Assembly (NCBI GenBank): GCA_028873815.1
Contig: JAPPNN010000021.1
Location: 62,001 to 126,000, forward strand
DNA from: Gemmatimonadota bacterium
Lineage (GTDB): Bacteria > Gemmatimonadota > Gemmatimonadetes > Longimicrobiales > Gaopeijiaceae
DNA: 64,000 nucleotides
Reading direction: 5' to 3'
The notes beneath the pieces are model-generated. The model was not told the origin of the DNA. It saw only the letters and a program-made list of their open reading frames with translations, and did no database searches. Position numbers and translations under genes: made by a program. Shown piece after piece: positions 1 through 64,000 of this stretch; the stretch's first letter is position 1; every line of letters begins with the position of its first letter.

Positions 1-393
1 CTACTGAGAGTCCCACGGGTCCTTCCGCCTGGCCCGCATCTCCGACGCCTTGCGTTCCATGTGGTCCTCGAATTGGCCGATGAGTTTGTCCGCGTCCGGA
101 ACGCCGAGCGGGGACGGGGCGTTCCGGTCGTCGGCGTCGGAAAGTCCTTGCATCCGATGCAGGGCGAGCCAGCTTTCGAAGCGCCGGCTCAAACGTACCA
201 CCGCGTAGAAGAACCGGGGGTTCCTCCCGCGTCCGGTAAGCAGGTCGATCACGATGGCAATCACCGAAAGGTTGATCGCCACGAAATCCTTGAGCCCGTC
301 GGCCGCGAGCTTCACCTGGAAGACGATGAAGTCCCTGATGACCACACCGCGATCGGCCGGAACGGGGAGTTGACTGCCATTGCGATTCGACAT
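1..393 (-). CDS. hypothetical small membrane protein
   Basis: Protein of 130 residues that I do not recognise. One hydrophobic stretch (about residues 36-51, around VAINLSVIAIVIDLL) could span the membrane once. The C-terminal third is charged (Lys, Arg, Glu, Asp) and probably cytoplasmic. The stop codon TAG lies at the very edge of the window, so the gene is complete. Its ATG shares one base with the TGA of the upstream endonuclease/exonuclease/phosphatase gene (TGATG), so it is translationally coupled as the last gene of a three-gene unit. Real expression is likely from this coupling; function is unknown. Confidence 0.6.
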   Translation of the reverse strand: MSNRNGSQLPVPADRGVVIRDFIVFQVKLAADGLKDFVAINLSVIAIVIDLLTGRGRNPRFFYAVVRLSRRFESWLALHRMQGLSDADDRNAPSPLGVPDADKLIGQFEDHMERKASEMRARRKDPWDSQ

Positions 394-2051
394 CAGACGG
401 CTCCAGGGATGTTGGCCGACATTGCGGGGCGCTCCAACCTACCCCCGAAATCCACCACCAGCGGCAAGTGGTCCGACTTCTCCGTATCCGACGCCAGGAC
501 CCCGAGCGTCTCCCGCGCACGCGCCGACAGGTCCGCCGCATCGAACAGGAACGCCCGCTCGACCCGTAGCACCGTGCCACGGTAGAGCAGGTAGTCCAGT
601 CTGCCCGGCGAGAATGGGTCCTCGCCCCAGGTGCTGCGCCATGTAGCCAGCGAACGGTCCCGGAGCCGCTCCGGGCGCGCCACCTCCAGATCGCGCCCGC
701 CGACGCCGAGCCCCCGCCGCAACTCGTCCAGGGGGCGCGCGGACCCCACCACGTTCAAGTCGCCGGCAACGACCAGTCCCGCGCCGGGGCGGTCGGCCAG
801 CGCCGCCGCAATCGCCTGATTCAGTGTCCGGGCCTGCAGTTCGCGCAGCCGATCCCGGGGCGAGCCGTCGTACCCTGCGCTCTGCAGGTCGACCGGGACG
901 AAGAGGACATCCCGCCCGCCCACCGTCACCCAGGCTCCGGTCGCCGAGAGACCGCCCTCCGCTTCGACGCGTGCCAGGACCGACGGCGGTGCCCTCCCGG
1001 GGACCTCCGGCTCATCCTCCACTTCGGCCAGCCAGCCCTCCAGCGCGCCGGGCGGGTAGCCGATCCTGCCCATGCCGCGCTCCCCCCTGACCTCCCCTCC
1101 ACTGGCCCCGACAGCCGTCCGCTGCCGTCCGCCACCCGAGGCCAGCCACCACGTCCAGCCTTCCCCAGCCGCCGCAAGGTCCCGCGTGAAGTGCGCAAGA
1201 TCATCCGGTGTCACGGTGAAGTGGATTTCATCGAGGAGAAGGACGTCGGGTGCAAGTGCGGCCACCACGCGGCGAAACGCATCCTGATTGTTGCGGAAGC
1301 TCATGCTGGAGACGTTCCAGGCCACAACGCGGTGCGCGCCCGGACGCCTGGCCACCGCATCGGCGCCGAGCCGAGGCGGATCCTCACCCGGCGGGGTTGC
1401 AAGCGTGTGCCGGAACACGGCCGTCTCGTCCACCACAGCACCGGCGCGCAGGTAGCGCAACCTGCCGACCATCGCGTCCCCCGGCCGGGCCGCCGCTCGC
1501 TGCCCGGTCGCTCCTCGCTGTCCGGTCACCACCGCGACCGCAGCCCGGTCCAGCCGCACCTCGAACCGGTCGGACGAATACGTGGGAGACACCAGCAGGC
1601 CCACCCGGGACGCCTGCTCCATCTCTCCCGCACCATCCGGCCCGATCCGGCGAATCCCCACGCCCGCACCGTGGCTGTCGCGCTCCGGCTCGGGCTGACG
1701 CGTCAGGACGACGGCCAGATCGGCACCGTCCATGCCACCGTAGGCCCCACCCGTGCGCGCATCCCCGTCCGTGTCCAGCACCATCTCGACCGAGCCGCGC
1801 ATGCCCTGCACCGTCACTGTGTGGCCCAGGTCGATCAGCAAGTGGAGGAAGCGGGCGTCGTCCTTCATCGCCACCGCTCCCAGGTCCACCGGGGAGCCGG
1901 CCGGGACGTCGCCGGCCGGGTCGACCACCGCCGCCGTAACGCCCTCCCAGTCGTCGAAGTCGCCGTCGGTCCAGACAGTGCGCTCGTGCACGGACGGGTC
2001 GACAGCGCACCCGGCGGTCAGGGCGACAAGGGCCACCCGCCGCGGCCCCAT
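393..2051 (-). CDS. endonuclease/exonuclease/phosphatase-family lipoprotein
   Basis: Exported lipoprotein of 552 residues. It begins MGPRRVALVALTAGC, with a lipobox (LTAG|C) at residue 15. The N-terminal half, with the pattern VLDTDGDARTGG, resembles a beta-sandwich carbohydrate-binding-like (CBM9/DOMON-type) domain. From about residue 240 an endonuclease/exonuclease/phosphatase fold follows: AWN, then DEIH (metal-binding Glu), AGDLN (catalytic Asp and Asn) and a terminal SDHLPL (Asp-His). Family members cut phosphodiester bonds in DNA, lipids or inositol phosphates; the substrate here is unknown. A start nine codons upstream exists, but the ATG at 2051 forms TGATG with the upstream gene's stop and puts the lipoprotein signal at the N terminus, so I chose it. 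Confidence 0.85.
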   Translation of the reverse strand: MGPRRVALVALTAGCAVDPSVHERTVWTDGDFDDWEGVTAAVVDPAGDVPAGSPVDLGAVAMKDDARFLHLLIDLGHTVTVQGMRGSVEMVLDTDGDARTGGAYGGMDGADLAVVLTRQPEPERDSHGAGVGIRRIGPDGAGEMEQASRVGLLVSPTYSSDRFEVRLDRAAVAVVTGQRGATGQRAAARPGDAMVGRLRYLRAGAVVDETAVFRHTLATPPGEDPPRLGADAVARRPGAHRVVAWNVSSMSFRNNQDAFRRVVAALAPDVLLLDEIHFTVTPDDLAHFTRDLAAAGEGWTWWLASGGGRQRTAVGASGGEVRGERGMGRIGYPPGALEGWLAEVEDEPEVPGRAPPSVLARVEAEGGLSATGAWVTVGGRDVLFVPVDLQSAGYDGSPRDRLRELQARTLNQAIAAALADRPGAGLVVAGDLNVVGSARPLDELRRGLGVGGRDLEVARPERLRDRSLATWRSTWGEDPFSPGRLDYLLYRGTVLRVERAFLFDAADLSARARETLGVLASDTEKSDHLPLVVDFGGRLERPAMSANIPGAV

Positions 2052-3682
2052 CAGTCGTCCTGCCGCACGACGAGCCACCCCCCGCGGTAGTCGGGCGGGA
2101 AGACCCCTTCAAGCACCACCGTCGTCCGGCGCCCGCCGCTCACGTAGGTGACGCGGACATCGACGCGTTCCACGCCCGCCGGGACCCCGAAGTGTGCCGG
2201 CGTGGCACCCTGGGAGCAGTAACCGCCGCCGGTATCGATCAGCCGGGTGCCCAGAATCCGCCCGGTGTCGTGGTCCAGCAGCTGGATCTCGGTGCCGGGA
2301 ACCATGGTACGCCCATCGGCGTCGGTCGCGGCGACCTGCAGCGAGCGGGCCGCAGCCTCGGACGAAAGCAGATTGCGGTACAGGTGGTGCGTACCGCCGG
2401 CCTGGTCGTTGTTGGCAATCGCGAGGTCCAGATCGCCGTCGCGGTCGAAGTCGGCCCATGCGACACCGTGGCTGGGCCCGTGCTCCAGGAGGTCGGCGGG
2501 AAGCGCGTTGCTGAACCGCCCGTCGCCCTCGTTCATGAAGAGGTGGTCCTCGACGACGGCGATCCCCGACAGGTACGAGGTCACTACCAGGTCGGCCAGG
2601 CCATTGTGATCGACATCCGCCCAGGCCGCCGTCGTCGAATGGTAGTCCACGCCCAGGGTGGCCGGATCGGTGACGTCCGTGAACGTGCCGTCGCCATTGT
2701 TGCTCCACAGGATGTCCGGGCCGTAGGTGGCGATGAACAGGTCCAGATCGCCGTCGTTGTCGTAGTCGGTCACCGCCGGCGCGACGCTCCCGTACTCCTC
2801 TCCGCGGTTCGGGTGGTTCATCCCGAGCGCGGGGGCCACGTCCACGAACGTACCGTTGCCCTCGTTGCGGTAGAAGGCGTCCTCGTCACCGTTCTGATTC
2901 GAGACGTGGACATCCAGGTCGCCGTCGCGGTCATAGTCGAACCAGACGACTCCCACCGTGCGGCGCGGGTCGCCGAGGCCCGATTCCGTGGTCACGTCGG
3001 CGAAGGTCCAGGCTGGGTCACCGCCAGCCGGGTCATCGGCGGCGGGGCCATCGGCGACGGCGGCCGCCGCCGGCCCGTCGTTGCGGAAGAGCCGGTTGGG
3101 CTGGTCGCGCATCGCCACGAACAGGTCCAGGTCGCCGTCGCCGTCGTAGTCGATCCAGGTCGGTTGACGCGTATTGCCGAGCAGGTCCACGCCGAGCCCG
3201 GCCGTCACGTCCACGAAGACCTGATCGTCGTTGCGATACAGGCGGTTCGGTGTCTCGGCAACGGCCGAATACCCGACGTAGAGATCCAGGTCGCCATCGC
3301 CGTCGTAGTCGCCCCACGCGGCTGCACGAGTGTCCTCCAGGTCGGCCAGCCCCAACTGCGGCGCCACGTCGACGAACGTGCCGGCGTCGTTCCGATACAG
3401 TCGGTTCTCGGAGTATCGCATGCCCACGAAGAGGTCGAGGTCGCCATCACGGTCGAAGTCGGCCCAGGCGTTCGGCTGGGCGCCGGGCGCGGCGAAGAGT
3501 TCCGGCTGGACGCGCTCGAAGGTGGGTGTAGTCGCCGGGTCATCGTCCGGGCCGCCACACGCCGTCAAGAAGGCAGGGACGAGCAGCAGAACGAGAAGCG
3601 CCCCGTTGGCCGGCACCCGCACGGGACTCACAAATCGCTTGCACCGAGCTTCACGGGCCCCATACTCACTCCGGATTCCCAC
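2051..3682 (-). CDS. FG-GAP/VCBS repeat lipoprotein with ASPIC/UnbV domain (CRTAC1-like)
   Basis: Secreted lipoprotein of 543 residues with signal LVPAFLTAC. At least six repeats of the calcium-binding type DxDxDGDLDL (for example DFDRDGDLDLFVG and DYDGDGDLDLYVG) predict a seven-bladed beta-propeller. The last 90 or so residues match the ASPIC/UnbV domain usually found with these repeats. The family is thought to act in surface adhesion or calcium-dependent binding; no enzymatic role is established. The start is GTG, chosen because a near-perfect Shine-Dalgarno (AAGGAGGT) lies six bases upstream. It is first gene of a unit joined by TGATG overlaps to the next two genes. The oppositely oriented thioesterase begins only about 29 bases away. 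Confidence 0.88.
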   Translation of the reverse strand: MGIRSEYGAREARCKRFVSPVRVPANGALLVLLLVPAFLTACGGPDDDPATTPTFERVQPELFAAPGAQPNAWADFDRDGDLDLFVGMRYSENRLYRNDAGTFVDVAPQLGLADLEDTRAAAWGDYDGDGDLDLYVGYSAVAETPNRLYRNDDQVFVDVTAGLGVDLLGNTRQPTWIDYDGDGDLDLFVAMRDQPNRLFRNDGPAAAAVADGPAADDPAGGDPAWTFADVTTESGLGDPRRTVGVVWFDYDRDGDLDVHVSNQNGDEDAFYRNEGNGTFVDVAPALGMNHPNRGEEYGSVAPAVTDYDNDGDLDLFIATYGPDILWSNNGDGTFTDVTDPATLGVDYHSTTAAWADVDHNGLADLVVTSYLSGIAVVEDHLFMNEGDGRFSNALPADLLEHGPSHGVAWADFDRDGDLDLAIANNDQAGGTHHLYRNLLSSEAAARSLQVAATDADGRTMVPGTEIQLLDHDTGRILGTRLIDTGGGYCSQGATPAHFGVPAGVERVDVRVTYVSGGRRTTVVLEGVFPPDYRGGWLVVRQDD

Positions 3683-3711
3683 TCTGCACCTCCTTGAAGG
3701 CGGATAGCGCC

Positions 3712-4134
3712 ATGGCGGACAGCCCCATGCTCGATCTCGGGAGGAAGATACTCGCCTCGCAGCCGTTCAGCGCGTTTCTGGGTGCCGAACTGCTCAATCT
3801 GGCCGACGGCGCCGCCGAACTGGGCGTCCCGATTCGTCCCGAGTTCGCGCAGCAGCACGGGTTCGTCCACGGGGGCATCGTCAGCTACGCCGCGGACAAC
3901 GCCCTCACCTTCGCGGGCGGCACTGTGCTCGGAACCGCGGTGGTCACGTCCGAATTCAAGATCAACTACCTGAGGCCCGCGAGGGGCGTGCTTCTGGTCG
4001 CCCGCGCCACCGTCGTGCACCACGGAAGACGACAAGCGGTATGCCGGTGCGACGTCTTCGCGTCGGAGAACGGGAACGAGACCCCATGTGCAACGGCACA
4101 GGGCACGATCGTCAGGCTGGCGGCGCCTCGCTGA
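3712..4134 (+). CDS. PaaI-type hotdog-fold thioesterase
   Basis: Cytoplasmic protein of 140 residues with the hotdog thioesterase signature HGFVHGGIVSYAADNA in the first half. It continues with EFKINYLRPARG, the usual second core strand of the PaaI/YbgC-like acyl-CoA thioesterase group, and has the length of a single domain. It is expected to hydrolyse an acyl-CoA thioester, perhaps of an aromatic or short acyl group; the substrate cannot be read from the sequence. An in-frame TTG lies 18 bases upstream (3694), but ATG at 3712 keeps the normal family length. The gene diverges from the FG-GAP gene and converges on the TonB receptor gene ten bases downstream. Confidence 0.85.
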   Translation: MADSPMLDLGRKILASQPFSAFLGAELLNLADGAAELGVPIRPEFAQQHGFVHGGIVSYAADNALTFAGGTVLGTAVVTSEFKINYLRPARGVLLVARATVVHHGRRQAVCRCDVFASENGNETPCATAQGTIVRLAAPR

Positions 4135-4144
4135 CCAGGGACTC

Positions 4145-6928
4145 CTACCGCCTCCCGCGCCCACGCCCGGGCCCGCCACCGCGGCCGCTCATACGGTTCC
4201 CCAGCCGGTACATGACCCTGAGCATGAAGTACTGGCCGAGCGACTCCGTGCGCGACTCCTCGATGTAGTTCGCGGAATTGGTAACCGCGACGCCCTGATT
4301 CTGATTCAGCAGATCGTAGGCCTGCAGCTCGACCTCGGCCCGGCCGTCCATTACCCGCCGGGTGATGGCGGCGTCCCAGCGCGCGATGTTCCGTGATTCC
4401 GCGAACAGTCCCTGGTCGTAGGTGCGGTAGCGGAAATCCGTCTCCAGCTCCCAGGCGCCGAGATACCAGGTGCCCTCCGCCTGGTACTCGCTGTTCACGT
4501 AACTCCGGTTCAGCTCCTGGTTCAGAGAGTACCTGACATCGTTGAAACTGAAATCTGCGGACACCTCGACATCAAATCGGTCCTTCACCCGGTTGTCCAC
4601 GCCGATCTCGAAGGTGTTGCGCAGGATCCGGCTCTCGTTGGCGGCGAGGTTGACCAGCTCCGTCCCCTCCGAATACGTGACCCGGTACTCCAGGTCGAGG
4701 TCGATCCCGAGCTTCCGGACGGGGGTGCCGAAGTTCGCTCCCAGGTTGCCGGACCATTCGCCGTCGGTGTTCACCGGCATCCGGGTCTGGAATCCCCGCT
4801 CGTCGAAGAAGCGCGAGGTCGAAATGCTGTTGTGATTGTACGTGAAGCGGGCAAAGGTGAAGAGGTTGATGAAGCTGAACTGATCGAAGAAGCGATAGTC
4901 TGCGTTGATCCGGTGCACGTATTCGGGGCGCAGATCCGGGTTCCCGGAGTAGACGTTGAGCGGATCGCGGTTGTCCGAGTAGGGCTGGAGTTGCGTCAAC
5001 GACGGCTCGCGGCTGGAACCCTGGTACCGGAACTCCAGGTTCTGTCCTTCCTTGATCTCGTTCTTGAACTGGGCGTTTGCCAGCAGGTGGGTGTAGCCGT
5101 TCTCGATCGTCTGGTCGCGGTCGAGGATGACGCCGTCGAGCTGCGACCTCTGCAGGCGGAGTCCGACCGTGAACCAGGAGCGATCGTTGTTGCGGCTATA
5201 GCGCGCTCCGCCCAGCAGGTACGTGTAGGCCCTCTCGAAACCGGAACTCAGCCGGTCGTTGAACAGGGGCGCGCCGTCGACCAGGTCGTAGACCGAGTTG
5301 TTGCGGTCCTCGCGCGTCGAGTTGCGCTGGCCGAAAAGCTCCATGGTGTGGCCTTCGGCGAGCGGCTGTGTCAACGAGAGGCGCGCCGAGTTGTTCCAGG
5401 TCCGCCCGACCCGCGTCTGCTCCTGCAGAATCTCGTCGAACCCGTCAGTGCTGCCCCGCTGCCCGCGCACCTCGCCCGTGACCACCGACGACAGGTCCGA
5501 AGACAGATCCGAGTCCTGCAGGCCGCTCCGCAGCTCGGCGACCAGGCTGCGGCCGTCCTCGTTCAGCCGCTTGCGCCAGGTCAGGCGCGCGTTTCCGCCG
5601 AGATCGTCCCCATCCACGAGATAGTCGGTGGTGGCCGAATTGAGCATGCTGCCGCTCAGTGTGTGCGTCTGGCGGTTCGCGAAGGAGGTGAGCGACGACG
5701 CACGCGTATTGCCGTCCATGCGCAACCGCATGTCGTGGCCCTCCGAGAAGGTGACCTGCGCGTTGAGGTTCACGCGCTGGTTCCGATTGCCGGCCTCCTG
5801 GTTGCTGGTCTGGTCCACGAGCGACGCGACGTTCGATCCGAAGAGCGCCTGCTGCTGCAGCGTCCGGTCCTGGAGATTGTCGAGTTGGCTGACGAAGTAG
5901 CTTCCCCTTACCCACGTGTCGTCGCCGCCGCCGAAGTCCCGGCTCGCGTTGAGTCCCACGCTTACCGTCTCGGTAAAGCCGTCGTTGCCCCCGCCTCCGC
6001 GCCCGCCGCCACCCGCAAAGTCCGCGAAATCGCGCCAGTTGAAGCCGGCCCGGTTGACGTTGTTCGCGTTTGCGGTGAGCGCAAGCTGCGTGTTGGGCGA
6101 AAAGCGGTTCAGCGTCAGGGAACCGTCGTAGCGCGCTTCGTTGCCCACCGGTCCCGCCAGGCGGCCCTGAGCGTTGACATCGCCACCGACACCGCCCCTG
6201 GCCCGGCCGAAGTATCCGCGGCGAGCCTCCTCCCTGAGCCTGAGGTCGATTGTACGCTCATCCTCGCCGTCAGGGATGCCGGTGAACTCGGCCATGTCGG
6301 ACTGTTTGTCGTAGACATCGACCTGCGCCACCGCGTCGGCAGGCAGGTTCTGTGTCGCAACCGCCGCATCGCCGCCGAAGAACTCCTTGCCATCCACGAG
6401 CACGTTCTGGACCTCTTCGCCCTGCGCCGTGATCGTGCCGTCCGACTCGACCTGGATCCCGGGGAGCCTGCGCAGGAGGTCCTCGACGGACGCGTTGGGT
6501 GGCGTTGGAAAAGCCAGTGCGTTGTAACTGAGCGTGTCGCGCCGGTTCACGAACGGTACGTGCTCCACACTGACGACCAGCGAATCCATCTCCAGCGCCG
6601 TGATCGACAGGACGACCTCGCCGGCGTCCACGTCGGCGTCCGCTACGTCGAAGTCGCGGCGGAGCGTCTGGTACCCGATCAGGGTGACCTGCAGGATGTA
6701 CGCGCCGGGGGACAGCCCCGCGATCGCAAAACTGCCGTCGCGCGAACTGAGCGTGTATTTCGTCAGCACGGAGTCCGCCCGCGTCAGCGCAACCACCATC
6801 GCGTTCTGGAGACCCGTCCCCAACGAGTCGGAAACGACGCCCTGGACCTGGTATTCCGCTGCCTCTTCCTGCGCACTCAAGGGAGCGGCCAACGCGTGGC
6901 AGGCCGCCGCCACCGTCAGAAACGTCAT
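4145..6928 (-). CDS. TonB-dependent-receptor-like outer membrane beta-barrel protein with carboxypeptidase-regulatory domain
   Basis: Outer membrane protein of 927 residues. It starts with a Sec signal (cleavage near PLSAQ), then a carboxypeptidase-regulatory-like Ig domain (about residues 26-105), a plug-like region (LLRRLPGIQVESDGTI, VLVDGKEFFGGD) and a long barrel rich in alternating aromatic and polar strands. It fits the OMP_b-brl_3 type of barrel that usually accompanies GLPGLI proteins, and a GLPGLI gene does lie 22 bases upstream in the same direction. The tail is an unusual Gly/Arg-rich run after the last strand. The start is uncertain: a GGAGG sits 16 bases before the ATG but six bases before an in-frame CTG at about 6940. 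Likely substrate: peptide or metal chelate, not determined. Confidence 0.87.
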   Translation of the reverse strand: MTFLTVAAACHALAAPLSAQEEAAEYQVQGVVSDSLGTGLQNAMVVALTRADSVLTKYTLSSRDGSFAIAGLSPGAYILQVTLIGYQTLRRDFDVADADVDAGEVVLSITALEMDSLVVSVEHVPFVNRRDTLSYNALAFPTPPNASVEDLLRRLPGIQVESDGTITAQGEEVQNVLVDGKEFFGGDAAVATQNLPADAVAQVDVYDKQSDMAEFTGIPDGEDERTIDLRLREEARRGYFGRARGGVGGDVNAQGRLAGPVGNEARYDGSLTLNRFSPNTQLALTANANNVNRAGFNWRDFADFAGGGGRGGGGNDGFTETVSVGLNASRDFGGGDDTWVRGSYFVSQLDNLQDRTLQQQALFGSNVASLVDQTSNQEAGNRNQRVNLNAQVTFSEGHDMRLRMDGNTRASSLTSFANRQTHTLSGSMLNSATTDYLVDGDDLGGNARLTWRKRLNEDGRSLVAELRSGLQDSDLSSDLSSVVTGEVRGQRGSTDGFDEILQEQTRVGRTWNNSARLSLTQPLAEGHTMELFGQRNSTREDRNNSVYDLVDGAPLFNDRLSSGFERAYTYLLGGARYSRNNDRSWFTVGLRLQRSQLDGVILDRDQTIENGYTHLLANAQFKNEIKEGQNLEFRYQGSSREPSLTQLQPYSDNRDPLNVYSGNPDLRPEYVHRINADYRFFDQFSFINLFTFARFTYNHNSISTSRFFDERGFQTRMPVNTDGEWSGNLGANFGTPVRKLGIDLDLEYRVTYSEGTELVNLAANESRILRNTFEIGVDNRVKDRFDVEVSADFSFNDVRYSLNQELNRSYVNSEYQAEGTWYLGAWELETDFRYRTYDQGLFAESRNIARWDAAITRRVMDGRAEVELQAYDLLNQNQGVAVTNSANYIEESRTESLGQYFMLRVMYRLGNRMSGRGGGPGRGRGRR

Positions 6929-6950
6929 TGCTCGGCCCAGGGGCCACCTC

Positions 6951-7724
6951 CTAATCCCGGTCGCCCCCTCGACTCCGGTTCAGTCTCTCGATCTCGTCGA
7001 GCTTTTCCTCGACGATCCCTTCATACTCATCCCGCGTGACCTCGTCGCCGTCTTCCGGCGCGCGAATCAGCCCCACATCCACCTCACCGAGCGCGATCTC
7101 GGTCGCGAAGTACTGCGTGCGCCCGCCATCCAGTGACAGCACCAGGATCATCCCGGGAAGACCCCCGTACGAGGCGGGACCCCCCGAAACGGGGATCTCG
7201 GGCGTGAACCACGCCTCGATCGACGTGCCACCGTGCTCGGCCGTCGCTTTTATGACCATGCGCCCCAGGTGCTCGGCCTGCTCGCTCGTGAGGCGCCAAG
7301 CGTACTGTGGCGGTGCGCCCGCGATGCGGAACGTCCTCCCCATGAAGTCGCGGGTCTCGACCCACATCCCCTGCTCGTGGCTGACCCAGGTGTCGCGCAC
7401 GATCTCCTGATCACGGCGCGAGGCGGACCGTCTCTTCATCGACATCATCCGACGGAGCCACCGGTCCGAAATCACCCGGCCACCGAAACGAGCGGAGTCG
7501 TCCCCCTTCTCGGGCGCCCGGGTCATCAGCGAGCCCGACGGACCGAAGTGAAGCACCACGGTGCCGGTTTCGGAGTCCGGCATCATGTCTTCCCACCCTT
7601 CGGGCACCTCGAAGTCGTAGTGATGCGAAAAGGTGTAGGCGATGGTCCCCTGCTGCGCGGAGAGCGTGGCCGGGATCAGCAGCGCGAGCGCGAGGCCGGC
7701 AGGTGTGGTAATGCCCATGGTCAT
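6951..7724 (-). CDS. GLPGLI family protein
   Basis: Exported protein of 257 residues with a Sec signal ending near TLSAQQ. The defining motif of the family appears as YGGLPGMIL at about residue 188. GLPGLI proteins are of unknown function and are typically encoded next to an outer membrane barrel with a carboxypeptidase-regulatory domain; that partner is the next gene downstream here (22-base gap), so the two probably act together in the periplasm or outer membrane. A TTG nine codons upstream is open, but ATG at 7724 (MTMG) gives a normal signal peptide; ATG 7718 is equally possible. No strong ribosome site is visible for either. Confidence 0.85.
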   Translation of the reverse strand: MTMGITTPAGLALALLIPATLSAQQGTIAYTFSHHYDFEVPEGWEDMMPDSETGTVVLHFGPSGSLMTRAPEKGDDSARFGGRVISDRWLRRMMSMKRRSASRRDQEIVRDTWVSHEQGMWVETRDFMGRTFRIAGAPPQYAWRLTSEQAEHLGRMVIKATAEHGGTSIEAWFTPEIPVSGGPASYGGLPGMILVLSLDGGRTQYFATEIALGEVDVGLIRAPEDGDEVTRDEYEGIVEEKLDEIERLNRSRGGDRD

Positions 7725-7811
7725 ACCGTTAGGACAGGGGACCCATGCCAAACGTTGCTGCCGGGTGGGGTCCGCGGATGCATGGGCGCACCTGGTGTCC
7801 GGGACTGGACC

Positions 7812-10589
7812 CTAGTTCCCCTCTCCCTCCTCCTCCTCTTCGGGCGCTTCCCAGAAGTCCGGGTTCGCCGGGGCCGCCGCCGCGACCGCCACCCCGTAGA
7901 GCGCCGCGTTGAAGACGATCCGGAAGTTGCCGAACGGCTGACCGCGCCACTGCGGCCTCATTCCCAGGAGGATCACGTGGCCGTCCCCGTGCTTCACGTC
8001 GAGGGCCGCGGCATGGCCCTGGAGGTGCTCTTCGCCCAGCAGGTAGCCGGAAAGCAGCGGCGAGCCCTCCGACGGGTACTTCGCCAGGACTGCGCCCTCG
8101 AAGCCCTCCTCGGTGGTGAAGACCGGACTGCGCTCAACGACCACCTTGGCACGCACGGGCATGCCGGACATGACGGGGTGCGACGGGTCCACCTCCATCT
8201 CCACGATCGAGCCGCTCATGAAATAGTCGGCCGGCTCGAGATCCGCGATCACGTTCCGCACCGGCAGGTGAAACTGCGCGATCGCGAACATGCTGGCGTT
8301 GTTGAATGTCACCAGCGTGCCGCCGCTCCGCACGAACTCGTCCAGGGCACGCACGCCCACCGCCCCGATCCCGCCCTCGTAGCGCGGCGGCACCGTGCCC
8401 CTGGCGAAGCCGTTCAGGATCTGGCCCGCGCCCATGTCGGCCACGATGATCACGTCGTAGCGGCCGCGGAGCCCGCCCGCCAGCACATCGGCGTTGCGCA
8501 GGCTGGTGAAATCGAAGTCGTAGCGTTCCAGCAGCCACCGCGTCCACCCTTCGTCCATCGACGGGTTCCAGGGGCGGTAGAGGCCGACGCGAGGCCGCGA
8601 AAACCGCGTTCCGGCGGCACCCGCCCGCTCGGTCCGCAGTCCCAGGTCCGAGACCAGCGCGCTCCTCGCCGACCCGGACAGGCCGTTGACCAGGTAGTGG
8701 CCGGAAGAGCCCGCGCCGCCGTCCCCTTCCGCGGATCCGGGCACGAAGCTGACCTGAGCCCCGCCGTTCCAGGCCCGGTTCAACGCCTTGAATGTGTTGT
8801 TCTGGGCAGGGTCGACGGCCAGGGCGCTGCCGCCGCCGTCAGCGCCTGCGGGGGGCACGATGGCCGCGGCGACGGGATGACTGTCGAAGCCCACGCCCGT
8901 TGGGGAGTCGAACGCGGACGCGTCCTCGACGTCAGTATCCCAACCGAACATGGCGGTGCCCGTCCCCAACGCCGTCATGGCGCCCCGCACCTCCGCACCC
9001 AGCGGCGACGCAGCCTCCACCACCCGCACCCCCATCAGGTACGGCAGCGTCCAGCCCGCCACGTCGTACGGCTGGTCGGGCGGCCCCTCGGGGTACTGGC
9101 GCAGGTCCGGATAGTCCTGCACGGCGAAGAGCTGCCGCACGAAGTTGGCGAAGGGCTGATCCATCGCGATCACCCAGGTGCCGGCCGGATGCACGAGCCC
9201 GTCCTGGGTCACGGCTTCGCCCAGCTGGTGCACCTCGATCCCGTTGTAGGCGAGGCGGCGCAGCATCTCGACCGCCGCCACCGGGTCGTCCTGCTCCTGC
9301 GGAATGAAGTAGCCGTACGGCGGCCCGTCCGTGTACTGGGCGATCACGTCGCGCCCCGCCTGGTAGCGATTGTAGAGGAGGTCGCGCCGGTACTTGGCCG
9401 CGAAGTCCAGCACCGAGATCGACGCCGTGAGCATGTAGTCCACCGCGTCGCGAAGGCGCCACCACCCGCCCTCCCAGGGGCTGCTGTAGAGCGACTCCGG
9501 ACGCAGCTCGCGGGTGCGCGGAGGGAAGTCCTGCAGGGTGTAGAATCCGGGCGTCGCGTAGCGGTAGAGCCCCGTCTCGGTCAGAAACGACGCCACGTTG
9601 TGGAAGTTGTTGGCGTGGTCCATGAAGCCGGGGTACCAGTTGTCGAAGCCGGTCCCCATGTGCGTCGCGCCCCTCTGGCCCCGCTCCTCCAGAGCCTGCG
9701 ACATCGCCATGCCGATCAGGTTGACCGTGCGCCACATCAGCGGGTGCACGTGCGGCGAAATCGGCTCCGCGAACGGCGGGATCCAGATGCGCGTCGGGAA
9801 GGGCGAACTCTGGTGGTGGTTGTACAGGATCTGCGGCTCCCACTCGCGCGCCACACGCGTTGCCATCCGCGACTCGATCTGGTTGATCATGTAGCCGTCG
9901 CGGTTGTTGTCGTGCCCGATGTACTTCTGGTAGAGGAAGGGCGCCGGCGCGACCTCGTACGGTGTCCCCAGGTTGGAGCGGTACCACTCCGCGATCATCG
10001 TCTGCCCGTCGGGGTTGATCGACGGCCACAGCATGAGGATCACGTTGTCCAGGATGGCGCGGATCTCGAGGTCGTCGTCGCCGGTGACCAGGTCGTACGC
10101 GAGCTGGATCGTGTGCTGCGCGTGCGCGACCTCGGTGGCGTGGAGGCCGCCGTCGATGTGGACGAGCGCACGGCCTTCGTCGGCGAGCGCGCGGGCATCG
10201 TCGTCGGTGAGGCCTCGGGGGTGGGCGAGCCGCAGCGCGATCTCGCGGTGACGGTCGAGGTTGGCGAGGTTCTCGGCGCTGGAGATGAGCGCGATGTACA
10301 CGGGCCGCCCGAACGAGCTGCGCCCGACTTCGCGCAGTTCGAGGCGGTCGGTGGCCGCGTCGAGCTGCTCGAAGTACGCGATCGACTCCTCGAAGGTGGC
10401 GAGGTGGAAGTCCGCGCCGACCCGGTGGCCGAGCACGGACTCGGGCGTGGGGATCTGCGCGGCGAGGCGGTGGGTGGGGGCAGTGAGGGCGATGGCCGCT
10501 GCGAGGACCGCCAGACCGCGCGGAATCGCCTGCCCCTGTGCACGGCCGTGGATGGAATGCCGACCGGGTCCGACCGGTTTCGTTCTCAT
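7812..10589 (-). CDS. M14 family zinc carboxypeptidase-like protein
   Basis: Exported protein of 925 residues. The Sec signal ends near HRLAAQ (residue 45), followed by an M14 metallocarboxypeptidase domain. Visible are the HxxE zinc pair (HATE, residues 150-153), INPDGQ (about 191-196, substrate-pocket loop) and YNHHQ, the likely third zinc-ligand region. The C-terminal half is a glutamine-amidotransferase-like Rossmann region typical of this large secreted M14 subgroup. It should release residues from peptides or peptide-like compounds in the periplasm. The frame is open 61 codons further upstream with an ATG at 10772, but that would overlap the divergent toxin-antitoxin promoter, and the signal peptide only makes sense from ATG 10589. 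A paralogous architecture is encoded at 27181-29823. Confidence 0.88.
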   Translation of the reverse strand: MRTKPVGPGRHSIHGRAQGQAIPRGLAVLAAAIALTAPTHRLAAQIPTPESVLGHRVGADFHLATFEESIAYFEQLDAATDRLELREVGRSSFGRPVYIALISSAENLANLDRHREIALRLAHPRGLTDDDARALADEGRALVHIDGGLHATEVAHAQHTIQLAYDLVTGDDDLEIRAILDNVILMLWPSINPDGQTMIAEWYRSNLGTPYEVAPAPFLYQKYIGHDNNRDGYMINQIESRMATRVAREWEPQILYNHHQSSPFPTRIWIPPFAEPISPHVHPLMWRTVNLIGMAMSQALEERGQRGATHMGTGFDNWYPGFMDHANNFHNVASFLTETGLYRYATPGFYTLQDFPPRTRELRPESLYSSPWEGGWWRLRDAVDYMLTASISVLDFAAKYRRDLLYNRYQAGRDVIAQYTDGPPYGYFIPQEQDDPVAAVEMLRRLAYNGIEVHQLGEAVTQDGLVHPAGTWVIAMDQPFANFVRQLFAVQDYPDLRQYPEGPPDQPYDVAGWTLPYLMGVRVVEAASPLGAEVRGAMTALGTGTAMFGWDTDVEDASAFDSPTGVGFDSHPVAAAIVPPAGADGGGSALAVDPAQNNTFKALNRAWNGGAQVSFVPGSAEGDGGAGSSGHYLVNGLSGSARSALVSDLGLRTERAGAAGTRFSRPRVGLYRPWNPSMDEGWTRWLLERYDFDFTSLRNADVLAGGLRGRYDVIIVADMGAGQILNGFARGTVPPRYEGGIGAVGVRALDEFVRSGGTLVTFNNASMFAIAQFHLPVRNVIADLEPADYFMSGSIVEMEVDPSHPVMSGMPVRAKVVVERSPVFTTEEGFEGAVLAKYPSEGSPLLSGYLLGEEHLQGHAAALDVKHGDGHVILLGMRPQWRGQPFGNFRIVFNAALYGVAVAAAAPANPDFWEAPEEEEEGEGN

Positions 10590-10722
10590 GCAAATCACGC
10601 TTTCTCGCGCCGGCCGGCGGGGTGGAGCCTCGTGCGGAATCCCACCGCCGCGCCAGGCGCATCTGGTTGATGTTTCGCGGGAGTTGGACGATACCCGCCG
10701 CGATCCCGCGGACGCAACGGGG

Positions 10723-10755
10723 TTGACCGATATATGGCTACCATATACCATATAT
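10723..10755 (+). promoter_or_regulatory. promoter and palindromic operator of the RHH-PIN pair, leaderless
   Basis: TTGACC (10723-10728) and TACCAT (10746-10751) are spaced by 17 bases, a good sigma-70-type promoter. Inverted repeat arms ATATATGG (10730-10737) and CCATATAT (10748-10755) lie between and over the -10, with a second CCATATA at 10741-10747. The expected transcription start falls at or next to the ATG (10759), and no Shine-Dalgarno exists, so the mRNA is probably leaderless. RHH antitoxins normally repress their own promoter through such sites. Confidence 0.7.
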
Positions 10756-10758
10756 CCC

Positions 10759-11073
10759 ATGAAGACGATCAAGACGACGGTGTACCTGAACGCGGCGGAC
10801 TACCGCCGGCTGAAGTCCTTGGCAGCCGATGAGGGACGCTCCGCGGCGGAGCTGGTGCGCGAGGCGGTGGCGGAGTACACGGCGCGCGCAACGGAGCGCG
10901 AGTGGCCCAGGTCCATCGGGATGGGTAACAGTGGCGATCCTCACTTCGCCGAGAACTATGAGGACTACCTCGACGGTTTCGGGGAAGATGGGTTGGAGGA
11001 CTACTTCAGCACGCTGGAATCCTCGCAGCATCCGAAAGATACCAAAGCAAAACCCAGTGGGCTCTCCGAGTAG
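10759..11073 (+). CDS. ribbon-helix-helix antitoxin (CopG/VapB-like)
   Basis: Protein of 104 residues. The N terminus (KTTVYLNAADYRRLKSLA, then a helix AAELVREAVAEY) is a ribbon-helix-helix DNA-binding domain. The acidic, low-complexity C-terminal half (NYEDYLDGFGEDGLEDY) is the kind of flexible tail that neutralises a toxin. It is followed nine bases downstream by a PIN-domain gene, the standard antitoxin-toxin order. The frame is open for another 166 codons upstream, but that stretch is antisense to the M14 gene and lacks any family similarity; the AT-rich promoter immediately before ATG 10759 fixes the start. Confidence 0.85.
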   Translation: MKTIKTTVYLNAADYRRLKSLAADEGRSAAELVREAVAEYTARATEREWPRSIGMGNSGDPHFAENYEDYLDGFGEDGLEDYFSTLESSQHPKDTKAKPSGLSE

Positions 11074-11082
11074 TCGCGCCTG

Positions 11083-11496
11083 GTGATCGTGGCCGACACC
11101 AGCGCCATGCTGGCACTCCTGGACGCACGCAGTGTCACACACGTGGCGATGGTAGAGGTGTTTCGATCGTTTCGTAGAGAATGGGTCCTGCCGTGGGCCA
11201 TTCTGCCCGAACTGGACCATATGGTGCCCTCAAGGATAGGCCCCGCGGTCGCCCAGGCCTTCCGCGTCGACTTGGCCAAAGACCTCTACACCGTCGAATG
11301 GGGTGGCCGGTCGGACCTGCAAAGGGCCCTGGAGCTCCATCGGACCTACCGCGACCGCGCCCTGGGCCTGGTAGATGGCGTCGTCATGGCTGTGGCCGAA
11401 CGTCTCGAGGCGCGCGCGATAGCAACCCTCGACCTGCGCGACTTCGGGGCGGTCACCCTGAAGGGCGACCCGGAGATCTGGCCGCGCGATCTGTAA
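11083..11496 (+). CDS. PIN-domain toxin (VapC-like ribonuclease)
   Basis: Protein of 137 residues with PIN-domain acidic residues in the expected order: Asp5 (VADTSAML), Glu43 (LPELDH), Asp98 (GLVDGVVMAVAE) and Asp117/Asp120 (TLDLRDF). These coordinate magnesium for RNA cleavage in VapC toxins, usually of tRNA or rRNA. The GTG start follows the antitoxin stop by nine bases. It converges on the Tat oxidoreductase gene with a 22-base gap. Toxin activity is inferred from family and pairing; the RNA target is unknown. Confidence 0.85.
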   Translation: MIVADTSAMLALLDARSVTHVAMVEVFRSFRREWVLPWAILPELDHMVPSRIGPAVAQAFRVDLAKDLYTVEWGGRSDLQRALELHRTYRDRALGLVDGVVMAVAERLEARAIATLDLRDFGAVTLKGDPEIWPRDL

Positions 11497-11518
11497 GCGG
11501 GCCGGGCGCCGACTCGCT

Positions 11519-12931
11519 CTACGCCGTAACCACCGGCCAGGGCGCCCACTCCCGCCACTTGCCGCGCGTGAAGTCGGGGAACTCCACCGGCTGACTCCCG
11601 TTGGCCACGCTGATCTCGGACAGCTCGCACACCGCGCTCAGTGCCGCCGCGTCGTAGACGTTCATGTCGAGCGGCAGACCCTCGCGCAGGCACTTGATCA
11701 GCCGGTAGTCCTCCATGAAGTCCATGCCGCCATGGCCCGCGCCGATCGAGGCCTCGCGGAGAGCGCGCCACAGGGGATGCTCGAACTCCTCGTAGTATTC
11801 TTCAGCTTCCTCCCAGCGGTGCGACGGACTGCGGCTTTCGATGTAGACGCGGTCGGGATAGCCCTGGAAGATCCCTCTCGTCCCCTGAACCTTGTTGATT
11901 CTGTCGTACGGGCGCGGGAGGTTCGTGTCGTGCGCCACGTAGATCGTCCTGCCCAGCGCGGTCTGGATGAGGCTGCCGTTCACGTCGCCCAGCGCGAAGG
12001 TCTCGGCGCGCTTCGGATGGCCTTCCGGGTAGTTGGCGATCGCCCACTCCTGCAGTCCGCGCGAGGGACTGCTCATGGAGACGAGGAGGGCGAAGCGGTC
12101 CCCGCGGTTGATGTCCATGCAGTTGGCGACCGGACCGAGCCCGTGCGTGGGATAGAGGTTGCCGTTCCGGGTCCAGGAGTGATCGCGGCGCCATAGTCCC
12201 TCGCCCTCGTCGGCGAACTTGATGCCGCGCAGATCGTGCAGATACCCGCACTCGGCGTGCAGGATCTCGCCGAGGAACCCCTGGCGGACCAGGTTCAGGC
12301 AGAGCAGCTCGGCGCGCCCGTAGTTGACGTTCTCCATCATCGCGCAGTGGCGGCCGGTGCGCTCGGCGGTTTCCACGAGGCGCCAGCAGTCGTCCAGCGT
12401 GTATGCGGCGGGGACTTCTGTGGCCGCGTGCTTGCCGTTTTCCATGGCCGCGACGCAGACGGGCACGTGCCAGCGCCAGGGCGTGGCCGTGTAGACGAGG
12501 TCGAGGTCGGCCTCGGCGCAGAGGCGCTCGAAGTCGGTTTCGCCGGCGGTGTAGAGGGCCGGGCGGGGGTGGCCGGCCTCTTCGATGATCGCGGCCGCGC
12601 GCTCGGCATGGGCCTCGCGGATGTCGCAAACGGCCGTGACCGTGCAGCCGTCGATGCGCACCAGGTTGCGGACGTGCGCGGTACCCATGCCGCCGACGCC
12701 CACATAGCCGATCCGCACGTGGCCGATGGGCGGGGCGGCGAGGGGGTGGTCGGGAGGGGTTGCGAGCGCTTGCGGCACGGCAGCTGAACGGGCCAGCGCG
12801 CCCTGCCCGGATCCCGGCTCGCTGCAGCCGGTGAGCGCGCCGGCCGCCACGCCCAAGGCGCCGGTCTTGAGGAAGTCGCGGCGGTCGAGTCCCGCAGCAC
12901 GGGTGGCGGTGGTTTCGCGGTCGTCTCTCAT
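11519..12931 (-). CDS. Tat-exported Gfo/Idh/MocA family oxidoreductase
   Basis: Protein of 470 residues beginning with a twin-arginine signal (RRDFLKTGALGVAAG, ending near LTGC). A Rossmann NAD(P)-binding fold follows (IGYVGVGGMGTAHV, CDIREAHAERA), then TEVPAAYTLDDCW, which replaces the common EKP motif of the family with EVP. The C-terminal alpha/beta domain is intact. Family members oxidise or epimerise sugars or inositols with a tightly bound nicotinamide cofactor; Tat export of the folded holoenzyme suggests periplasmic action on a carbohydrate derivative. The MFS gene lies upstream on the same strand (gap 67 bases), so co-transcription is plausible. A second, longer relative is at 58053-59540. 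Confidence 0.88.
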   Translation of the reverse strand: MRDDRETTATRAAGLDRRDFLKTGALGVAAGALTGCSEPGSGQGALARSAAVPQALATPPDHPLAAPPIGHVRIGYVGVGGMGTAHVRNLVRIDGCTVTAVCDIREAHAERAAAIIEEAGHPRPALYTAGETDFERLCAEADLDLVYTATPWRWHVPVCVAAMENGKHAATEVPAAYTLDDCWRLVETAERTGRHCAMMENVNYGRAELLCLNLVRQGFLGEILHAECGYLHDLRGIKFADEGEGLWRRDHSWTRNGNLYPTHGLGPVANCMDINRGDRFALLVSMSSPSRGLQEWAIANYPEGHPKRAETFALGDVNGSLIQTALGRTIYVAHDTNLPRPYDRINKVQGTRGIFQGYPDRVYIESRSPSHRWEEAEEYYEEFEHPLWRALREASIGAGHGGMDFMEDYRLIKCLREGLPLDMNVYDAAALSAVCELSEISVANGSQPVEFPDFTRGKWREWAPWPVVTA

Positions 12932-12998
12932 CGTTCGCGGTCCTTTGGGCTGGCGTGGGAATCCGGTTGCCGCAAGGTCGTGCGGGGTTCGCGCCCGG

Positions 12999-14099
12999 TC
13001 AACGCGACCGCCCCGTCGGCAGCCACCTCAGCGCGGGGTGCAGGGCCAGCAGGGCCGCGATCCCCGCCGCCGGCATCGACATGAGCGCGGCGGCGTGCGG
13101 GCCCGTCATGTCCGCGACCGCCCCCGTGCCCATCACGCCGATCGAGCCGACCGTCCAGGCCAGTCCCATCACGATGCCCGAACTGGCACCGGGCGCGCGG
13201 GGCAGCATCTCCTGTGCCATGACCACGATAGGCGGCAACGTCGCCATTCCCAGGAAGCCCGCCACCGCGATCGCGGCAAAGCCGAGGCCGTTCCAGGGCC
13301 CCAGCCAGACCGCCGCCAGGTGGGCCGGCAGCGCGAGGGCGCAGAGAAGAAACAGGAGACGGGCACGGTCCATTCGGTCGGCGAGAAGTCCGCCCGCCAG
13401 CGTGCCGAAGGCCTGCGAGCCCAGGTAGACCGACAGCGCGGCCGCACCGAGGGCTTCCGACCCACCCATCTCGGCGACGATGATCGGTTCCATGGTCAGA
13501 AACGCGCGCTGCACGAAGGTCATCACCGCGCTCACGCCGAAGATGATCCCCAACGGGCCCGCCAGCTGACGGACGACATCGGACGGCGGGGGTGCCGGCG
13601 CCGCGCTCTGCACTTCCAGCCGCCCGCTGGGGAGGCCCAGGAAGAAGAGGGGTGCGAGCAGGAGCGCCGGAATCATCGCCACCCACAGCCGCTCCATCCC
13701 GCCCCAGGCGACCAGACCCACGGCCACCAGCGGCCCCGCCGAGTATCCGATGGCTCCGCCGAACGAGAAGATCGAGTAGCGGCCGCCGCCCCCCTTCCCC
13801 GCGGTCAGCCGGACCGCATAGGACGCACCGGGCGGGTGGAAAGCCGCGCCCCCAAGTCCCCCGACCACGAGAAGCAGCATCAGGACCCAGTACGATGACG
13901 CGAACCCCATGAGCGACACGAAGACGCCGCTCACGACCACACCGCCCACCGCCAGGGCCCGGCGGCCGAAGCGGTCGGCCGCGTATCCGAAAAACGGCTG
14001 GGGGAGCGCGGTCGCGATGGCAAAAGCCACTCCCAGCGACGCGGCGGCCGCGATCGAAATCCCCATCCCGTCCATGATGCGCGGCAACAGGGGATGCAC
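12999..14099 (-). CDS. MFS transporter (fosmidomycin-resistance-like), N terminus extends upstream without a canonical start
   Basis: Twelve-helix major facilitator type membrane protein. Helix-rich sequence, the inter-helix motif GYAADRFGRRAL between helices 2 and 3, and a central loop (PSGRLEVQSAAPAPP) are clear. The first ATG/GTG/TTG in frame is GTG 14099, giving 366 residues, but this falls inside helix 1. Translating upstream gives ITVIIALAHGINDAYAAF followed directly by VHPLLP, exactly the N-terminal signature of fosmidomycin-resistance (FSR)-type transporters. The frame stays open to a TGA at 14301-14303 without any ATG, GTG or TTG; CTG at 14231 is a candidate start giving about 410 residues. 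Either a non-standard start or a small upstream lesion is present. The substrate is unknown. Confidence 0.8.
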   Translation of the reverse strand: MHPLLPRIMDGMGISIAAAASLGVAFAIATALPQPFFGYAADRFGRRALAVGGVVVSGVFVSLMGFASSYWVLMLLLVVGGLGGAAFHPPGASYAVRLTAGKGGGGRYSIFSFGGAIGYSAGPLVAVGLVAWGGMERLWVAMIPALLLAPLFFLGLPSGRLEVQSAAPAPPPSDVVRQLAGPLGIIFGVSAVMTFVQRAFLTMEPIIVAEMGGSEALGAAALSVYLGSQAFGTLAGGLLADRMDRARLLFLLCALALPAHLAAVWLGPWNGLGFAAIAVAGFLGMATLPPIVVMAQEMLPRAPGASSGIVMGLAWTVGSIGVMGTGAVADMTGPHAAALMSMPAAGIAALLALHPALRWLPTGRSR

Positions 14100-14383
14100 G
14101 AACGCGGCGTAGGCGTCGTTGATCCCGTGCGCCAGCGCGATGATGACGGTGATTCGGACGGTGGAAACGCCCGGGGAGCGCGCGTCCGGGCCGGGTGTGC
14201 CCGGCGTCAGGGGAGGGTCGGGAGTCTTCAGAGTCGGAGCGGTCCTCGGCGGAGGTTGGTCCCTCTCTGTTCGCCTATGGTCCGTGTGAGCTTCCGCCGA
14301 TCAGCCGTGCGGGTCAAGTGGCGGCTTCGCACATATGGGCCCGCAGCCTCCCGGCCTGGCAGGCATCCATCGGCGCCGCGGTC

Positions 14384-14412
14384 TGGAAACCCGGCGCGCC
14401 AACGCCTAGTAT
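14384..14412 (+). promoter_or_regulatory. candidate promoter for the LVIVD/DUF305 genes
   Basis: TGGAAA (14384-14389) and TAGTAT (14407-14412) with a 17-base spacer make a plausible sigma-70-type promoter about 100 bases before the first LVIVD lipoprotein gene. It lies in the 284-base non-coding stretch between that gene and the end of the open MFS frame. Nothing else stands out there. Assigned by eye only. Confidence 0.3.
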
Positions 14413-14515
14413 GGATGCCCGGAGACCACGGAGTTTCCACGATACCGGCCTCCAACGGACCGGTGCCGGGGATTGTCCCCTGAAATGCGCCGAATCACCA
14501 CACCAGGACACGGAA

Positions 14516-16567
14516 ATGACACTGATTGCAGTCCCGACCGACCGCTTCGCCGCGCGCGCGCGCACAACCGCGCTCCTCGCGCTTCCCGTTCTGCTCGCAA
14601 CGCTGTCCGCCTGCGCCTCACCGTCCGGCGGCGCATCCGGCGTGGCCGCCGAGATGGCCCCGGCGACCTTCGCCAACCCTGCCGGCCTGCACGTCAACCC
14701 GCCCACCCCCGATCCGCGCGTCGGCCTGGCGCCCGGACTTTTCGACGCGGGCGAGGCGATCTGGAACATGCGAATGCTGTCGACCACGCCGCCCGAGGAG
14801 CCGTTCGTCGGACAGACCAACTCCGACCTGGCCTTCACGGGCGACTATGCCATCCAGGGCAACTATGACGGCATACAGGTGTGGGACATCTCCGACCCCG
14901 CGAACCCGGTGTCGGTGATCAGCTACGTCTGCCCCGCCTCCCAGAGTGACGTGTCGGTGTACGACAACCTTCTCTTCGTCTCCGGCGAAGGGTTTGGCGG
15001 ACGGCTGGACTGCGGCGACCAGGGCGTGGACGAGGCGGTCAGTCACCACCGGCTCCGCGGCATCCGCATCTTCGATATCTCCGACATCGCGAACCCGGAG
15101 TACGTCGCCAACGTGCAGACCTGCCGGGGCTCGCACACGCACACCGTGCTCAAGCACCCCGACGACGACGACAACGTCTATATCTATGTGTCCGGGTCCG
15201 CTCCGGTGCGCCCCGCCGAGGAGCTGGCCGGATGTTCGGGCGGCATGCCCGACGAGGACCCCAACACCGCCCTCTTCCGGATCGAGGTCATACGGGTGCC
15301 GCTGGACAACCCGCAGGCCGCCGCCGTCGTGAGTTCACCCCGGATCTTCCAGGATCTGGTGGCGCCGCCCAGGCACGGACCCGGGCCCGCCGATATAGCG
15401 GCCGCGGAGCAGGCGCGTGAGCAGGCCCTTGCAACAGGTGGTTTCGTGATCGAGATCCAGGGAGAGGTGCAGATCCTTCCCGATCAGTTCGTCACGCCGA
15501 TGCTCGACAGCATCGTTGCGGCACGAGGAGGCGAAGGCGCCCCCACCGCCGCCGACAGCACCGCGCTGCGCGAGTACATCGACGAGATGGTTGCGCAGAT
15601 GATGGGCGCGGCCGGCGGCGGCGACGGTCCGGCACCGGGCCCGACCCAGTGCCATGACATCACGGTCTACCCCGCGATCGGTCTGGCGGGCGGGGCCTGC
15701 GTCGGCTATGGGCTCCTTCTCGATATCACGGACCCCGCCAGCCCGACGCGCCTCCAGGCGGTGGCCGACTCCAACTTTGCAATATGGCACTCGGCTACCT
15801 TCAACAACGACGGAACCGCGATCCTGTTCACCGACGAATGGGGTGGTGGTGGCGCGCCGAAGTGTCGAGCCGACGACCCGGTGGAATGGGGCGCCAACGC
15901 GATCTTCACCATCGAAGACGGCGAGATGGTCTTCCAGAGCTACTACAAGCTGCCTGCGCCTCAGACCTCGCTGGAGAACTGTGTCGCCCACAACGGATCG
16001 CTCATTCCGATCCCCGGCCGCGACATCATGATCCAGGGCTGGTACCAGGGCGGTATCTCGCTGATCGACTGGACCGACCCCGCCAATCCGGTGGAGATCG
16101 GGTTCCACGACCGTGGCCCGTCGAACGCCACCAGCCAGGGGCCCGGCGGCAGCTGGTCCGTCTACTGGTACAATGGCGTGATCGTCAACTCGGAGATCTC
16201 CCGTGGGATGGACATCTTCGAACTCGTGCCCAGCGATGTCCTGACCCGGAATGAGATAGACGCGGCGAACTCGGTGGTGCTCACCCAGCTCAACTCGCAG
16301 GGCCAGCCCATCTTCGAATGGCCAGCGACCTTTGCGCTGGCCAGGGCGTACCTTGACCAGCTGGAGCGCTGGCACGGCATGACCGCCCCACAGATCGCTT
16401 CGGCGCGCGCGGCGCTGGCCGCCGCCGAGAGCGCATCGGGGTCGGCACGGCGCGACGGGCTGCGGTCCCTGGCCGCGACGCTCGACGGACAGGAAGCCGG
16501 TGCGAGCGACCCGGCCAAGGTTGCGAAACTGATTGACGCTGTTGAGCGGCTGGCCGACGCCGGATAG
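14516..16567 (+). CDS. LVIVD repeat lipoprotein (first copy)
   Basis: Exported lipoprotein of 683 residues (signal ending LATLSAC). It contains LVIVD-type beta-propeller repeats with the pattern xxDISDPANPV: VWDISDPANPVSV, IFDISDIANPEYV, LLDITDPASPTRL and LIDWTDPANPVEI. Conserved His and Cys residues recur in the repeats (CRGSHTHTVLKHP, TQCHDITVYP, CVAHNGSLIP). No catalytic function is established for this family. ATG 14516 is preceded by AGGA at a seven-base spacing and starts a clean lipoprotein signal. It is followed 13 bases later by a DUF305 gene, then by a close paralogue at 17408-19480, so the three form one transcription unit. Confidence 0.85.
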   Translation: MTLIAVPTDRFAARARTTALLALPVLLATLSACASPSGGASGVAAEMAPATFANPAGLHVNPPTPDPRVGLAPGLFDAGEAIWNMRMLSTTPPEEPFVGQTNSDLAFTGDYAIQGNYDGIQVWDISDPANPVSVISYVCPASQSDVSVYDNLLFVSGEGFGGRLDCGDQGVDEAVSHHRLRGIRIFDISDIANPEYVANVQTCRGSHTHTVLKHPDDDDNVYIYVSGSAPVRPAEELAGCSGGMPDEDPNTALFRIEVIRVPLDNPQAAAVVSSPRIFQDLVAPPRHGPGPADIAAAEQAREQALATGGFVIEIQGEVQILPDQFVTPMLDSIVAARGGEGAPTAADSTALREYIDEMVAQMMGAAGGGDGPAPGPTQCHDITVYPAIGLAGGACVGYGLLLDITDPASPTRLQAVADSNFAIWHSATFNNDGTAILFTDEWGGGGAPKCRADDPVEWGANAIFTIEDGEMVFQSYYKLPAPQTSLENCVAHNGSLIPIPGRDIMIQGWYQGGISLIDWTDPANPVEIGFHDRGPSNATSQGPGGSWSVYWYNGVIVNSEISRGMDIFELVPSDVLTRNEIDAANSVVLTQLNSQGQPIFEWPATFALARAYLDQLERWHGMTAPQIASARAALAAAESASGSARRDGLRSLAATLDGQEAGASDPAKVAKLIDAVERLADAG

Positions 16568-16580
16568 GAGCATGGTGCAC

Positions 16581-17360
16581 ATGAAGAGCAGACAGGATGC
16601 TCAACGGGTCGCCCACCCCGGCCGACCCTGGTCGCCCCTCATCGTCCTGATCATGGCGGGTTCCTTGCAGGCGTGTGCCGCTGGACCCGGCGCCTCTCCC
16701 GCGTCCCCGACGCCGTCCGATGCGGCAGCCACGACCGCCCCCGCGACCGAGCCGGACCCTCCCCCGACCCGTCCCGACGCCGCCAGGATCGCGGAACTCG
16801 AGGCGATCTATCAGCAGCGGGCCGAAGAGGTGTTGCGGAACTATCACGAAGGCGACGTCCACTTCATGACCGGGATGATCGGGCACCACGCCCAGGCCCT
16901 GCTGATGTGCAGTTTCGCGCCCGGAAACGACGCCAGCGCCCACATGCAGACGCTCTGCGAACGGATCATCAGCTCGCAGCAGGACGAGATCGACCTGATG
17001 CAGCGATGGTTGCGTGATCGTGGCCTCGAGGTCCCCGAAGTCCACATCGCCGACGGCGAACTGATGATCCACGGGCCCGAACACGCGCACCACATGCCCG
17101 GAATGCTGTCCCCGGAGCAGGTGGACGACCTGCGCAACGCGCGCGGACAGGACTTTGACCGCCTCTTCCTCGTGTACATGATCCAGCACCACGAGGGTGC
17201 GGTGACCATGGTGGACGACCTGTTCGCCACCGATGGCGCCGCCCAGGGTGACGACCTGATCTTCAGGCTCGCTTCAGATATTCAGGCCGACCAGACCTCC
17301 GAGATAAGACGCATGGAATTGATGTTGGAGGCGATGACCCCGGGTGGGTCCAACGGCTGA
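16581..17360 (+). CDS. DUF305 domain lipoprotein
   Basis: Exported lipoprotein of 259 residues (signal ending GSLQAC, followed by a Pro/Ala/Thr-rich linker). It carries a full DUF305 domain, with the two hallmark motifs HFMTGMIGHHAQAL and YMIQHHEGAV plus EHAHHMPGML between them. DUF305 is a ferritin-like helical fold rich in His and Met; many members are linked to copper or other metal handling, but no function is proven. ATG 16581 is chosen because AGGAG lies ten bases upstream; ATG 16572 would leave only one base. It sits between two paralogous LVIVD lipoprotein genes, which suggests the three products work together on the outer membrane or in the periplasm. Confidence 0.88.
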   Translation: MKSRQDAQRVAHPGRPWSPLIVLIMAGSLQACAAGPGASPASPTPSDAAATTAPATEPDPPPTRPDAARIAELEAIYQQRAEEVLRNYHEGDVHFMTGMIGHHAQALLMCSFAPGNDASAHMQTLCERIISSQQDEIDLMQRWLRDRGLEVPEVHIADGELMIHGPEHAHHMPGMLSPEQVDDLRNARGQDFDRLFLVYMIQHHEGAVTMVDDLFATDGAAQGDDLIFRLASDIQADQTSEIRRMELMLEAMTPGGSNG

Positions 17361-17407
17361 CAGGAGATACTCCGACGGCATCCCACACTGTTTCAGAAAG
17401 AAGTCAA

Positions 17408-19480
17408 ATGACGCCGACCAACGCCGCGAACGACCGTTCGCCAACCTCTTCTCGCCTTGCGGCGCTCCTCCCCCTTGCGGCCCTCCTGGTCACGCTCCCG
17501 GGCTGCGCTTCCCAACCCATGCCGGACGCCCCCGCGCCGGCGGGTGACCCCGAGGCACCCCCGCCGCTGAGCGACGCCCCGCAGGCCACGTTCGCGCATC
17601 CCCCCGGCCTGATGGTCAACGCGCCCGATCCCGACCCCCGCGTCGGATTGGCGCCCGGGCTGTTCGACGCAGAAGAGGCCATCTGGAACATGCGCATGCT
17701 GTCGACCACGCCTCCCGAGCCCCCGTTCGTGGGCTCCACCAACTCCGACCTCGCCTTCACCGGCGACTACGCCATTCAGGGCAACTACGACGGCATCCAG
17801 GTCTGGGACATCTCCGACCCGCGCAATCCGGTGTCGGTCATCACCTACATCTGTCCGGCTTCGCAGAGCGACGTGTCCGTCTACAACCACCTGATGTTCG
17901 TTTCCGGTGAGGGGCTCGGGGGAAGGCTGGACTGCGGTGGTGAGGGAATCCCGGAAGCGGTGAGCCATGACCGGCTGCGCGGCATCCGCATCTTCGACAT
18001 CTCCGACATCGCGAATCCGGAGTACGTCGCGAACGTGCAGACCTGCCGAGGCTCGCACACGCACACGGTTCTCAAGCACCCGGGCGACGACGACAACGTC
18101 TACATCTACGTGTCCGGTTCCGCGGGGGTGCGTCCGCCCGAGGAGCTCGCCGGATGCTCAGGCCTGTCGCCGGACGAAGACCCCAATTCGGCCCTCTTCC
18201 GGATCGAGGTGATCCGCGTCCCGCTCGACGACCCGCAATCGGCCGAGATTGCAAGTTCGCCCCGCATCTTCCACGACCTGGTCGCGCCGCCAAGGCACGG
18301 ACTGTCACCGGCAGACTATGAGGAACTGGATGCAGCCCGGGCCCGAGGAGACCTCATCGGCTACCGCCGGGGTCAGCCCAGGGTGCTCCCGGATCGGATG
18401 GTCCGACCCATGCTGGACAGCGTGGTGGCCGCACGCGGAGGCACCGGCGAGCCCACCGCGGCTGACCGGGCGGCGTTGCAGGCTGCGCTCGACGAGCAGG
18501 GCCGCATGCAGGCCGAGCAGGCAGCACGGCAGGCCGACGAACCGCGCCCGGGGCCCACACAGTGCCACGACATCACCGTCTACCCCCACATCGGCCTCGC
18601 GGGCGGCGCCTGTGGCGGGTACGGACTGCTGCTCGACATCACCGACCCCGCAAACCCCATACGCCTTGCCGCCGTCGCCGACTCGAATTTCTCCCTGTGG
18701 CATTCGGCCACATTCAACAACGACGGCACCACGATCATGTTCACCGACGAGTGGGGCGGTGGCGGAGCGCCCAAGTGTCGCGCGTCCGACCCGAAGGAGT
18801 GGGGCGCCAACGCGACCTTCAGGATCGAAGACGGCGACATGATCTTCCAGGCCTACTACAAGCTGCCGGCGCCGCAGAGTTCACTGGAAAACTGTGTCGC
18901 TCACAACGGGTCGCTCATCCCAATCCCGGGGCGCGACATCATGATCCAGGGCTGGTATCAGGGCGGAATCTCGCTGATCGACTGGACCGACCCGGCGAAT
19001 CCGGTCGAGATCGGCTTCCACGATCGTGGCCCCTCGGACGGCACACAACAGGGTTCGGGTGGCAGTTGGTCGGTCTACTGGTACAACGGCGTGATCGTCA
19101 ATTCGGAGATCTCACGCGGTCTGGACGTCTTCGAACTCGTGCCCAACGAGTCGCTCACGCGGAACGAGATCGACGCCGCCAACTCCGTGGTGCTGACCCA
19201 GCTCAACTCGCAGGGCCAGCCGATCTTCGAGTGGCCGGCGACATTCTCGCTGGCGCGCGCCTACCTGGACCAACTGGAGCGCTGGCACGGGATGACGGCC
19301 GGCCAGATTGCGGCGGCACGTGACGCGTTGTCGCGAGCCGAGGGCATGTCGGGGTCGGCACGCGCGGATGCGTTGCGCTCTCTGGCTGCGGACGTGAGTG
19401 TGCAGGTGGCCGGCGCCGCGGACCCGGACAAGGCTGCCAGCCTGGCGGACGCGGTCCGGCGCCTAGCCGACGGAGGCTAG
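17408..19480 (+). CDS. LVIVD repeat lipoprotein (second copy)
   Basis: Exported lipoprotein of 690 residues (signal ending LVTLPGC), a close paralogue of 14516-16567. Long blocks are identical or nearly so, for example WNMRMLSTTPPE, GNYDGIQVWDISDP, CRGSHTHTVLKHP, NIQ-free segments around ENCVAHNGSLIPIPGRDIM, and the end region LERWHGMTA. The main divergence lies after the signal peptide and in a low-complexity insert at about residues 297-380. Propeller repeats are as in the first copy. The two copies flank a DUF305 gene, so the duplication is not a simple adjacent tandem event. The stop is four bases from the stop of the convergent outer membrane barrel gene. Confidence 0.85.
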   Translation: MTPTNAANDRSPTSSRLAALLPLAALLVTLPGCASQPMPDAPAPAGDPEAPPPLSDAPQATFAHPPGLMVNAPDPDPRVGLAPGLFDAEEAIWNMRMLSTTPPEPPFVGSTNSDLAFTGDYAIQGNYDGIQVWDISDPRNPVSVITYICPASQSDVSVYNHLMFVSGEGLGGRLDCGGEGIPEAVSHDRLRGIRIFDISDIANPEYVANVQTCRGSHTHTVLKHPGDDDNVYIYVSGSAGVRPPEELAGCSGLSPDEDPNSALFRIEVIRVPLDDPQSAEIASSPRIFHDLVAPPRHGLSPADYEELDAARARGDLIGYRRGQPRVLPDRMVRPMLDSVVAARGGTGEPTAADRAALQAALDEQGRMQAEQAARQADEPRPGPTQCHDITVYPHIGLAGGACGGYGLLLDITDPANPIRLAAVADSNFSLWHSATFNNDGTTIMFTDEWGGGGAPKCRASDPKEWGANATFRIEDGDMIFQAYYKLPAPQSSLENCVAHNGSLIPIPGRDIMIQGWYQGGISLIDWTDPANPVEIGFHDRGPSDGTQQGSGGSWSVYWYNGVIVNSEISRGLDVFELVPNESLTRNEIDAANSVVLTQLNSQGQPIFEWPATFSLARAYLDQLERWHGMTAGQIAAARDALSRAEGMSGSARADALRSLAADVSVQVAGAADPDKAASLADAVRRLADGG

Positions 19481-19484
19481 CCCG

Positions 19485-20225
19485 CTAGCGCGTACCCAGC
19501 GAGACGCCGACCCGGTACGTCAACAGGTTGGCGTCGCTGACGACGGGATTGGCCCGCCAGCGTCCACGCGGCAGCTGGCGCAGGTTTTGGGCGCCATCGG
19601 TCAGGTACTCGGTCAGGCCGTTGTGCTGATAGTGCGCCGCGAGGTCGAGCGAAATCGGTTTCTCGCCCTCGCGCAGCGACACGGACAGGCCTGCGCCCGC
19701 GGCGAGCGCCAGGTTGAAGTCGTCGAAGTTGGTTGTGGACGCGAACGGCTCGTCGTACCCGTCCCCGCTGACGCTGGTCTCGGTGATGAAGTACGAGAAA
19801 CCCGCCGTGCCGAAGAAGTACGGCCGGAGCGGACCGCTCCCCAGGTAGACCTGCGGACCCACGCCCATGGCCAGGATCGAGTTGGTCGTCGAAACGTCGA
19901 CATCCACAAACGGGACCGTGGGGCTCAGCGAGGTCCGGTAGGACTCGTGCCCGTATACCACGAACGACCCTTCCACGCGGATGGCGGCAAGACCCCGCTC
20001 GTCCAGGAACAGCAGCCCGCCCAGTCCGGTGCCCCCACCCAGGTTCACATGGTTCCCGAACTCCCCGACGGGCACCGCGAGGGCGCCATGGAAATGGAAC
20101 TCGCCCCTGAGCGGCTCCGGACCGCCCGCGAACTGTGCGTCGTTCCGCTGGCCTGCCGCGCCGTCGGGCAACACGGCCCCCGCCAGCACGACGCCTCCCG
20201 CCAGTACCATCGTTCTTGCTGTCAT
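19485..20225 (-). CDS. outer membrane beta-barrel protein
   Basis: Protein of 246 residues with a Sec signal (ending near DGAAGQ). The mature part alternates aromatic and glycine-rich strands (GLGGLLFLDERG, PYFFGTAGFSYFIT, LALAAGAGLSVSL) and ends in a strand (TYRVGVSLGTR), typical of small outer membrane barrels. No closer family assignment is possible by eye. It lies 15 bases downstream of the D-aminoacylase-like gene in the same direction and is probably co-transcribed. Only four bases separate its stop from that of the convergent LVIVD gene. Confidence 0.7.
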   Translation of the reverse strand: MTARTMVLAGGVVLAGAVLPDGAAGQRNDAQFAGGPEPLRGEFHFHGALAVPVGEFGNHVNLGGGTGLGGLLFLDERGLAAIRVEGSFVVYGHESYRTSLSPTVPFVDVDVSTTNSILAMGVGPQVYLGSGPLRPYFFGTAGFSYFITETSVSGDGYDEPFASTTNFDDFNLALAAGAGLSVSLREGEKPISLDLAAHYQHNGLTEYLTDGAQNLRQLPRGRWRANPVVSDANLLTYRVGVSLGTR

Positions 20226-20240
20226 CGCCGCCGCCTTCCG

Positions 20241-22055
20241 CTATTCGCTCACTCCCCGGGCCCGCGCGTCCCTGTCGCGCCGGTCGAGCACCGCTCCGGG
20301 CAGCGCCCCGGTAGGCTCGCCGCCATCGACGGTAAACTCGCCGTTCACCAACACGTACTCGATACCCGTCGGGTAGAGGTCCGGTTCCATGATGGTCGCC
20401 GGCGAGCTGATGTCGTCGTAGTCGAAAACCACGATGTCGGCCTTGTACCCCTGCCGCAGGTATCCACGGTCCCCGAGCCCGATGATCTGTGCCGCCAGCC
20501 CGGTCGACGAACGGATCGCAAACGGCAGCGTGATCACGCCGCGTTCCTTCACGTAGTGCGCGATCTTGCGCGGGAAGGCGCCGTAGGAGCGCGGATGCTG
20601 CCCCGGCCGCGTCTCGAGCGACACGGAGCCGTCGGTGGATGTCGCGGTGTACTCCTGGCGCATGTAATTCTCGACGTCGAAGCGGTGGCCTGCCACTGGC
20701 CGGAAGCGAACGCCCGCTGGCGCGAGTTCCGTCGATTCGAGGGCAAAATGAACGAGTTGTTCAAAGGGCGACCGCCCCGCCTCGGCGGCGATCTCCGCGA
20801 GGTGCCGGCCCACCGTCTCGGGAAAGTCGGGGGCGGAGACGACGACGTGCCTGTCCGCGCCGCCCTGCAGGCGCAGAATGTACTCCGTGTCGCGTTCCAG
20901 TTCGGCCGCAGCGACCGGATCGGCCAAGTTGGCGCGCAGGTTGCCCTTCGGGTCGCTCATCAGTGCCGGGTCGCGCCAGAGTGGCGAGTCGAGCCCGCCG
21001 TAGCGGTCGGTTCCCGGCGGCGCGTAGCCCCAGTCGGGCAGCACGTCCACCGGACCGCCGCCGAAGGTCTCGTACGGGTACTGGTCGAGGTAGACGTCCA
21101 CCCCTTCGCGCCGCGCGGCCTCGATCATGAGGATGTCGGTCTGCGAATGGCCCCAGGTGTCGGTGCCCTTGGCCTTGATGTGCGTGCCGACCACGCGGAT
21201 CCCCGCCGCGCGGCCGATCTCGATCGTCTCGCGCATGCCGTCCGTGCCGGTGAGCGGCTGGCCGTCGACGATCGAGGGGATCTGCCAGAGCGGCAGCGGG
21301 GACTGGCTGCGCTGGTGGGAGTAGTAGAAGCCGTCGTAGGGCGCGACCTCCCTGGCCAGCGCGATCAACTCTTCCGTCGTGCTGAAGCGGCCCGGCCGGT
21401 ACTCGGGACCGGCGCCGAGACCCCATGCTCCAGCTTCCATCGCGCCGCGCACGAGTTCGGCCATCCGCGCGATCTCGTCGGCCGTCGCGGGGCGTTCGTA
21501 GTCATCCCCCATCACCAGCCCCCGCACGGTACCGTGACCCACCATCGGCACCACGTTCGTGGCCACGCCCGGCGTCCGGTATGCCTCCATCTCGTCCGGG
21601 ATCGGCCACACGGGATTGCGGCCGTCGGGACCGAAGACCGAGGTGGTGATGCCCTGCATGACGAGGTTGTGCGCGCGCCGCCCCTCGATGTTGTCCGACG
21701 CGAAGGCGCGGTCGGCGTGCGAGTGCATGTCGATGAAGCCGGGGACGACGTGCTTGCCGCTGGCGTCGATGACGCGCGTAGCGGTGGCGTCCGGCAGCCG
21801 GCCGATCGCGACGATCTCGTCGTCCACGATGCCGATGTCGGCGTTGAAGGCGGGGCTTCCCGATCCGTCGAGGACCATGCCGCCCCGGATGAGGAGGTCG
21901 AACTGCTGGGCGGACACGGGGGCGGGGAGGGCGAGTGTAGCCGCGGCGGCGAGGGCGGCTGGCAGGGTCGCGACACCGGCCAAGCGGGCCGATCGGATGG
22001 CGGCGGCGCCAACTGCGGCGGTTGCTCGGATGATTCGGCGCATGATGTCTACCAT
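20241..22055 (-). CDS. N-acyl-D-amino-acid deacylase family amidohydrolase, exported
   Basis: Protein of 604 residues with a long Sec signal (ending near PAPVSAQQ). It has the amidohydrolase beta-sandwich start FDLLIRGGMVLDGSG, the metal-binding HxH in GFIDMHSHADRAF (about residues 106-118) and the C-terminal return of the sandwich (YVLVNGEFTVDGGEPTG). The overall plan matches D-aminoacylase/N-acyl-D-amino-acid deacylases, which release D-amino acids from N-acyl derivatives; periplasmic export fits scavenging of peptidoglycan or lipopeptide fragments. ATG 22055 overlaps the toxin stop by seven bases; ATG 22043 is the alternative. Neither has a good ribosome site, so coupling to the toxin gene is possible. 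Confidence 0.87.
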   Translation of the reverse strand: MVDIMRRIIRATAAVGAAAIRSARLAGVATLPAALAAAATLALPAPVSAQQFDLLIRGGMVLDGSGSPAFNADIGIVDDEIVAIGRLPDATATRVIDASGKHVVPGFIDMHSHADRAFASDNIEGRRAHNLVMQGITTSVFGPDGRNPVWPIPDEMEAYRTPGVATNVVPMVGHGTVRGLVMGDDYERPATADEIARMAELVRGAMEAGAWGLGAGPEYRPGRFSTTEELIALAREVAPYDGFYYSHQRSQSPLPLWQIPSIVDGQPLTGTDGMRETIEIGRAAGIRVVGTHIKAKGTDTWGHSQTDILMIEAARREGVDVYLDQYPYETFGGGPVDVLPDWGYAPPGTDRYGGLDSPLWRDPALMSDPKGNLRANLADPVAAAELERDTEYILRLQGGADRHVVVSAPDFPETVGRHLAEIAAEAGRSPFEQLVHFALESTELAPAGVRFRPVAGHRFDVENYMRQEYTATSTDGSVSLETRPGQHPRSYGAFPRKIAHYVKERGVITLPFAIRSSTGLAAQIIGLGDRGYLRQGYKADIVVFDYDDISSPATIMEPDLYPTGIEYVLVNGEFTVDGGEPTGALPGAVLDRRDRDARARGVSE

Positions 22056-22435
22056 AGGACCGGGGCGGGGTAGCGGGCGATGACTTCGTCCGGCGTCACG
22101 ATCGTCATTCCGTAGAGGATGGCCTGCGAGACGAGTCCGCGGTCGAACGGATCGCCATGGAGGGGCGGAAGACGATGATCGTGCGCGGCGGCGCGCTCGT
22201 CAAAGGGAAGGGACTCCAGGCCGAGCCATTCGCGCCGGCTGGTCACGTAGCGATGTGGAGCAAGGGGCAGCGGCAAGCGGCCGATCCGGTGCTTGATCGC
22301 GATCTCCCAGGCGGAAAGCGCGCTCAGGTACACGGCGTTGCGGGGATCGCGGCACGCGGACAGGGCTCTCGACGTCAGCTGCGGGTCCGCGGCAGCCAGC
22401 CACAGGAAGGTACATGTATCGACGAGCAGCCTCAC
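22049..22435 (-). CDS. PIN-domain toxin (VapC-like), type II toxin-antitoxin
   Basis: Protein of 128 residues starting VRLLVDTCTFLWLAA, with the first PIN aspartate at residue 6. The second acidic position lies in SAWEIAIK, and the third in HGDPFDRGLVSQA, which is the typical VapC-like (PHD-linked PIN) signature. It is predicted to be a magnesium-dependent ribonuclease. GTG 22435 is chosen because it overlaps the antitoxin stop by four bases (GTGA), the usual coupling of these pairs; a GTG six codons further upstream is open but would overlap more. The downstream end overlaps the possible start of the D-aminoacylase-like gene. Confidence 0.87.
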   Translation of the reverse strand: MRLLVDTCTFLWLAAADPQLTSRALSACRDPRNAVYLSALSAWEIAIKHRIGRLPLPLAPHRYVTSRREWLGLESLPFDERAAAHDHRLPPLHGDPFDRGLVSQAILYGMTIVTPDEVIARYPAPVLW

Positions 22436-22695
22436 TCGCCGCCGCCGCTCCACCGCGCGCCCTTGCCTCCGAACGAGCGCCGGATGTCGTCGGGCAGCGG
22501 TTCGAAGAAGCTCTCAGGCAAGGTCATGCCGCGGTCGATCCCGATCGGCCGCTGCTCCGCGGGCTCCGCGCGTATCGGGCGGATCTCGGCGATCGGCACG
22601 TTGCGGCGGCAAAGCACGATGGTCTCTCCGGCCTCGACTCGCGCCAGGTAGCGGGAGAGGCTCGCCCGGGCATCGGCGATGTTGACCTTGTTCAT
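22432..22695 (-). CDS. Phd/YefM-family antitoxin
   Basis: Protein of 87 residues. The N-terminal half (MNKVNIADARASLSRYLARV, then GETIVLCRRNVPIAEI) is the Phd/YefM DNA-binding fold: a short strand, a helix, then the GE-x-xx-I-x-R strand pair. The C-terminal part (LPESFFEPLPDDI) is the toxin-binding tail. It sits directly before the PIN toxin with a four-base overlap. ATG 22695 is used; a TTG two codons upstream is unlikely. The promoter lies immediately upstream and overlaps the end of the queG gene. Confidence 0.87.
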   Translation of the reverse strand: MNKVNIADARASLSRYLARVEAGETIVLCRRNVPIAEIRPIRAEPAEQRPIGIDRGMTLPESFFEPLPDDIRRSFGGKGARWSGGGE

Positions 22696-22731
22696 GTACA
22701 ATAACCTAGCGTGTTAGATGTACATATTCAA
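22694..22731 (-). promoter_or_regulatory. promoter and operator of the Phd-PIN pair, probably leaderless
   Basis: On the minus strand TTGAAT (22731-22726) and TAGGTT (22708-22703) are separated by 17 bases. The ATG follows only seven bases after the -10, so the transcript likely starts at or near it. Nested inverted repeats cover the region: ATGTACA (22694-22700) with TGTACAT (22719-22725), and TAAC (22702-22705) with GTTA (22713-22716), fitting autorepression by the antitoxin. The -35 overlaps the stop codon of queG. Confidence 0.65.
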
Positions 22732-23849
22732 TTCGTTTCAATCCGCTTGAGCGCCCACCGCGCGTGCTCGCGCACCAGTTCCGAGCGATCGTGGGCGGCG
22801 CGCTCCAGCACGGGGACGGCCGCTTTCGCGCCCCAGTTGCCGAGCGCCACGCAGACATTCCGGAGCAGGCCGTTGCGCCTGGCCCGCGAGACCGGCGAAC
22901 CCAGGAACTCGCGCAGAAAGGCCTTGCCGGACATGTCCAGCAGCCGCGCGGCGAGATCGATCAGCGACGCACCGTCCAGGCCGCCGCGCGGTGCGTAGGC
23001 GGGCTCGGCGGTGGGCTCCGAGAACTTCTCGTTCCAGGGACAGACCTCCTGGCAGATGTCGCAGCCGAACACGCGGTTGCCGATGGCGGGACGCAGTCCC
23101 TCGGGGATGGGGCCCTTCAGTTCGATCGTCAGGTACGAGATGCAGAGGCGCGCGTCCATCACGGGCGCACCCCGGTCGTCGCGCCCGAGGAGGGCGCCGG
23201 TCGGGCAGGCGTCGAGGCAGCGCCGGCAGGTGCCGCAGTGGTCCTCGCGGAAGGGGGCGGTGGGTTCCAGCGGCAGGTCGGTGAGCAGGACGCCCAGGAA
23301 GAAGTACGAGCCCCGGCGCGGGTGGATGAGCATGGTGTTCTTCCCGAACCAGCCCAGGCCGGCACGCGCGGCGAGTTCCCGTTCGAGGAGTGGTCCCGTG
23401 TCGACGTAGGCGCGGCGCCGGAGGGGACGTCCCGCGAGGTGTTCGAGGCGGTCCGCGAGGGCGGCCAGCTTGTCACCGACGACATGGTGGTAGTCGCGGC
23501 CGCGGGCGTAGCGGGCAACGATGGCGCGGGCAGGGTCGCGGGGTGGGGTGGCGGGCTCCTCGCCGGGTGGGGTGGCGGGCTCCTCGCCGGGCGAGGTGGC
23601 GGGCTCGTCGCCGGCGTACGAGTGGGCGACCACGAGTGCGCTCCGGAAGCCGGGCAGGGTGCGGTCGAGGTCTGACCGGCGCCTCACCAAGTCGGGGCGG
23701 GCGAGGTAGGCCATCTCACCGTGCAGCCCCGAGTCGACCCACGTCCGAAAGTGAGCCATGTGATCACTGTCGCCCCGGGTGAGGACGCCAGCCATGTCAA
23801 AGCCGATGGCGCGGGCTTCGGCAACGGCGTGTGCGGTGTCCAGGGTCAT
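22728..23849 (-). CDS. queG: epoxyqueuosine reductase
   Basis: Cytoplasmic iron-sulfur protein of 373 residues that performs the last step of queuosine synthesis in tRNA, reducing epoxyqueuosine to queuosine using cobalamin. The two ferredoxin-type clusters are visible as CGTCRRCLDACPTGAL and CDICQEVCPWN, together with AGLGWFGKNTMLIHP and the conserved DTGPLLERELA. The C terminus forms HEAT-like repeats (LLRNVCVALGNWG). Unusual is a Pro/Glu/Ala/Thr-rich insert around residues 80-103, produced by a 24-base tandem repeat in DNA. Length is otherwise normal. The start ATG lacks a Shine-Dalgarno. The gene diverges from the propeller lipoprotein gene 85 bases away. Confidence 0.93.
   Translation of the reverse strand: MTLDTAHAVAEARAIGFDMAGVLTRGDSDHMAHFRTWVDSGLHGEMAYLARPDLVRRRSDLDRTLPGFRSALVVAHSYAGDEPATSPGEEPATPPGEEPATPPRDPARAIVARYARGRDYHHVVGDKLAALADRLEHLAGRPLRRRAYVDTGPLLERELAARAGLGWFGKNTMLIHPRRGSYFFLGVLLTDLPLEPTAPFREDHCGTCRRCLDACPTGALLGRDDRGAPVMDARLCISYLTIELKGPIPEGLRPAIGNRVFGCDICQEVCPWNEKFSEPTAEPAYAPRGGLDGASLIDLAARLLDMSGKAFLREFLGSPVSRARRNGLLRNVCVALGNWGAKAAVPVLERAAHDRSELVREHARWALKRIETN
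23547..23614. repeat. 24-base tandem repeat inside queG
   Basis: Nearly three copies of a 24-base unit (23547-23570, 23571-23594, partial 23595-23614). On the coding strand they encode an eight-residue unit of the type GEEPATPP. It keeps the reading frame and falls in a surface region before the conserved ARGRDYHHVV motif. Confidence 0.85.
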
Positions 23850-23934
23850 GCTACCATTGTTCGTCGGTTGGGCCCCGGACCGCCATGTTTCGACGAGTTG
23901 GCGGGCCGCCCATCCCCAGCCCGAAGGAGTAACG

Positions 23935-25101
23935 TTGCAGCCTGCTTCCGGGTCCCGGGCGTCTCGCTACGCGGCCTCCGGCTGGATCCTCGCCCTGGCG
24001 CTCTCTTCTGCGTGCGATGCGTTTGACCGGGACTACGACGCCTGGGTCGACACACTCGCCTCCGGGCGTGTCCGCGTATACAACCGGGATCTCCTCCGCT
24101 CCAGCCCCGAACCGGATTTCGTGTTGGTCGAGGAGCTGCGGCTGGGCGAGGCACCCGACCGGCTCGTCGCCAAAGGGCCCGAAGTCTTCGGCAACGTTGT
24201 TGGACTGGCGGTAGACGAGGTCGGCAGGATCTACGTCGCGGACGAGACGGATCAGGGAATCCGGGTGTTCGATCCGCAGGGGGACTTCCTCCGGCATTTC
24301 GGCCGCCAGGGGGAGGCACCCGGCGAGTTCCAGGATCTGCGCGGAATCGCGTGGCATCCCTCGGGCGTCCTTCTGGCCATGGACGTGGGTGCGCGGCTAG
24401 TTACCGCCTTCGACTCGCTCGGGACGGTCCTGGCAACCACCGGCCACCATGAAGAAGCCGGCAACCTCGGTCCTTTCTGGCGGGCCGACACCGATACGCT
24501 GGGGTTCGTCCATGAGCGGGATCCGGATTCCCCGACGTGGGCGGGGCGTGTCGTCAAACACCGGCTCCTGGACGACCTGACGCTGGCTCCGGTGGACACG
24601 ATCGCGCTGGCTAGCCGGGGACCCCATTTCGATACGATTCCCACCAACTGGAAACCACTGTGGTCGGCAGGGCCCGACGGCAGCATGTGGCACGGCAACA
24701 CGAATAGGTTCCTTTTCCTCAAGGTCACCGACCGCAATGATACGACCCTGGTCGTGGAGTTGCGGCGTCCGACGCCTCGGCTGGAGGGCCGCGCGAGGGA
24801 CAGCCTCGGCGCAGCATGGGGGCTGCCGTCAAGTGCGCTCCCCCGATACAAGGCGGTTCTCACGTCCTTCCACGTAGCGCGGGACGGAAGAGTCTGGGTA
24901 TGGAACCCGCACGTGGCGCTGACGTGGGGGAGGTGGGAAGTCTTCGACGGCAACGGCTACCACCTGGGGCAGGCGGCCACACCGGTGTTGCTGGCCGCGG
25001 AGCCACGCCCGGTTTTCGGGCCGGGCACGATTACGGGCGTCACCCAGGACGATACAGGAGCCCAATACGTCGTGCGCCTGCGTGTGCGCGGCATGGACTG
25101 A
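23935..25101 (+). CDS. 6-bladed beta-propeller lipoprotein
   Basis: Exported lipoprotein of 388 residues (signal ending LALSSAC). NHL/6-bladed propeller repeats are visible: VVGLAVDEVGRIYVADE, GIRVFDPQGDFLRHFGRQGEAPGEFQDLRGIAW and LLAMDVGARLVTAFDSLG. The start is TTG 23935, supported by GAAGGAG five bases upstream; an earlier ATG in frame (23779) would run through the queG start region and spoil the signal peptide. Two more proteins of this type are encoded at 29860-30948 and 61404-62468. Role unknown; such proteins often bind ligands or partners in the periplasm. It converges on the coiled-coil gene (29-base gap). Confidence 0.82.
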   Translation: MQPASGSRASRYAASGWILALALSSACDAFDRDYDAWVDTLASGRVRVYNRDLLRSSPEPDFVLVEELRLGEAPDRLVAKGPEVFGNVVGLAVDEVGRIYVADETDQGIRVFDPQGDFLRHFGRQGEAPGEFQDLRGIAWHPSGVLLAMDVGARLVTAFDSLGTVLATTGHHEEAGNLGPFWRADTDTLGFVHERDPDSPTWAGRVVKHRLLDDLTLAPVDTIALASRGPHFDTIPTNWKPLWSAGPDGSMWHGNTNRFLFLKVTDRNDTTLVVELRRPTPRLEGRARDSLGAAWGLPSSALPRYKAVLTSFHVARDGRVWVWNPHVALTWGRWEVFDGNGYHLGQAATPVLLAAEPRPVFGPGTITGVTQDDTGAQYVVRLRVRGMD

Positions 25102-25130
25102 GTCGAGACGACCCACCCGCAGAAACCGGA

Positions 25131-25706
25131 TCAGTTCGCCAGAGCGTCCTTCAGGTCGTCGATTCGCGCCGCAGTCACGTGCTTGAGGTCGTCGATCCTG
25201 CCGGCCGTCACGTCTCGGAAGTCCTCCACTCGGGCCGCCATGAATCCCTGCATGTCGTCGAAGCGCACACCGATCTGTCGCTCGACGCCTCTGATGTTCT
25301 CGCCAAGCCGTCGCTCGACGTCCTTCATATTCTCGCCGATCCGTCGCTCGACGTCCTTGATGTTCTCACCGATCGCCGCGTGCGCCTCGCGACTCTCGGC
25401 GCGCACCAGCGCGATCTCCTCCCGCACCTCCTTGAACCGCTGGTCCATGGAGCGTTGCGTGTCGTCGAACCGCTTATCCACAGCCTCGAAGCGCTTATCC
25501 ACAGCCTCGAAGCGCTTATCCACGGCCTCGAAGCGCTTGTCCACGGCGTCGAACCGCTTGTCCACGGCGTCGAACCGCTTGTCCACGGCGTCGAACCGCT
25601 GGTTAACGGCGTCGAATAGCTTGCCCATCCACAGGGCGATGGCCGTCAGGCCACCGAACAGCAGGACTATTTCCGTTGCAAATCCGATCCACTCGGTCGT
25701 AGGCAC
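25131..25706 (-). CDS. membrane-anchored coiled-coil repeat protein
   Basis: Protein of 191 residues. An N-terminal hydrophobic segment (about residues 8-27, ATEIVLLFGGLTAIALWMG) anchors it. Seven heptad repeats of the type RFDAVDK/RFEAVDK follow, then three 11-residue repeats of the type ENIKDVERRIG and a C-terminal helix with repeats of the type RIDDLK. A long parallel coiled coil is expected. The start is GTG, with GGAGGAGGGAG upstream. Similar DUF1640-like or phage-tail-type coiled coils exist, but I cannot assign a family. The heptads are encoded by a strict 21-base DNA repeat (see separate entry) that is unusual in carrying DnaA-box-like sequences. Confidence 0.72.
   Translation of the reverse strand: MPTTEWIGFATEIVLLFGGLTAIALWMGKLFDAVNQRFDAVDKRFDAVDKRFDAVDKRFEAVDKRFEAVDKRFEAVDKRFDDTQRSMDQRFKEVREEIALVRAESREAHAAIGENIKDVERRIGENMKDVERRLGENIRGVERQIGVRFDDMQGFMAARVEDFRDVTAGRIDDLKHVTAARIDDLKDALAN
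25474..25620. repeat. seven 21-base tandem repeats with DnaA-box-like core, inside the coiled-coil gene
   Basis: Seven units of exactly 21 bases: 25474-25494, 25495-25515, 25516-25536, 25537-25557, 25558-25578, 25579-25599 and a degenerate last unit. Units 1 and 2 start with TTATCCACA, identical to the E. coli DnaA-box consensus; unit 3 has TTATCCACG, and units 4-6 TTGTCCACG. All are in the same orientation and exactly two helical turns apart. On the coding strand the core encodes A-V-D-K. Confidence 0.85.
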
Positions 25707-25944
25707 CTCTGCTACTCCCTCCTCCCCTCGTCCACACCTGTGAGCCAGTTACCTCATCCGGGCAAGCCGAGCATGAAAGGTCGCACTCCGCACGATTGGC
25801 GCCCATGGTAGAATGGGACAATCGAATGTTGGAATCGCGCCGTATCGCTAAAATGGTTTCCGCAGGCGCAAACGCAAGGCCGCGGGCCCGGACGCCAGGC
25901 CGAGGTGCGGTTGCGGGGCACGTTCACTCACACCACTCCCGCCA

Positions 25945-27069
25945 ATGACCCTGGACCACATCCGCAACGAATTCCCGATCCTCGGGCGCCGCAACTACCT
26001 CAATTCCTGTTCCCTGGGAGCGCTGTCGACCCGCGCGGAGGGTCGGCTCGCAGACTTCGTCGCCAAGTGGCATGACTTCGGGGCCTCGGCATGGTACGAG
26101 CACTGGTGGGGCGCGCTCGGCGAGTTGCGCGACCGGGTGGAGGAGTTGTTCGGGGCGCCCTCCGGCACCATCGCGCTCATGCCGTCGACCTCGGCGTGCC
26201 TGGCGGCGGTTTCCTCAAGCCTCGACTGGTCGAAGCGCAACCGTATCGTCACGACCGAGCTGGACTTCCCCACCCTCCTGTACCAGTGGAAGGTCCGCCC
26301 GGACGCCGAGATGGTGGTGCTGGAGAGCCACGACGGGGTTCATATCGACCCGCAGCAGTACGCGGACGCGGTCGACGAACGCACGCTCGCGATCGCGACC
26401 AGCCACGTCTTCTTCACGACCGGCGCGGTCCAGGATCTGGCGGCCATCGCCGAGATCGCGCGGGGCGCGGGCGCGTACAGCCTGATCGACGGGTACCAGG
26501 GAGCGGGCCAGGTGCCGATCGACCTGCCCGCGACGGGAGTCGACTTTCATACCTCGGGGCCGCTCAAGTGGCTCTGCGGAGGGCCTGGCCTGGCCTACCT
26601 GTACGTCCGCGACGCCCTGATCCCCAAACTCGAACCCACCATTACCAGCTGGTTCGCCACCGAAGACCAGTTCCTCTTCAACCCCGGCGACTTCCGCTAC
26701 CATGGGGACGCGCGGCGCTTCGAGCTGGGGACTCCGGCGCTGGCTACGGTGCACACCGCGCTCGGCGGGCAGGAGATCGTCGACGAGGTCGGGATGGCGC
26801 GGATCCACGCGCAGAACGTGGGGCTTACCGAACGGCTGGTTGAACGCTGCACGGCGGCGGGGTTTTCGCTTCGCGTCAGCGACCGGCCGGAGCTGCGGTC
26901 GGCGATCGTTCTGGTGCGGCACGAGGAACCCGCGGCGGCCGTCGCGCACCTCGCCGAACGGGAGATCATCGTCGACAACCGGCCCGGGGTGGTGCGCGCG
27001 AGCCCGCACTTCTACAACACGCTGGACGAGGTGGACGAGTTCGTGGAGGCGCTGGGCGAGACGGTTTAG
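25945..27069 (+). CDS. aminotransferase class V-fold PLP-dependent enzyme
   Basis: Cytoplasmic protein of 374 residues with the class V aminotransferase/cysteine desulfurase-like fold: start NEFPILGRRNYLNSCSLGA, MPSTSACLAAVSSSL (cofactor phosphate loop), TTGAVQDLAAIAEIAR, LIDGYQGAGQVPID (Asp contacting the pyridine nitrogen, Gln) and the Schiff-base lysine in TSGPLKWLCGG. There is no desulfurase catalytic Cys loop, so it is more like kynureninase or isopenicillin-epimerase relatives. Substrate unknown. No signal peptide, unlike the related protein at 48356-49642. The gene is separate from the M14 gene downstream (111-base gap). Confidence 0.85.
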   Translation: MTLDHIRNEFPILGRRNYLNSCSLGALSTRAEGRLADFVAKWHDFGASAWYEHWWGALGELRDRVEELFGAPSGTIALMPSTSACLAAVSSSLDWSKRNRIVTTELDFPTLLYQWKVRPDAEMVVLESHDGVHIDPQQYADAVDERTLAIATSHVFFTTGAVQDLAAIAEIARGAGAYSLIDGYQGAGQVPIDLPATGVDFHTSGPLKWLCGGPGLAYLYVRDALIPKLEPTITSWFATEDQFLFNPGDFRYHGDARRFELGTPALATVHTALGGQEIVDEVGMARIHAQNVGLTERLVERCTAAGFSLRVSDRPELRSAIVLVRHEEPAAAVAHLAEREIIVDNRPGVVRASPHFYNTLDEVDEFVEALGETV

Positions 27070-27180
27070 CGGCCACCGCCGGGCGGGACGCACGCGGCCC
27101 GGCGCCGGGTCGCCACGTCGCGGGCGTCGTGCAATCATTAGTGTCCTCGTCCATCCGTTCACTGAACCGGAGATGCTCCC

Positions 27181-29823
27181 TTGCTATCCACGCTAGCGCT
27201 CGCCGCGGTAATCCAACTGCCCGCTCAGGTGCCCGAACTGGCGCCCGGGACCCGCTACGACCCGGCCATACCCACGCTCGAAGAGGTCGTGGGTCACGAC
27301 TTCCGGGAGGTCATCACACCGCCCGCCGATGTGATCCGGTACATCGAGGCGCTGGCCGCCGCCGCGCCGGAACGCACCCACCTCATCCGGTACGCGGAGA
27401 GCTGGGAGGGCCGCCCGCTCGTCGTCCTCGTCATCGGGTCCGCGGAGCGCATGGCCAGGCTGGACGACGTCAAGGCCGATCTCGCGCGTCTCGCCGACCC
27501 GCGGGTGCTGTCCGACGAAGAGGCGGAGGCACTGCTGGCCGAGCTTCCCGTCGTCACCGCGCTCATGCACTCGATCCACGGCAACGAGATCAGTTCGAGC
27601 GGCGCGGCCATGGCGGAGGCCTATCACCTGCTGGCGGCCACCGGGGACGCCGATGTCGATCTCATCCTGTCGGAGTCGCTGGTCCTCATCGATCCCCTTG
27701 AGAACCCGGACGGCCGGAATCGCTTCGTATACCAGAACCAGATCGCGCAGGCCAGGTGGCCGGACGAGGCCGCGGTGTCGGCGGAACACGACGAACCGTG
27801 GCCGGGCGGGCGGACCAATCACTACCTCTTCGACCTGAACCGGGACCTCTTCATCCAGAGCCAGCCCGAGACGCGGGGGAAGGTGGACGTGCTCCTGGAG
27901 TTCCGGCCGCAGATCGTCGCGGACCTGCACGAGATGGGCGGGGACGCGACCTACTTCTTTCCGCCCACGGCACCGCCCTCCAACCCGTGGTACGGGGAGC
28001 GGCAGATCGCGCTCATGGACTTGTTCGGGTCGGCGAACGCGGCGCGCTTCGACGAGCGCGGCTTCGCGTACTTCAACCGGGAAGTCTACGACCTCTTCTA
28101 CCCCGGCTACGTCGACATGTGGCCGATGGGGTACGGCGCGCTCGGCATGACCTACGAGCAGGCGAGCGCTCGCGCGCTGAGGCTGCGGCAGTCGGACGGG
28201 GACCTGCTCACCTACGGTGATGGCGTGCTGCACCATTTCACGGCGGCGATCGAGACGGCGCTGACCGCCGCCCGGAACCGCGAGAGGATCCTGCGCGACT
28301 ACCTCGCGTTTCGACGTGAGGGCGTGGCCGCGGGACAAAGCGGCCCGGCGGAGATCGTGCTCCACTCGGCGCACGATCCGGGTATGGCGGAGCGCCTCGC
28401 CATGATGTTGGTGGAAAACGGGATCGAGGTGTACCGCGCGTCGGGGCCTGTGACGGTCGGGGATCGCACGCTGTCCGCCGGCTCCAGCTTCATCGTGCCG
28501 CTGGACCAGCCCACGCACGGGTTCATCCACAATTTGCTCGACGCCAACGTGCCGATGGCAGAGGACTTCGTGCGGCGGCAGATCGAGCGCCGCGCGAACC
28601 GGCAGCCGGACGAAATCTACGACCTGACGGCGTGGAGCCAGCCGCTGCTCTGGGACGTGGAGGCGATCGAGACCGACGCGACCGGGGCGCGGGGCGACGC
28701 GGTGACCGCCGAGGACGCGGCCGCCCGCCCCGAAGTGCTAGGCGACGATGCCGGGGGCGAACCGGCGGACGCGTTGCCCGCAGCGATCGTCGGCTACCTG
28801 ATGCCGTGGGGGACCAACGCGGCTGCCGCTGTCGTCGAGGCGCTACGGGAGGGGATTCGCGTGCGTGCGGCGGGCGCCGAGTTCACCTTGGGCGGGCGCC
28901 GCTACGGAACCGGCACCGCGATCGTCCGCGTGGCCGAGAACGGGCCGGATCTGCGCACCCGCCTGGCACGGATCGCGGCGAGGCACCGTGCCGAAGTCGT
29001 ACCGATCGACGACGCCTACGTCCGCGAGGGCATGTCGCTGGGAAGCCGGCGGGTGCGGGGACTGCGCGAGCCCTGGGTGCTCCTCGTCTACGATGCTCCG
29101 GGGCAGAGCTACTCCGTGGGCTGGACGCGATACGTGCTCGAGCGGCGCTACGGACAGCGCACGACGACCGTGCGGGCATCGAGCCTGGGACGGGCGACGC
29201 TGGCCGACTACGACGTGGTTGTCTTTCCGAGCGGGAACTACAACAGCGCCGTGGGCGGGGGAATGGTGGATCGCCTCCAGGCATGGATGCGCGACGGCGG
29301 CACCGTGATCACGATGGCCGAATCCTCGCGCTGGGCCTCGCGGGCGGGGCTCCTGGCCACCGAGACGGAGCGCCGCGGCGGGCGGGCCGAGGGCGATGAT
29401 CCACCCGATCCCGGCACCCCCGACCAGCCCATCGAATACCTGGACGCGATTTCCCCCGACGACGAATCGCCCGAGGGGGTGCCGGGAGCGATTCTGCGCA
29501 CCGTGCTCGACACCGAGCACTGGCTCTCGGCGGGCACCGACGGCGAGATCGGAGTGCTTGTCGAGGGCTCACGCGTATTCCGCCCGATCACCCTCGACGA
29601 CGGCACCAACGTCGGCCGCTACGCCGACCTCGATAGTCTCGTTCTCGGGGGGATCGTGTGGGAGGAGTCGCGGCCTCAGCTGGCCAACAAGGCCTTCCTG
29701 ATTCATCAGCCCGTGGGACGCGGGCAGCTGGTGGCGTTTGCGGAGGACCCGAACTACCGGGCGTATGCCGAGGCGACGCAACTGCTGTTCATGAACGCGG
29801 TGTTGCTGGGGCCGGGGCGGTAG
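27181..29823 (+). CDS. M14 family zinc carboxypeptidase-like protein
   Basis: Protein of 880 residues with a short hydrophobic N terminus (MLSTLALAAVIQLPAQ) that can act as a signal. M14 motifs are intact: HGNE (residues 133-136, zinc ligands), PLENPDGRNRF (about 172-182) and ADLHEMGG (about 241-248). The C-terminal half (LLVYDAPGQSYSVGW, VVFPSGNYNS) is the amidotransferase-like domain also present in the protein at 7812-10589, so both belong to the same large secreted subgroup. The start is TTG 27181: GGAG lies eight bases upstream and an in-frame TGA lies just before. Ends at a hairpin terminator. Confidence 0.88.
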   Translation: MLSTLALAAVIQLPAQVPELAPGTRYDPAIPTLEEVVGHDFREVITPPADVIRYIEALAAAAPERTHLIRYAESWEGRPLVVLVIGSAERMARLDDVKADLARLADPRVLSDEEAEALLAELPVVTALMHSIHGNEISSSGAAMAEAYHLLAATGDADVDLILSESLVLIDPLENPDGRNRFVYQNQIAQARWPDEAAVSAEHDEPWPGGRTNHYLFDLNRDLFIQSQPETRGKVDVLLEFRPQIVADLHEMGGDATYFFPPTAPPSNPWYGERQIALMDLFGSANAARFDERGFAYFNREVYDLFYPGYVDMWPMGYGALGMTYEQASARALRLRQSDGDLLTYGDGVLHHFTAAIETALTAARNRERILRDYLAFRREGVAAGQSGPAEIVLHSAHDPGMAERLAMMLVENGIEVYRASGPVTVGDRTLSAGSSFIVPLDQPTHGFIHNLLDANVPMAEDFVRRQIERRANRQPDEIYDLTAWSQPLLWDVEAIETDATGARGDAVTAEDAAARPEVLGDDAGGEPADALPAAIVGYLMPWGTNAAAAVVEALREGIRVRAAGAEFTLGGRRYGTGTAIVRVAENGPDLRTRLARIAARHRAEVVPIDDAYVREGMSLGSRRVRGLREPWVLLVYDAPGQSYSVGWTRYVLERRYGQRTTTVRASSLGRATLADYDVVVFPSGNYNSAVGGGMVDRLQAWMRDGGTVITMAESSRWASRAGLLATETERRGGRAEGDDPPDPGTPDQPIEYLDAISPDDESPEGVPGAILRTVLDTEHWLSAGTDGEIGVLVEGSRVFRPITLDDGTNVGRYADLDSLVLGGIVWEESRPQLANKAFLIHQPVGRGQLVAFAEDPNYRAYAEATQLLFMNAVLLGPGR

Positions 29824-29826
29824 GGG

Positions 29827-29865
29827 GATTGAGTCGGGAACGCCAGCGGGCGTCCCGACTCAATC
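29827..29865. terminator. bidirectional hairpin between convergent genes
   Basis: Arms GATTGAGTCGGGA (29827-29839) and TCCCGACTCAATC (29853-29865) pair perfectly over 13 bases and extend inward with ACGCC/GGCGT. It begins three bases after the M14 stop, and its right arm contains the stop codon of the convergent propeller gene. There is no long T run, but position and stem strength fit a shared terminator. Confidence 0.7.
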
Positions 29866-30948
29866 CGCTACCCGTAGCCTGTACTTCGCGATCCTCCACG
29901 GCGGGATATCCGGGTTCTGGAGGACGTACAGATAGCGTCCACCGCCGAGGACCTTGACGCCGGCCGGCAGTGGCACGTCCTCGTAGAGCTTGGTGCCGGC
30001 GTGGCGATCGTAGACTTCGAGTCGGGTGTGGAGAACCCTGAAGGGAAAGAACGGCTTCGTTTCGTCAAGCTGACCCACGGTGAAGATCAGGTAGTCTCCA
30101 GAAACCACATCAATGCGGGGGACCAAGTCGAACGTGCCTAGCACATCGCTGGCATCCTGACCTCCGGGAGACGTGGTAGCGTACGCGCCAGGTTCAATCT
30201 CTGGAACTCTGCGGAACGAGGGTGATGGTGCGCCAATGGTACCCACCGAGTCACCCGCTCCGTTCAGAATCGTCGCAGGATAAAGCAGCTGAGCCATGGC
30301 GAAGATCGAGTCACCGGCGACCGCGCCTACCACATCCCCGAATCCCTGCCAATAGGGCTTGCCAAAGATCGGCGTGGTCCAACTCGTCCACGCTACACTC
30401 CCGTCGACCAGCCGGTGAAAGTAGCCGCTCTGCACCGCCACGTCGTGAATCGACCTCGCCATTCCGATTCCGTAGAACACGATGTCCGGTCCAAATGGAA
30501 ACACCTTGAAGACCCAATTATCGCCGATTCCCACCAGAGTATCCGGACTCAGGTCGCTGTTCAGATAGGTCAGCCACCGGTTGCGTGGACTCGATACAAC
30601 GATCCGCCCGGAAGCTGTCTCCGCGACGGCGCCGACTTGTCGCAGTTCCCAGGGGCCGTCTCCGAACCGTCCGAACGCGCCTTCCAAGGACCCGTCATCC
30701 GCGTAGGTCCGCACTCGCGGCAAGATTCGGTCGCCGATGATGAAACCACCATCGTGTCGCTCGACGAGCACGCCGACCTCGGCAATCGAATCGGCCGGAT
30801 CTTCACCGAGTTCGATGACTTCCACGAGTTCGAAGACACTGGAGAAGGGCGGGGACGCGACGACCGTTGCCGGCTGATCGCAGGAAACGAGCGAAAGGCT
30901 CGCGCTAGCGACCAGAGCCAGTGGCCAGACCGCAGATCGGGACTGCAT
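29860..30948 (-). CDS. 6-bladed beta-propeller lipoprotein
   Basis: Exported lipoprotein of 362 residues starting MQSRSAVWPLALVASASLSLVSC. The pattern GGFIIGDRILPRVRTYADDGSLEGAFGRFGDGPWELRQVG is a 6-bladed propeller blade boundary of the family. The frame is open 48 codons further upstream, but only ATG 30948 gives a lipoprotein signal. It is the last gene of a minus-strand group: AraC-type regulator, thioredoxin-like protein, six-Cys miniprotein, then this (113-base gap from the miniprotein). In Bacteroidota, propellers of this kind are often encoded beside small secreted peptides. Ligand unknown. GC appears a little lower than in the flanking genes. Confidence 0.8.
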   Translation of the reverse strand: MQSRSAVWPLALVASASLSLVSCDQPATVVASPPFSSVFELVEVIELGEDPADSIAEVGVLVERHDGGFIIGDRILPRVRTYADDGSLEGAFGRFGDGPWELRQVGAVAETASGRIVVSSPRNRWLTYLNSDLSPDTLVGIGDNWVFKVFPFGPDIVFYGIGMARSIHDVAVQSGYFHRLVDGSVAWTSWTTPIFGKPYWQGFGDVVGAVAGDSIFAMAQLLYPATILNGAGDSVGTIGAPSPSFRRVPEIEPGAYATTSPGGQDASDVLGTFDLVPRIDVVSGDYLIFTVGQLDETKPFFPFRVLHTRLEVYDRHAGTKLYEDVPLPAGVKVLGGGRYLYVLQNPDIPPWRIAKYRLRVAD

Positions 30949-31061
30949 CACATGCTGGCTCCACCCAGAAGTCACGACAAGCCTTCTAGAACATCGGTTG
31001 TTCGAGAATCCCGGCAAGGCAATGCGTAAAGCGGCGCGCGGTGTGCGCCAACTCGACAAGC

Positions 31062-31289
31062 CTAGTTGCTGATCTCGTCCAAGCAACACCACTGATCACG
31101 AGAGTCACAGTCACTCGTCATGCAGGCATGGTGCCCGACGTTCCCTGGCGTATCTTCATGGCACTCCGGCGTGTCCTCACACCACGGCCACTGCGCCGAC
31201 GCCCCCTGCACCGTGCCGTACCCCACCGTGATCGCGACCACGAGCGCAGTCACACCCACAGCCTGGAAGAACTTGATGAACCGTTCCAT
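31062..31289 (-). CDS. secreted six-cysteine miniprotein
   Basis: Protein of 75 residues: a Sec signal of about 32 residues (hydrophobic core VTALVVAITVGYG, cleavage near GASA|Q) and a mature part of about 43 residues. The mature part is acidic and has six cysteines (WPWC, PEC, HAC, SDC and adjacent WCC), enough for three disulfides or a metal site. The ATG follows an AGGGG ribosome site by seven bases; longer in-frame starts would overlap the thioredoxin-like gene. No family recognised by eye. It lies 19 bases downstream of a membrane-anchored protein with a CxxC motif, which could form or reduce its disulfides. Confidence 0.7.
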   Translation of the reverse strand: MERFIKFFQAVGVTALVVAITVGYGTVQGASAQWPWCEDTPECHEDTPGNVGHHACMTSDCDSRDQWCCLDEISN

Positions 31290-31308
31290 TGTCGATCCCC
31301 TTTCGGAT

Positions 31309-31920
31309 CTAAGGTTGATTGCGGACGAGATGACTGGCGAGCACCCCGCGCAGGGCACCCACCTGGGCGTCGAAGCTCCAGCCGCACTCCGAGCCCCCGC
31401 TTCTGGCGTCGGCAAGCAGGATGATGCCATTGCCGTCTACCAGCAGTTTCGTATTGGAAAGCAGCGGGCCGACGGCCGCTACCAGTTCCTCCTTCGACAT
31501 CGCGACGATGTCCGTGTCGCGCAGCGCACGCCGGGCCATGGCCGGAACCTCTCCACTTCCGGCAATGATCAAACGCCGATGCAGACCGCGGTCGGCACCG
31601 AGTGCGTTCCAGGACCCAAAACCCTCGTTCAGACACTGCCTACAGAGATCGGGATCTACGATCCACAGGAGGTGCGCTTTGGCAATCCGCTGCGTTTCGG
31701 ATGCCAGCGATGGCGATAGACCGAGGAGTGTCAGTGGGACTCGACTGCCGACCAGGCGGTCGTGGACAGCGGTCCGAGAAGCCATCGCACTCTGGCCGGC
31801 CAGACTGGCGCGCAACTCGCTGTTGATGCCGGTGGCGCGTACAACGAAGACCGACGCCGCAAGGAGAAGCGATGCGGTCCCGATGGTCGCGACCCTGCGG
31901 TTTCCCAGATTCCCGATCAT
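31309..31920 (-). CDS. membrane-anchored thioredoxin-like protein with CxxC motif
   Basis: Protein of 203 residues. The N terminus has one membrane segment (VATIGTASLLLAASVFVV, about residues 10-27). In the extracytoplasmic part a strand HLLWIVDPD is followed by CRQC at a helix start, then a second strand RRLIIAGSG, and later KLLVDGNGIILLADAR, which fits a thioredoxin-like fold with a redox CxxC. One more Cys (SECGW) lies near the end. ATG 31920 has AGGG upstream; the frame stays open far upstream but that part is antisense to nothing meaningful and overlaps the AraC gene. Together with the miniprotein it suggests a thiol-disulfide function; it is not a classic DsbA (no CPxC with cis-Pro that I can place). 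Confidence 0.65.
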   Translation of the reverse strand: MIGNLGNRRVATIGTASLLLAASVFVVRATGINSELRASLAGQSAMASRTAVHDRLVGSRVPLTLLGLSPSLASETQRIAKAHLLWIVDPDLCRQCLNEGFGSWNALGADRGLHRRLIIAGSGEVPAMARRALRDTDIVAMSKEELVAAVGPLLSNTKLLVDGNGIILLADARSGGSECGWSFDAQVGALRGVLASHLVRNQP

Positions 31921-32039
31921 GCTCGCCCTTTCGGTTGGTGGTGTCCCTGTCTCTGCGCCTTGGAGCAGCCGCCATGATCGCAAGCCGGCGCCTGGCGACG
32001 GGAACGATAGTAACTCGCTAGCCATTCTCCTATGTCGTT

Positions 32040-32615
32040 TCATGGTCCAGCGTTGTCGTCTCCCATGTTTTCTTTCCCAACGGGCATGCCACGCAGCTTC
32101 GGAGTGGTGAGAAAAACAGCCCTCACCGCCTCCCGGGCCCAAAACGAGACGGGCACCGCCGGAAGCTGGGCAGGTGTCTTGCCCACGAGCGTCACCGTGA
32201 ACCGATGCCATCCCGCCCGGTCGCTGAAGCCCAGACGCCACGCGATTGCGGTGATTCCAACCCCGGCGTTCCGAAGGGCCACCCCGTGGCTGAGCCGGAT
32301 CCACCGCAGCGCGACGGACATCGAAAAACCTTGTCTCAGCGCCGTATCGGACAGGTACTCGGGGCGGCAATCGAGGATCTCCGCCACACCTGCGACGGTT
32401 CGGACATACGCTCCCTTGGTGGTTGCCCCACCACCGGGGAGTCCCTGTATGCTGACATCTCTGTGGTTCTTCCGGTCCGGAGAGAAAAGACCCGGGATGC
32501 CCTCGACGTCCTGGAGCGCCGCAACTCGCAGGGCGGCACGCAACATCGGCGGTCCTGGGCACGCGTTGAGGTAGAGTTTGATTTCGGTTGTGTAGTCCTG
32601 TTCTGGATGGTCCAT
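32040..32615 (-). CDS. AraC-family helix-turn-helix regulator
   Basis: Protein of 191 residues. The C-terminal two thirds contain the AraC-type double helix-turn-helix: VAGVAEILDCRPEYLSDTALRQGFSMSVALRWIRL, then NAGVGITAIAWRLGFSDRAGWHRFTVTLVGKTPAQ (the FSD-x-x-x-F-x-R core is present, with HRF replacing the common F-R-F/RAF). The N-terminal part is short, so no ligand-binding cupin domain is present. It is the first gene of the minus-strand group with the thioredoxin-like and Cys-rich genes (gap 119 bases) and is a candidate regulator of them. No good ribosome site precedes the ATG. Confidence 0.78.
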   Translation of the reverse strand: MDHPEQDYTTEIKLYLNACPGPPMLRAALRVAALQDVEGIPGLFSPDRKNHRDVSIQGLPGGGATTKGAYVRTVAGVAEILDCRPEYLSDTALRQGFSMSVALRWIRLSHGVALRNAGVGITAIAWRLGFSDRAGWHRFTVTLVGKTPAQLPAVPVSFWAREAVRAVFLTTPKLRGMPVGKENMGDDNAGP

Positions 32616-33107
32616 GGCCTCGCTGCAGTTGGGGTTCAGGAGCTCCGCCGACTTCGGGCGCTGGCGCGCTTCCGACTCGCCGCACCACTCCCCTTAACGC
32701 TGTGGCAGCCCGGGAGAAACTGTCATTTCGCGACAGGCGCCCCTCTGCGCCACCATGGGGCTTTCGCTGGGCCGAGGGGGCTAGGGTGGACCTGCAAGGC
32801 CTCCGAGGTCTTCCGTCTGGGCCGGGAGCCACCTCCCCCGCAGTGGCACACACTCTATCTACTCACCAGTTCTTAGGTCGCCAATGTGCAATCACCTCGG
32901 CAAAGCAGCATCTGGTGGGCACGCCGAGCTAGGCCGGCATGGACGGGGCTACTGGCGCGCGCCCCCGACTCAATCCGTCACCCGCAGCCAGTTCTCAGCC
33001 CGCGAACGTGCAATTGCCCCGGAAAGCGGGCTTGAGTGCAGACTTAGTCTAGTCCAGTTGACTAAACTAAGCTGTGTCCGAGCTTCCCCCGGGCCCCCAT
33101 CCGCACC
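32616..33107. other. 492-base non-coding region with palindrome and gene-end remnant
   Basis: No convincing gene on either strand. It contains a 12-base-arm palindrome (33043-33071, separate entry). At 32967-32990 a short sequence matches the end of the propeller gene at 29855: 14 identical bases (CCCGACTCAATCCG) followed by a stretch that on the minus strand reads LRVTD then stop, compared with LRVAD then stop there. This looks like the decayed tail of a lost paralogue. Upstream promoter elements for the AraC gene should also lie here but none is clear. Confidence 0.5.
33043..33071. promoter_or_regulatory. 12-base-arm inverted repeat downstream of the choice-of-anchor B operon
   Basis: Arms CTTAGTCTAGTC (33043-33054) and GACTAAACTAAG (33060-33071) pair at 11 of 12 positions around CAGTT. 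It lies 36 bases beyond the stop of the last gene of the minus-strand operon. AT-rich composition and the lack of a following T run make it either a weak terminator or a protein-binding site. Confidence 0.5.
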
Positions 33108-35594
33108 TCAACTCACCGGCCGCGGCCGCTTTTTCAGCACGAACAGGCCCTCCTGCATGCTGGTCACGATCACGGTGCCGCTCTCGAAGAACGGGTAGTT
33201 GCTCCATGCGCCGCCGAAGCCGGGGCCCTCGTAGTACGGCGCGGTGTCGAAGGCGGCGACCTCGCGCGGGTTCTCGGGGTCGGAGATGTCGAGCACGTGC
33301 AGGCCGTAGAGGTAGTTGGCCTGGTACATGAAGCCGTCCTTGATGTACAGGTTGTGGGCGCTGGCGGGCTGGGAACCCATGAACTCCCTGATGAGGACGG
33401 GGTCCTCGATGTCGCTGAGGTCCCAGATCAGCGTGCGCGTGGTCTCGACGTTGCCCGCGATGACGTCGGCCTCGTCGTCCTGGAAGAAGTAGCGCTGGTC
33501 GGGGGTGAGCCAGCCCTGGTGGATGTAGGCCGGATTGGGGGAGGAGGCGCTCGACACCTCGACCGGGTTGTCCTTGTCCGTGACGTCGGAGATCTGGAAG
33601 ACGCGGCCGTTCGAGTTCAGGCAGAGCTCGCGGCCGTGATAGCGCTCGTCGGGACCGTCGTAGACGACGCACTGCGAATCGTGGATCCCGTCGGACGAGC
33701 CGCAGCCGACGAACCGGGGATTCTTCGGATCCTGGATGTTGATCATGTGCAGACCGCCACCGCACGCCTCGCCGCCGGCCCCGCTGCCCACCGCGTAGGC
33801 GAAGCCGGTCTCCTCGTTGATGACGATGTTGTGCGAGCTCGCGATCTCGGTGTAGTGCACGTCCGGTTCGAACAGCGCGGGCATGTCGGCGGGCGAGATG
33901 TCGCGGAGCCGCGTGAGGTCGAAGACCTGCATGCCGTGCTCCCCCGCCCCGTCGGCCACGATGAAGGCATGGTCCATGTACGTTTTGATGTCCCGCCAGA
34001 GCTGCGACGGCGGGGTGTCGGGCGTCTTGGGCAGGTCGCCCACCAGCACGGGGTTGGTCGGGTCGGTGACGTCGATGAACGACGTGCCGTCGTTACGTCC
34101 CACCAGCGCATACTCCCGTCCCGTCTCCGGGTCGGTCCAGCCCCAGTTGTCGTTGGCGCGCACGCCGCGCGCGCTGCCCTCGGCCCTCAGCAGCGAGGGT
34201 GGGATGTATGCGAGCAGTTCGACCTCTTCGCAGTCGAAGGGACCGACCTGGCCGTCGGTGCAGCGGCGCTCCTGGCCGACCATCGCCCCCATGGCGTCGG
34301 GCGCGCTGACGAGCATGCCCGCGTCGTCCCAGCCGTCGCCGCCGCGTGCGAAGACGTGGACCGAGCCCGCCTGGTGATGCATGCCGGGCGCGCCGACCGC
34401 CACGACGTCCGCGTCCGCGACGACCAGGCCGCCGAAGCGGTCGCTCTCGACCGTCTCCGCGCTGGGGAGCTGGATGCGGCGCGGCGTGGAGGGCAGCGAG
34501 CCGTCTCCCGCGGCCGCGTAGACGAAGACGGAACCGGTCTCGTAGCCGCGCGTGGTGGGCGCGCCGACCCACACGTCGCCCGCAGCGAAGGCCACGGCCG
34601 CGCCGAAGCGGTCGCCGCTCTCGCCGTCGCCGAAGGTGAGCCGTCCGTCGCCGGGGACCCACCGGGTGAGGTCGGCGTTCCAGGAATGCGTGTAGACGGC
34701 GCCACGGCTGTCGTCCGTTCCGGGCGCCCCGATCAGCACCCTGTCACCGGAGGCCGCGAGAGCCGACCCGTAGTTCGCGTTGGCCTCGGGGGCCGCGTCG
34801 AGGGCGCCGGCCTCTTCCCAACCCCCTGCCCCAAGGCGGTAATGATACACGCGGCCCGCGGCCTCCAGGCCCTCGAGGTCGCTGGTGGGGGCATCCCACC
34901 GGGGTGCGCCGATCAGCGCGCCGTGGGTGGTCATGACGATCGCCGAACCGAACCCATCGCCGCTCGTGCCGTCGCCGGGCTGGAGGACGCCGCGCTGCAC
35001 CCAGTCGCCGGATGCGTCTCGCTGATAGGTGTAGACGGCACCCTGGGCCGGGGCTTCCGCCGGCTGGCCGGGACGGCCGCGGGGGGCCGAAGCGGTGCCG
35101 GGAACCCCGACCAGGAGCCAGTCGCCGTCCGCGGCCAGGCTGAGGCCGAAATCCGTGCCGCAGAGTCCGTCGAAGCGGCATTCCGGGGACTGTCCGGCGA
35201 TCTCCTCGTCGTCGATCGTGCCCGCGGCTGTCCACGCGCCGCCTTCACCGCGCTCGAAGACGTGGAGCGGGCCGCCGCGCTGGCCGATGAACAGCGTGTT
35301 GCCGGTCCTGGCTAGGAGCGTGCCGAAGCCGTCCGCGCGTTCGGAATCGGGAGCCAGCAGCATGGAGGCTTCGCGCCAGGTGCCGCCGGACTCGCGGTAC
35401 ACGTACACGGCGCCCGGCCGGAAACTGGTCGTGGGCTCGGCGATGAGGATCTCGTCGCCGTCGATCACGACCGCGTGGCCGAAGGCACCGGACTGCGCGG
35501 CGAGCGGGGAGGCGGGGAGCGCGGCCGATACAGCGGATGCGGCGGCCACGAGGGTGAGCCCCGCGAGGAGGCGGGCGGTGTATGCGCGGATCAT
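33108..35594 (-). CDS. choice-of-anchor B family protein with FG-GAP repeats
   Basis: Exported protein of 828 residues (Sec signal ending near SPLAAQ). The first half has FG-GAP-type repeats (SGAFGHAVVIDGDEILIAEP, GDWLLVGVPG, DRVLIGAPGTDDSRGAVY); the second half is the choice-of-anchor B/LVIVD region (SFIDVTDPTNPVLVGDLP, SHNIVINEETGFAYAVGS, DSQCVVYDGPDERY, HQGWLTPDQRYFFQDDE, VLDISDPENPREVAAF). It is a paralogue of 36643-39162 and the last gene of a four-gene operon. ATG 35594 starts the signal peptide; the frame is open further but overlaps the hydrolase gene. These proteins are thought to be secreted or surface-displayed; function unproven. Confidence 0.87.
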   Translation of the reverse strand: MIRAYTARLLAGLTLVAAASAVSAALPASPLAAQSGAFGHAVVIDGDEILIAEPTTSFRPGAVYVYRESGGTWREASMLLAPDSERADGFGTLLARTGNTLFIGQRGGPLHVFERGEGGAWTAAGTIDDEEIAGQSPECRFDGLCGTDFGLSLAADGDWLLVGVPGTASAPRGRPGQPAEAPAQGAVYTYQRDASGDWVQRGVLQPGDGTSGDGFGSAIVMTTHGALIGAPRWDAPTSDLEGLEAAGRVYHYRLGAGGWEEAGALDAAPEANANYGSALAASGDRVLIGAPGTDDSRGAVYTHSWNADLTRWVPGDGRLTFGDGESGDRFGAAVAFAAGDVWVGAPTTRGYETGSVFVYAAAGDGSLPSTPRRIQLPSAETVESDRFGGLVVADADVVAVGAPGMHHQAGSVHVFARGGDGWDDAGMLVSAPDAMGAMVGQERRCTDGQVGPFDCEEVELLAYIPPSLLRAEGSARGVRANDNWGWTDPETGREYALVGRNDGTSFIDVTDPTNPVLVGDLPKTPDTPPSQLWRDIKTYMDHAFIVADGAGEHGMQVFDLTRLRDISPADMPALFEPDVHYTEIASSHNIVINEETGFAYAVGSGAGGEACGGGLHMINIQDPKNPRFVGCGSSDGIHDSQCVVYDGPDERYHGRELCLNSNGRVFQISDVTDKDNPVEVSSASSPNPAYIHQGWLTPDQRYFFQDDEADVIAGNVETTRTLIWDLSDIEDPVLIREFMGSQPASAHNLYIKDGFMYQANYLYGLHVLDISDPENPREVAAFDTAPYYEGPGFGGAWSNYPFFESGTVIVTSMQEGLFVLKKRPRPVS

Positions 35595-35629
35595 GTTGGT
35601 GTCTCCGACAAGCGTTGGGATCGTGTTTG

Positions 35630-36628
35630 TTATCGTGCGAGGATTTCGGCGGCGCGCGGGGCCATGAGCGCGTTGCTGTGGCCTGCGCCGGGAACGGTGT
35701 CGAGGGCCCAGCCGAAGTCGACCCCGAGGGCCTCGGCCGCGGACTGGGCGGCGGCATAAAAGGTGTGGCCGCGGGTGAAACGATGTGGGCCTTGAAGCAT
35801 GGCCTCGGGGGTGCGGCGGAGGTTGCCGGCGGTGGTGACGGTGTCGGCGTCGCCGAGCAGCACCGTGACGGGAAGCTGGAGGAAGCCGGCCAGTCCGGCC
35901 GCGTCGAAGCCGGAGTCGCCGAGGCCATAGGGCCATGCGACGCTCTCATCGGGCATGGTGTACCAGCCGGCGTTGGCCGCGACCGCGCGTTCGACGGGTG
36001 CGTCGGGGCGGGTCATCAGGAGGCGGTGCACGAACTGGCTGCCCGCGGAGTGTCCGAAGATCCGGAAGGTCGTGCGGGTGCTACCGGTAGCGGCGCGGAC
36101 GGCGTCGAAGAGGTGCTCGATGGCGGCGAAGCTCCAGGCGGACTCGGGGTTGCGGGTGGCGGACCCGGCGGCGGCCTGGTCGGCACCGGCGTCGGCGGGC
36201 CGGTCGGCATTGGGGGTGGTCTCCGCGTCCGGATCCGGGAACACGTTCCCCAGGTTGTACCACTGGCTGCCGGGGTAGTTGTCGGCGTCGAACTCGGGCA
36301 CGACGAGCAGGAAGCCGTGGGCGATGGCATGCTCCTCCCAGTCGTCGAAGTACCGCTGGCCGGTCCTGGAAGCCCCGTGCATCACGAAGACGATGGGCGT
36401 CTCGGGGGTGTAGCCGTCGGGCATGTGGTAGCGCACGGTGATCGGGCGGTCAGCGTTGCCGCGGGCGTCGTGGAAGGTGAACTGGCCGGAGCCCGATTGG
36501 AGGGCGGGGACGCCAGGCGCGGCCTCGGCCGCCGGATTCGAGTCGGCAGCATCCCTCTCGCCGCACCCGCTGCAGCCCACCGCCAGGATCAGCGCTGCCG
36601 GCAGTGCCCGCCTCCGGCGCTCTCTCAT
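35630..36628 (-). CDS. exported alpha/beta hydrolase (polyhydroxybutyrate-depolymerase/feruloyl-esterase-like)
   Basis: Lipoprotein or secreted hydrolase of 332 residues (signal ending LAVGCSGC). The alpha/beta hydrolase fold is visible: PIVFVMHGASRTGQRYFDDW (oxyanion strand), nucleophile elbow FGHSAGSQFVHRLL (Ser), the LLGDADTVTT acidic region and a C-terminal GAGHSN (His). This layout is that of the LpqC/PHB depolymerase-type esterases, so a short-chain ester or polyester is a likely substrate. ATG 36628 is preceded by GGAGGAGGAG at a four-base spacing. Third gene of the operon, lying between two choice-of-anchor B genes with gaps of 14 and 35 bases. Confidence 0.83.
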   Translation of the reverse strand: MRERRRRALPAALILAVGCSGCGERDAADSNPAAEAAPGVPALQSGSGQFTFHDARGNADRPITVRYHMPDGYTPETPIVFVMHGASRTGQRYFDDWEEHAIAHGFLLVVPEFDADNYPGSQWYNLGNVFPDPDAETTPNADRPADAGADQAAAGSATRNPESAWSFAAIEHLFDAVRAATGSTRTTFRIFGHSAGSQFVHRLLMTRPDAPVERAVAANAGWYTMPDESVAWPYGLGDSGFDAAGLAGFLQLPVTVLLGDADTVTTAGNLRRTPEAMLQGPHRFTRGHTFYAAAQSAAEALGVDFGWALDTVPGAGHSNALMAPRAAEILAR

Positions 36629-36642
36629 CCGACTCCTCCTCC

Positions 36643-39162
36643 TCAACTTACCGGCCTATCCCGCCTCTTCAGTACGAACAGCCCCTCCTGGAGACTCGTC
36701 ACGATCACGGTTCCGCTCTCGAAGAACGGATACGTGCTCCAGGCCCCGCTGAACCCCGGGCCTTCGTGGTGCGGCGAGGTGTCGAAGTAGCCGACCTCGC
36801 GGGGGTTGACCGGGTCGGAGATGTCGAGCACGTGCAGCCCGTAGCGGTAGTTGGCCTGATAGGCGTAGCCGTCCTTCAGGTAGAGGTTGTGGGCGCTGGC
36901 GGGCATCGACCCCATGAATTCGCGGATGAGAATGGGCTCTTCCAGATCGGTGAGGTCCCAGATCAGGGTGCGCGTGGTTTCCACGGCACCGCGGATCACG
37001 TCGCTCTCGTCGTCCTGGTAGAAGTAGCGGTGGTCGGGGGTGAGCCAGCCCTGGTGGATGTAGGCGGCGTTGGGGGACGAGGCGCGGGCGACCGCGACCG
37101 GGTTGTCCTTGTCGGTGACGTCCGAGATCTCGAAGAAGGCGCCATTCGAGTTGAGGCAGAGTTCGTGGCCCGTGTAGCGCTCGTCGGGGCCGTCGTAGGT
37201 GACGCACTGCGAGTCGTGGGTGCCGCGCTCGTGGGTGGCACACCCGACGAACACCGGGTTCTTCGGGTCACGGATGTCCATCATGTGGAGGCCGCCGCCG
37301 CAGGACTCGCCGCCGCCGCGGTTGCCGACCGCGTACGCAAAGCCGCTCTCTTCGTTGATGACGATGTTGTGCGAGCTCGCGATGCCGCGGTAGTGCGTGT
37401 CGGGCTCGAAGAGGGCGGGCATGTCGCCCGGCGGGACGTCGCGCAGACGGGCCAGGTCGAACACCTGCATGCCGTGTTCGCCGGCTCCGTCGGCGACGAT
37501 GTAGGCGTGGTCCCTGTAGGTCTTGATGTCGCGCCAGAGTTGCGACGGCGGGGTTCCCCACGGCTTGGGCAGGTCACCGACCAGCACCGGGTTGGAGGGG
37601 TCGGTGATGTCGATGAAGGAGGTGCCGTCGTTGCGTCCCACCAGCGCATACTCCTGGCCGGTGACGGGATCGGTCCAGCCCCAGTTGTCGTTGGTGCGCA
37701 CGCCGCGGGCGCGGACGCCGGCCCGCAGGATCGAGTTGGGGATGAAGGACAGCAGCTCGACCTCGGCGCAGTCGAAGGGGCCGACCGCGCCGTCGCTGCA
37801 GCGCCGTTCCTCGCCGAGGAGCGCGCCCAGCGCGTCGGGGGCGCTGACGAGCATGCCGGCGTCGCGCCAGCCGGGAACGGGCGCGGCCGTTGGGGGGTCG
37901 GTGGGGGCGGTGCGGTCGCCCGGGGCTGGCCCGTCGCCGCGTTCGTAGAGGTGGACCGAGCCGGACTGGTGGTGCATGCCGGGCGCGCCGATCGCGACAA
38001 CGTCGGCGGTCGCGACGAGCAGGCCGCCGAAGCGGTCCTGTTCGACGGTCGCCTCCTGGGGCAGCTGGATGCGGTGGGGTGAGGCGGCGGTGGCGGCGCC
38101 TTCGTACACGTAGACGGAGCCGGTCTCGTAGCCGCGCAGGGTGGGAGCCCCGACCCAGATGTCGCCACCGGCCGAGGCCAGCGCGGCGCCGAAGCGGTCG
38201 CCGCTCTCGCCGTTCGGGAGTGCCAGCGTGTTTGCCTCGGGCGTCCACCGCGCGAGGTCGTCGCTCCAGGAATGGGTGAAGACGGCCCCACGGCTGTCGT
38301 TGGCGCCGGGCGCGCCGACCAGGACCCTTCCCTCGGCGGCCGCGAGTGCCGACCCGAAGTTGGCGTTTGCCTCGGGGGCTGCGTCGAGGGCGCCGACCTC
38401 TTCCCAACTTGCCTCTCCCAAGCGGAAATGATAGACGCGGCCTGCGTTCTCGAGGCCTGAAGCGTCGCTCGCGGGGGCGGTCCACCGGGGCGCGCCGATC
38501 AGCGCTCCATGAGGAGTGAGAAGAATCGCGGTGCCGAATCCGTCCCCGGGCATGCCGTCGGCGGGCTGGAGGGTGGTGCGCTGGATCCACTGGCCGGAAG
38601 CGTTGCGTTCGTAGGCATGGACCGCGCCCGGGCCTTGCGGGGCCTCGGGCTCGTTGCCCTGACGTCTGCGGGCATCGGGGGCCGCGCCCGGAGCGCCCAC
38701 GAGCAGCCAGTCGCCCGCTGACGCCAGCACCAGGCCGAAGTCGGTCCCACAATAGCCGTATTGGCCGCAACCAGGATCGAGGCCGGCGACCCCGTCGCCT
38801 GCGACCGTGCCCGCCGGCTGCCAGAATCCGCCGTCCGCGGCGCGCTCGAAGACGTGCAGAGGGCCGTTGCGCTGTCCGACGAAGAGGGTGTTGCCGTTCT
38901 TTGCCAGCACGGTGGCGAAGCCGTCGGCCCGCTCGGAGTCCGGGGCGCGCAGAAGGGCGGATTCCCGCCACTCGCCGTCCGACTTCTCGTAGATATAGAC
39001 GGCGCCGGAGCGGAAGTTGGGGTTGGGTTCGGCGATGAAGATCTCGTCGCCGTCGATCACGACCGAGTTGCCGAAGGACGGGGATTGGGCCGCGAGAGAC
39101 GAAGTGGGCAGGCCCAGGATGGCGAGGAACGCGAACAGGTTCCTGGTCGACTTGCGGATCAT
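36643..39162 (-). CDS. choice-of-anchor B family protein with FG-GAP repeats
   Basis: Exported protein of 839 residues (Sec signal ending near TSSLAAQ). Same plan as 33108-35594: FG-GAP-type first half (SFGNSVVIDGDEIFIAEP, GDWLLVGAPG) and choice-of-anchor B/LVIVD second half (SFIDITDPSNPVLVGDLP, SHNIVINEESGFAYAVGN, DSQCVTYDGPDERYTGHE, VLDISDPVNPREVGYF). A Pro/Gly/Ala-rich insert near the middle is absent from the paralogue. ATG 39162 has AGGAG seven bases upstream and is preferred to GTG 39183. It lies 27 bases downstream of the amidohydrolase gene. Confidence 0.87.
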   Translation of the reverse strand: MIRKSTRNLFAFLAILGLPTSSLAAQSPSFGNSVVIDGDEIFIAEPNPNFRSGAVYIYEKSDGEWRESALLRAPDSERADGFATVLAKNGNTLFVGQRNGPLHVFERAADGGFWQPAGTVAGDGVAGLDPGCGQYGYCGTDFGLVLASAGDWLLVGAPGAAPDARRRQGNEPEAPQGPGAVHAYERNASGQWIQRTTLQPADGMPGDGFGTAILLTPHGALIGAPRWTAPASDASGLENAGRVYHFRLGEASWEEVGALDAAPEANANFGSALAAAEGRVLVGAPGANDSRGAVFTHSWSDDLARWTPEANTLALPNGESGDRFGAALASAGGDIWVGAPTLRGYETGSVYVYEGAATAASPHRIQLPQEATVEQDRFGGLLVATADVVAIGAPGMHHQSGSVHLYERGDGPAPGDRTAPTDPPTAAPVPGWRDAGMLVSAPDALGALLGEERRCSDGAVGPFDCAEVELLSFIPNSILRAGVRARGVRTNDNWGWTDPVTGQEYALVGRNDGTSFIDITDPSNPVLVGDLPKPWGTPPSQLWRDIKTYRDHAYIVADGAGEHGMQVFDLARLRDVPPGDMPALFEPDTHYRGIASSHNIVINEESGFAYAVGNRGGGESCGGGLHMMDIRDPKNPVFVGCATHERGTHDSQCVTYDGPDERYTGHELCLNSNGAFFEISDVTDKDNPVAVARASSPNAAYIHQGWLTPDHRYFYQDDESDVIRGAVETTRTLIWDLTDLEEPILIREFMGSMPASAHNLYLKDGYAYQANYRYGLHVLDISDPVNPREVGYFDTSPHHEGPGFSGAWSTYPFFESGTVIVTSLQEGLFVLKRRDRPVS

Positions 39163-39189
39163 GATGTTCTCCTGTTTGTTCACGGGCCG

Positions 39190-42100
39190 CTAGCGGTTGA
39201 CGGGCCGCGGACCGGACCTCCAGACCTCTTCGTGGATCCACGGGCGTGCGCCGTAGGGCCGCTCGGTGGGCCAGAGTTCGTCGAGGGTCATTCCGTCGTA
39301 GACGATGCCGCCCTTCATGACGAGCATGATGTCCGTCGTATTGCGGATGTTGTCGAGGGGATTGGAATTGAGGATCATCAGGTCCGCGAGCTTGCCCGGC
39401 GTGAGCGTGCCCAGGTCTTCCGAGGCGCCGAGGAAGTAGGCCCCTTCGACGCTGGCAAGCTCCAGCGCACCCATCGGCCCCATCGCGGATTCCGCGATCC
39501 AGACCTCCCAGTGAGACGCAAGGCCATGCTGCTGACCGTGCGCGCCAATGGCTCCATGGGCACCCTCGGCCATCCAGTCCGCCAGTATCTGGGCCAGCAT
39601 CGGGTAGCTGTAGTCGGTGAAGGGACGCTGGAAAACGCGGCGGGCGTGCGGCACGAGCTGCTTCCACGGCATCCACAGGCGGAGCTTCTCGTCCCGCCAG
39701 ACCTCGGTCTCCTGGAAGAACCACTCGTCGTTCCAGGGCCCCGGTCCGCCGACCACGAACGTGGGCGAGTAGACGGTCTCTGCCCGCCCGAAGAAGCGGG
39801 CCGCGTCCGAGTACATCGGCACGTAGCTGATCGGGTGCTCCCAAGCGGTCTGGCCGTCCATGATCATGCCCATGTTGTACGCCAGGTCGCTCCCCTCCGA
39901 CGTCACCATGAGGCCGCGGTCGCGCGCGATATCGGACACCCACTGGCGCTGGTCGCGGCGCGGCTGCATGTACTGCTTGAGCGACACCGCACCCCACGAC
40001 TGGAGCCGCGCGATGTTGTCCTCGGTGACCTCGTAGCTGGTAAGCTCGTTCTGGCGGACCGCATCGCCGCGGTAAAGCGGGTCGCCCGTCGTGTAGGTGC
40101 GGGGCCCGACGAGTACTCCAGCCTCGATCATCTGTGCGGCCGGGAAGACGTCCTGCGACCACTGGGAATTGTCGAGGTTGCTGGTGACGCCGTAGGCCAG
40201 CGCGACGGCCATCTCGAAGGCGTTGGGCGGGATGATCCCCCGGTACTCGCGGAAGAAGTGCGAGTGCATGTCGATGAAGCCGGGGATCACGGTCTTGCCG
40301 GTGCCGTCGATGGTGTGATCGGCTCCGGCCGCGTCGCATTCGGCCATTGCCCCGACGCAGGTGATCCTGCCATCCGTGGCGATAAGCGTGCCGTTCTCGA
40401 TGACCTGCCGGTTCTCGAGGGTGATGATGCGGGCGCCCGTGATGGCGACCGTGCCCATGCCGAGCGAGCCGCGGGGGACTTCGAGCGCGATCTGGAAGGT
40501 GTCGGTGGTCTCGGACGCGACGTCGTGCGTGTAGTAGCTCGCCGCACTCCCGAACTCGACCGTGTTGGCGTCGCGCCACCCGGGGAAGATGCCGCCCCGC
40601 CGGCTGAGTTGCCGCACGGGGAGCTTGCCGCCCTTCTTGGCGACCGCAACCGCGCCGCCGATCCCCGCCGCCCCGCTGGGAACCGGGACCAGGTACGCGT
40701 TGTCACCCTCGTTGAATGCGGCGTGGCGGCCGTCGGGGGAGATCATGACCTCGTCGGCCCAGGGGAGGACGAGGTGGGTGCGTGGGTCGGTGCCGTCGCG
40801 CGCGACCGAGCGCAGCCGCGTGGAGTCGCCCATCGTGCGGTAGAAGATGCGCCCGTCCGGGCCGAAAGCGCCCCGCACGAACTGGGTGCGGGTGGGCAGC
40901 GTGTTGCCCGGGACCCGGACGACGCGCTGGCCGGCGGACCCCATGCCCGCCTCGTCGCCGGTTTCGGCGCCGCCGCCCGGTCCGGCCGCCGGGAAGAGCA
41001 CCAGGTCGTACCATGGGTTGTGCGCCACCGAGCGGTAGCGGACCGTGGCCCCCGACCCCCGCGTCGCCAGGATCTCGGTGCCGTCCGGATTCCACTGGGT
41101 GTGGGCATACTCGCCGGGCTCGGCACTGACTTGCCGGGGGCTGCCGCCGTCGGCGCCGATGGTCATCACATGGCCGGTGCCGTTCTCGTCTACGGTCGTG
41201 TAGGCGATCGACCGGCTGTCGGGCGACCAGGACGGCGAGTACTCGAAGCGCTTTTCCGCGTCGGAGGTGAGACGGCGCGGCGTCCCGTCGGGCAGGTCCA
41301 TGATCCAGACGCGGCCCGCGGCGACAAAGGCGAGCCGCTCACCATCGGGCGAGCCGGTCGTCCAGCGCGTGAACGCGATGGGAACAGGACCATCGTCGAT
41401 GCGGAAGGCCTGGTACGCCTGCTCCGAGATCACTCGGTGGACTCGAGCGGTGAAGGGAATGGTCGAGACCTCGCCGCTGGCCACATCCAGTCGCCGCAGC
41501 TTCCCTCCCTGCGCGATCACGATCGACGCTCCGTCGGGCGCCCACGCGTAGCCGGGCAGCATGCGGATCGTCTTCATCCCCTCGGTCATGTCCTGCGCGA
41601 TCGGATCCATGACGATCCGCTCCGCACCCGTCTCCAGGTCGCGAACCCAGAGCGCGGTCCTGGGGCCGAACTCGTGGCCCTTCCACTCGATCGTGGCGTC
41701 GGGGAGACGGCGCGCGAAGGCGACGTGGCGACCGTCCGGGGAGATCTCACCCGCGAATCCGCCGCCGCCCGACAGTCTGTACTGCCGCGACGGCACGCCA
41801 CTGGTGACCTTCACCACTTCGCCCGTCGCCAGGTCCATGCGGCGCAGGTTCATGGTGCCTTGCAGAGCGTCGCGTACGAGCCGGTCGTCCAGCAGGGCGC
41901 CGTCGATATTGTCCAGCGCCCACGGGACGGTCTGCCCCGGTGTACGCACGTGGTAGAACACGTACCGCCCGTCTTCGGACACCGACGGCCACGACGCCGA
42001 CCCGTCGTCGTTCGACACGACCTCGACGCCCGTGCCGCCGTCCTGGTGGTACATCCAGATCCCGCCGCTCTGCGCCACCAGGATGTACTCGCCGTCGGCA

Positions 42101-42561
42101 GTCCACTCGGGCATCGTCACGCGGGTGTCCATGCTGGACTGTACCTGGCGCGGGTTCGACCCGTCCGCGTCCATCAACCAGAGGTTCGTCTGGCCACCAC
42201 GGTCCGAGATAAAGGCGATGCGCGTACCGTCGGGGGAGTACTTCGGATGGTAGTTGACCGCGACGCCGCTCTCCTGCGTGAGGCTTTCGGCCTGCCCGCC
42301 CTCCGCGGGGACGCGGTAGACGTGCGCGAGGAGATCGAAGACGATCCACCGTCCGTCGGGCGACATGTCCACCGACATCCACGTCCCCTCGTCGGTCTCG
42401 AAGTCGATTTCGCGGGTATCGCCCCGCGCGAGGGTGACGTCCCAGTCGGCGGCGTCGGAGCCGTCCGTTCCGTCCGCGTCCTGTGCGAGGGCGGGAGCGG
42501 GGAGGGCGGCGGTGGCGAGCAGGAGTGCTGGGAGAACGGTAGCCGAGAACGGGCGTGGCAT
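39190..42561 (-). CDS. amidohydrolase fused to a TolB-like PD40 propeller, exported
   Basis: Exported protein of 1123 residues (Sec signal ending near APALAQ). The first 650 or so residues are PD40/TolB-type repeats (SPDGRWIVFDLL, KYSPDGTRIAFISDRGG, SWSPDSRSIAYTT) forming a propeller. The C-terminal part is an amidohydrolase: TVAITGARIITLENRQVIENGTLIATDGRI, the metal-binding HxH in PGFIDMHSHFFREYRG, and LGTLTPGKLADLMILNSNPL at the end. The substrate class is an amide, urea or cyclic imide; such fusions are common in this kind of organism but uncharacterised. It heads a minus-strand operon with the two choice-of-anchor B proteins and the hydrolase, so the four products probably share a task outside the cytoplasm. 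Confidence 0.87.
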   Translation of the reverse strand: MPRPFSATVLPALLLATAALPAPALAQDADGTDGSDAADWDVTLARGDTREIDFETDEGTWMSVDMSPDGRWIVFDLLAHVYRVPAEGGQAESLTQESGVAVNYHPKYSPDGTRIAFISDRGGQTNLWLMDADGSNPRQVQSSMDTRVTMPEWTADGEYILVAQSGGIWMYHQDGGTGVEVVSNDDGSASWPSVSEDGRYVFYHVRTPGQTVPWALDNIDGALLDDRLVRDALQGTMNLRRMDLATGEVVKVTSGVPSRQYRLSGGGGFAGEISPDGRHVAFARRLPDATIEWKGHEFGPRTALWVRDLETGAERIVMDPIAQDMTEGMKTIRMLPGYAWAPDGASIVIAQGGKLRRLDVASGEVSTIPFTARVHRVISEQAYQAFRIDDGPVPIAFTRWTTGSPDGERLAFVAAGRVWIMDLPDGTPRRLTSDAEKRFEYSPSWSPDSRSIAYTTVDENGTGHVMTIGADGGSPRQVSAEPGEYAHTQWNPDGTEILATRGSGATVRYRSVAHNPWYDLVLFPAAGPGGGAETGDEAGMGSAGQRVVRVPGNTLPTRTQFVRGAFGPDGRIFYRTMGDSTRLRSVARDGTDPRTHLVLPWADEVMISPDGRHAAFNEGDNAYLVPVPSGAAGIGGAVAVAKKGGKLPVRQLSRRGGIFPGWRDANTVEFGSAASYYTHDVASETTDTFQIALEVPRGSLGMGTVAITGARIITLENRQVIENGTLIATDGRITCVGAMAECDAAGADHTIDGTGKTVIPGFIDMHSHFFREYRGIIPPNAFEMAVALAYGVTSNLDNSQWSQDVFPAAQMIEAGVLVGPRTYTTGDPLYRGDAVRQNELTSYEVTEDNIARLQSWGAVSLKQYMQPRRDQRQWVSDIARDRGLMVTSEGSDLAYNMGMIMDGQTAWEHPISYVPMYSDAARFFGRAETVYSPTFVVGGPGPWNDEWFFQETEVWRDEKLRLWMPWKQLVPHARRVFQRPFTDYSYPMLAQILADWMAEGAHGAIGAHGQQHGLASHWEVWIAESAMGPMGALELASVEGAYFLGASEDLGTLTPGKLADLMILNSNPLDNIRNTTDIMLVMKGGIVYDGMTLDELWPTERPYGARPWIHEEVWRSGPRPVNR

Positions 42562-42659
42562 GGTGACTCCGGCGTACGGGGAGCGCGTGCGGGACCGTCA
42601 GAATAGGGGGCAGCGCCGCGGTGGGCCACTGCACGGCACACGAGGGAACGCCAGGGAAG

Positions 42660-42732
42660 CTCCCGCGGCAGGACTCGAACCTGCGACCCGACGGTTAACA
42701 GCCGTCTGCTCTACCAGCTGAGCTACGCGGGA
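42660..42732 (-). tRNA. tRNA-Asn (anticodon GTT)
   Basis: The minus strand folds as a tRNA: acceptor TCCCGCG pairing with CGCGGGA, D-arm GCTCAGCTGGTAGAGC, anticodon stem GACGG/CCGTC around the loop with GTT, and T-arm CAGGTTCGAGTCCTG. The discriminator is G, as usual for tRNA-Asn. CCA is not encoded (CTT follows). It stands alone between the amidohydrolase operon and the YchF-like gene. Confidence 0.95.
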
Positions 42733-42796
42733 AAAGCGATGGAGCCACGGAAGATCGCCCGAGCAGGGTCCCCGAGTCAACTACAATTCGGGTCGA

Positions 42797-43837
42797 CTAC
42801 ACGTTGAAACGGACGTGCATGATGTCCCCATCGGCCACCACGTACTCCCTCCCCTCCACCCGCATCCGCCCCGCATCTTTCACGGCCTGCTCGGACCCGC
42901 ACTCTGCGAACACCTCATACGGGACGATCTCGGCGCGTATGAAGCCACGTTCCATGTCGCTATGGACGCGCCCGGCGGCCCTGCGCGCCACCATTCCGCG
43001 CCGGATGGTCCAGGCGCGCACATCCTCGGGCCCCACGGTGAAAAACGAGATCAGGTCCATCAGCGAGTAGACCGCACGGATGAACCGGGCCAGTGTCGGT
43101 TCGGCGAGCCCCATGTCCTCCAGGAACTCGGCTTGATCGTCCGGGTCCAGCGCCGCGATTTCGGCCTCCACGCGGGCTGAAAGGACCATGCCGGCCCCGC
43201 CCATCTCCGTGATTCCCGCCGCCACATCGGAAACGAGCGGCTCGCCCACCCGGTCCTCGTCCACGTTGACGGCCGCCAGCAGCGGCAGATCGGTGAGCAG
43301 GCCGTAACCCTTCAGGAAGCCTCGGTACAGCTCGTCGCGGGGTACCTGACGCAGAGCCCGCCCTTCCTCCAGCGCGGTAACGGCGGTCTCGAAGGCGCCG
43401 ATCTCCTGCACGTCCGCGCGTTCCTTGCGGGCGCGGTCGAGCCGGCGCTCGGCGATTCCCAGGTCCGAGAGGACACACTCGTCGTGGAAGGCCCGCAGAT
43501 CACCGATCGGGTCGGGCGCCGCGTCGAGCGCGGGATTCACGAAATCACGCAGCACCAGGCAGAGAGCCTCGCGGTCCCGGATCTGATGCAGCGCTGCCGG
43601 CGAGAGGACCTGAGACTGGGCACCGTACTCGCCGGGCACATCCTTGAGGTTGATGGTGGCGTGCGTGGTCTTCTTCGGAGAGTAGACCCGCGAGAGGAAA
43701 TCGACGCGGCCATCCGGCACGCGCACGGTCCCGACCCGCACCTGACCCCCATATCCACCAGGGACATCGAGCCCGGTCATCGCATTGAAGAGAGTCGTCT
43801 TGCCCGAGCCGGCGAACCCCGCGAGGACGACCTTCAC
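42797..43837 (-). CDS. YchF-like GTPase/ATPase (DUF933/TGS C-terminal domain), divergent P-loop
   Basis: Cytoplasmic protein of 346 residues. The N terminus is a P-loop NTPase: GFAGSGKTTLFNAMTG where canonical YchF has a GxxNVGKST-type loop, then KDVPGEYG (Walker B/switch II region, replacing DIAGL). NVDED replaces the specificity motif. The C-terminal TGS/DUF933-like region (FFTVGPEDVRAWTIRRG, AGRVHSDMERGFIRAEIV, REYVVADGDIMHVRFN) is very well preserved. I read it as a YchF-related paralogue rather than the housekeeping YchF, which may be elsewhere. The start follows no visible strong ribosome site. Confidence 0.8.
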   Translation of the reverse strand: MKVVLAGFAGSGKTTLFNAMTGLDVPGGYGGQVRVGTVRVPDGRVDFLSRVYSPKKTTHATINLKDVPGEYGAQSQVLSPAALHQIRDREALCLVLRDFVNPALDAAPDPIGDLRAFHDECVLSDLGIAERRLDRARKERADVQEIGAFETAVTALEEGRALRQVPRDELYRGFLKGYGLLTDLPLLAAVNVDEDRVGEPLVSDVAAGITEMGGAGMVLSARVEAEIAALDPDDQAEFLEDMGLAEPTLARFIRAVYSLMDLISFFTVGPEDVRAWTIRRGMVARRAAGRVHSDMERGFIRAEIVPYEVFAECGSEQAVKDAGRMRVEGREYVVADGDIMHVRFNV

Positions 43838-43951
43838 GGGTGTTCGGAGGCGTCGGGAACCGTCTCGAGACGGGCGGCCGCCCCTATCGCCACGGCCACG
43901 GCTGCCGTCGCCGCGACCGGACCGAAGCCCGGCCGCGACGTGGCAGAGTTG

Positions 43952-45169
43952 TCAGCTTCCCCCGAGATTCGGATTCGATTCCCACTCGTCGATGCCGATT
44001 TCGAAGCATATGTCGCGGCCGGCAAGCGAAGGATCGTTCGTTCTCCTCAGGTCGTTGAGTCGATGGCCCTGGAGCCACAGTTCGGCGGAACGCTCATACA
44101 TGATCTGCGCCATGACCGCCGCGTGGCTCACCTCGCCCTCATAGGGGTCGAGAGACACGAAGGCCCGCACCTCGTTGACGAGCTCCACGGCGCGCGCGGC
44201 ACTGCCAATATTCAACTCGGCCTCCGCTTCCATCAAGCGGGCCTCCTGCCAGGTCGAAATCGGGATCGGCGAGTCGCGGAACTTGTACTTCTCCTGCTCC
44301 ACGTACTTCCGCGTCGGATCAGGGCCCGTCTCGTTGGGCCCCCTGTCGATGAACGATGTACGCGGGTCGGCGATGAAGCGCGGATCGTCGTAGAACGTAG
44401 GATGCACCCCCGCCTCCCGGCGCGTCAGGGTGCGGGTCAGGCTGGCCACCGAGTTGTATTCGCGGTTGCTGTTCTGCGAATAGATGGCTTCGAATCGGTA
44501 TCCGGCCTGAATTGCCTTCGCGTCGGACATGGCGCCCGCATAGTCGCCAAGCATCAGTCTGGCACGTGCCCGGCCCGCTTGGGCCCGCATGGCCCAGTCC
44601 GGCGCGCCGGCAGCCGACGCGCGGCTCATCGCCTCGGTGAAATCCTGGTCCGCAAGCTGGTAGAACTCGCTCGGCGGCATGGCAGGCCCGCCATTGAGCG
44701 TCCCCTCGCAGTAGTTGTCGCCCATCATCATCTTGGCCAGCCCGGACCATGTGCGCACCTGCGCGGGCTCAACCATGCCTCCCCCACCACCGAATGCCTC
44801 GTCGATTCGCCGGGCGGCGTCATCCGCTACCCAGATCGCCCTCGACAGATTGTTGTAGACGCCGTTTCCGTTCGAGGTGCGGTCCATCAGGCCCGTCTCC
44901 ACGGACCTCCAGCTCGGGAAAGAGCCGGTATGGATCAGCTCGAACGAAACAAGTCCAATGATGTTGATGGCCCCCGTGTACATCAGAGCCCAGTCGCCCG
45001 CGACACCGTTCACTACCGGTGCCAGCGCCGCCTCCTGGTCGAGGTCCTGCTCCAGGATCTGCTGTTCGTTCGCGACGTCGAGCAATCCGCTGCACGCGGA
45101 AAAAGCAAGAGCGGGAAGCGTGAGCGCGAGCACACGGCACAACGGAGAATATTTCCGTACATATGTCAT
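43952..45169 (-). CDS. RagB/SusD family nutrient-uptake outer membrane lipoprotein
   Basis: Lipoprotein of 405 residues (signal ending PALAFSAC). SusD-like features: the start GLLDVANEQQILEQDL, several helical pairs (QAGRARARLMLGDYAGAMSDA), and the C-terminal WQEARLMEAEAELNIG then ERSAELWLQGHRLNDLRR. The protein is shorter than many SusD proteins but complete. It caps a SusC barrel and delivers ligand (glycan, peptide or other); the partner SusC gene is immediately upstream with a 13-base gap. The partner is frameshifted in this sequence. Confidence 0.88.
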   Translation of the reverse strand: MTYVRKYSPLCRVLALTLPALAFSACSGLLDVANEQQILEQDLDQEAALAPVVNGVAGDWALMYTGAINIIGLVSFELIHTGSFPSWRSVETGLMDRTSNGNGVYNNLSRAIWVADDAARRIDEAFGGGGGMVEPAQVRTWSGLAKMMMGDNYCEGTLNGGPAMPPSEFYQLADQDFTEAMSRASAAGAPDWAMRAQAGRARARLMLGDYAGAMSDAKAIQAGYRFEAIYSQNSNREYNSVASLTRTLTRREAGVHPTFYDDPRFIADPRTSFIDRGPNETGPDPTRKYVEQEKYKFRDSPIPISTWQEARLMEAEAELNIGSAARAVELVNEVRAFVSLDPYEGEVSHAAVMAQIMYERSAELWLQGHRLNDLRRTNDPSLAGRDICFEIGIDEWESNPNLGGS

Positions 45170-45182
45170 TTTTTCCTCCCCG

Positions 45183-48078
45183 TCACATCGACGTGCGGAA
45201 TGTCAACAGGAAGATCCTCGGCGGCGGCAGGGTATCGAAGTCCTGTGCCTGCCTGAGGTTCGCGGCGCCGTCCCAATTGGTCTCCGGGTGGATCCCCGAG
45301 AACTTGCTCCACATCCACAGGTTCCTGGCGGAGAAGCGGAGGCTGGAACGCGTCAGACCGAATTGGCCGAGCAGTTCGTCGGGAAGGTCATAGCCGACGC
45401 TGAGTTCCCGCACGGTGACGAAGTCCGCCGGCTCGTAGAAGCCGGTGTATCCGAGGGTGGTGGTGTAGTTGTACAGGGAGTCCGATGCCGGGGTCGGATC
45501 GCCGTTCGGTCTCTGCACCAGCGACAGGTACTCGTCGCCGGTACGCACCCGGTTCGACCAGTAGCGCGAGAAGTTGTTCTTCACCATGCCGCCCCGGAAC
45601 TCCGACATGCCGTCGAGCGTGAAGTTGCGCCAACGCAGCTGCATCGAGTAGGACCCGAACCACTTGGGGTCCGTCTGCCCCTGGAACAGCTGCTCGTCGG
45701 TGCGGCTGTGCCTCCGAGTGTTCGCATCCCATCCGACGAGCTCGTAGCCCCACGCTCCGTGCACGGGGTACCCCTCGCTGATCCGGTAGCCGAACCCCGA
45801 GATGTCCGCCACGCCGCCCATGTCGGTGACTTCGTTCGTCGAGGTCGCGAACTGAACATTCGAAGACAATTCGAAGCTCTCGGAACTGTAGAGGAGAGCG
45901 TTCAGCCCGATCTCGATCCCGCGATTCTCGATCTCGCCGATGTTCGTCAACTGATCGGCCGTGAATCCCTGGGAAGATGGGAACGGCTTGAAGAGGAGCG
46001 CGTCCCTGGTCTTCTGGAAGTAGGCCGTGAATTCAAGACCGACCCGGTCATCCAGCAGGCCCGCGTCCATGCCCACTTCGATCTCCTGCGAGCGCTCGGG
46101 CCCCAGTTCGGGGTTGCCGATGTTCCCCGGAGTCACGGCAGGCTGTCCGCCCTGTGCCGAAACCGGCGCCCAGGTCCGGTCCGCCGCAAACTGTGCCGGT
46201 GCCAATCCGGATTCTCCGTACGCCATTCGCAGCTTCATGGTGGGCAACAGACCCGTTGGCCAGAAGCCCTCCTGGGAGATGTTGTATGCCACCGAGGCCT
46301 TCGGATACAGCTGTGTGTCGAACTCGTTTCCAAAGGCGGAGTTGCCGTCCAGACGCATGCCAGCGGTCAGAAAGACCTTGTCCCACAGCCCGAGGGTCTC
46401 CTGCACGAAGACACCGGCGTTGATTTCCTCGATGCGCCGTTCGGATCCCTGCGTCACCGATGTGGCATCGACCGACTTGACCCCGGGCGCGGGGAAGTCC
46501 GTACCACGGGCGTCCACGCGGATGGTGTTCTCGAAGTTGCCCTGGAAGCCCGCTGTCAGTTCCGACGTCAGTGTTTCGCCAAACGAGTTGGACAGCGTTG
46601 CGCGGTATTCGGTCGTAACGTCGCGGAAGCTGCGGGTGTGATTGCGCTTGTTGCCGAGCTTGTTTCCCGACCCCTCGTAGGCGAACGGGAAGAACTTGGT
46701 GAATTCGTCCGCGTACCAGTCGACGCCGCTCCGGAACGTGTGACTGAAGTTGTTGGTGGGTTGGTGCGTCACCTCGATCCCCGAGGTGGTTCGCAACACT
46801 CGCTGGAAGTTCTCCAGAGTGCTGTTGGCCGCCACGCTACCGAAGCGTTCGCCGTACGGTCGTTCCGCCGAGGCCGTGTACGGCAACCCGCTCGCGAACT
46901 GCGAATAGAGTCCGTGGAGCGCGTTGTTGTCGTCGGGAACCCTTAGTCGGTTGTGCACGATGCCTGTTGTGGCGGTCACCGTCACGGTCGGACTCAGGAC
47001 GGTGGTCAGGTTGATCCGGCCGGTTATGACCTTGCTCCAGTTGGCGTCTCCCTTGAGGGACGCTTCCTGGCCCTTGTAGCTCCCCGAAATGAAGTAGCGG
47101 ACGGCCTGTCCACCCCCGCTGACCGACGCCGAGTAGCGGTGGTGATAGCCGTTTTCGACGAGTTCCGTCGGATCGCGTGCCTGGAAGCCGTCGGGCCCCT
47201 GAAAATACTTGTTCATTCTTCCGGGGAAAGTGTCCGTGGGCGTCCGCTCGAAGCCCTGTTCGACCTCGAAGTTCCACTGGGGAGCCCCGCTGCGGCCGCG
47301 CTTGGTGAACACCTGGATAACGCCGTTGGCGCCTTGTGTCCCATAGAGGGTCGAGGCCGCCGATCCCTTCACGATCTCGATCCGGTCGACCTCCGAGGGG
47401 GAGATATCCTGCAGCCGGGAGATGTCCATGCCCCCGAACCAGACACCCGACTGGTCGTGCGAGGCGTCGACCCGGATCCCGTCGATGTACACGACGGGGT
47501 CGCCGCTGAGCGACACCGAGGTCATTCCGCGGATGCGTATCATTCCTCCCAGGCCGACTGTCCCGGAGGCGAGGTTCATCGCTACGCCGGCGGAGCGTCC
47601 CTGGATCAGCTGATCGACGCTGGTGATCGGCGCCGACCGGACGACCTCCACGGCGTTCACCGTCGAGATCGAGTTGCCCAGCTTGCGCCGGGCGGTCTCG
47701 GCTCCGGAGCCGGTCACCACGATTTCGTCGAGGCTGATCGCACGCTCGGTCCAGGGTAAAGTCGGCGAGCGCGGTCTCCCCGACCACAACGGTGACCTGA
47801 ACTTCCTGCACCCCGAACCCGATCATGTCGGCCCGGACCGTTACCGGGCCCGCAGGGACATTCGGGATCAGGAAGCGTCCGTTGTTGCCCGTCAGGGTGC
47901 CGAGACCGCTCCCCAGGATCGAAATCTGTACCCCGGAGAGCTCGCGACCGCTGGTCGCGTTGGTCACCTGACCCGTCACGGTGCCGGCTTGCTGTGCCAG
48001 TAGCGGGGCAGCGCTCACGAGGAGCGTTACGCACACCGCCAGGCCGAGCCGGATGGCATGGTGGATGGGAATCTTCAT
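45183..48078 (-). pseudogene. SusC/RagA family TonB-linked outer membrane protein, single-base frameshift near 47751
   Basis: The start ATG 48078, with an excellent TAGGAGGAGG ribosome site, opens a Sec signal (APLLAQQ) and a carboxypeptidase-regulatory domain ending in VGETALADFTL. At that point the frame is lost. The rest, from ERAISLDEIVVTGSGAETARR through the plug (VDQLIQGRSAGVAMN, DPVVYIDGIRVDAS) and barrel to 45183, lies in another frame. Removing one G from CTGG (plus-strand CC at 47751-47752) restores the junction FTL-TERAISLDEIV expected for the family. The whole would be about 960 residues, normal length. No further lesion is seen, so it is either a very recent mutation, a phase-variable or sequence error. 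It forms an operon with SusD 13 bases downstream. Confidence 0.88.
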
Positions 48079-48147
48079 CGGTACCTCCTCCTACGGTGGT
48101 CCGAAGAACTCCCACCTCAACCCGGGTCGGGAGTTCCGAACCGGTGT

Positions 48148-48165
48148 GTATGCATAACAACATAC
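48148..48165. promoter_or_regulatory. inverted repeat in the divergent SusC/aminotransferase intergenic region
   Basis: GTATG (48148-48152) and CATAC (48161-48165) flank an AT-rich spacer in the 277-base non-coding stretch between the SusC start and the Tat aminotransferase start. It is the most AT-rich part of the stretch and probably holds one or both promoters. No exact -35/-10 pair is assigned. Confidence 0.3.
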
Positions 48166-48355
48166 GCCGTTGTATCCATATCGGCATTCGAATACGGCCC
48201 CGGCTTGGGCGAATCCGCACTCGAGCTGGCGATAGGTGGACAACGTCCCGAATTGAGCACCCCCGTTGGCCGGGTTTGCAAGCGGGCTGGCGATCAGGCA
48301 GCCGTTTGCTGTAGTGTGGCGGTTGAGTCAGTTCCCTCACGCGCCAGGAACCCGC

Positions 48356-49642
48356 ATGACATCCGACCAGACGCGCCGACTTTCTCGCCGTGGCTTCCTG
48401 CAAGCCGGGGCCGCCGGACTGGCAGGTGCCCCACTGGCCGCGTGTGCCGCCGAGTCCGATTCGGCCGCCTCCCGCAGGCGCCCCGCGCTGACCCGCCCCG
48501 AGGGCATCGATGACGTCGCCTGGGCCCATGTGCGCGAACAGTTCATCCTCGAACCCGGCACCGCGTACATGAACAACGCGAGTCTGGGGATGCCGCCCGC
48601 GGCGGTTGCGGAGGCAGTGGGCGCCGGATACCAGGCTCTGTCGAGGGAACCCCTGCAGGGGAAGAACGAGCTGGGCGCGTTCATCGCGTCGGACGTGGTG
48701 CCGCGCCTGGCCGCCTACCTGGGCGCGGCGGCCGACGAAATCGTGCTGACGCGCAACGCAACCGAGGCCCTGCACATGGGCGCCATCGGGGTGCGGTTGA
48801 AGCCCGGTGACGAGGTTCTGATCACCAGCCAGGAGCATCCCGCCGGCCGCCGGCCCTGGGAGTTTCGTGCGCGGCGCGACGGGATCAAGGTCAACACGGT
48901 CTTCATCCCGAGCCCCTTCGAAAGCGAGGACCAGGTGTTGGGCCTGGTGGAGGAAGCGTTGACACCGGCGACGCGCGTTCTGGCCTTCTGCCATGTGACC
49001 CGCGGGGGACACCTATACCCCGTTACCAGATTGTGTGCCATGGCCCGCGCACGTGGAATCGTGAGTCATGTCGACGGTGCCCAGGCGGTTGGGATGTTCC
49101 CCGTAGACCTGCGCGAGCTGGGCTCCGATACCTACTCGGCAAGCCTGCACAAGTGGCTTCTGGGTCCCCAGGGCACCGGTGTCTTTCATGTGCGACGGGA
49201 TGCGCGTGACCAAGTGCTGTCCGCCTTCGCGCACGACGCCACGCCCGAAGCGCCGGCATACCAGCCACCGGGGACGGCCGGATTGCCGGTGCGGGCTGCG
49301 CTGGGGGCATCGCTGGACTTTGTCGAGGCCGTCGGGATCGAGCAGGTGGCCGCGCGCACCCGCTACCTCTCCGACTACCTGAAGTCTCGTCTGGCGGCCT
49401 TGGAGGGCGTCACGATTCTCAGCGGTCCGACCCCGGCGACCTCATGCCCCGGCTCCACTATCTTCGAGCAGGAAGGCGTGGACGCTGTCGAGGCCGTGAG
49501 CCTCGTGGCCCAGCGCGGCCGGATCCATATCGACGAGCACCAGCGCGATGGTCACAACGCAATCCGCATCTCCACCCACGTATACAACACCATCGCCGAG
49601 ATCGATCGTCTGGTCGAGGTGCTCGCGGGGCTCCCCGCCTGA
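48356..49642 (+). CDS. Tat-exported class V aminotransferase-like PLP enzyme
   Basis: Protein of 428 residues with a twin-arginine signal (SRRGFLQAGAAGLAG, ending near PLAAC). The PLP fold follows: AYMNNASLGMPP, VLTRNATEALHMGA, SQEHPAGRRPWE, SHVDGAQAVGMFPVDLRELG, and the cofactor lysine in SASLHKWLLGP. It ends with ISTHVYNTIAEIDRLVEVL. Related to isopenicillin-N-epimerase/cysteine-desulfurase-like enzymes. Export of a PLP enzyme through Tat as a folded holoenzyme is unusual. ATG 48356 has AGGA seven bases upstream; earlier in-frame starts would bury the Tat signal. The acetamidase gene follows 37 bases later and is probably co-transcribed. Confidence 0.87.
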   Translation: MTSDQTRRLSRRGFLQAGAAGLAGAPLAACAAESDSAASRRRPALTRPEGIDDVAWAHVREQFILEPGTAYMNNASLGMPPAAVAEAVGAGYQALSREPLQGKNELGAFIASDVVPRLAAYLGAAADEIVLTRNATEALHMGAIGVRLKPGDEVLITSQEHPAGRRPWEFRARRDGIKVNTVFIPSPFESEDQVLGLVEEALTPATRVLAFCHVTRGGHLYPVTRLCAMARARGIVSHVDGAQAVGMFPVDLRELGSDTYSASLHKWLLGPQGTGVFHVRRDARDQVLSAFAHDATPEAPAYQPPGTAGLPVRAALGASLDFVEAVGIEQVAARTRYLSDYLKSRLAALEGVTILSGPTPATSCPGSTIFEQEGVDAVEAVSLVAQRGRIHIDEHQRDGHNAIRISTHVYNTIAEIDRLVEVLAGLPA

Positions 49643-49679
49643 GCCGACCCGTCACCAGCCACGTCAAGGAGCTGTCCCG

Positions 49680-50708
49680 ATGTTCCGTTTACCGACCTCC
49701 CGCACTTTGCCGACCGCCCTCACGCTCGCCGCGACCGTGGCGCTGGCGTCCTGCGACATCCAGCCGATCCCCGACGAGTCCGTCCCCCAGACCCCGACCC
49801 CCGACTTCACGCTCGGGTCCGAGAACACGCACAACCGCTGGAGCGCCACGATCCCTCCCCAGCTCACCGTTCCCTCGGGCGCCGTCGTCGAAGTGTGGAC
49901 CAAGGAGGCGTCGGACGGCCAGATCACCGAGTCGACCGTTGTGGACGAACTCGCGGACGTTGATTTCGGCCTGATCCACGCGCTCACGGGGCCAATCCAG
50001 GTCGAGGGCGCCAGCCCGGGCGACGTGTTGGCGGTCACCGTGCACGATGTCCAGGTGGAAGGGTGGGGATGGGCGACGATCCTGCCCGGTTTCGGTTTTC
50101 TCGCCGACGAATTCACCGAGCCCTGGATTCGAGGCTTCCCCATGGAGTCCGGCGCAACGGAAGTCGCGTTCAACGAGAACATCACGATTCCGCTGGAACC
50201 GTTCGCGGGCGTGATGGGCGTCGCTCCGGCCACCGATTCCATGCTCGTGACGATCCCCCCGCGGACCAACGGCGGCAACATGGACAACCGGCACATGAAA
50301 GCCGGCACAACCGTGTACTTCCCGGTCCAGGTTGAGGGCGCGCTCTTCTCGGTCGGCGACACGCACGCGGCCCAGGGCGATGGCGAGGTCTCCGGCACGG
50401 CGATCGAGGCCCCGATGCGGCTCGTGCTCGAGATCGAAGTCATGGAGAACACGCGCGGGATGGTCGAACCCCAGTACGAGACCGACGACTACTACGCCGT
50501 GACCGGCTTCGCCACGACCATCGACGAGGCGGCCAAAAAGGCGACCCGCTACATGATCGACTACCTGGTCGCGGAACACGGACTCACCCGCAACGAGGCC
50601 TACGTGCTGTGTTCGCTCGCGGGGGACCTGAAGATCTCGGAAACGGTGGACGTGCCGCACATGCTGGTGAGCATGCACATGCCGAAGGGGATCTTCCGGG
50701 CTCAGTAG
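49680..50708 (+). CDS. acetamidase/formamidase family lipoprotein
   Basis: Exported lipoprotein of 342 residues (signal ending TVALASC). The acetamidase/formamidase fold is recognisable: STVVDELADVDFGLIHALTGPIQVEGA, the metal-site region VTIPPRTNGGNMDNRHM, VQVEGALFSVGDTHAAQGDGEVSG (Asp-His), and EAYVLCSLAGDLKISETVD near the end. These enzymes hydrolyse formamide, acetamide or related short amides to ammonia and acid; a lipoprotein form acts outside the cytoplasm. ATG 49680 has AAGGAG seven bases upstream. It is preceded by the Tat aminotransferase gene and converges on the M28 gene (13-base gap). Confidence 0.88.
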   Translation: MFRLPTSRTLPTALTLAATVALASCDIQPIPDESVPQTPTPDFTLGSENTHNRWSATIPPQLTVPSGAVVEVWTKEASDGQITESTVVDELADVDFGLIHALTGPIQVEGASPGDVLAVTVHDVQVEGWGWATILPGFGFLADEFTEPWIRGFPMESGATEVAFNENITIPLEPFAGVMGVAPATDSMLVTIPPRTNGGNMDNRHMKAGTTVYFPVQVEGALFSVGDTHAAQGDGEVSGTAIEAPMRLVLEIEVMENTRGMVEPQYETDDYYAVTGFATTIDEAAKKATRYMIDYLVAEHGLTRNEAYVLCSLAGDLKISETVDVPHMLVSMHMPKGIFRAQ

Positions 50709-50721
50709 GGCTGAGGAACGT

Positions 50722-53715
50722 CTACGAGTCCAGAGCGGGTACGAGCGCGCCTTCGGGCGGGCCACGGACGGTATCCGCCGGAATGGTGTCCCCGGCTGAA
50801 GTCGTGGCCGTGTCGGTTGCCGCCTCGACCACCCGCCCAGCTTCGGCCGAGTCGGTCTCCACGCCGGGCTCGACATCGGCACCACCAGGCTCGGCCTCGG
50901 CATCCGGACTCCCCTCGGCGGCAGGCTCGCCTTCCCCCTCGTTCTCAGCCTGACGCGTCACCGTCCGCACCTCGCCGCTCTCGGGGTCGATGGCAAAAGC
51001 GGTCCGGATCATCGCCCGATCCGACAACATGCGAATGTTGGGCGCCAGTTCGGCGGGACGCATGAAGTAGCGCTGGCCCACCAGCTCGCCGGGGCGCAGG
51101 TGGTGTTCCACGACGACCAGGTCCAGGCCGGCGCCGGTGTCGCCGCTGACGCCACCGTCGAAGTCGAGGAGGATGCTTCCCTCGGGCGTGCCCCAATATG
51201 TGATCCGCTCCGGACGATCTCCGCCGCGAATCGGCTTGCCGTTGACCGCAACCAGGGACGGGCTCTGCGCGGGGAGGCGAAGCAACAGCATCTCCGCGCC
51301 GATTTGCGACGAAACGCTCACGCGAACGACCCCGTCCGCCACGGTGGTGTCGCTGACGACAGCCACGGCGGGAGCGGGCAGATCGACGGGATCCGCCGTC
51401 CTCAACGCATAGGGAATCCCCTGGGTGGTGAGGTCGCTCTGCTGCGCTTCCCCGAATGAGCCCACCGCCCCGACCGCCCACACTACGCCCGGGTCGGAGG
51501 TGTCCCGGGTGGGGTCGGTGCCCCAGTAGGCCGTGCCGGTCTCCCGGTCCAGGGCGTACACGAGGGTCGAAGGGGCCGGGCGGGCGGCGGATGGCGTGGC
51601 AGTCGACATTCCGACCGCGAGGAAGGCGCCCGCGAGTAAGAGTCCCGCGACCGGCGCCCACCACCCGTTCGGTTCCCGCACCACCTCGAGCGCGGGAAGG
51701 ATCAGGACGCAGACGAGCCAAGCGAGCATAACGATCGCCGGAGCCAGCACCAGCCCCATGGCGAGCCAGACGCTCTGGGAAAGAGGGACAAGGACCGCCA
51801 CGACGGGCAGCGTTGCCAACAGCGCGACGAGCCAGCGCAGTATCCCCATTCGCCCGTCGCTCGGCAGCCCCGCCACCGCAAGAGCCCCGATGCATCCCGC
51901 CAGGACCGGCCACTGGAAGTTGACCGCCGCCATCGGAAACATCACGGTCGTCAACGCCGCCAGCAGTGTCGGGACGAACAGGGCGCCCAGTGTCAGTTCG
52001 GATGGAGAACACCACCGGCGGATCAGCGGAAGCGCGGCGGCGACCAAAGCGAAGTTGAAGGCCACGATGGCCAGCACGTACCAGCCCTCGCTGTGAAAGG
52101 TGCCGGCGTGCAGCGCGCCGACCTCAACGTGCGCTCCGAGCCGCCAGCGGAAGAGTTGGTTGGCCGCCACGGCCGCCACCCCGAGGCAACCCAGCGAGGC
52201 CACACACCCGAGCAGGATTCTGCCGGGGTGAGATCCACTGCGTTTTGCCACAAGAAACGCGACCGTCCAAAGCGCCACAGTGGCCAGGCCGAGCACCCAT
52301 ATCCACAGCCGACCGTAGGTCACAAGTCCCACATACCTGATCGAGATGTAGCTGACGTCCGGGGCGTTGACGGCCATCAACCCGGCATCTCCAAAGTGCC
52401 GCAGCATTGCAAGCGCATGCTCGCCGTGGTGCTGCAGCGTCGCTTCGGAGAAGTTCTCCGGCGAATCGTAGGCCTGATGGTATACGTGCGGGCGACCGAT
52501 CCCGGCGAAGTTCAGTCCCTGCTTTCCGGCCTCCTTGAAGGGTGTGAAATCGGTGTCGTTCGGCATGCGCTGATAGATCTCGTACGCTACCGAATTGGCC
52601 GACGGATACGGATCCGCCTGACGCAGCGCCTCGATCACCCAGCCGTTGGCCGCACCCGTCTCGAACATCATCGAGGCACCGCCACCTCCGCGCATTTCGA
52701 AGGACAGCACGACCGCTACGTCCTGCATCCAGGGATGCTCGTCGACGAAGGCGCGCGCACCCAGAAGGCCGATCTCTTCGGCATCGGTGAAGAGCACGAT
52801 GAGGTCGTTGCGCAGGCCGGGCCCCGCGGCCAGCGCCCGTAGCGACTCCAGGATCGCGGCCACGCCGGAACCGTCGTCGGCCGCGCCGCGTGAGATCTCC
52901 CGGCCATCGTAGTGGGCGGTGACCAGAACCGCCCGGCCGCCGGAGTCCGACCCGGGAATCCGGGCCAGCACGTTGCGCACGGTGGCCGCGGTGAGGGAGG
53001 CACCGCCTCCCGTGATCGACGTGGCGGTCTGGACCGAGGGCTCGTGCCCCAGGCGGCGAAGCTCCTCCAGCAGGTAGTCACGGACGCCGTCATGCGCCGG
53101 CGACCCGGGAGGATGCGCCTCGGCCGCGATCCGGTGCAGATGCTCCATGGCACGGCCCGACGAGAAGACCGTATCTGGCGCACTTGCGGGGACCGGGCTC
53201 GGCATCATGCCCCCCGCGCGCGACAGCCATGCGGCGATAACGAGCACCAGCAAAGTCACCGGCCCCCGAGCTCCCCTCCAGGGGACAGGGATTACGTCAC
53301 CCTTGCCGGTAGCCGCCGCACCCGCCGTCTCCCCTCGTTCCGCTGCAGCCTCGCGAGGCGCGTCCTCGGGTGGGGCCTGCCGCGCCGCGTCCTTCCGTGC
53401 GGACCGCCGGGCCGCTGCACCCCGTCGGGACTTCCGCGCAGCCCTTTCCTGCCGGGCCGACCCTGCCGCCTCCCCGGAGCCTGCAGCCGCCTTCCGGATC
53501 GGACCCCGACGCGGTTTCGAGGCCGCCGCCGACTCCCCCGGACGGCCTCCCGCACCCTCGGAAACAGCCGCCTCCAGCCCCAAGTCATCCGCCTCCGATT
53601 CGCCGCCGCGCTCCTCGGCCTCCTTCGCGATCTCACGCTCCAGTTCCTCGATTTCATCCTCGCTGATCCCCAGCTCCGCAAAGGATGGAATCCTGGGCAG
53701 CTTGTCGTCACTCAT
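50722..53715 (-). CDS. M28 family metallopeptidase with membrane-spanning C-terminal half and long cytoplasmic extension
   Basis: Protein of 997 residues. A charged Ala/Arg/Glu-rich N-terminal extension of about 150 residues precedes a first membrane segment (GPVTLLVLVIAAWLSR). The M28 aminopeptidase domain follows, with zinc ligands visible in VTAHYDGREISRGAADDGSG, FTDAEEIGLLGARAF, NDTDFTPFK and HVYHQAYDSPENFS. The second half has about eight more hydrophobic segments, then a soluble, extracytoplasmic-type C-terminal domain and an acidic Thr/Ala/Glu-rich tail. Similar to vacuolar-type/Pff1-like membrane M28 proteins. ATG 53715 is used; GTG 53769 is in frame but not needed. The PhoX-like gene lies 94 bases upstream, same strand. 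Confidence 0.86.
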   Translation of the reverse strand: MSDDKLPRIPSFAELGISEDEIEELEREIAKEAEERGGESEADDLGLEAAVSEGAGGRPGESAAASKPRRGPIRKAAAGSGEAAGSARQERAARKSRRGAAARRSARKDAARQAPPEDAPREAAAERGETAGAAATGKGDVIPVPWRGARGPVTLLVLVIAAWLSRAGGMMPSPVPASAPDTVFSSGRAMEHLHRIAAEAHPPGSPAHDGVRDYLLEELRRLGHEPSVQTATSITGGGASLTAATVRNVLARIPGSDSGGRAVLVTAHYDGREISRGAADDGSGVAAILESLRALAAGPGLRNDLIVLFTDAEEIGLLGARAFVDEHPWMQDVAVVLSFEMRGGGGASMMFETGAANGWVIEALRQADPYPSANSVAYEIYQRMPNDTDFTPFKEAGKQGLNFAGIGRPHVYHQAYDSPENFSEATLQHHGEHALAMLRHFGDAGLMAVNAPDVSYISIRYVGLVTYGRLWIWVLGLATVALWTVAFLVAKRSGSHPGRILLGCVASLGCLGVAAVAANQLFRWRLGAHVEVGALHAGTFHSEGWYVLAIVAFNFALVAAALPLIRRWCSPSELTLGALFVPTLLAALTTVMFPMAAVNFQWPVLAGCIGALAVAGLPSDGRMGILRWLVALLATLPVVAVLVPLSQSVWLAMGLVLAPAIVMLAWLVCVLILPALEVVREPNGWWAPVAGLLLAGAFLAVGMSTATPSAARPAPSTLVYALDRETGTAYWGTDPTRDTSDPGVVWAVGAVGSFGEAQQSDLTTQGIPYALRTADPVDLPAPAVAVVSDTTVADGVVRVSVSSQIGAEMLLLRLPAQSPSLVAVNGKPIRGGDRPERITYWGTPEGSILLDFDGGVSGDTGAGLDLVVVEHHLRPGELVGQRYFMRPAELAPNIRMLSDRAMIRTAFAIDPESGEVRTVTRQAENEGEGEPAAEGSPDAEAEPGGADVEPGVETDSAEAGRVVEAATDTATTSAGDTIPADTVRGPPEGALVPALDS

Positions 53716-53809
53716 GGTCCTGGCGTCCGCTGGCTTCCTGGCGTCCCCTGGCTCGCACTCCCCGGCCACTTACTCTACGGTCAACTACCCCGACCGGGCT
53801 TCAAGGTGA

Positions 53810-55267
53810 CTACAAAGGGCCATCCCCCCACGGTCCCCACAAGGCGTAGGTCCCACTCGGCCGCCGGCCCCCGCGCTCCCGGGAACCCTGTACATTGAAG
53901 AACAACACCCGGCCGTCGGGGCTGAAGCAAGAGCCCGCGAACTCGCCCGGCTGCGGCGCACCCTCCGGCCGCGGCGCCCGCACGAGGTTGATGATCTTCC
54001 CCTCGCGGTCGAGCCCCCGCACGTACTGGTCGTCCTCGCCGTCTTCGCACATCACGAGCCCGCCCCGGGGACTCAGCACGATGTTGTCCGGACTGTCCAG
54101 CACCTCCTTGGAGGGCGACTCGAAGACCAGGGTCAGTTCGCCGCCATCCATCGACGTCGGCCGGTAATGGAAGACCTGCCCGGCCCGGGCATCGCCACCG
54201 TTCGTCGACACGATGTAGATGCCGTCGTCTCCGTGGAACGCTCCCTCCAGGCGGGCGAACCGTGCCGCCCCCCTCGCGACGCCCTGCCTGAACACGGCCA
54301 GCCGGTCCGCCTCGGCGTTGGCCGGGTCCGGGTCGTCGATGTCGACCCAGTGCGCGGGCAGCACCTCGCCCGGCGTCTGACCACGCGCGGTCAGGTACTC
54401 CGGCTGGCCGGTCACCGCCATCATCTGCAGCCTGCCCCCGGCCGCGAGCACACCCGGCTGGTTCGGGATGAAGCGATAGAAGCCGGCTCCGGGGAGTCGG
54501 TTGGGCACGTACCACGTGTCCTCGGTCTCATAGACGATGCCGGTCGCCGGATCCACCGCAATGGCCTCGTGAATGAAGCGCCCCATGTCCCTCAGCGGCA
54601 CGGGATCAACCGGACCCGTGGCATCCGCCGGCACCTCGAAGATGTATCCATGCGGCCGGTCGAAGCCCGCCTCCGGCCCGTCCGTGATCTCCTCGCACGA
54701 AAGCCAGCTCCCCCAAGGCGTGGGGCCACCGGCACAGTTCACCCGTGTCCCCGCCAGCGACACGAACTCGTCCACCAGCTCCACGACCAGATCACCGTTC
54801 CGCTCCGCAACGCGCACCTCCAGCGACGTCGTGCCCCCGGCGCCCTTCGCATCGTAGTAGGGCTCACCGATCGGCTCCGCTCCGTCGGCGTCGTCGACCA
54901 TCTCGTGGTTGCGGATGAGGCGTATGTTCCCGTTGGGCAGCGGAAACGATGCCATGCCGTCAAAGGCGTTCGGAACGGTGAGGCCATCCCGTACCGCCGA
55001 GGGCACGCCACCCGAGCTGATCCTCACGCAGCGAAAGCTCTCCGGAATCTCCAGTTCCGGACAATCGACGTTCGTCACCAGCTCGCCGTAGGGCTTGATG
55101 AAGGGACGGGACGAACCGGTCGCGCGTCCGGCGCGGCCAATGCGCTCGGATACCTGCTTGGCACCGACGCGGCCATGCACCGCGAGTCCGGCGAGCGAAG
55201 GCGTCAGCATTGCCCCACCACTCGCGGTGGCAAGCTTCTTCAGAAAGGTGCGGCGGGCTATTGTCAT
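53810..55267 (-). CDS. Tat-exported PhoX-like (DUF839) phosphatase-family protein
   Basis: Protein of 485 residues with a twin-arginine signal (ARRTFLKKLATASGG). PhoX/DUF839 features: SFRCVRISSGG, RNHEMVDDADG, GGTTSLEV, SCEEITDGPEAGFDRPHGYIFEV, HEAIAVDPATGIVYETEDTW, GVLAAGGRLQMM, DSPDNIVLSPRGGLVMCEDGEDDQYVRG, and FAGSCFSPDGRVLFFNVQ at the end. Characterised PhoX proteins are calcium/iron-dependent alkaline phosphatases folded as propellers; many DUF839 members lack proven activity. Length is normal. Likely periplasmic, acting on phosphate esters if active. Confidence 0.87.
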   Translation of the reverse strand: MTIARRTFLKKLATASGGAMLTPSLAGLAVHGRVGAKQVSERIGRAGRATGSSRPFIKPYGELVTNVDCPELEIPESFRCVRISSGGVPSAVRDGLTVPNAFDGMASFPLPNGNIRLIRNHEMVDDADGAEPIGEPYYDAKGAGGTTSLEVRVAERNGDLVVELVDEFVSLAGTRVNCAGGPTPWGSWLSCEEITDGPEAGFDRPHGYIFEVPADATGPVDPVPLRDMGRFIHEAIAVDPATGIVYETEDTWYVPNRLPGAGFYRFIPNQPGVLAAGGRLQMMAVTGQPEYLTARGQTPGEVLPAHWVDIDDPDPANAEADRLAVFRQGVARGAARFARLEGAFHGDDGIYIVSTNGGDARAGQVFHYRPTSMDGGELTLVFESPSKEVLDSPDNIVLSPRGGLVMCEDGEDDQYVRGLDREGKIINLVRAPRPEGAPQPGEFAGSCFSPDGRVLFFNVQGSRERGGRRPSGTYALWGPWGDGPL

Positions 55268-55513
55268 TTCGGGCTTTCGGGTTCTTGAAGTGGAACCGTC
55301 AATGACCTGACGGCTGCGGAGTGTTCACGACACCTGCACCGTTCAAGCTGGATGGTCGGAAAATACCCTGCAAGAACCGCGGTTGTTTCGGAAAGTGCAA
55401 CGACCCCCTACCTTTCCTACCCGCAATCTTGACGGGCGGCGGCTCCGCACCACCAACAGGCTGGCGTCAAGAGGCCATCGGAAGCCCCTCGCAGCGCAAA
55501 GGAAGTCTGAAGA

Positions 55514-56680
55514 ATGCTCGTACAGAACCGCCGCGATTTCCTGAAGACCACCGCCGCCGCCGCCGGAGCCTTCGGCCTCGGCGCGGCTTGCGCCCCATAC
55601 GGAGACCAGGGGGACGGCTCCCCCACCCCGATGACCATACTGGTACTGGGCGGTACGGGGTTCATCGGCCCCCACATGGTCGAGTACGCGGTGTCGCGGG
55701 GACACACGGTTTCGCTTTTCAACCGCGGTCGCACCAATACCCACCTGTTCCCCGACCTCGAGAAGCTCGTCGGCGACCGGGACGGCGACCTCGCCGCGCT
55801 GGAGGGCCGGCGGTGGGACGCGGTCATTGACAACTCGGGCTTCTTCCCCAGGCACGTGCGCGACTCGGCCACGATCCTCGCCGACTCGGGCCGCTACCTG
55901 TTCGTGTCCTCCATTTCGGCCTACAAGGACCTGACCCCCCACGGCATCACCGAGGACTACGAGGTCGGACGGCTGGAAGACCCCACCGTCGAGGAGATGA
56001 CCAACACCACCTACGGCCCCCTCAAGGCCCTGTGCGAAGAGGCCGTTCAGGAGATTTTCGGGGAGCGCGCCAACATCGTCCGCCCCGGCTACATCGTCGG
56101 GCCCGGCGATACCAGCGACCGGTGGACCTACTGGCCCGTGCGCGTGGCCGGCGGCGGCGACATGGCCGTGCCCGGCCTTCCCGAGGATCCCGTCCAGTTC
56201 ATCGACGCCCGCGACCTCGGCGGGTGGATGGTGCGCATGCTGGAGAACGAGGTTGGCGGCGTGTTCAACGGCGTGGGTCCGGCCGAGCCGGTGAACATGC
56301 GCCAGATGCTGGAGACCTGCCGTGACGTGAGCGGCAGCGACGCGGCGTTTCACTGGATCGACGCCGCGTTCGTCGAGGAGCAGGGCGCCATGTTCCCGAT
56401 CTGGGACTCGCCGACGGGAGACTGGGGAGGCGCGCACCTGGTGGACCACTCTCGATCGATCGCCGCCGGCTACACGAGCCGCCCGATCGCCGAAACGATC
56501 CAGGATACGCTAACCTGGTGGAACGGACTGACCGACGAGGACCGACCCGGGGGGGGCATGCGAAGCGGCTTGCGCAAGAGGCCCGAACCGGGTTCCGAAA
56601 TGCGGCCGGGCCCCGCCACCATCGCGGAGATGATGGAAGTAGAGGCGGCCCTGCTGGAGGCCTGGGCAGAGCGTGCATAG
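55514..56680 (+). CDS. Tat-exported NAD-dependent epimerase/dehydratase family protein (first copy)
   Basis: Protein of 388 residues: a twin-arginine signal (NRRDFLKTTAAAAGA, ending GAAC) and an SDR-type Rossmann fold with GGTGFIGPHMVEYAVSRGH (nucleotide loop) and the downstream FNRGRTN and VIDNSGFFPRHV. NAD-dependent action on a nucleotide sugar or similar is the family role; the extracytoplasmic location is unusual. It matches 60238-61380 closely through the Rossmann part (IGPH, NRGRT, DAVIDNSG), so the two are paralogues. ATG 55514 has GGAAG about eight bases upstream. The STAS gene starts 23 bases after its stop. Confidence 0.86.
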   Translation: MLVQNRRDFLKTTAAAAGAFGLGAACAPYGDQGDGSPTPMTILVLGGTGFIGPHMVEYAVSRGHTVSLFNRGRTNTHLFPDLEKLVGDRDGDLAALEGRRWDAVIDNSGFFPRHVRDSATILADSGRYLFVSSISAYKDLTPHGITEDYEVGRLEDPTVEEMTNTTYGPLKALCEEAVQEIFGERANIVRPGYIVGPGDTSDRWTYWPVRVAGGGDMAVPGLPEDPVQFIDARDLGGWMVRMLENEVGGVFNGVGPAEPVNMRQMLETCRDVSGSDAAFHWIDAAFVEEQGAMFPIWDSPTGDWGGAHLVDHSRSIAAGYTSRPIAETIQDTLTWWNGLTDEDRPGGGMRSGLRKRPEPGSEMRPGPATIAEMMEVEAALLEAWAERA

Positions 56681-56703
56681 GAACCGACGAGGAGAAGCCT
56701 GAC

Positions 56704-57051
56704 ATGGAGGTGAACTGGTCGCGGAATGAGGGTGTGCTGGTCGCGAAGCCCGTGGGGCGCATCTTCAGTTCGAACTACCTGGAATGGCAGAGCGCGCTCG
56801 AGTCCGGCATCAAGCCGGGTGACAACGCCATGGTGGTGGATTTCGAGCAGGTGCCCTACCTCAGCAGCGCCGGACTGCGCGTGCTGTTGACCACCGCCAG
56901 GCAGTTCGACGGACCCGACCATGCGTTTGGCATTTCCACCCTCACCCGTGCGGTGCGCAAGGTGCTGGCCGCCAGCGGCTTCGATCAGATGATCGCCGTA
57001 TACGAATCCGAGGCGGCGGCCGTCGCCGCGATCAACGGAAACCGCTCCTAG
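56704..57051 (+). CDS. STAS-domain protein (anti-sigma factor antagonist-like)
   Basis: Cytoplasmic protein of 115 residues with the STAS fold: GVLVAKPVGRIFSSN, VVDFEQVPYLSSAGLRVLLTTARQF (the Ser after LS is the position phosphorylated by anti-sigma kinases) and FGISTLTRAVRKVLAASGFDQMI. It is likely a partner of an anti-sigma or switch kinase encoded elsewhere. ATG 56704 has GAGGAG about ten bases upstream. Immediately downstream of the Tat epimerase gene; it converges on the DUF1028 gene with a six-base gap. Confidence 0.87.
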   Translation: MEVNWSRNEGVLVAKPVGRIFSSNYLEWQSALESGIKPGDNAMVVDFEQVPYLSSAGLRVLLTTARQFDGPDHAFGISTLTRAVRKVLAASGFDQMIAVYESEAAAVAAINGNRS

Positions 57052-57067
57052 TCGGGCCTAGTCGGGC
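57048..57067. repeat. 10-base tandem duplication supplying both convergent stop codons
   Basis: CTAGTCGGGC occurs twice in a row. The first copy contains the TAG of the STAS gene on the plus strand and the second provides the TAG of the DUF1028 gene on the minus strand. Confidence 0.85.
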
Positions 57068-57906
57068 CCCGCGCCCGCCTTCCAGCGGTCGTACCGCATT
57101 CTCAGGGTGATCACGGGGTTGGCGTTCTCCCCCTCTTCGATGTTCTCGTCGGTGACGTCGATATAGAGCGAATACTCGCCGTCGTTGAACGAGTCCCCTT
57201 CCGGATCGTCCGGGTTCGCGACCAGAATGTACGCGACGTGCGAAGTCTTGCCCTCGCACGGGACGTGATCGAGCAACGGCTCCGACTCGCAGGTGCAGCG
57301 AACGTCACCCCCGGCACGGTCCGCCGCCTCCATGGCGGCCATGACCCGGTCAGCCATTGTGCCGCCCTCGGATTTGAAGGCCTCGACCGCCAGGTGCACC
57401 ACGTCGTCCGAAGCCAGGATGTTGCCCTGCACCGAGAAGTAGATCCCGGCATCGGGAATGCTATCGGCGACCGCAAGGGACGCCTCCCCGTTCCCGCTTC
57501 CGGAGTGGCCCGCGCAGCGCCCCTGCAAGTCCACGATCCCGAACTGGCGGCGTTCGAAATCCGGGTCCTCCGAGAGCATCTCGATGATCTCGTCCGGGGC
57601 TGTACCCGCTCTGAGCTCACGGTAGATCAGCTCCTGGTTGGCACGTGTGCGGTCCACCCCGGCCTGCGCAGCCGCAACCGCGACACCCGGCACCACGATG
57701 GCCTGGATGTCCATCAGGCCCTGCGCCGGAAAGTTGGGGAATCGCGCTTGTGCCACGCACGTCGCCGACGCGATCACGACCTGGCCGGTGCGCGTATCGA
57801 TCGCGATCACGGACCAGGTCGCGGACAGCAGCGCGGGGAAGAGCGCGAGCGCCAGGAGCGAGGCAAATACGTGACGGGCTTGCCGCCCGAAACCGAAACG
57901 GGCCAT
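57058..57906 (-). CDS. DUF1028 domain-containing exported protein
   Basis: Protein of 282 residues with a Sec signal (SLLALALFPALLSA), then ATWSVIAIDTRTGQVVIASATCVAQA, which is the DUF1028 opening, and GLMDIQAIVVPGVAVAAAQAGVD, FGIVDLQGRCAGHSGSG and YFSVQGNILASDDVV. DUF1028 has an Ntn-hydrolase-like fold and no defined reaction. The C terminus continues into a domain with SLYIDVTDENIEEGENANPVITLR. ATG 57906 is chosen because GGAGG lies five bases upstream; ATG 57909, 57924 and an ATG 48 codons upstream are also open. It diverges from the Tat oxidoreductase gene (146-base intergenic). Confidence 0.83.
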   Translation of the reverse strand: MARFGFGRQARHVFASLLALALFPALLSATWSVIAIDTRTGQVVIASATCVAQARFPNFPAQGLMDIQAIVVPGVAVAAAQAGVDRTRANQELIYRELRAGTAPDEIIEMLSEDPDFERRQFGIVDLQGRCAGHSGSGNGEASLAVADSIPDAGIYFSVQGNILASDDVVHLAVEAFKSEGGTMADRVMAAMEAADRAGGDVRCTCESEPLLDHVPCEGKTSHVAYILVANPDDPEGDSFNDGEYSLYIDVTDENIEEGENANPVITLRMRYDRWKAGAGPD

Positions 57907-58052
57907 CATAACCTCCGTTTGCATCAGTGAAGTCGACAACGTCCGAGAACGGAACCGGCCGCGCAAGGTGACCTGCGCCCACGGGCCCCGGCCGCCGAGC
58001 ATCCGCCGTGCCCGGTTCCGCGACCGTCCCGTCCAACCAGCGGAGCACAATC

Positions 58053-59540
<1,488 letters not shown>

Positions 59541-59579
59541 GTTAGGCGGGTCCCCGATGGCCCACGGTACCGGCCGGCC

Positions 59580-59618
59580 TTGACATGCATGGTATACTAT
59601 ATATCGTATATTGACGAT
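59580..59618 (+). promoter_or_regulatory. promoter/operator region of the ArsR-type gene
   Basis: TTGACA (59580-59585) is followed by an AT-rich block, the only such stretch for several kilobases. Two dyads are present: TATAC (59593-59597) with GTATA (59606-59610), and ATCGT (59603-59607) with ACGAT (59614-59618). The -10 is ambiguous within this block. Position 37-75 bases before the ATG suits autorepression by the ArsR-type protein. Confidence 0.6.
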
Positions 59619-59654
59619 AAACGATTTCACCACTCAAACGGGAACCGGAACGCC

Positions 59655-59993
59655 ATGGGAGTCGCCAGAATACGCGAGACCGGCTTTGTGGCCGACGTCG
59701 TTCGGACCGCGCGTTGGGGGAGGGCGCTCGCGCACCCCGCCCGCGTGACGATTCTGACATTGCTTGCCGAGCGGCAAACGTGCGTGTGCGGTGAGATCGT
59801 GGACGACCTCCCCCTCGCGCAGTCAACCGTCTCCCAGCATCTGCGGGTGCTTCGGGAGGAAGGTCTGATCACCGGCGAGGTGGATGGAACGCGCTCCTGC
59901 TATTGCATCGACGCGGAACGGGTCCGCGCGATGATGGCGGACCTCAACCGGTTCGGCACCACCCTGGAGCGGAAGGCCGCCTGTGGCTGCTGA
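59655..59993 (+). CDS. ArsR/SmtB-family metal-responsive repressor
   Basis: Protein of 112 residues. Winged helix-turn-helix with ALAHPARVTILTLLAERQ, then TCVCGEIVDDLPLAQSTVSQHLRVLREEGLI, and GTRSCYCID. The CVCGEI segment at the start of the metal-binding helix matches the alpha-3 CxC site of ArsR/CadC sensors, and extra Cys pairs (CYC; terminal CGC) could complete a thiolate metal site. It should release DNA on binding arsenite, cadmium or a similar ion. ATG 59655 is used; the frame is open for 25 codons upstream, through the promoter. A Cys-rich micropeptide gene follows after 51 bases. Confidence 0.87.
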   Translation: MGVARIRETGFVADVVRTARWGRALAHPARVTILTLLAERQTCVCGEIVDDLPLAQSTVSQHLRVLREEGLITGEVDGTRSCYCIDAERVRAMMADLNRFGTTLERKAACGC

Positions 59994-60044
59994 CCAGATC
60001 AATGCAGGACAAACAACACGTCAACCCAAACCATGGAGGACACG

Positions 60045-60104
60045 ATGACAAACGTCTGCGGATGTTGCTGCGGTGGCGGTTGTTGCGGCGGCCCCTGCTG
60101 CTGA
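60045..60104 (+). CDS. 19-residue micropeptide with eight cysteines, ArsR-linked
   Basis: The frame reads MTNVCGCCCGGGCCGGPCC and then TGA: eight cysteines, six glycines and no other reactive side chain. A strong Shine-Dalgarno (GGAGGA) lies four bases before the ATG. It is 51 bases downstream of the ArsR-type gene, on the same strand, inside the 244-base stretch before the Tat epimerase gene. Cysteine pairs and triples fit a metal-thiolate ligand like a minimal metallothionein. It is too short for most gene finders. No homologue can be checked here; metal binding is inference from composition and from the regulator. Confidence 0.6.
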   Translation: MTNVCGCCCGGGCCGGPCC

Positions 60105-60124
60105 GCGACTTCGGCGAGCCCCGA

Positions 60125-60155
60125 GGGGGTCGGTGAGGAGGATCGGCCGACCTCC
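60125..60155 (+). terminator. GC-rich hairpin after the micropeptide
   Basis: GGGGGTCGG (60125-60133) and CCGACCTCC (60147-60155) pair with one mismatch. It lies 20 bases after the micropeptide stop and would separate the ArsR unit from the downstream epimerase gene. No T run follows, so this is tentative. Confidence 0.4.
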
Positions 60156-60237
60156 CGGGGCTTGCGACAACCCCATTCCGGCCCCGATATCTGATTAACA
60201 GTTCCAAACCCGGAAACGTGCAATCAGGGAATCCGAC

Positions 60238-61380
60238 ATGACTCACACGCGCCGCCGCTTCCTCGCTACCTCCGCCGCCGCCGCGGGCGCTGCGGCCCTC
60301 ACCCCCGGCCAGGCGCTTTCCGCTGACGGTTCGCGGGCTGGCTCCCGGGTCGGCACCGCCCCCCACCCCGCCCCGCACCCCACCTCCTCCCGCAACCCCC
60401 TCAGGATCCTCATCCTGGGCGGCACCGGGTTCATCGGCCCGCACCAGGTGCGGTACGCCATGTACCGCGGCCACGACGTCACGATCTTCAACCGCGGCCG
60501 CACCGCCCCCGACCTCTTCCCTGGCGTGGAGGCGCTGATCGGCGACCGCGACGGCCAGCTCGACGCCCTGCGTGGCCGCACGTGGGACGCCGTCATCGAC
60601 AACAGCGGCTACGTCCCGCGGCACGTGCGCGACTCGGTCGAGCTCCTGCAGGATTCCGTCGGCCGCTACCTCTTCACGTCGACCGGATCCGTCTACAGCT
60701 TCGACCAGGACGAGATCACCGAGGACGGCGTGCTGCTTCCCATCGAGGACCCGACCAGCGAGGACGTGAACCGCTATTACGGGCCGCTCAAGATCCTGTG
60801 CGAGAACGCGGTCACCGACGTTTTCAAGGAGCGCGGCACCGTGCTGCGCCTGCACGTCGTGGCGGGGCCCGGCGACACCACCGACCGCTACACCTACTGG
60901 CCCGTTCGGATCGACCACGGCGGTGAGATCATCGCGCCGGGCAGCCAGCACACGCCGGTCCAGTACATCGACGTGCGCGACCTGGCCGAGTTCATGATCC
61001 TGTGCCTCGAGCGCGACATCGGCGGCACCTACAACACCGCCGGTCCCAATCTGGACCCGACCTCCATGGCCGAGTTCCTGTACGGGATCCGCGCCATCAC
61101 GAGCACTCCGCTCTCGTTCACCTGGATCGACGAGCAGTACCTGGCGGACCGGGAAGCCCGCTTCCAGCTGTGGTATCCGCCCACCGAGGGGCCGATCCGC
61201 GGCCTGTCACGAGTGCGGTCCCACAAGGCGGTCGCCGCCGGCCTCAAGTTCCGGCCGCTGGCGGAGACGGCACTGGACACGCTGCACTGGTTCAAGTCGC
61301 TGCCCGAGGAGCGGCGGAACGCTTTCGAGCTCAACCTGGAGCGGGATCAGGCGATCCTGGAGGAGTGGAAGGCACGGTAA
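60238..61380 (+). CDS. Tat-exported NAD-dependent epimerase/dehydratase family protein (second copy)
   Basis: Protein of 380 residues: Tat signal (TRRRFLATSAAAAGA, ending near QALSA), linker, then a Rossmann fold with LILGGTGFIGPHQVRYAMYRGH, FNRGRTAP and DAVIDNSGYVPRHVRDSVELLQ, with VYSFDQDEITEDG and YYGPLKILCE (the Y-x-x-x-K catalytic pattern of SDR enzymes). It closely follows the protein at 55514-56680, including GPGDTTDRYTYWPVR versus GPGDTSDRWTYWPVR. ATG 60238 has only a weak upstream purine run. The substrate is unknown; a nucleotide sugar is unlikely outside the cytoplasm, so a free sugar or glycoside may be more probable. It converges on the propeller gene (23-base gap). Confidence 0.86.
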   Translation: MTHTRRRFLATSAAAAGAAALTPGQALSADGSRAGSRVGTAPHPAPHPTSSRNPLRILILGGTGFIGPHQVRYAMYRGHDVTIFNRGRTAPDLFPGVEALIGDRDGQLDALRGRTWDAVIDNSGYVPRHVRDSVELLQDSVGRYLFTSTGSVYSFDQDEITEDGVLLPIEDPTSEDVNRYYGPLKILCENAVTDVFKERGTVLRLHVVAGPGDTTDRYTYWPVRIDHGGEIIAPGSQHTPVQYIDVRDLAEFMILCLERDIGGTYNTAGPNLDPTSMAEFLYGIRAITSTPLSFTWIDEQYLADREARFQLWYPPTEGPIRGLSRVRSHKAVAAGLKFRPLAETALDTLHWFKSLPEERRNAFELNLERDQAILEEWKAR

Positions 61381-61403
61381 GGGCTGAGTCAGAGAGGGTT
61401 CGC

Positions 61404-62468
61404 TCAACGCAAGCGATACGTGCGCAGACGGGCGTTTCCCTCCACCGACAAGCCTATCGTATACACCGTGTCCGACTGCACACCTACAATTCTCTGCTCG
61501 CTCCGCGTCGTGGCAGCCCGAATCCCGCCGGGCGAACCCCCGACGACGTATTGATAGTACAGGACTCGCTCTGTCGGATCAGCGGTCACCAGCTCCGCGA
61601 TGACCAGCTCCCCAAGTGCGAATACGTCCATCAGCCAGATCTGGCTCTGCGACCAAGTCAACATCTCCTCGCTCCCCAATGCGCGCTGGTCACGTGGCCA
61701 AGCCGGTGGAAAGTACTCGGGACCACCCAATAACAGCGGCACTCCCCCAGGTCGCGAACGACCGCCACATCCGACCTCCCACGGGTCATACAGGTGCACC
61801 GTGTCAGAGTACACACGACCCACTACGACGCACTGATCTTGAACCGCTATCGAAACAGCACCGAAACTCGTGTTCCGCGGAGGCCCCGGGTCCGCGACAT
61901 CCACTATGGTCTCCAGGTACTCACCTTTCAGATCCAGAATGTGCACGCCGTTACCTGCCCCACCTGGAGTAGCCCCCACTGCAAGCCACTCTTTGCCATC
62001 GGGATCAACGATGCGCTCCAATGCCCCCAGGGAATAGCCGCCTATAGCGACGTCGCCCTGATGGACACCTGCAGAATCGAATGTTGACAAGCTTCGATGC
62101 ACTACGTCCAGCACAATCAACATGTCGTCCCGGATCACCACCATGTCCGAGACTCGACGAAACTCCCCCGGTCCGTCGCCAGGCCGACCGACGGACCGCA
62201 ACCAGGAGCCGCTGGGGTCAAAGACCTTCACGTTCCCCTGAATCTGATCGAGCACTGCAAAGCGCGGTCCCCACCTAACAACCTTGATCGGGTCCGCAAT
62301 GGGATCGCGGGTCGTTGCATTCAACGCAACGCTGTCGATCAACTCGAACGCTGCTTCGAAGGGCACCAAACCGACACCTGAGTATGCAGGGTTCTCGACT
62401 CTGCATCCTACTGTGCCCAGTGCAACCAAGAAGCAAGCAACAGCGACTACCGAAGGCCGATTTGTCAC
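61404..62468 (-). CDS. 6-bladed beta-propeller lipoprotein
   Basis: Exported lipoprotein of 354 residues starting VTNRPSVVAVACFLVALGTVGC. Propeller signature: RFAVLDQIQGNVKVFDPSGSWLRSVGRPGDGPGEFRRVSDM, the same blade type as in the proteins at 23935 and 29860. The start is GTG 62468, 13 bases after the stop of the DUF885 gene; a weak GGGATGGGG precedes it. Further upstream in-frame starts lie inside the DUF885 gene. Base composition appears slightly more AT-rich than its neighbours, as for the propeller gene at 29860. Ligand unknown. Confidence 0.8.
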   Translation of the reverse strand: MTNRPSVVAVACFLVALGTVGCRVENPAYSGVGLVPFEAAFELIDSVALNATTRDPIADPIKVVRWGPRFAVLDQIQGNVKVFDPSGSWLRSVGRPGDGPGEFRRVSDMVVIRDDMLIVLDVVHRSLSTFDSAGVHQGDVAIGGYSLGALERIVDPDGKEWLAVGATPGGAGNGVHILDLKGEYLETIVDVADPGPPRNTSFGAVSIAVQDQCVVVGRVYSDTVHLYDPWEVGCGGRSRPGGVPLLLGGPEYFPPAWPRDQRALGSEEMLTWSQSQIWLMDVFALGELVIAELVTADPTERVLYYQYVVGGSPGGIRAATTRSEQRIVGVQSDTVYTIGLSVEGNARLRTYRLR

Positions 62469-62481
62469 CCCATCCCGCCCC

Positions 62482-64000
62482 CTACATCGGGTCCCCGTAG
62501 AACCGCCAAGCCGCCCGAAAGTCCCGCGGCGGCGCCTCGCCCAGCAGCCGCGCCCGCACCATCTCGATCGGCATGCGGCCACCCTGCAGGATCATGTCGT
62601 GGAACTCGCGCTCGGTCATCTCCCCGCCGCCGACCAGCTGCTCCTGCAGCGTGCGGATCTGCAGGCCGCCCAACATGTACGCGGCCTGGTACAACGGCGA
62701 GTAGTTCCCGTTGAAAGAGCGGCGCACCTCGGCCGTGGCGTTCGCGGGCTCGTGGCCGACCCGGTCCACCAGGAAGGCGATCGCCTCGTCGGGGGTCATT
62801 TCGCCCAGGTGAAAGCTCAGCGAGAAGATGATCCGCGCGGCCCGGTGCATGCGCCAGAAGAGCATCCCGATCCGGTCCTCGGGCGTCGACGGGAACCCCA
62901 TGTCCCACAGCCGCATCTCCCAGTACAGCGCCCACCCCTCGCCCCAGAACGGCGTGCGGAACAGGTTGCGGTGCGAGTTGTAGCGCTCGGTCATGAAGCC
63001 CTGCAGGTGATGCCCGGGGATCAGCTCATGGTGAACCGTGGCGCGCGCGAAGTGGATGTTGTTCCCTCGCATGCTCATACGCTTCTCGTCGTGCGTCATC
63101 TCGTCGGTCGGGAACGACACCCGGATGACCTCGCCACCCAGAAAGAACGGGGCCACGCGCTGACGCTCGGGCGACATCATTTCCAGCTGCCACACTTCGT
63201 TCGCCAGCGGCGGAAGCGTCACCAGGTCACTCTCTTCGAGGAAGTCGACCGCCTCCTGCGCCAACTCCACGATCAGTTCGGGCTGCCGGCCAGGCTCCAC
63301 GTGCAGCGTCTTCACATGCTCCAGCGCCGCCCGCCAGTCGTCCCCATACCCCAGGTCCCGCGACGCCTCCAGCATGCGCGCGTCGCACCACGCGAACTCG
63401 CGCTCGGCGATCGCGATCAGCTCCTCGGGCGTGTACGGGATCATCTCGTAGATCAGGTCCGCCTCCATGCCGTCGCGCCCGATCGGGTCGCCAACGATCG
63501 GCTCCTCCGCGCCCTCCGGCCAACCGACAATCCGCTCGCGCAGCGTCATCACGTAACGCCCCAGCGCCTCGTCGGCTTCTCCGTACGGCTGCTGGGCCCA
63601 CCATGTGAAGAGGGGGTCGTAGCCCTCGTAGTGGCGGTACCAGGCGCCGAGAGCTCTGGTGTAGGATTCGAGGAGCCGCACGGCTCGCAGTCCGGTAATC
63701 GGCGTCGGGGTCGGCTGCCCATCCCCGCCCGCGCCAGCCCCCCCGGCGGTTGCGCGGGCCTTCAGCGCGCGGTCGGCGGCGTCCACCGCTACGGCCAGAG
63801 CCGCCAGACTCCCCGCGATCGCCTGTCCGTCCACCGCCTTGCGCGAGTGGCGGATGTCCAACAGCGCGACGATGTCGTCCGCGAAGGAGAGCAGCGGCAG
63901 CACCTCGGCCACCATGCGCCCCTCGCGCTCGAGCAGCTCGCGGCGGTATCTCACCTCGCTGCCCAGCAGAACGAGATCGATGCTGCCGTCCACGTCGTCG
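62482..64000 (-). CDS. DUF885 family protein (metalloprotease-like), N terminus beyond the window
   Basis: At least 505 residues; the frame is open to the window edge and a GTG at 63993 is only a codon inside it. DUF885 features are clear: FARATVHHELIPGHHLQGF (HExxxGH zinc-site pattern) about 335 residues in, WGEGWALYWEMRLWDMG, and QAAYMLGGLQIRTLQEQL, with EMTEREFHDMILQGG and GEAPPRDFRAAWRFYGDP at the end. DUF885 members are exported or cytoplasmic metalloprotease-like proteins of unproven function. Because the N terminus is missing, signal peptide and true start cannot be judged. The propeller gene follows 13 bases after its stop. Confidence 0.87.
   Translation of the reverse strand, partial: DDVDGSIDLVLLGSEVRYRRELLEREGRMVAEVLPLLSFADDIVALLDIRHSRKAVDGQAIAGSLAALAVAVDAADRALKARATAGGAGAGGDGQPTPTPITGLRAVRLLESYTRALGAWYRHYEGYDPLFTWWAQQPYGEADEALGRYVMTLRERIVGWPEGAEEPIVGDPIGRDGMEADLIYEMIPYTPEELIAIAEREFAWCDARMLEASRDLGYGDDWRAALEHVKTLHVEPGRQPELIVELAQEAVDFLEESDLVTLPPLANEVWQLEMMSPERQRVAPFFLGGEVIRVSFPTDEMTHDEKRMSMRGNNIHFARATVHHELIPGHHLQGFMTERYNSHRNLFRTPFWGEGWALYWEMRLWDMGFPSTPEDRIGMLFWRMHRAARIIFSLSFHLGEMTPDEAIAFLVDRVGHEPANATAEVRRSFNGNYSPLYQAAYMLGGLQIRTLQEQLVGGGEMTEREFHDMILQGGRMPIEMVRARLLGEAPPRDFRAAWRFYGDPM

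Follow-up and report, generated by a model that had tools for sequence, protein, structure and literature searches.

What function might be served by a 60-base gene that encodes eight cysteines among 19 residues and that lies directly behind a gene for an ArsR-family repressor? This question is raised by a locus in the window, which is the 64-kb stretch of DNA analyzed here (G000:C46:62001-126000). An initial annotation of this DNA had described the components of the locus, and its description proved accurate. The frame was re-derived with exactly the same coordinates and cysteine count, and the GGAGGA ribosome site, the 51-base gap between the ArsR gene and the frame, the CVC site in the repressor, and a hairpin directly after the stop codon are all present (Table 1). 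Dyads had also been reported at the arsR promoter, and a dyad is present in this region. We think it probable that the locus is a two-gene arsenic-responsive operon, wherein ArsR controls a gene-encoded thiol chelator of arsenite or antimonite that resembles a minimal metallothionein.

Table 1. Positions of the features discussed in the text, in window coordinates unless a locus is named
Feature	Position	Strand	Basis or context
Sigma-70-like promoter, TTGACA, 16-base spacer, TATCGT	59580..59607	+	10/12 consensus matches
Putative ArsR operator TATCGTATATTGACGATAAACGAT	59602..59625	+	Pattern search of cassette genomes
ArsR-family repressor, 112 aa, Cys at C43, C45, C82, C84, C110, C112	59655..59993	+	PF01022, NF033788
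Shine-Dalgarno GGAGGA	60035..60040	+	GGAGG 5′ of ATG in 14/14 micropeptide genomes
Micropeptide MTNVCGCCCGGGCCGGPCC, 19 aa, 8 Cys	60045..60104	+	Open frame and conservation
GC-rich hairpin directly 3′ of stop, no T-run	60114..60165	+	Consensus fold of relatives
CC-rich Bacteroidota peptide	L059:5219-5311	+	Behind arsM
CC-rich Bacteroidota peptide	L083:5231-5311	+	Behind arsM
CC-rich Bacteroidota peptide	L111:5238-5333	+	Behind arsM
CC-rich Bacteroidota peptide	L084:4342-4434	+	Directly behind arsR

Both strands of the window were scanned for frames of 15 to 30 codons with at least six cysteines, with ATG, GTG, or TTG accepted as starts and no ribosome site demanded. The micropeptide frame was the sole result, along with a nested in-frame extension that begins at an ATG at 60033. 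We rejected this upstream start because four relatives (L003, L005, L006, and L012) lack the codon. The initial annotation had further presented the peptide as a candidate minimal metallothionein. Its composition agrees with this proposal, given that the eight cysteines are arranged in CC and CxC groups, but membership in a known family finds no backing from model searches. The calculated average mass of the peptide is 1728 Da, or 1597 Da once Met is removed. Specifically, the 23-residue in-frame extension matched no Pfam family at E values up to 1 and no NCBIfam model at E values up to 0.1, where queries this short can be missed. When three micropeptides were used as tblastn queries against plasmids, two gave no match and the third gave two weak Streptomyces matches (E 9).

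The nearest named relatives of the source organism are the Gemmatimonadetes MAGs SB0672, SB0664, and SB0661. Six of the 23 genomes in the genus (G000 included) carry the ArsR, and the distribution of the cassette is patchy, with 16 of the 23 lacking it. According to the initial annotation, its reading would be refuted if relatives bearing this ArsR had a broken or absent frame without conserved cysteines, and conservation of the Shine-Dalgarno site was a further point to be checked. In all five other genus genomes with the ArsR (L003-L007; ArsR 83-93% identical), the frame, the ribosome site, and eight or more cysteines are kept. The substitutions N3S, G10D, G15C, and P17A occur among them, with no cysteine lost. 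The pair is likewise retained in G252, which belongs to another genus of the same family (L012; ArsR 83% identical), and diverged versions are found behind other ArsRs, as described below. In G001 (L039), the C-terminal end of ArsR is the only part detectable, and the frame remains open after an in-frame 3-base deletion that leaves it one codon and one cysteine shorter, again with its ribosome site. When 121 genomes of the family were searched at the DNA level, the cassette DNA turned up in these eight genomes, G000 among them. Another 18 gave weak matches of short length, one of which (L153, from G306) led to a diverged micropeptide.

It might be argued that the open reading frame is a product of chance, or a relic, in GC-rich DNA beside a conserved gene. 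Within the genus, substitutions are few and DNA identity is high, and arsR is incomplete in two of the genomes with a micropeptide, all of which would fit this explanation. Only seven of 60 sites vary in the frame versus 38 of 125 in the spacer and hairpin together (p 0.006), but the difference is not clear when the spacer is considered alone (p 0.10). Four of the seven variable sites change an amino acid, never a cysteine, and these are too few for a selection test. However, the ribosome site and the cysteines are also conserved between genera in which the ArsRs agree at only about half of their residues. This constancy of the cysteines across genera is the main support for our reading of the locus.

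The more distant examples were found by using the ArsR of G398 as a query and by rescanning loci. They include the micropeptides MPCRSSGCCGDCGCGDGGCC in G398 and MTRNDCSCCDNGCCGGGCC in G405, both located behind an ArsR, and MPNGTSGCCDECGCGGGCC in G275 (L168), whose ArsR lacks its N-terminal half. The micropeptide MPDTTIAACCGCCGSGCCGDGCC in G306 lies at the edge of a contig, and the Cys-rich tail encoded before it resembles the end of an ArsR. Two more were found when 15 weaker ArsRs from the phylum were examined, namely MNRSCCNGPEDTDQCCPSGGCC in G072 (L234, 843-910, minus strand) and MGDDCCIGTICIETGCC in G376 (L226, 803-856, minus strand). Both of these genomes belong to a second family in the class, and their micropeptides follow a second kind of ArsR. 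The diverged peptides comprise 17-23 residues with 5-8 cysteines, and the total is now 14 genomes from seven genera and two families. Because arsR is incomplete in G001 and G275, regulation in these two genomes is lost or different.

We also evaluated how exclusive such frames are by requiring an ATG start, 15-30 amino acids, at least six cysteines, and GGAGG, AGGAG, or GAGGA as a ribosome site. Across 222 loci (1,040,560 bases, overlapping copies included), 11 hits remained after removal of duplicates. Eight are behind a full ArsR, two are behind an incomplete ArsR (G001 and G275), and one is at the contig edge in G306, while the same loci in reverse yielded no hits. Over 267 loci (1,172,820 bases, overlapping copies included), the test returned 10 distinct peptides, all at those ArsR loci or that of G072. 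This exclusivity over 1.17 Mb, together with the empty reversed control, also argues against a chance or relic origin, which we regard as highly improbable. When 80 named loci were scanned with relaxed limits (at least five cysteines, 18%), many Cys-rich frames without a ribosome site appeared, which we take to be chance occurrences. A Cys-rich frame in L093 was rejected because it is the end of the ArsM-like frame of that locus, and frames in L060, L080, L097, and L107 were left uncounted because they might be protein tails.

Which ion would such an operon sense? The repressor matches the ArsR/SmtB helix-turn-helix family PF01022 (55.8 bits, cut-off 22) and the metalloregulator model NF033788 HTH_metalloreg (76.9 bits, cut-off 55). 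C43 and C84 are invariant in 10 aligned ArsRs, and C82 is present in nine of the 10. The predicted promoter is a consensus match alone, with one found where 0.2 were expected. The operator pattern TATCGTATATTGMCGATAAACGAT, allowing up to three mismatches, occurs once per genome and always at the cassette in eight of nine cassette genomes; there is no match in G001, and the backward pattern gave none. A related element (up to two mismatches) lies 5′ of 13 of 17 arsR genes linked to acr3, arsA, or arsD, with no occurrence in 3400 shuffles or 3000 random stretches. This element was not found 5′ of the 15 weaker ArsRs, including those of G072 and G376, nor in L168. Both its ars-type operator and the arsenic genes that adjoin its close relatives (see below) place this repressor with ArsRs of the As(III)-responsive kind.

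The genes that otherwise occupy the position behind arsR are informative. Among 36 distinct ArsR loci, 10 have a micropeptide and no acr3, arsA, or arsD match within the locus, nine have neither, and the remaining 17 have the reverse arrangement, such that one of these arsenic genes adjoins 17 of the 26 related ArsRs without a micropeptide. The Fisher test on these loci gives p 4e-4, treating related loci as independent even though the ten micropeptide ArsRs represent about four lineages, and in four of the micropeptide loci (L003, L005, L006, and L167) only 178-453 bases are available 3′ of arsR. The test omits the 15 weaker ArsRs (two with a micropeptide, and an Acr3 match in one) as well as 30 ArsRs of the G072-family set, one of which, that of G072, has a micropeptide. 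For 26 of 29 other G072-family ArsRs examined, an ArsM-like gene is found near behind ArsR (matches with fetched loci). In G072 a micropeptide takes its place, and a stem with a T-run comes next. In L008 and L169, an ArsD-type arsenic chaperone is at the effector position. The G376 locus (L226) has the order arsR, micropeptide, ArsN2 (147.3 bits, cut-off 125), and an arsenate-reductase-like frame that was named by eye because the scanned piece had no NCBIfam match.

References for Acr3, ArsD, ArsA, ArsM, ArsN2, and ArsC found no match in the 64-kb window or in the 6-10 kb loci L039 and L041-L044. At the genome level, none of 26 genomes, nine of the 14 with a micropeptide among them, has an Acr3 above cut-off, with four weak hits below it. 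Searches of 28 genomes, covering all of the 14 except G072 and G376, located ArsB in one (G398) and an ArsM-like protein elsewhere in 24, whether or not a cassette is present.

A conventional alternative is that the same operon senses and binds Cd/Pb, Zn, or Cu, and that the peptide is a metal-buffering mini-metallothionein. The repressor does match the Cd/Pb-sensor model CmtR, albeit weakly (49 bits, cut-off 150), and ArsR/SmtB repressors of metallothioneins can sense several divalent ions, as described for AzuR (PMC8790569). However, 17 of the 26 closest scored relatives without a micropeptide adjoin acr3, arsA, or arsD, and these have the operator of this ArsR in common with it. Furthermore, micropeptides are located beside arsN2 in G376 and beside arsM or arsC-like genes in Bacteroidota. 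We consider one of these ions unlikely. Judging from the operator, the relatives of this ArsR, and the genes that share operons with related micropeptides, the sensed ion is probably arsenite or antimonite.

The hairpin that follows the frame has a consensus fold common to six relatives (-39.4 kcal/mol), with a two-sided change in one of 20 pairs, and single-sequence folding of 60030-60200 gives a z score of -3.46. It is a possible transcript end or stabilizer. Two sub-threshold Rfam hits were dismissed as chance. An epimerase gene lies 134 bases downstream, beyond the hairpin. A second epimerase copy, 44-50% identical, is found upstream of the oxidoreductase gene in all six loci L039-L044.

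A very short Cys-rich frame with a strong hairpin immediately after it and a gene not far beyond could also be a leader peptide, in which ribosomes that stall during cysteine shortage alter the hairpin and thereby control the downstream gene. Yet in G017, the flanking oxidoreductase and epimerase genes are present and the cassette is absent. Moreover, the gene 3′ of the micropeptide differs by genus, being the epimerase, a carboxylesterase-like frame (L166), ArsN2 (L226), or a reverse-strand frame (L168), and where identified it is never related to cysteine or sulfur, so there is no constant Cys-related gene of the kind that a leader would serve. The stem with a T-run 3′ of the G072 frame likewise speaks against this explanation. 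Because the upstream partner, arsR, is constant and the downstream gene is variable, the arrangement is unlike an attenuator, and we judge a leader function to be very unlikely.

We find it extremely unlikely that the frame is a RiPP precursor or the end of a selenoprotein read through TGA. The peptide is indeed rich in Cys and Gly, and TGA is the stop codon in 12 of the 14 micropeptide loci. However, the other two loci (L167 and L234) use TAG, and the frame after the stop codon shifts between relatives. In addition, no maturation enzyme is evident among six neighboring window proteins scanned, and the neighbors change between genera.

For the arsenic-responsive operon that we favor, the following sequence of events can be envisioned. 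ArsR would sit on the operator over its own promoter until its cysteines bind arsenite or antimonite, whereupon it would be released and arsR would be co-transcribed with the micropeptide frame up to the hairpin. As(III) is coordinated by three sulfurs. The micropeptides offer five to nine thiols, grouped as CC and CxC along a chain rich in Gly, and this layout would be well matched to such coordination. We infer that the peptide is produced and binds metal; its thiolates would hold the metalloid, such that the cytosol is buffered, the cell is protected, and the repressor resets. In related arsR operons, the position of the micropeptide is taken by a pump, a pump ATPase, an arsenic chaperone, or a methyltransferase. 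If arsenite is indeed bound, then a 60-base gene could by itself be the complete effector in a response to a metalloid. Such a peptide would provide a metallothionein of minimal size that can be tested directly and a short arsenic-binding tag of natural origin, and ars operons would merit a new scan for micropeptides that annotation passes over.

Metallothioneins under ArsR/SmtB repressors are familiar from SmtB-SmtA, and the proposed likeness to the present system is that a small Cys-rich product is encoded by a gene that the repressor targets through an inverted repeat. Metallothioneins of the SmtA/NmtA type are about 50 residues long and use both His and Cys to bind divalent ions. In contrast, the micropeptides in this group have 17-23 residues and are encoded directly behind arsR, with an ars-type ArsR and operator, and the window's peptide lacks His. 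Phytochelatins, which are also very short and carry their thiols in repeats, sequester As(III) and Cd(II), but they are made enzymatically from glutathione, whereas the micropeptide is gene-encoded under ArsR. The candidate also resembles ArsD-type chaperones in its position behind arsR and in its proposed Cys-based handling of arsenic, although ArsD has about 100 residues and its own fold, and we see no sequence relation between the two. Mycobacterial polycysteine short ORFs are reportedly leaderless attenuators of operonic genes (Canestrari 2020). They too consist of a very short frame that is rich in Cys and close to a hairpin, but the present frame has a ribosome site and lies behind arsR. 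In the AzuR-NmtA system, azuR is far from nmtA (PMC8790569). Among the literature matches listed, no title or abstract opening mentions an ArsR-linked Cys micropeptide, which does not imply absence from print.

Outside the genus, four of 77 named loci, all from Bacteroidota, carry CC-rich peptides of 26-31 residues within ars operons. The four share the pattern KDP..CC..(G)S.CC...GCC and none has a ribosome-site match; we accepted them because of this shared pattern and their place in the operon. ArsM scores above cut-off in L059, L083, and L111, and the proteins encoded next in L111 and L084 are ArsC-like, with matches to arsenate reductase models below cut-off. The ArsM of L111 ends in the Cys-rich tail KDDRNCCEPGSGCC, which is very like the micropeptide KDPTCCEPGSICC...GCC that its own operon encodes. 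ArsM tails of this kind likewise place CC groups at a protein end, but a tail is part of an enzyme and a micropeptide is free-standing. The Bacteroidota peptides resemble those of Gemmatimonadota, a likeness that need not reflect homology.

More tentatively, these peptides might belong to a scattered class of arsenic chelators, gene-encoded and about 17-31 residues long, that arose more than once and can replace a pump or methyltransferase as the ars effector. The origins would then lie in Gemmatimonadota ArsR operons and in Bacteroidota arsM/arsC operons, in the latter perhaps as freed ArsM tails. Their small size would have let such micropeptides escape gene callers and thus notice. If this class is real, it would be a genetically encoded counterpart of phytochelatins and would rank among the smallest resistance determinants. 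The genus of the window is one that, judging from the names of its MAGs, we take to be sponge-dwelling. Bacteria are responsible for the accumulation of arsenic in some marine sponges (PMC5333131), and therefore the cassette could matter to symbionts.

As a separate observation, many ArsRs from L166, L167, L234, and L239-L257 have C-terminal tails rich in Cys, with CDCSADSNCCSP, GCCDAGCC, and SCRAACC as examples.
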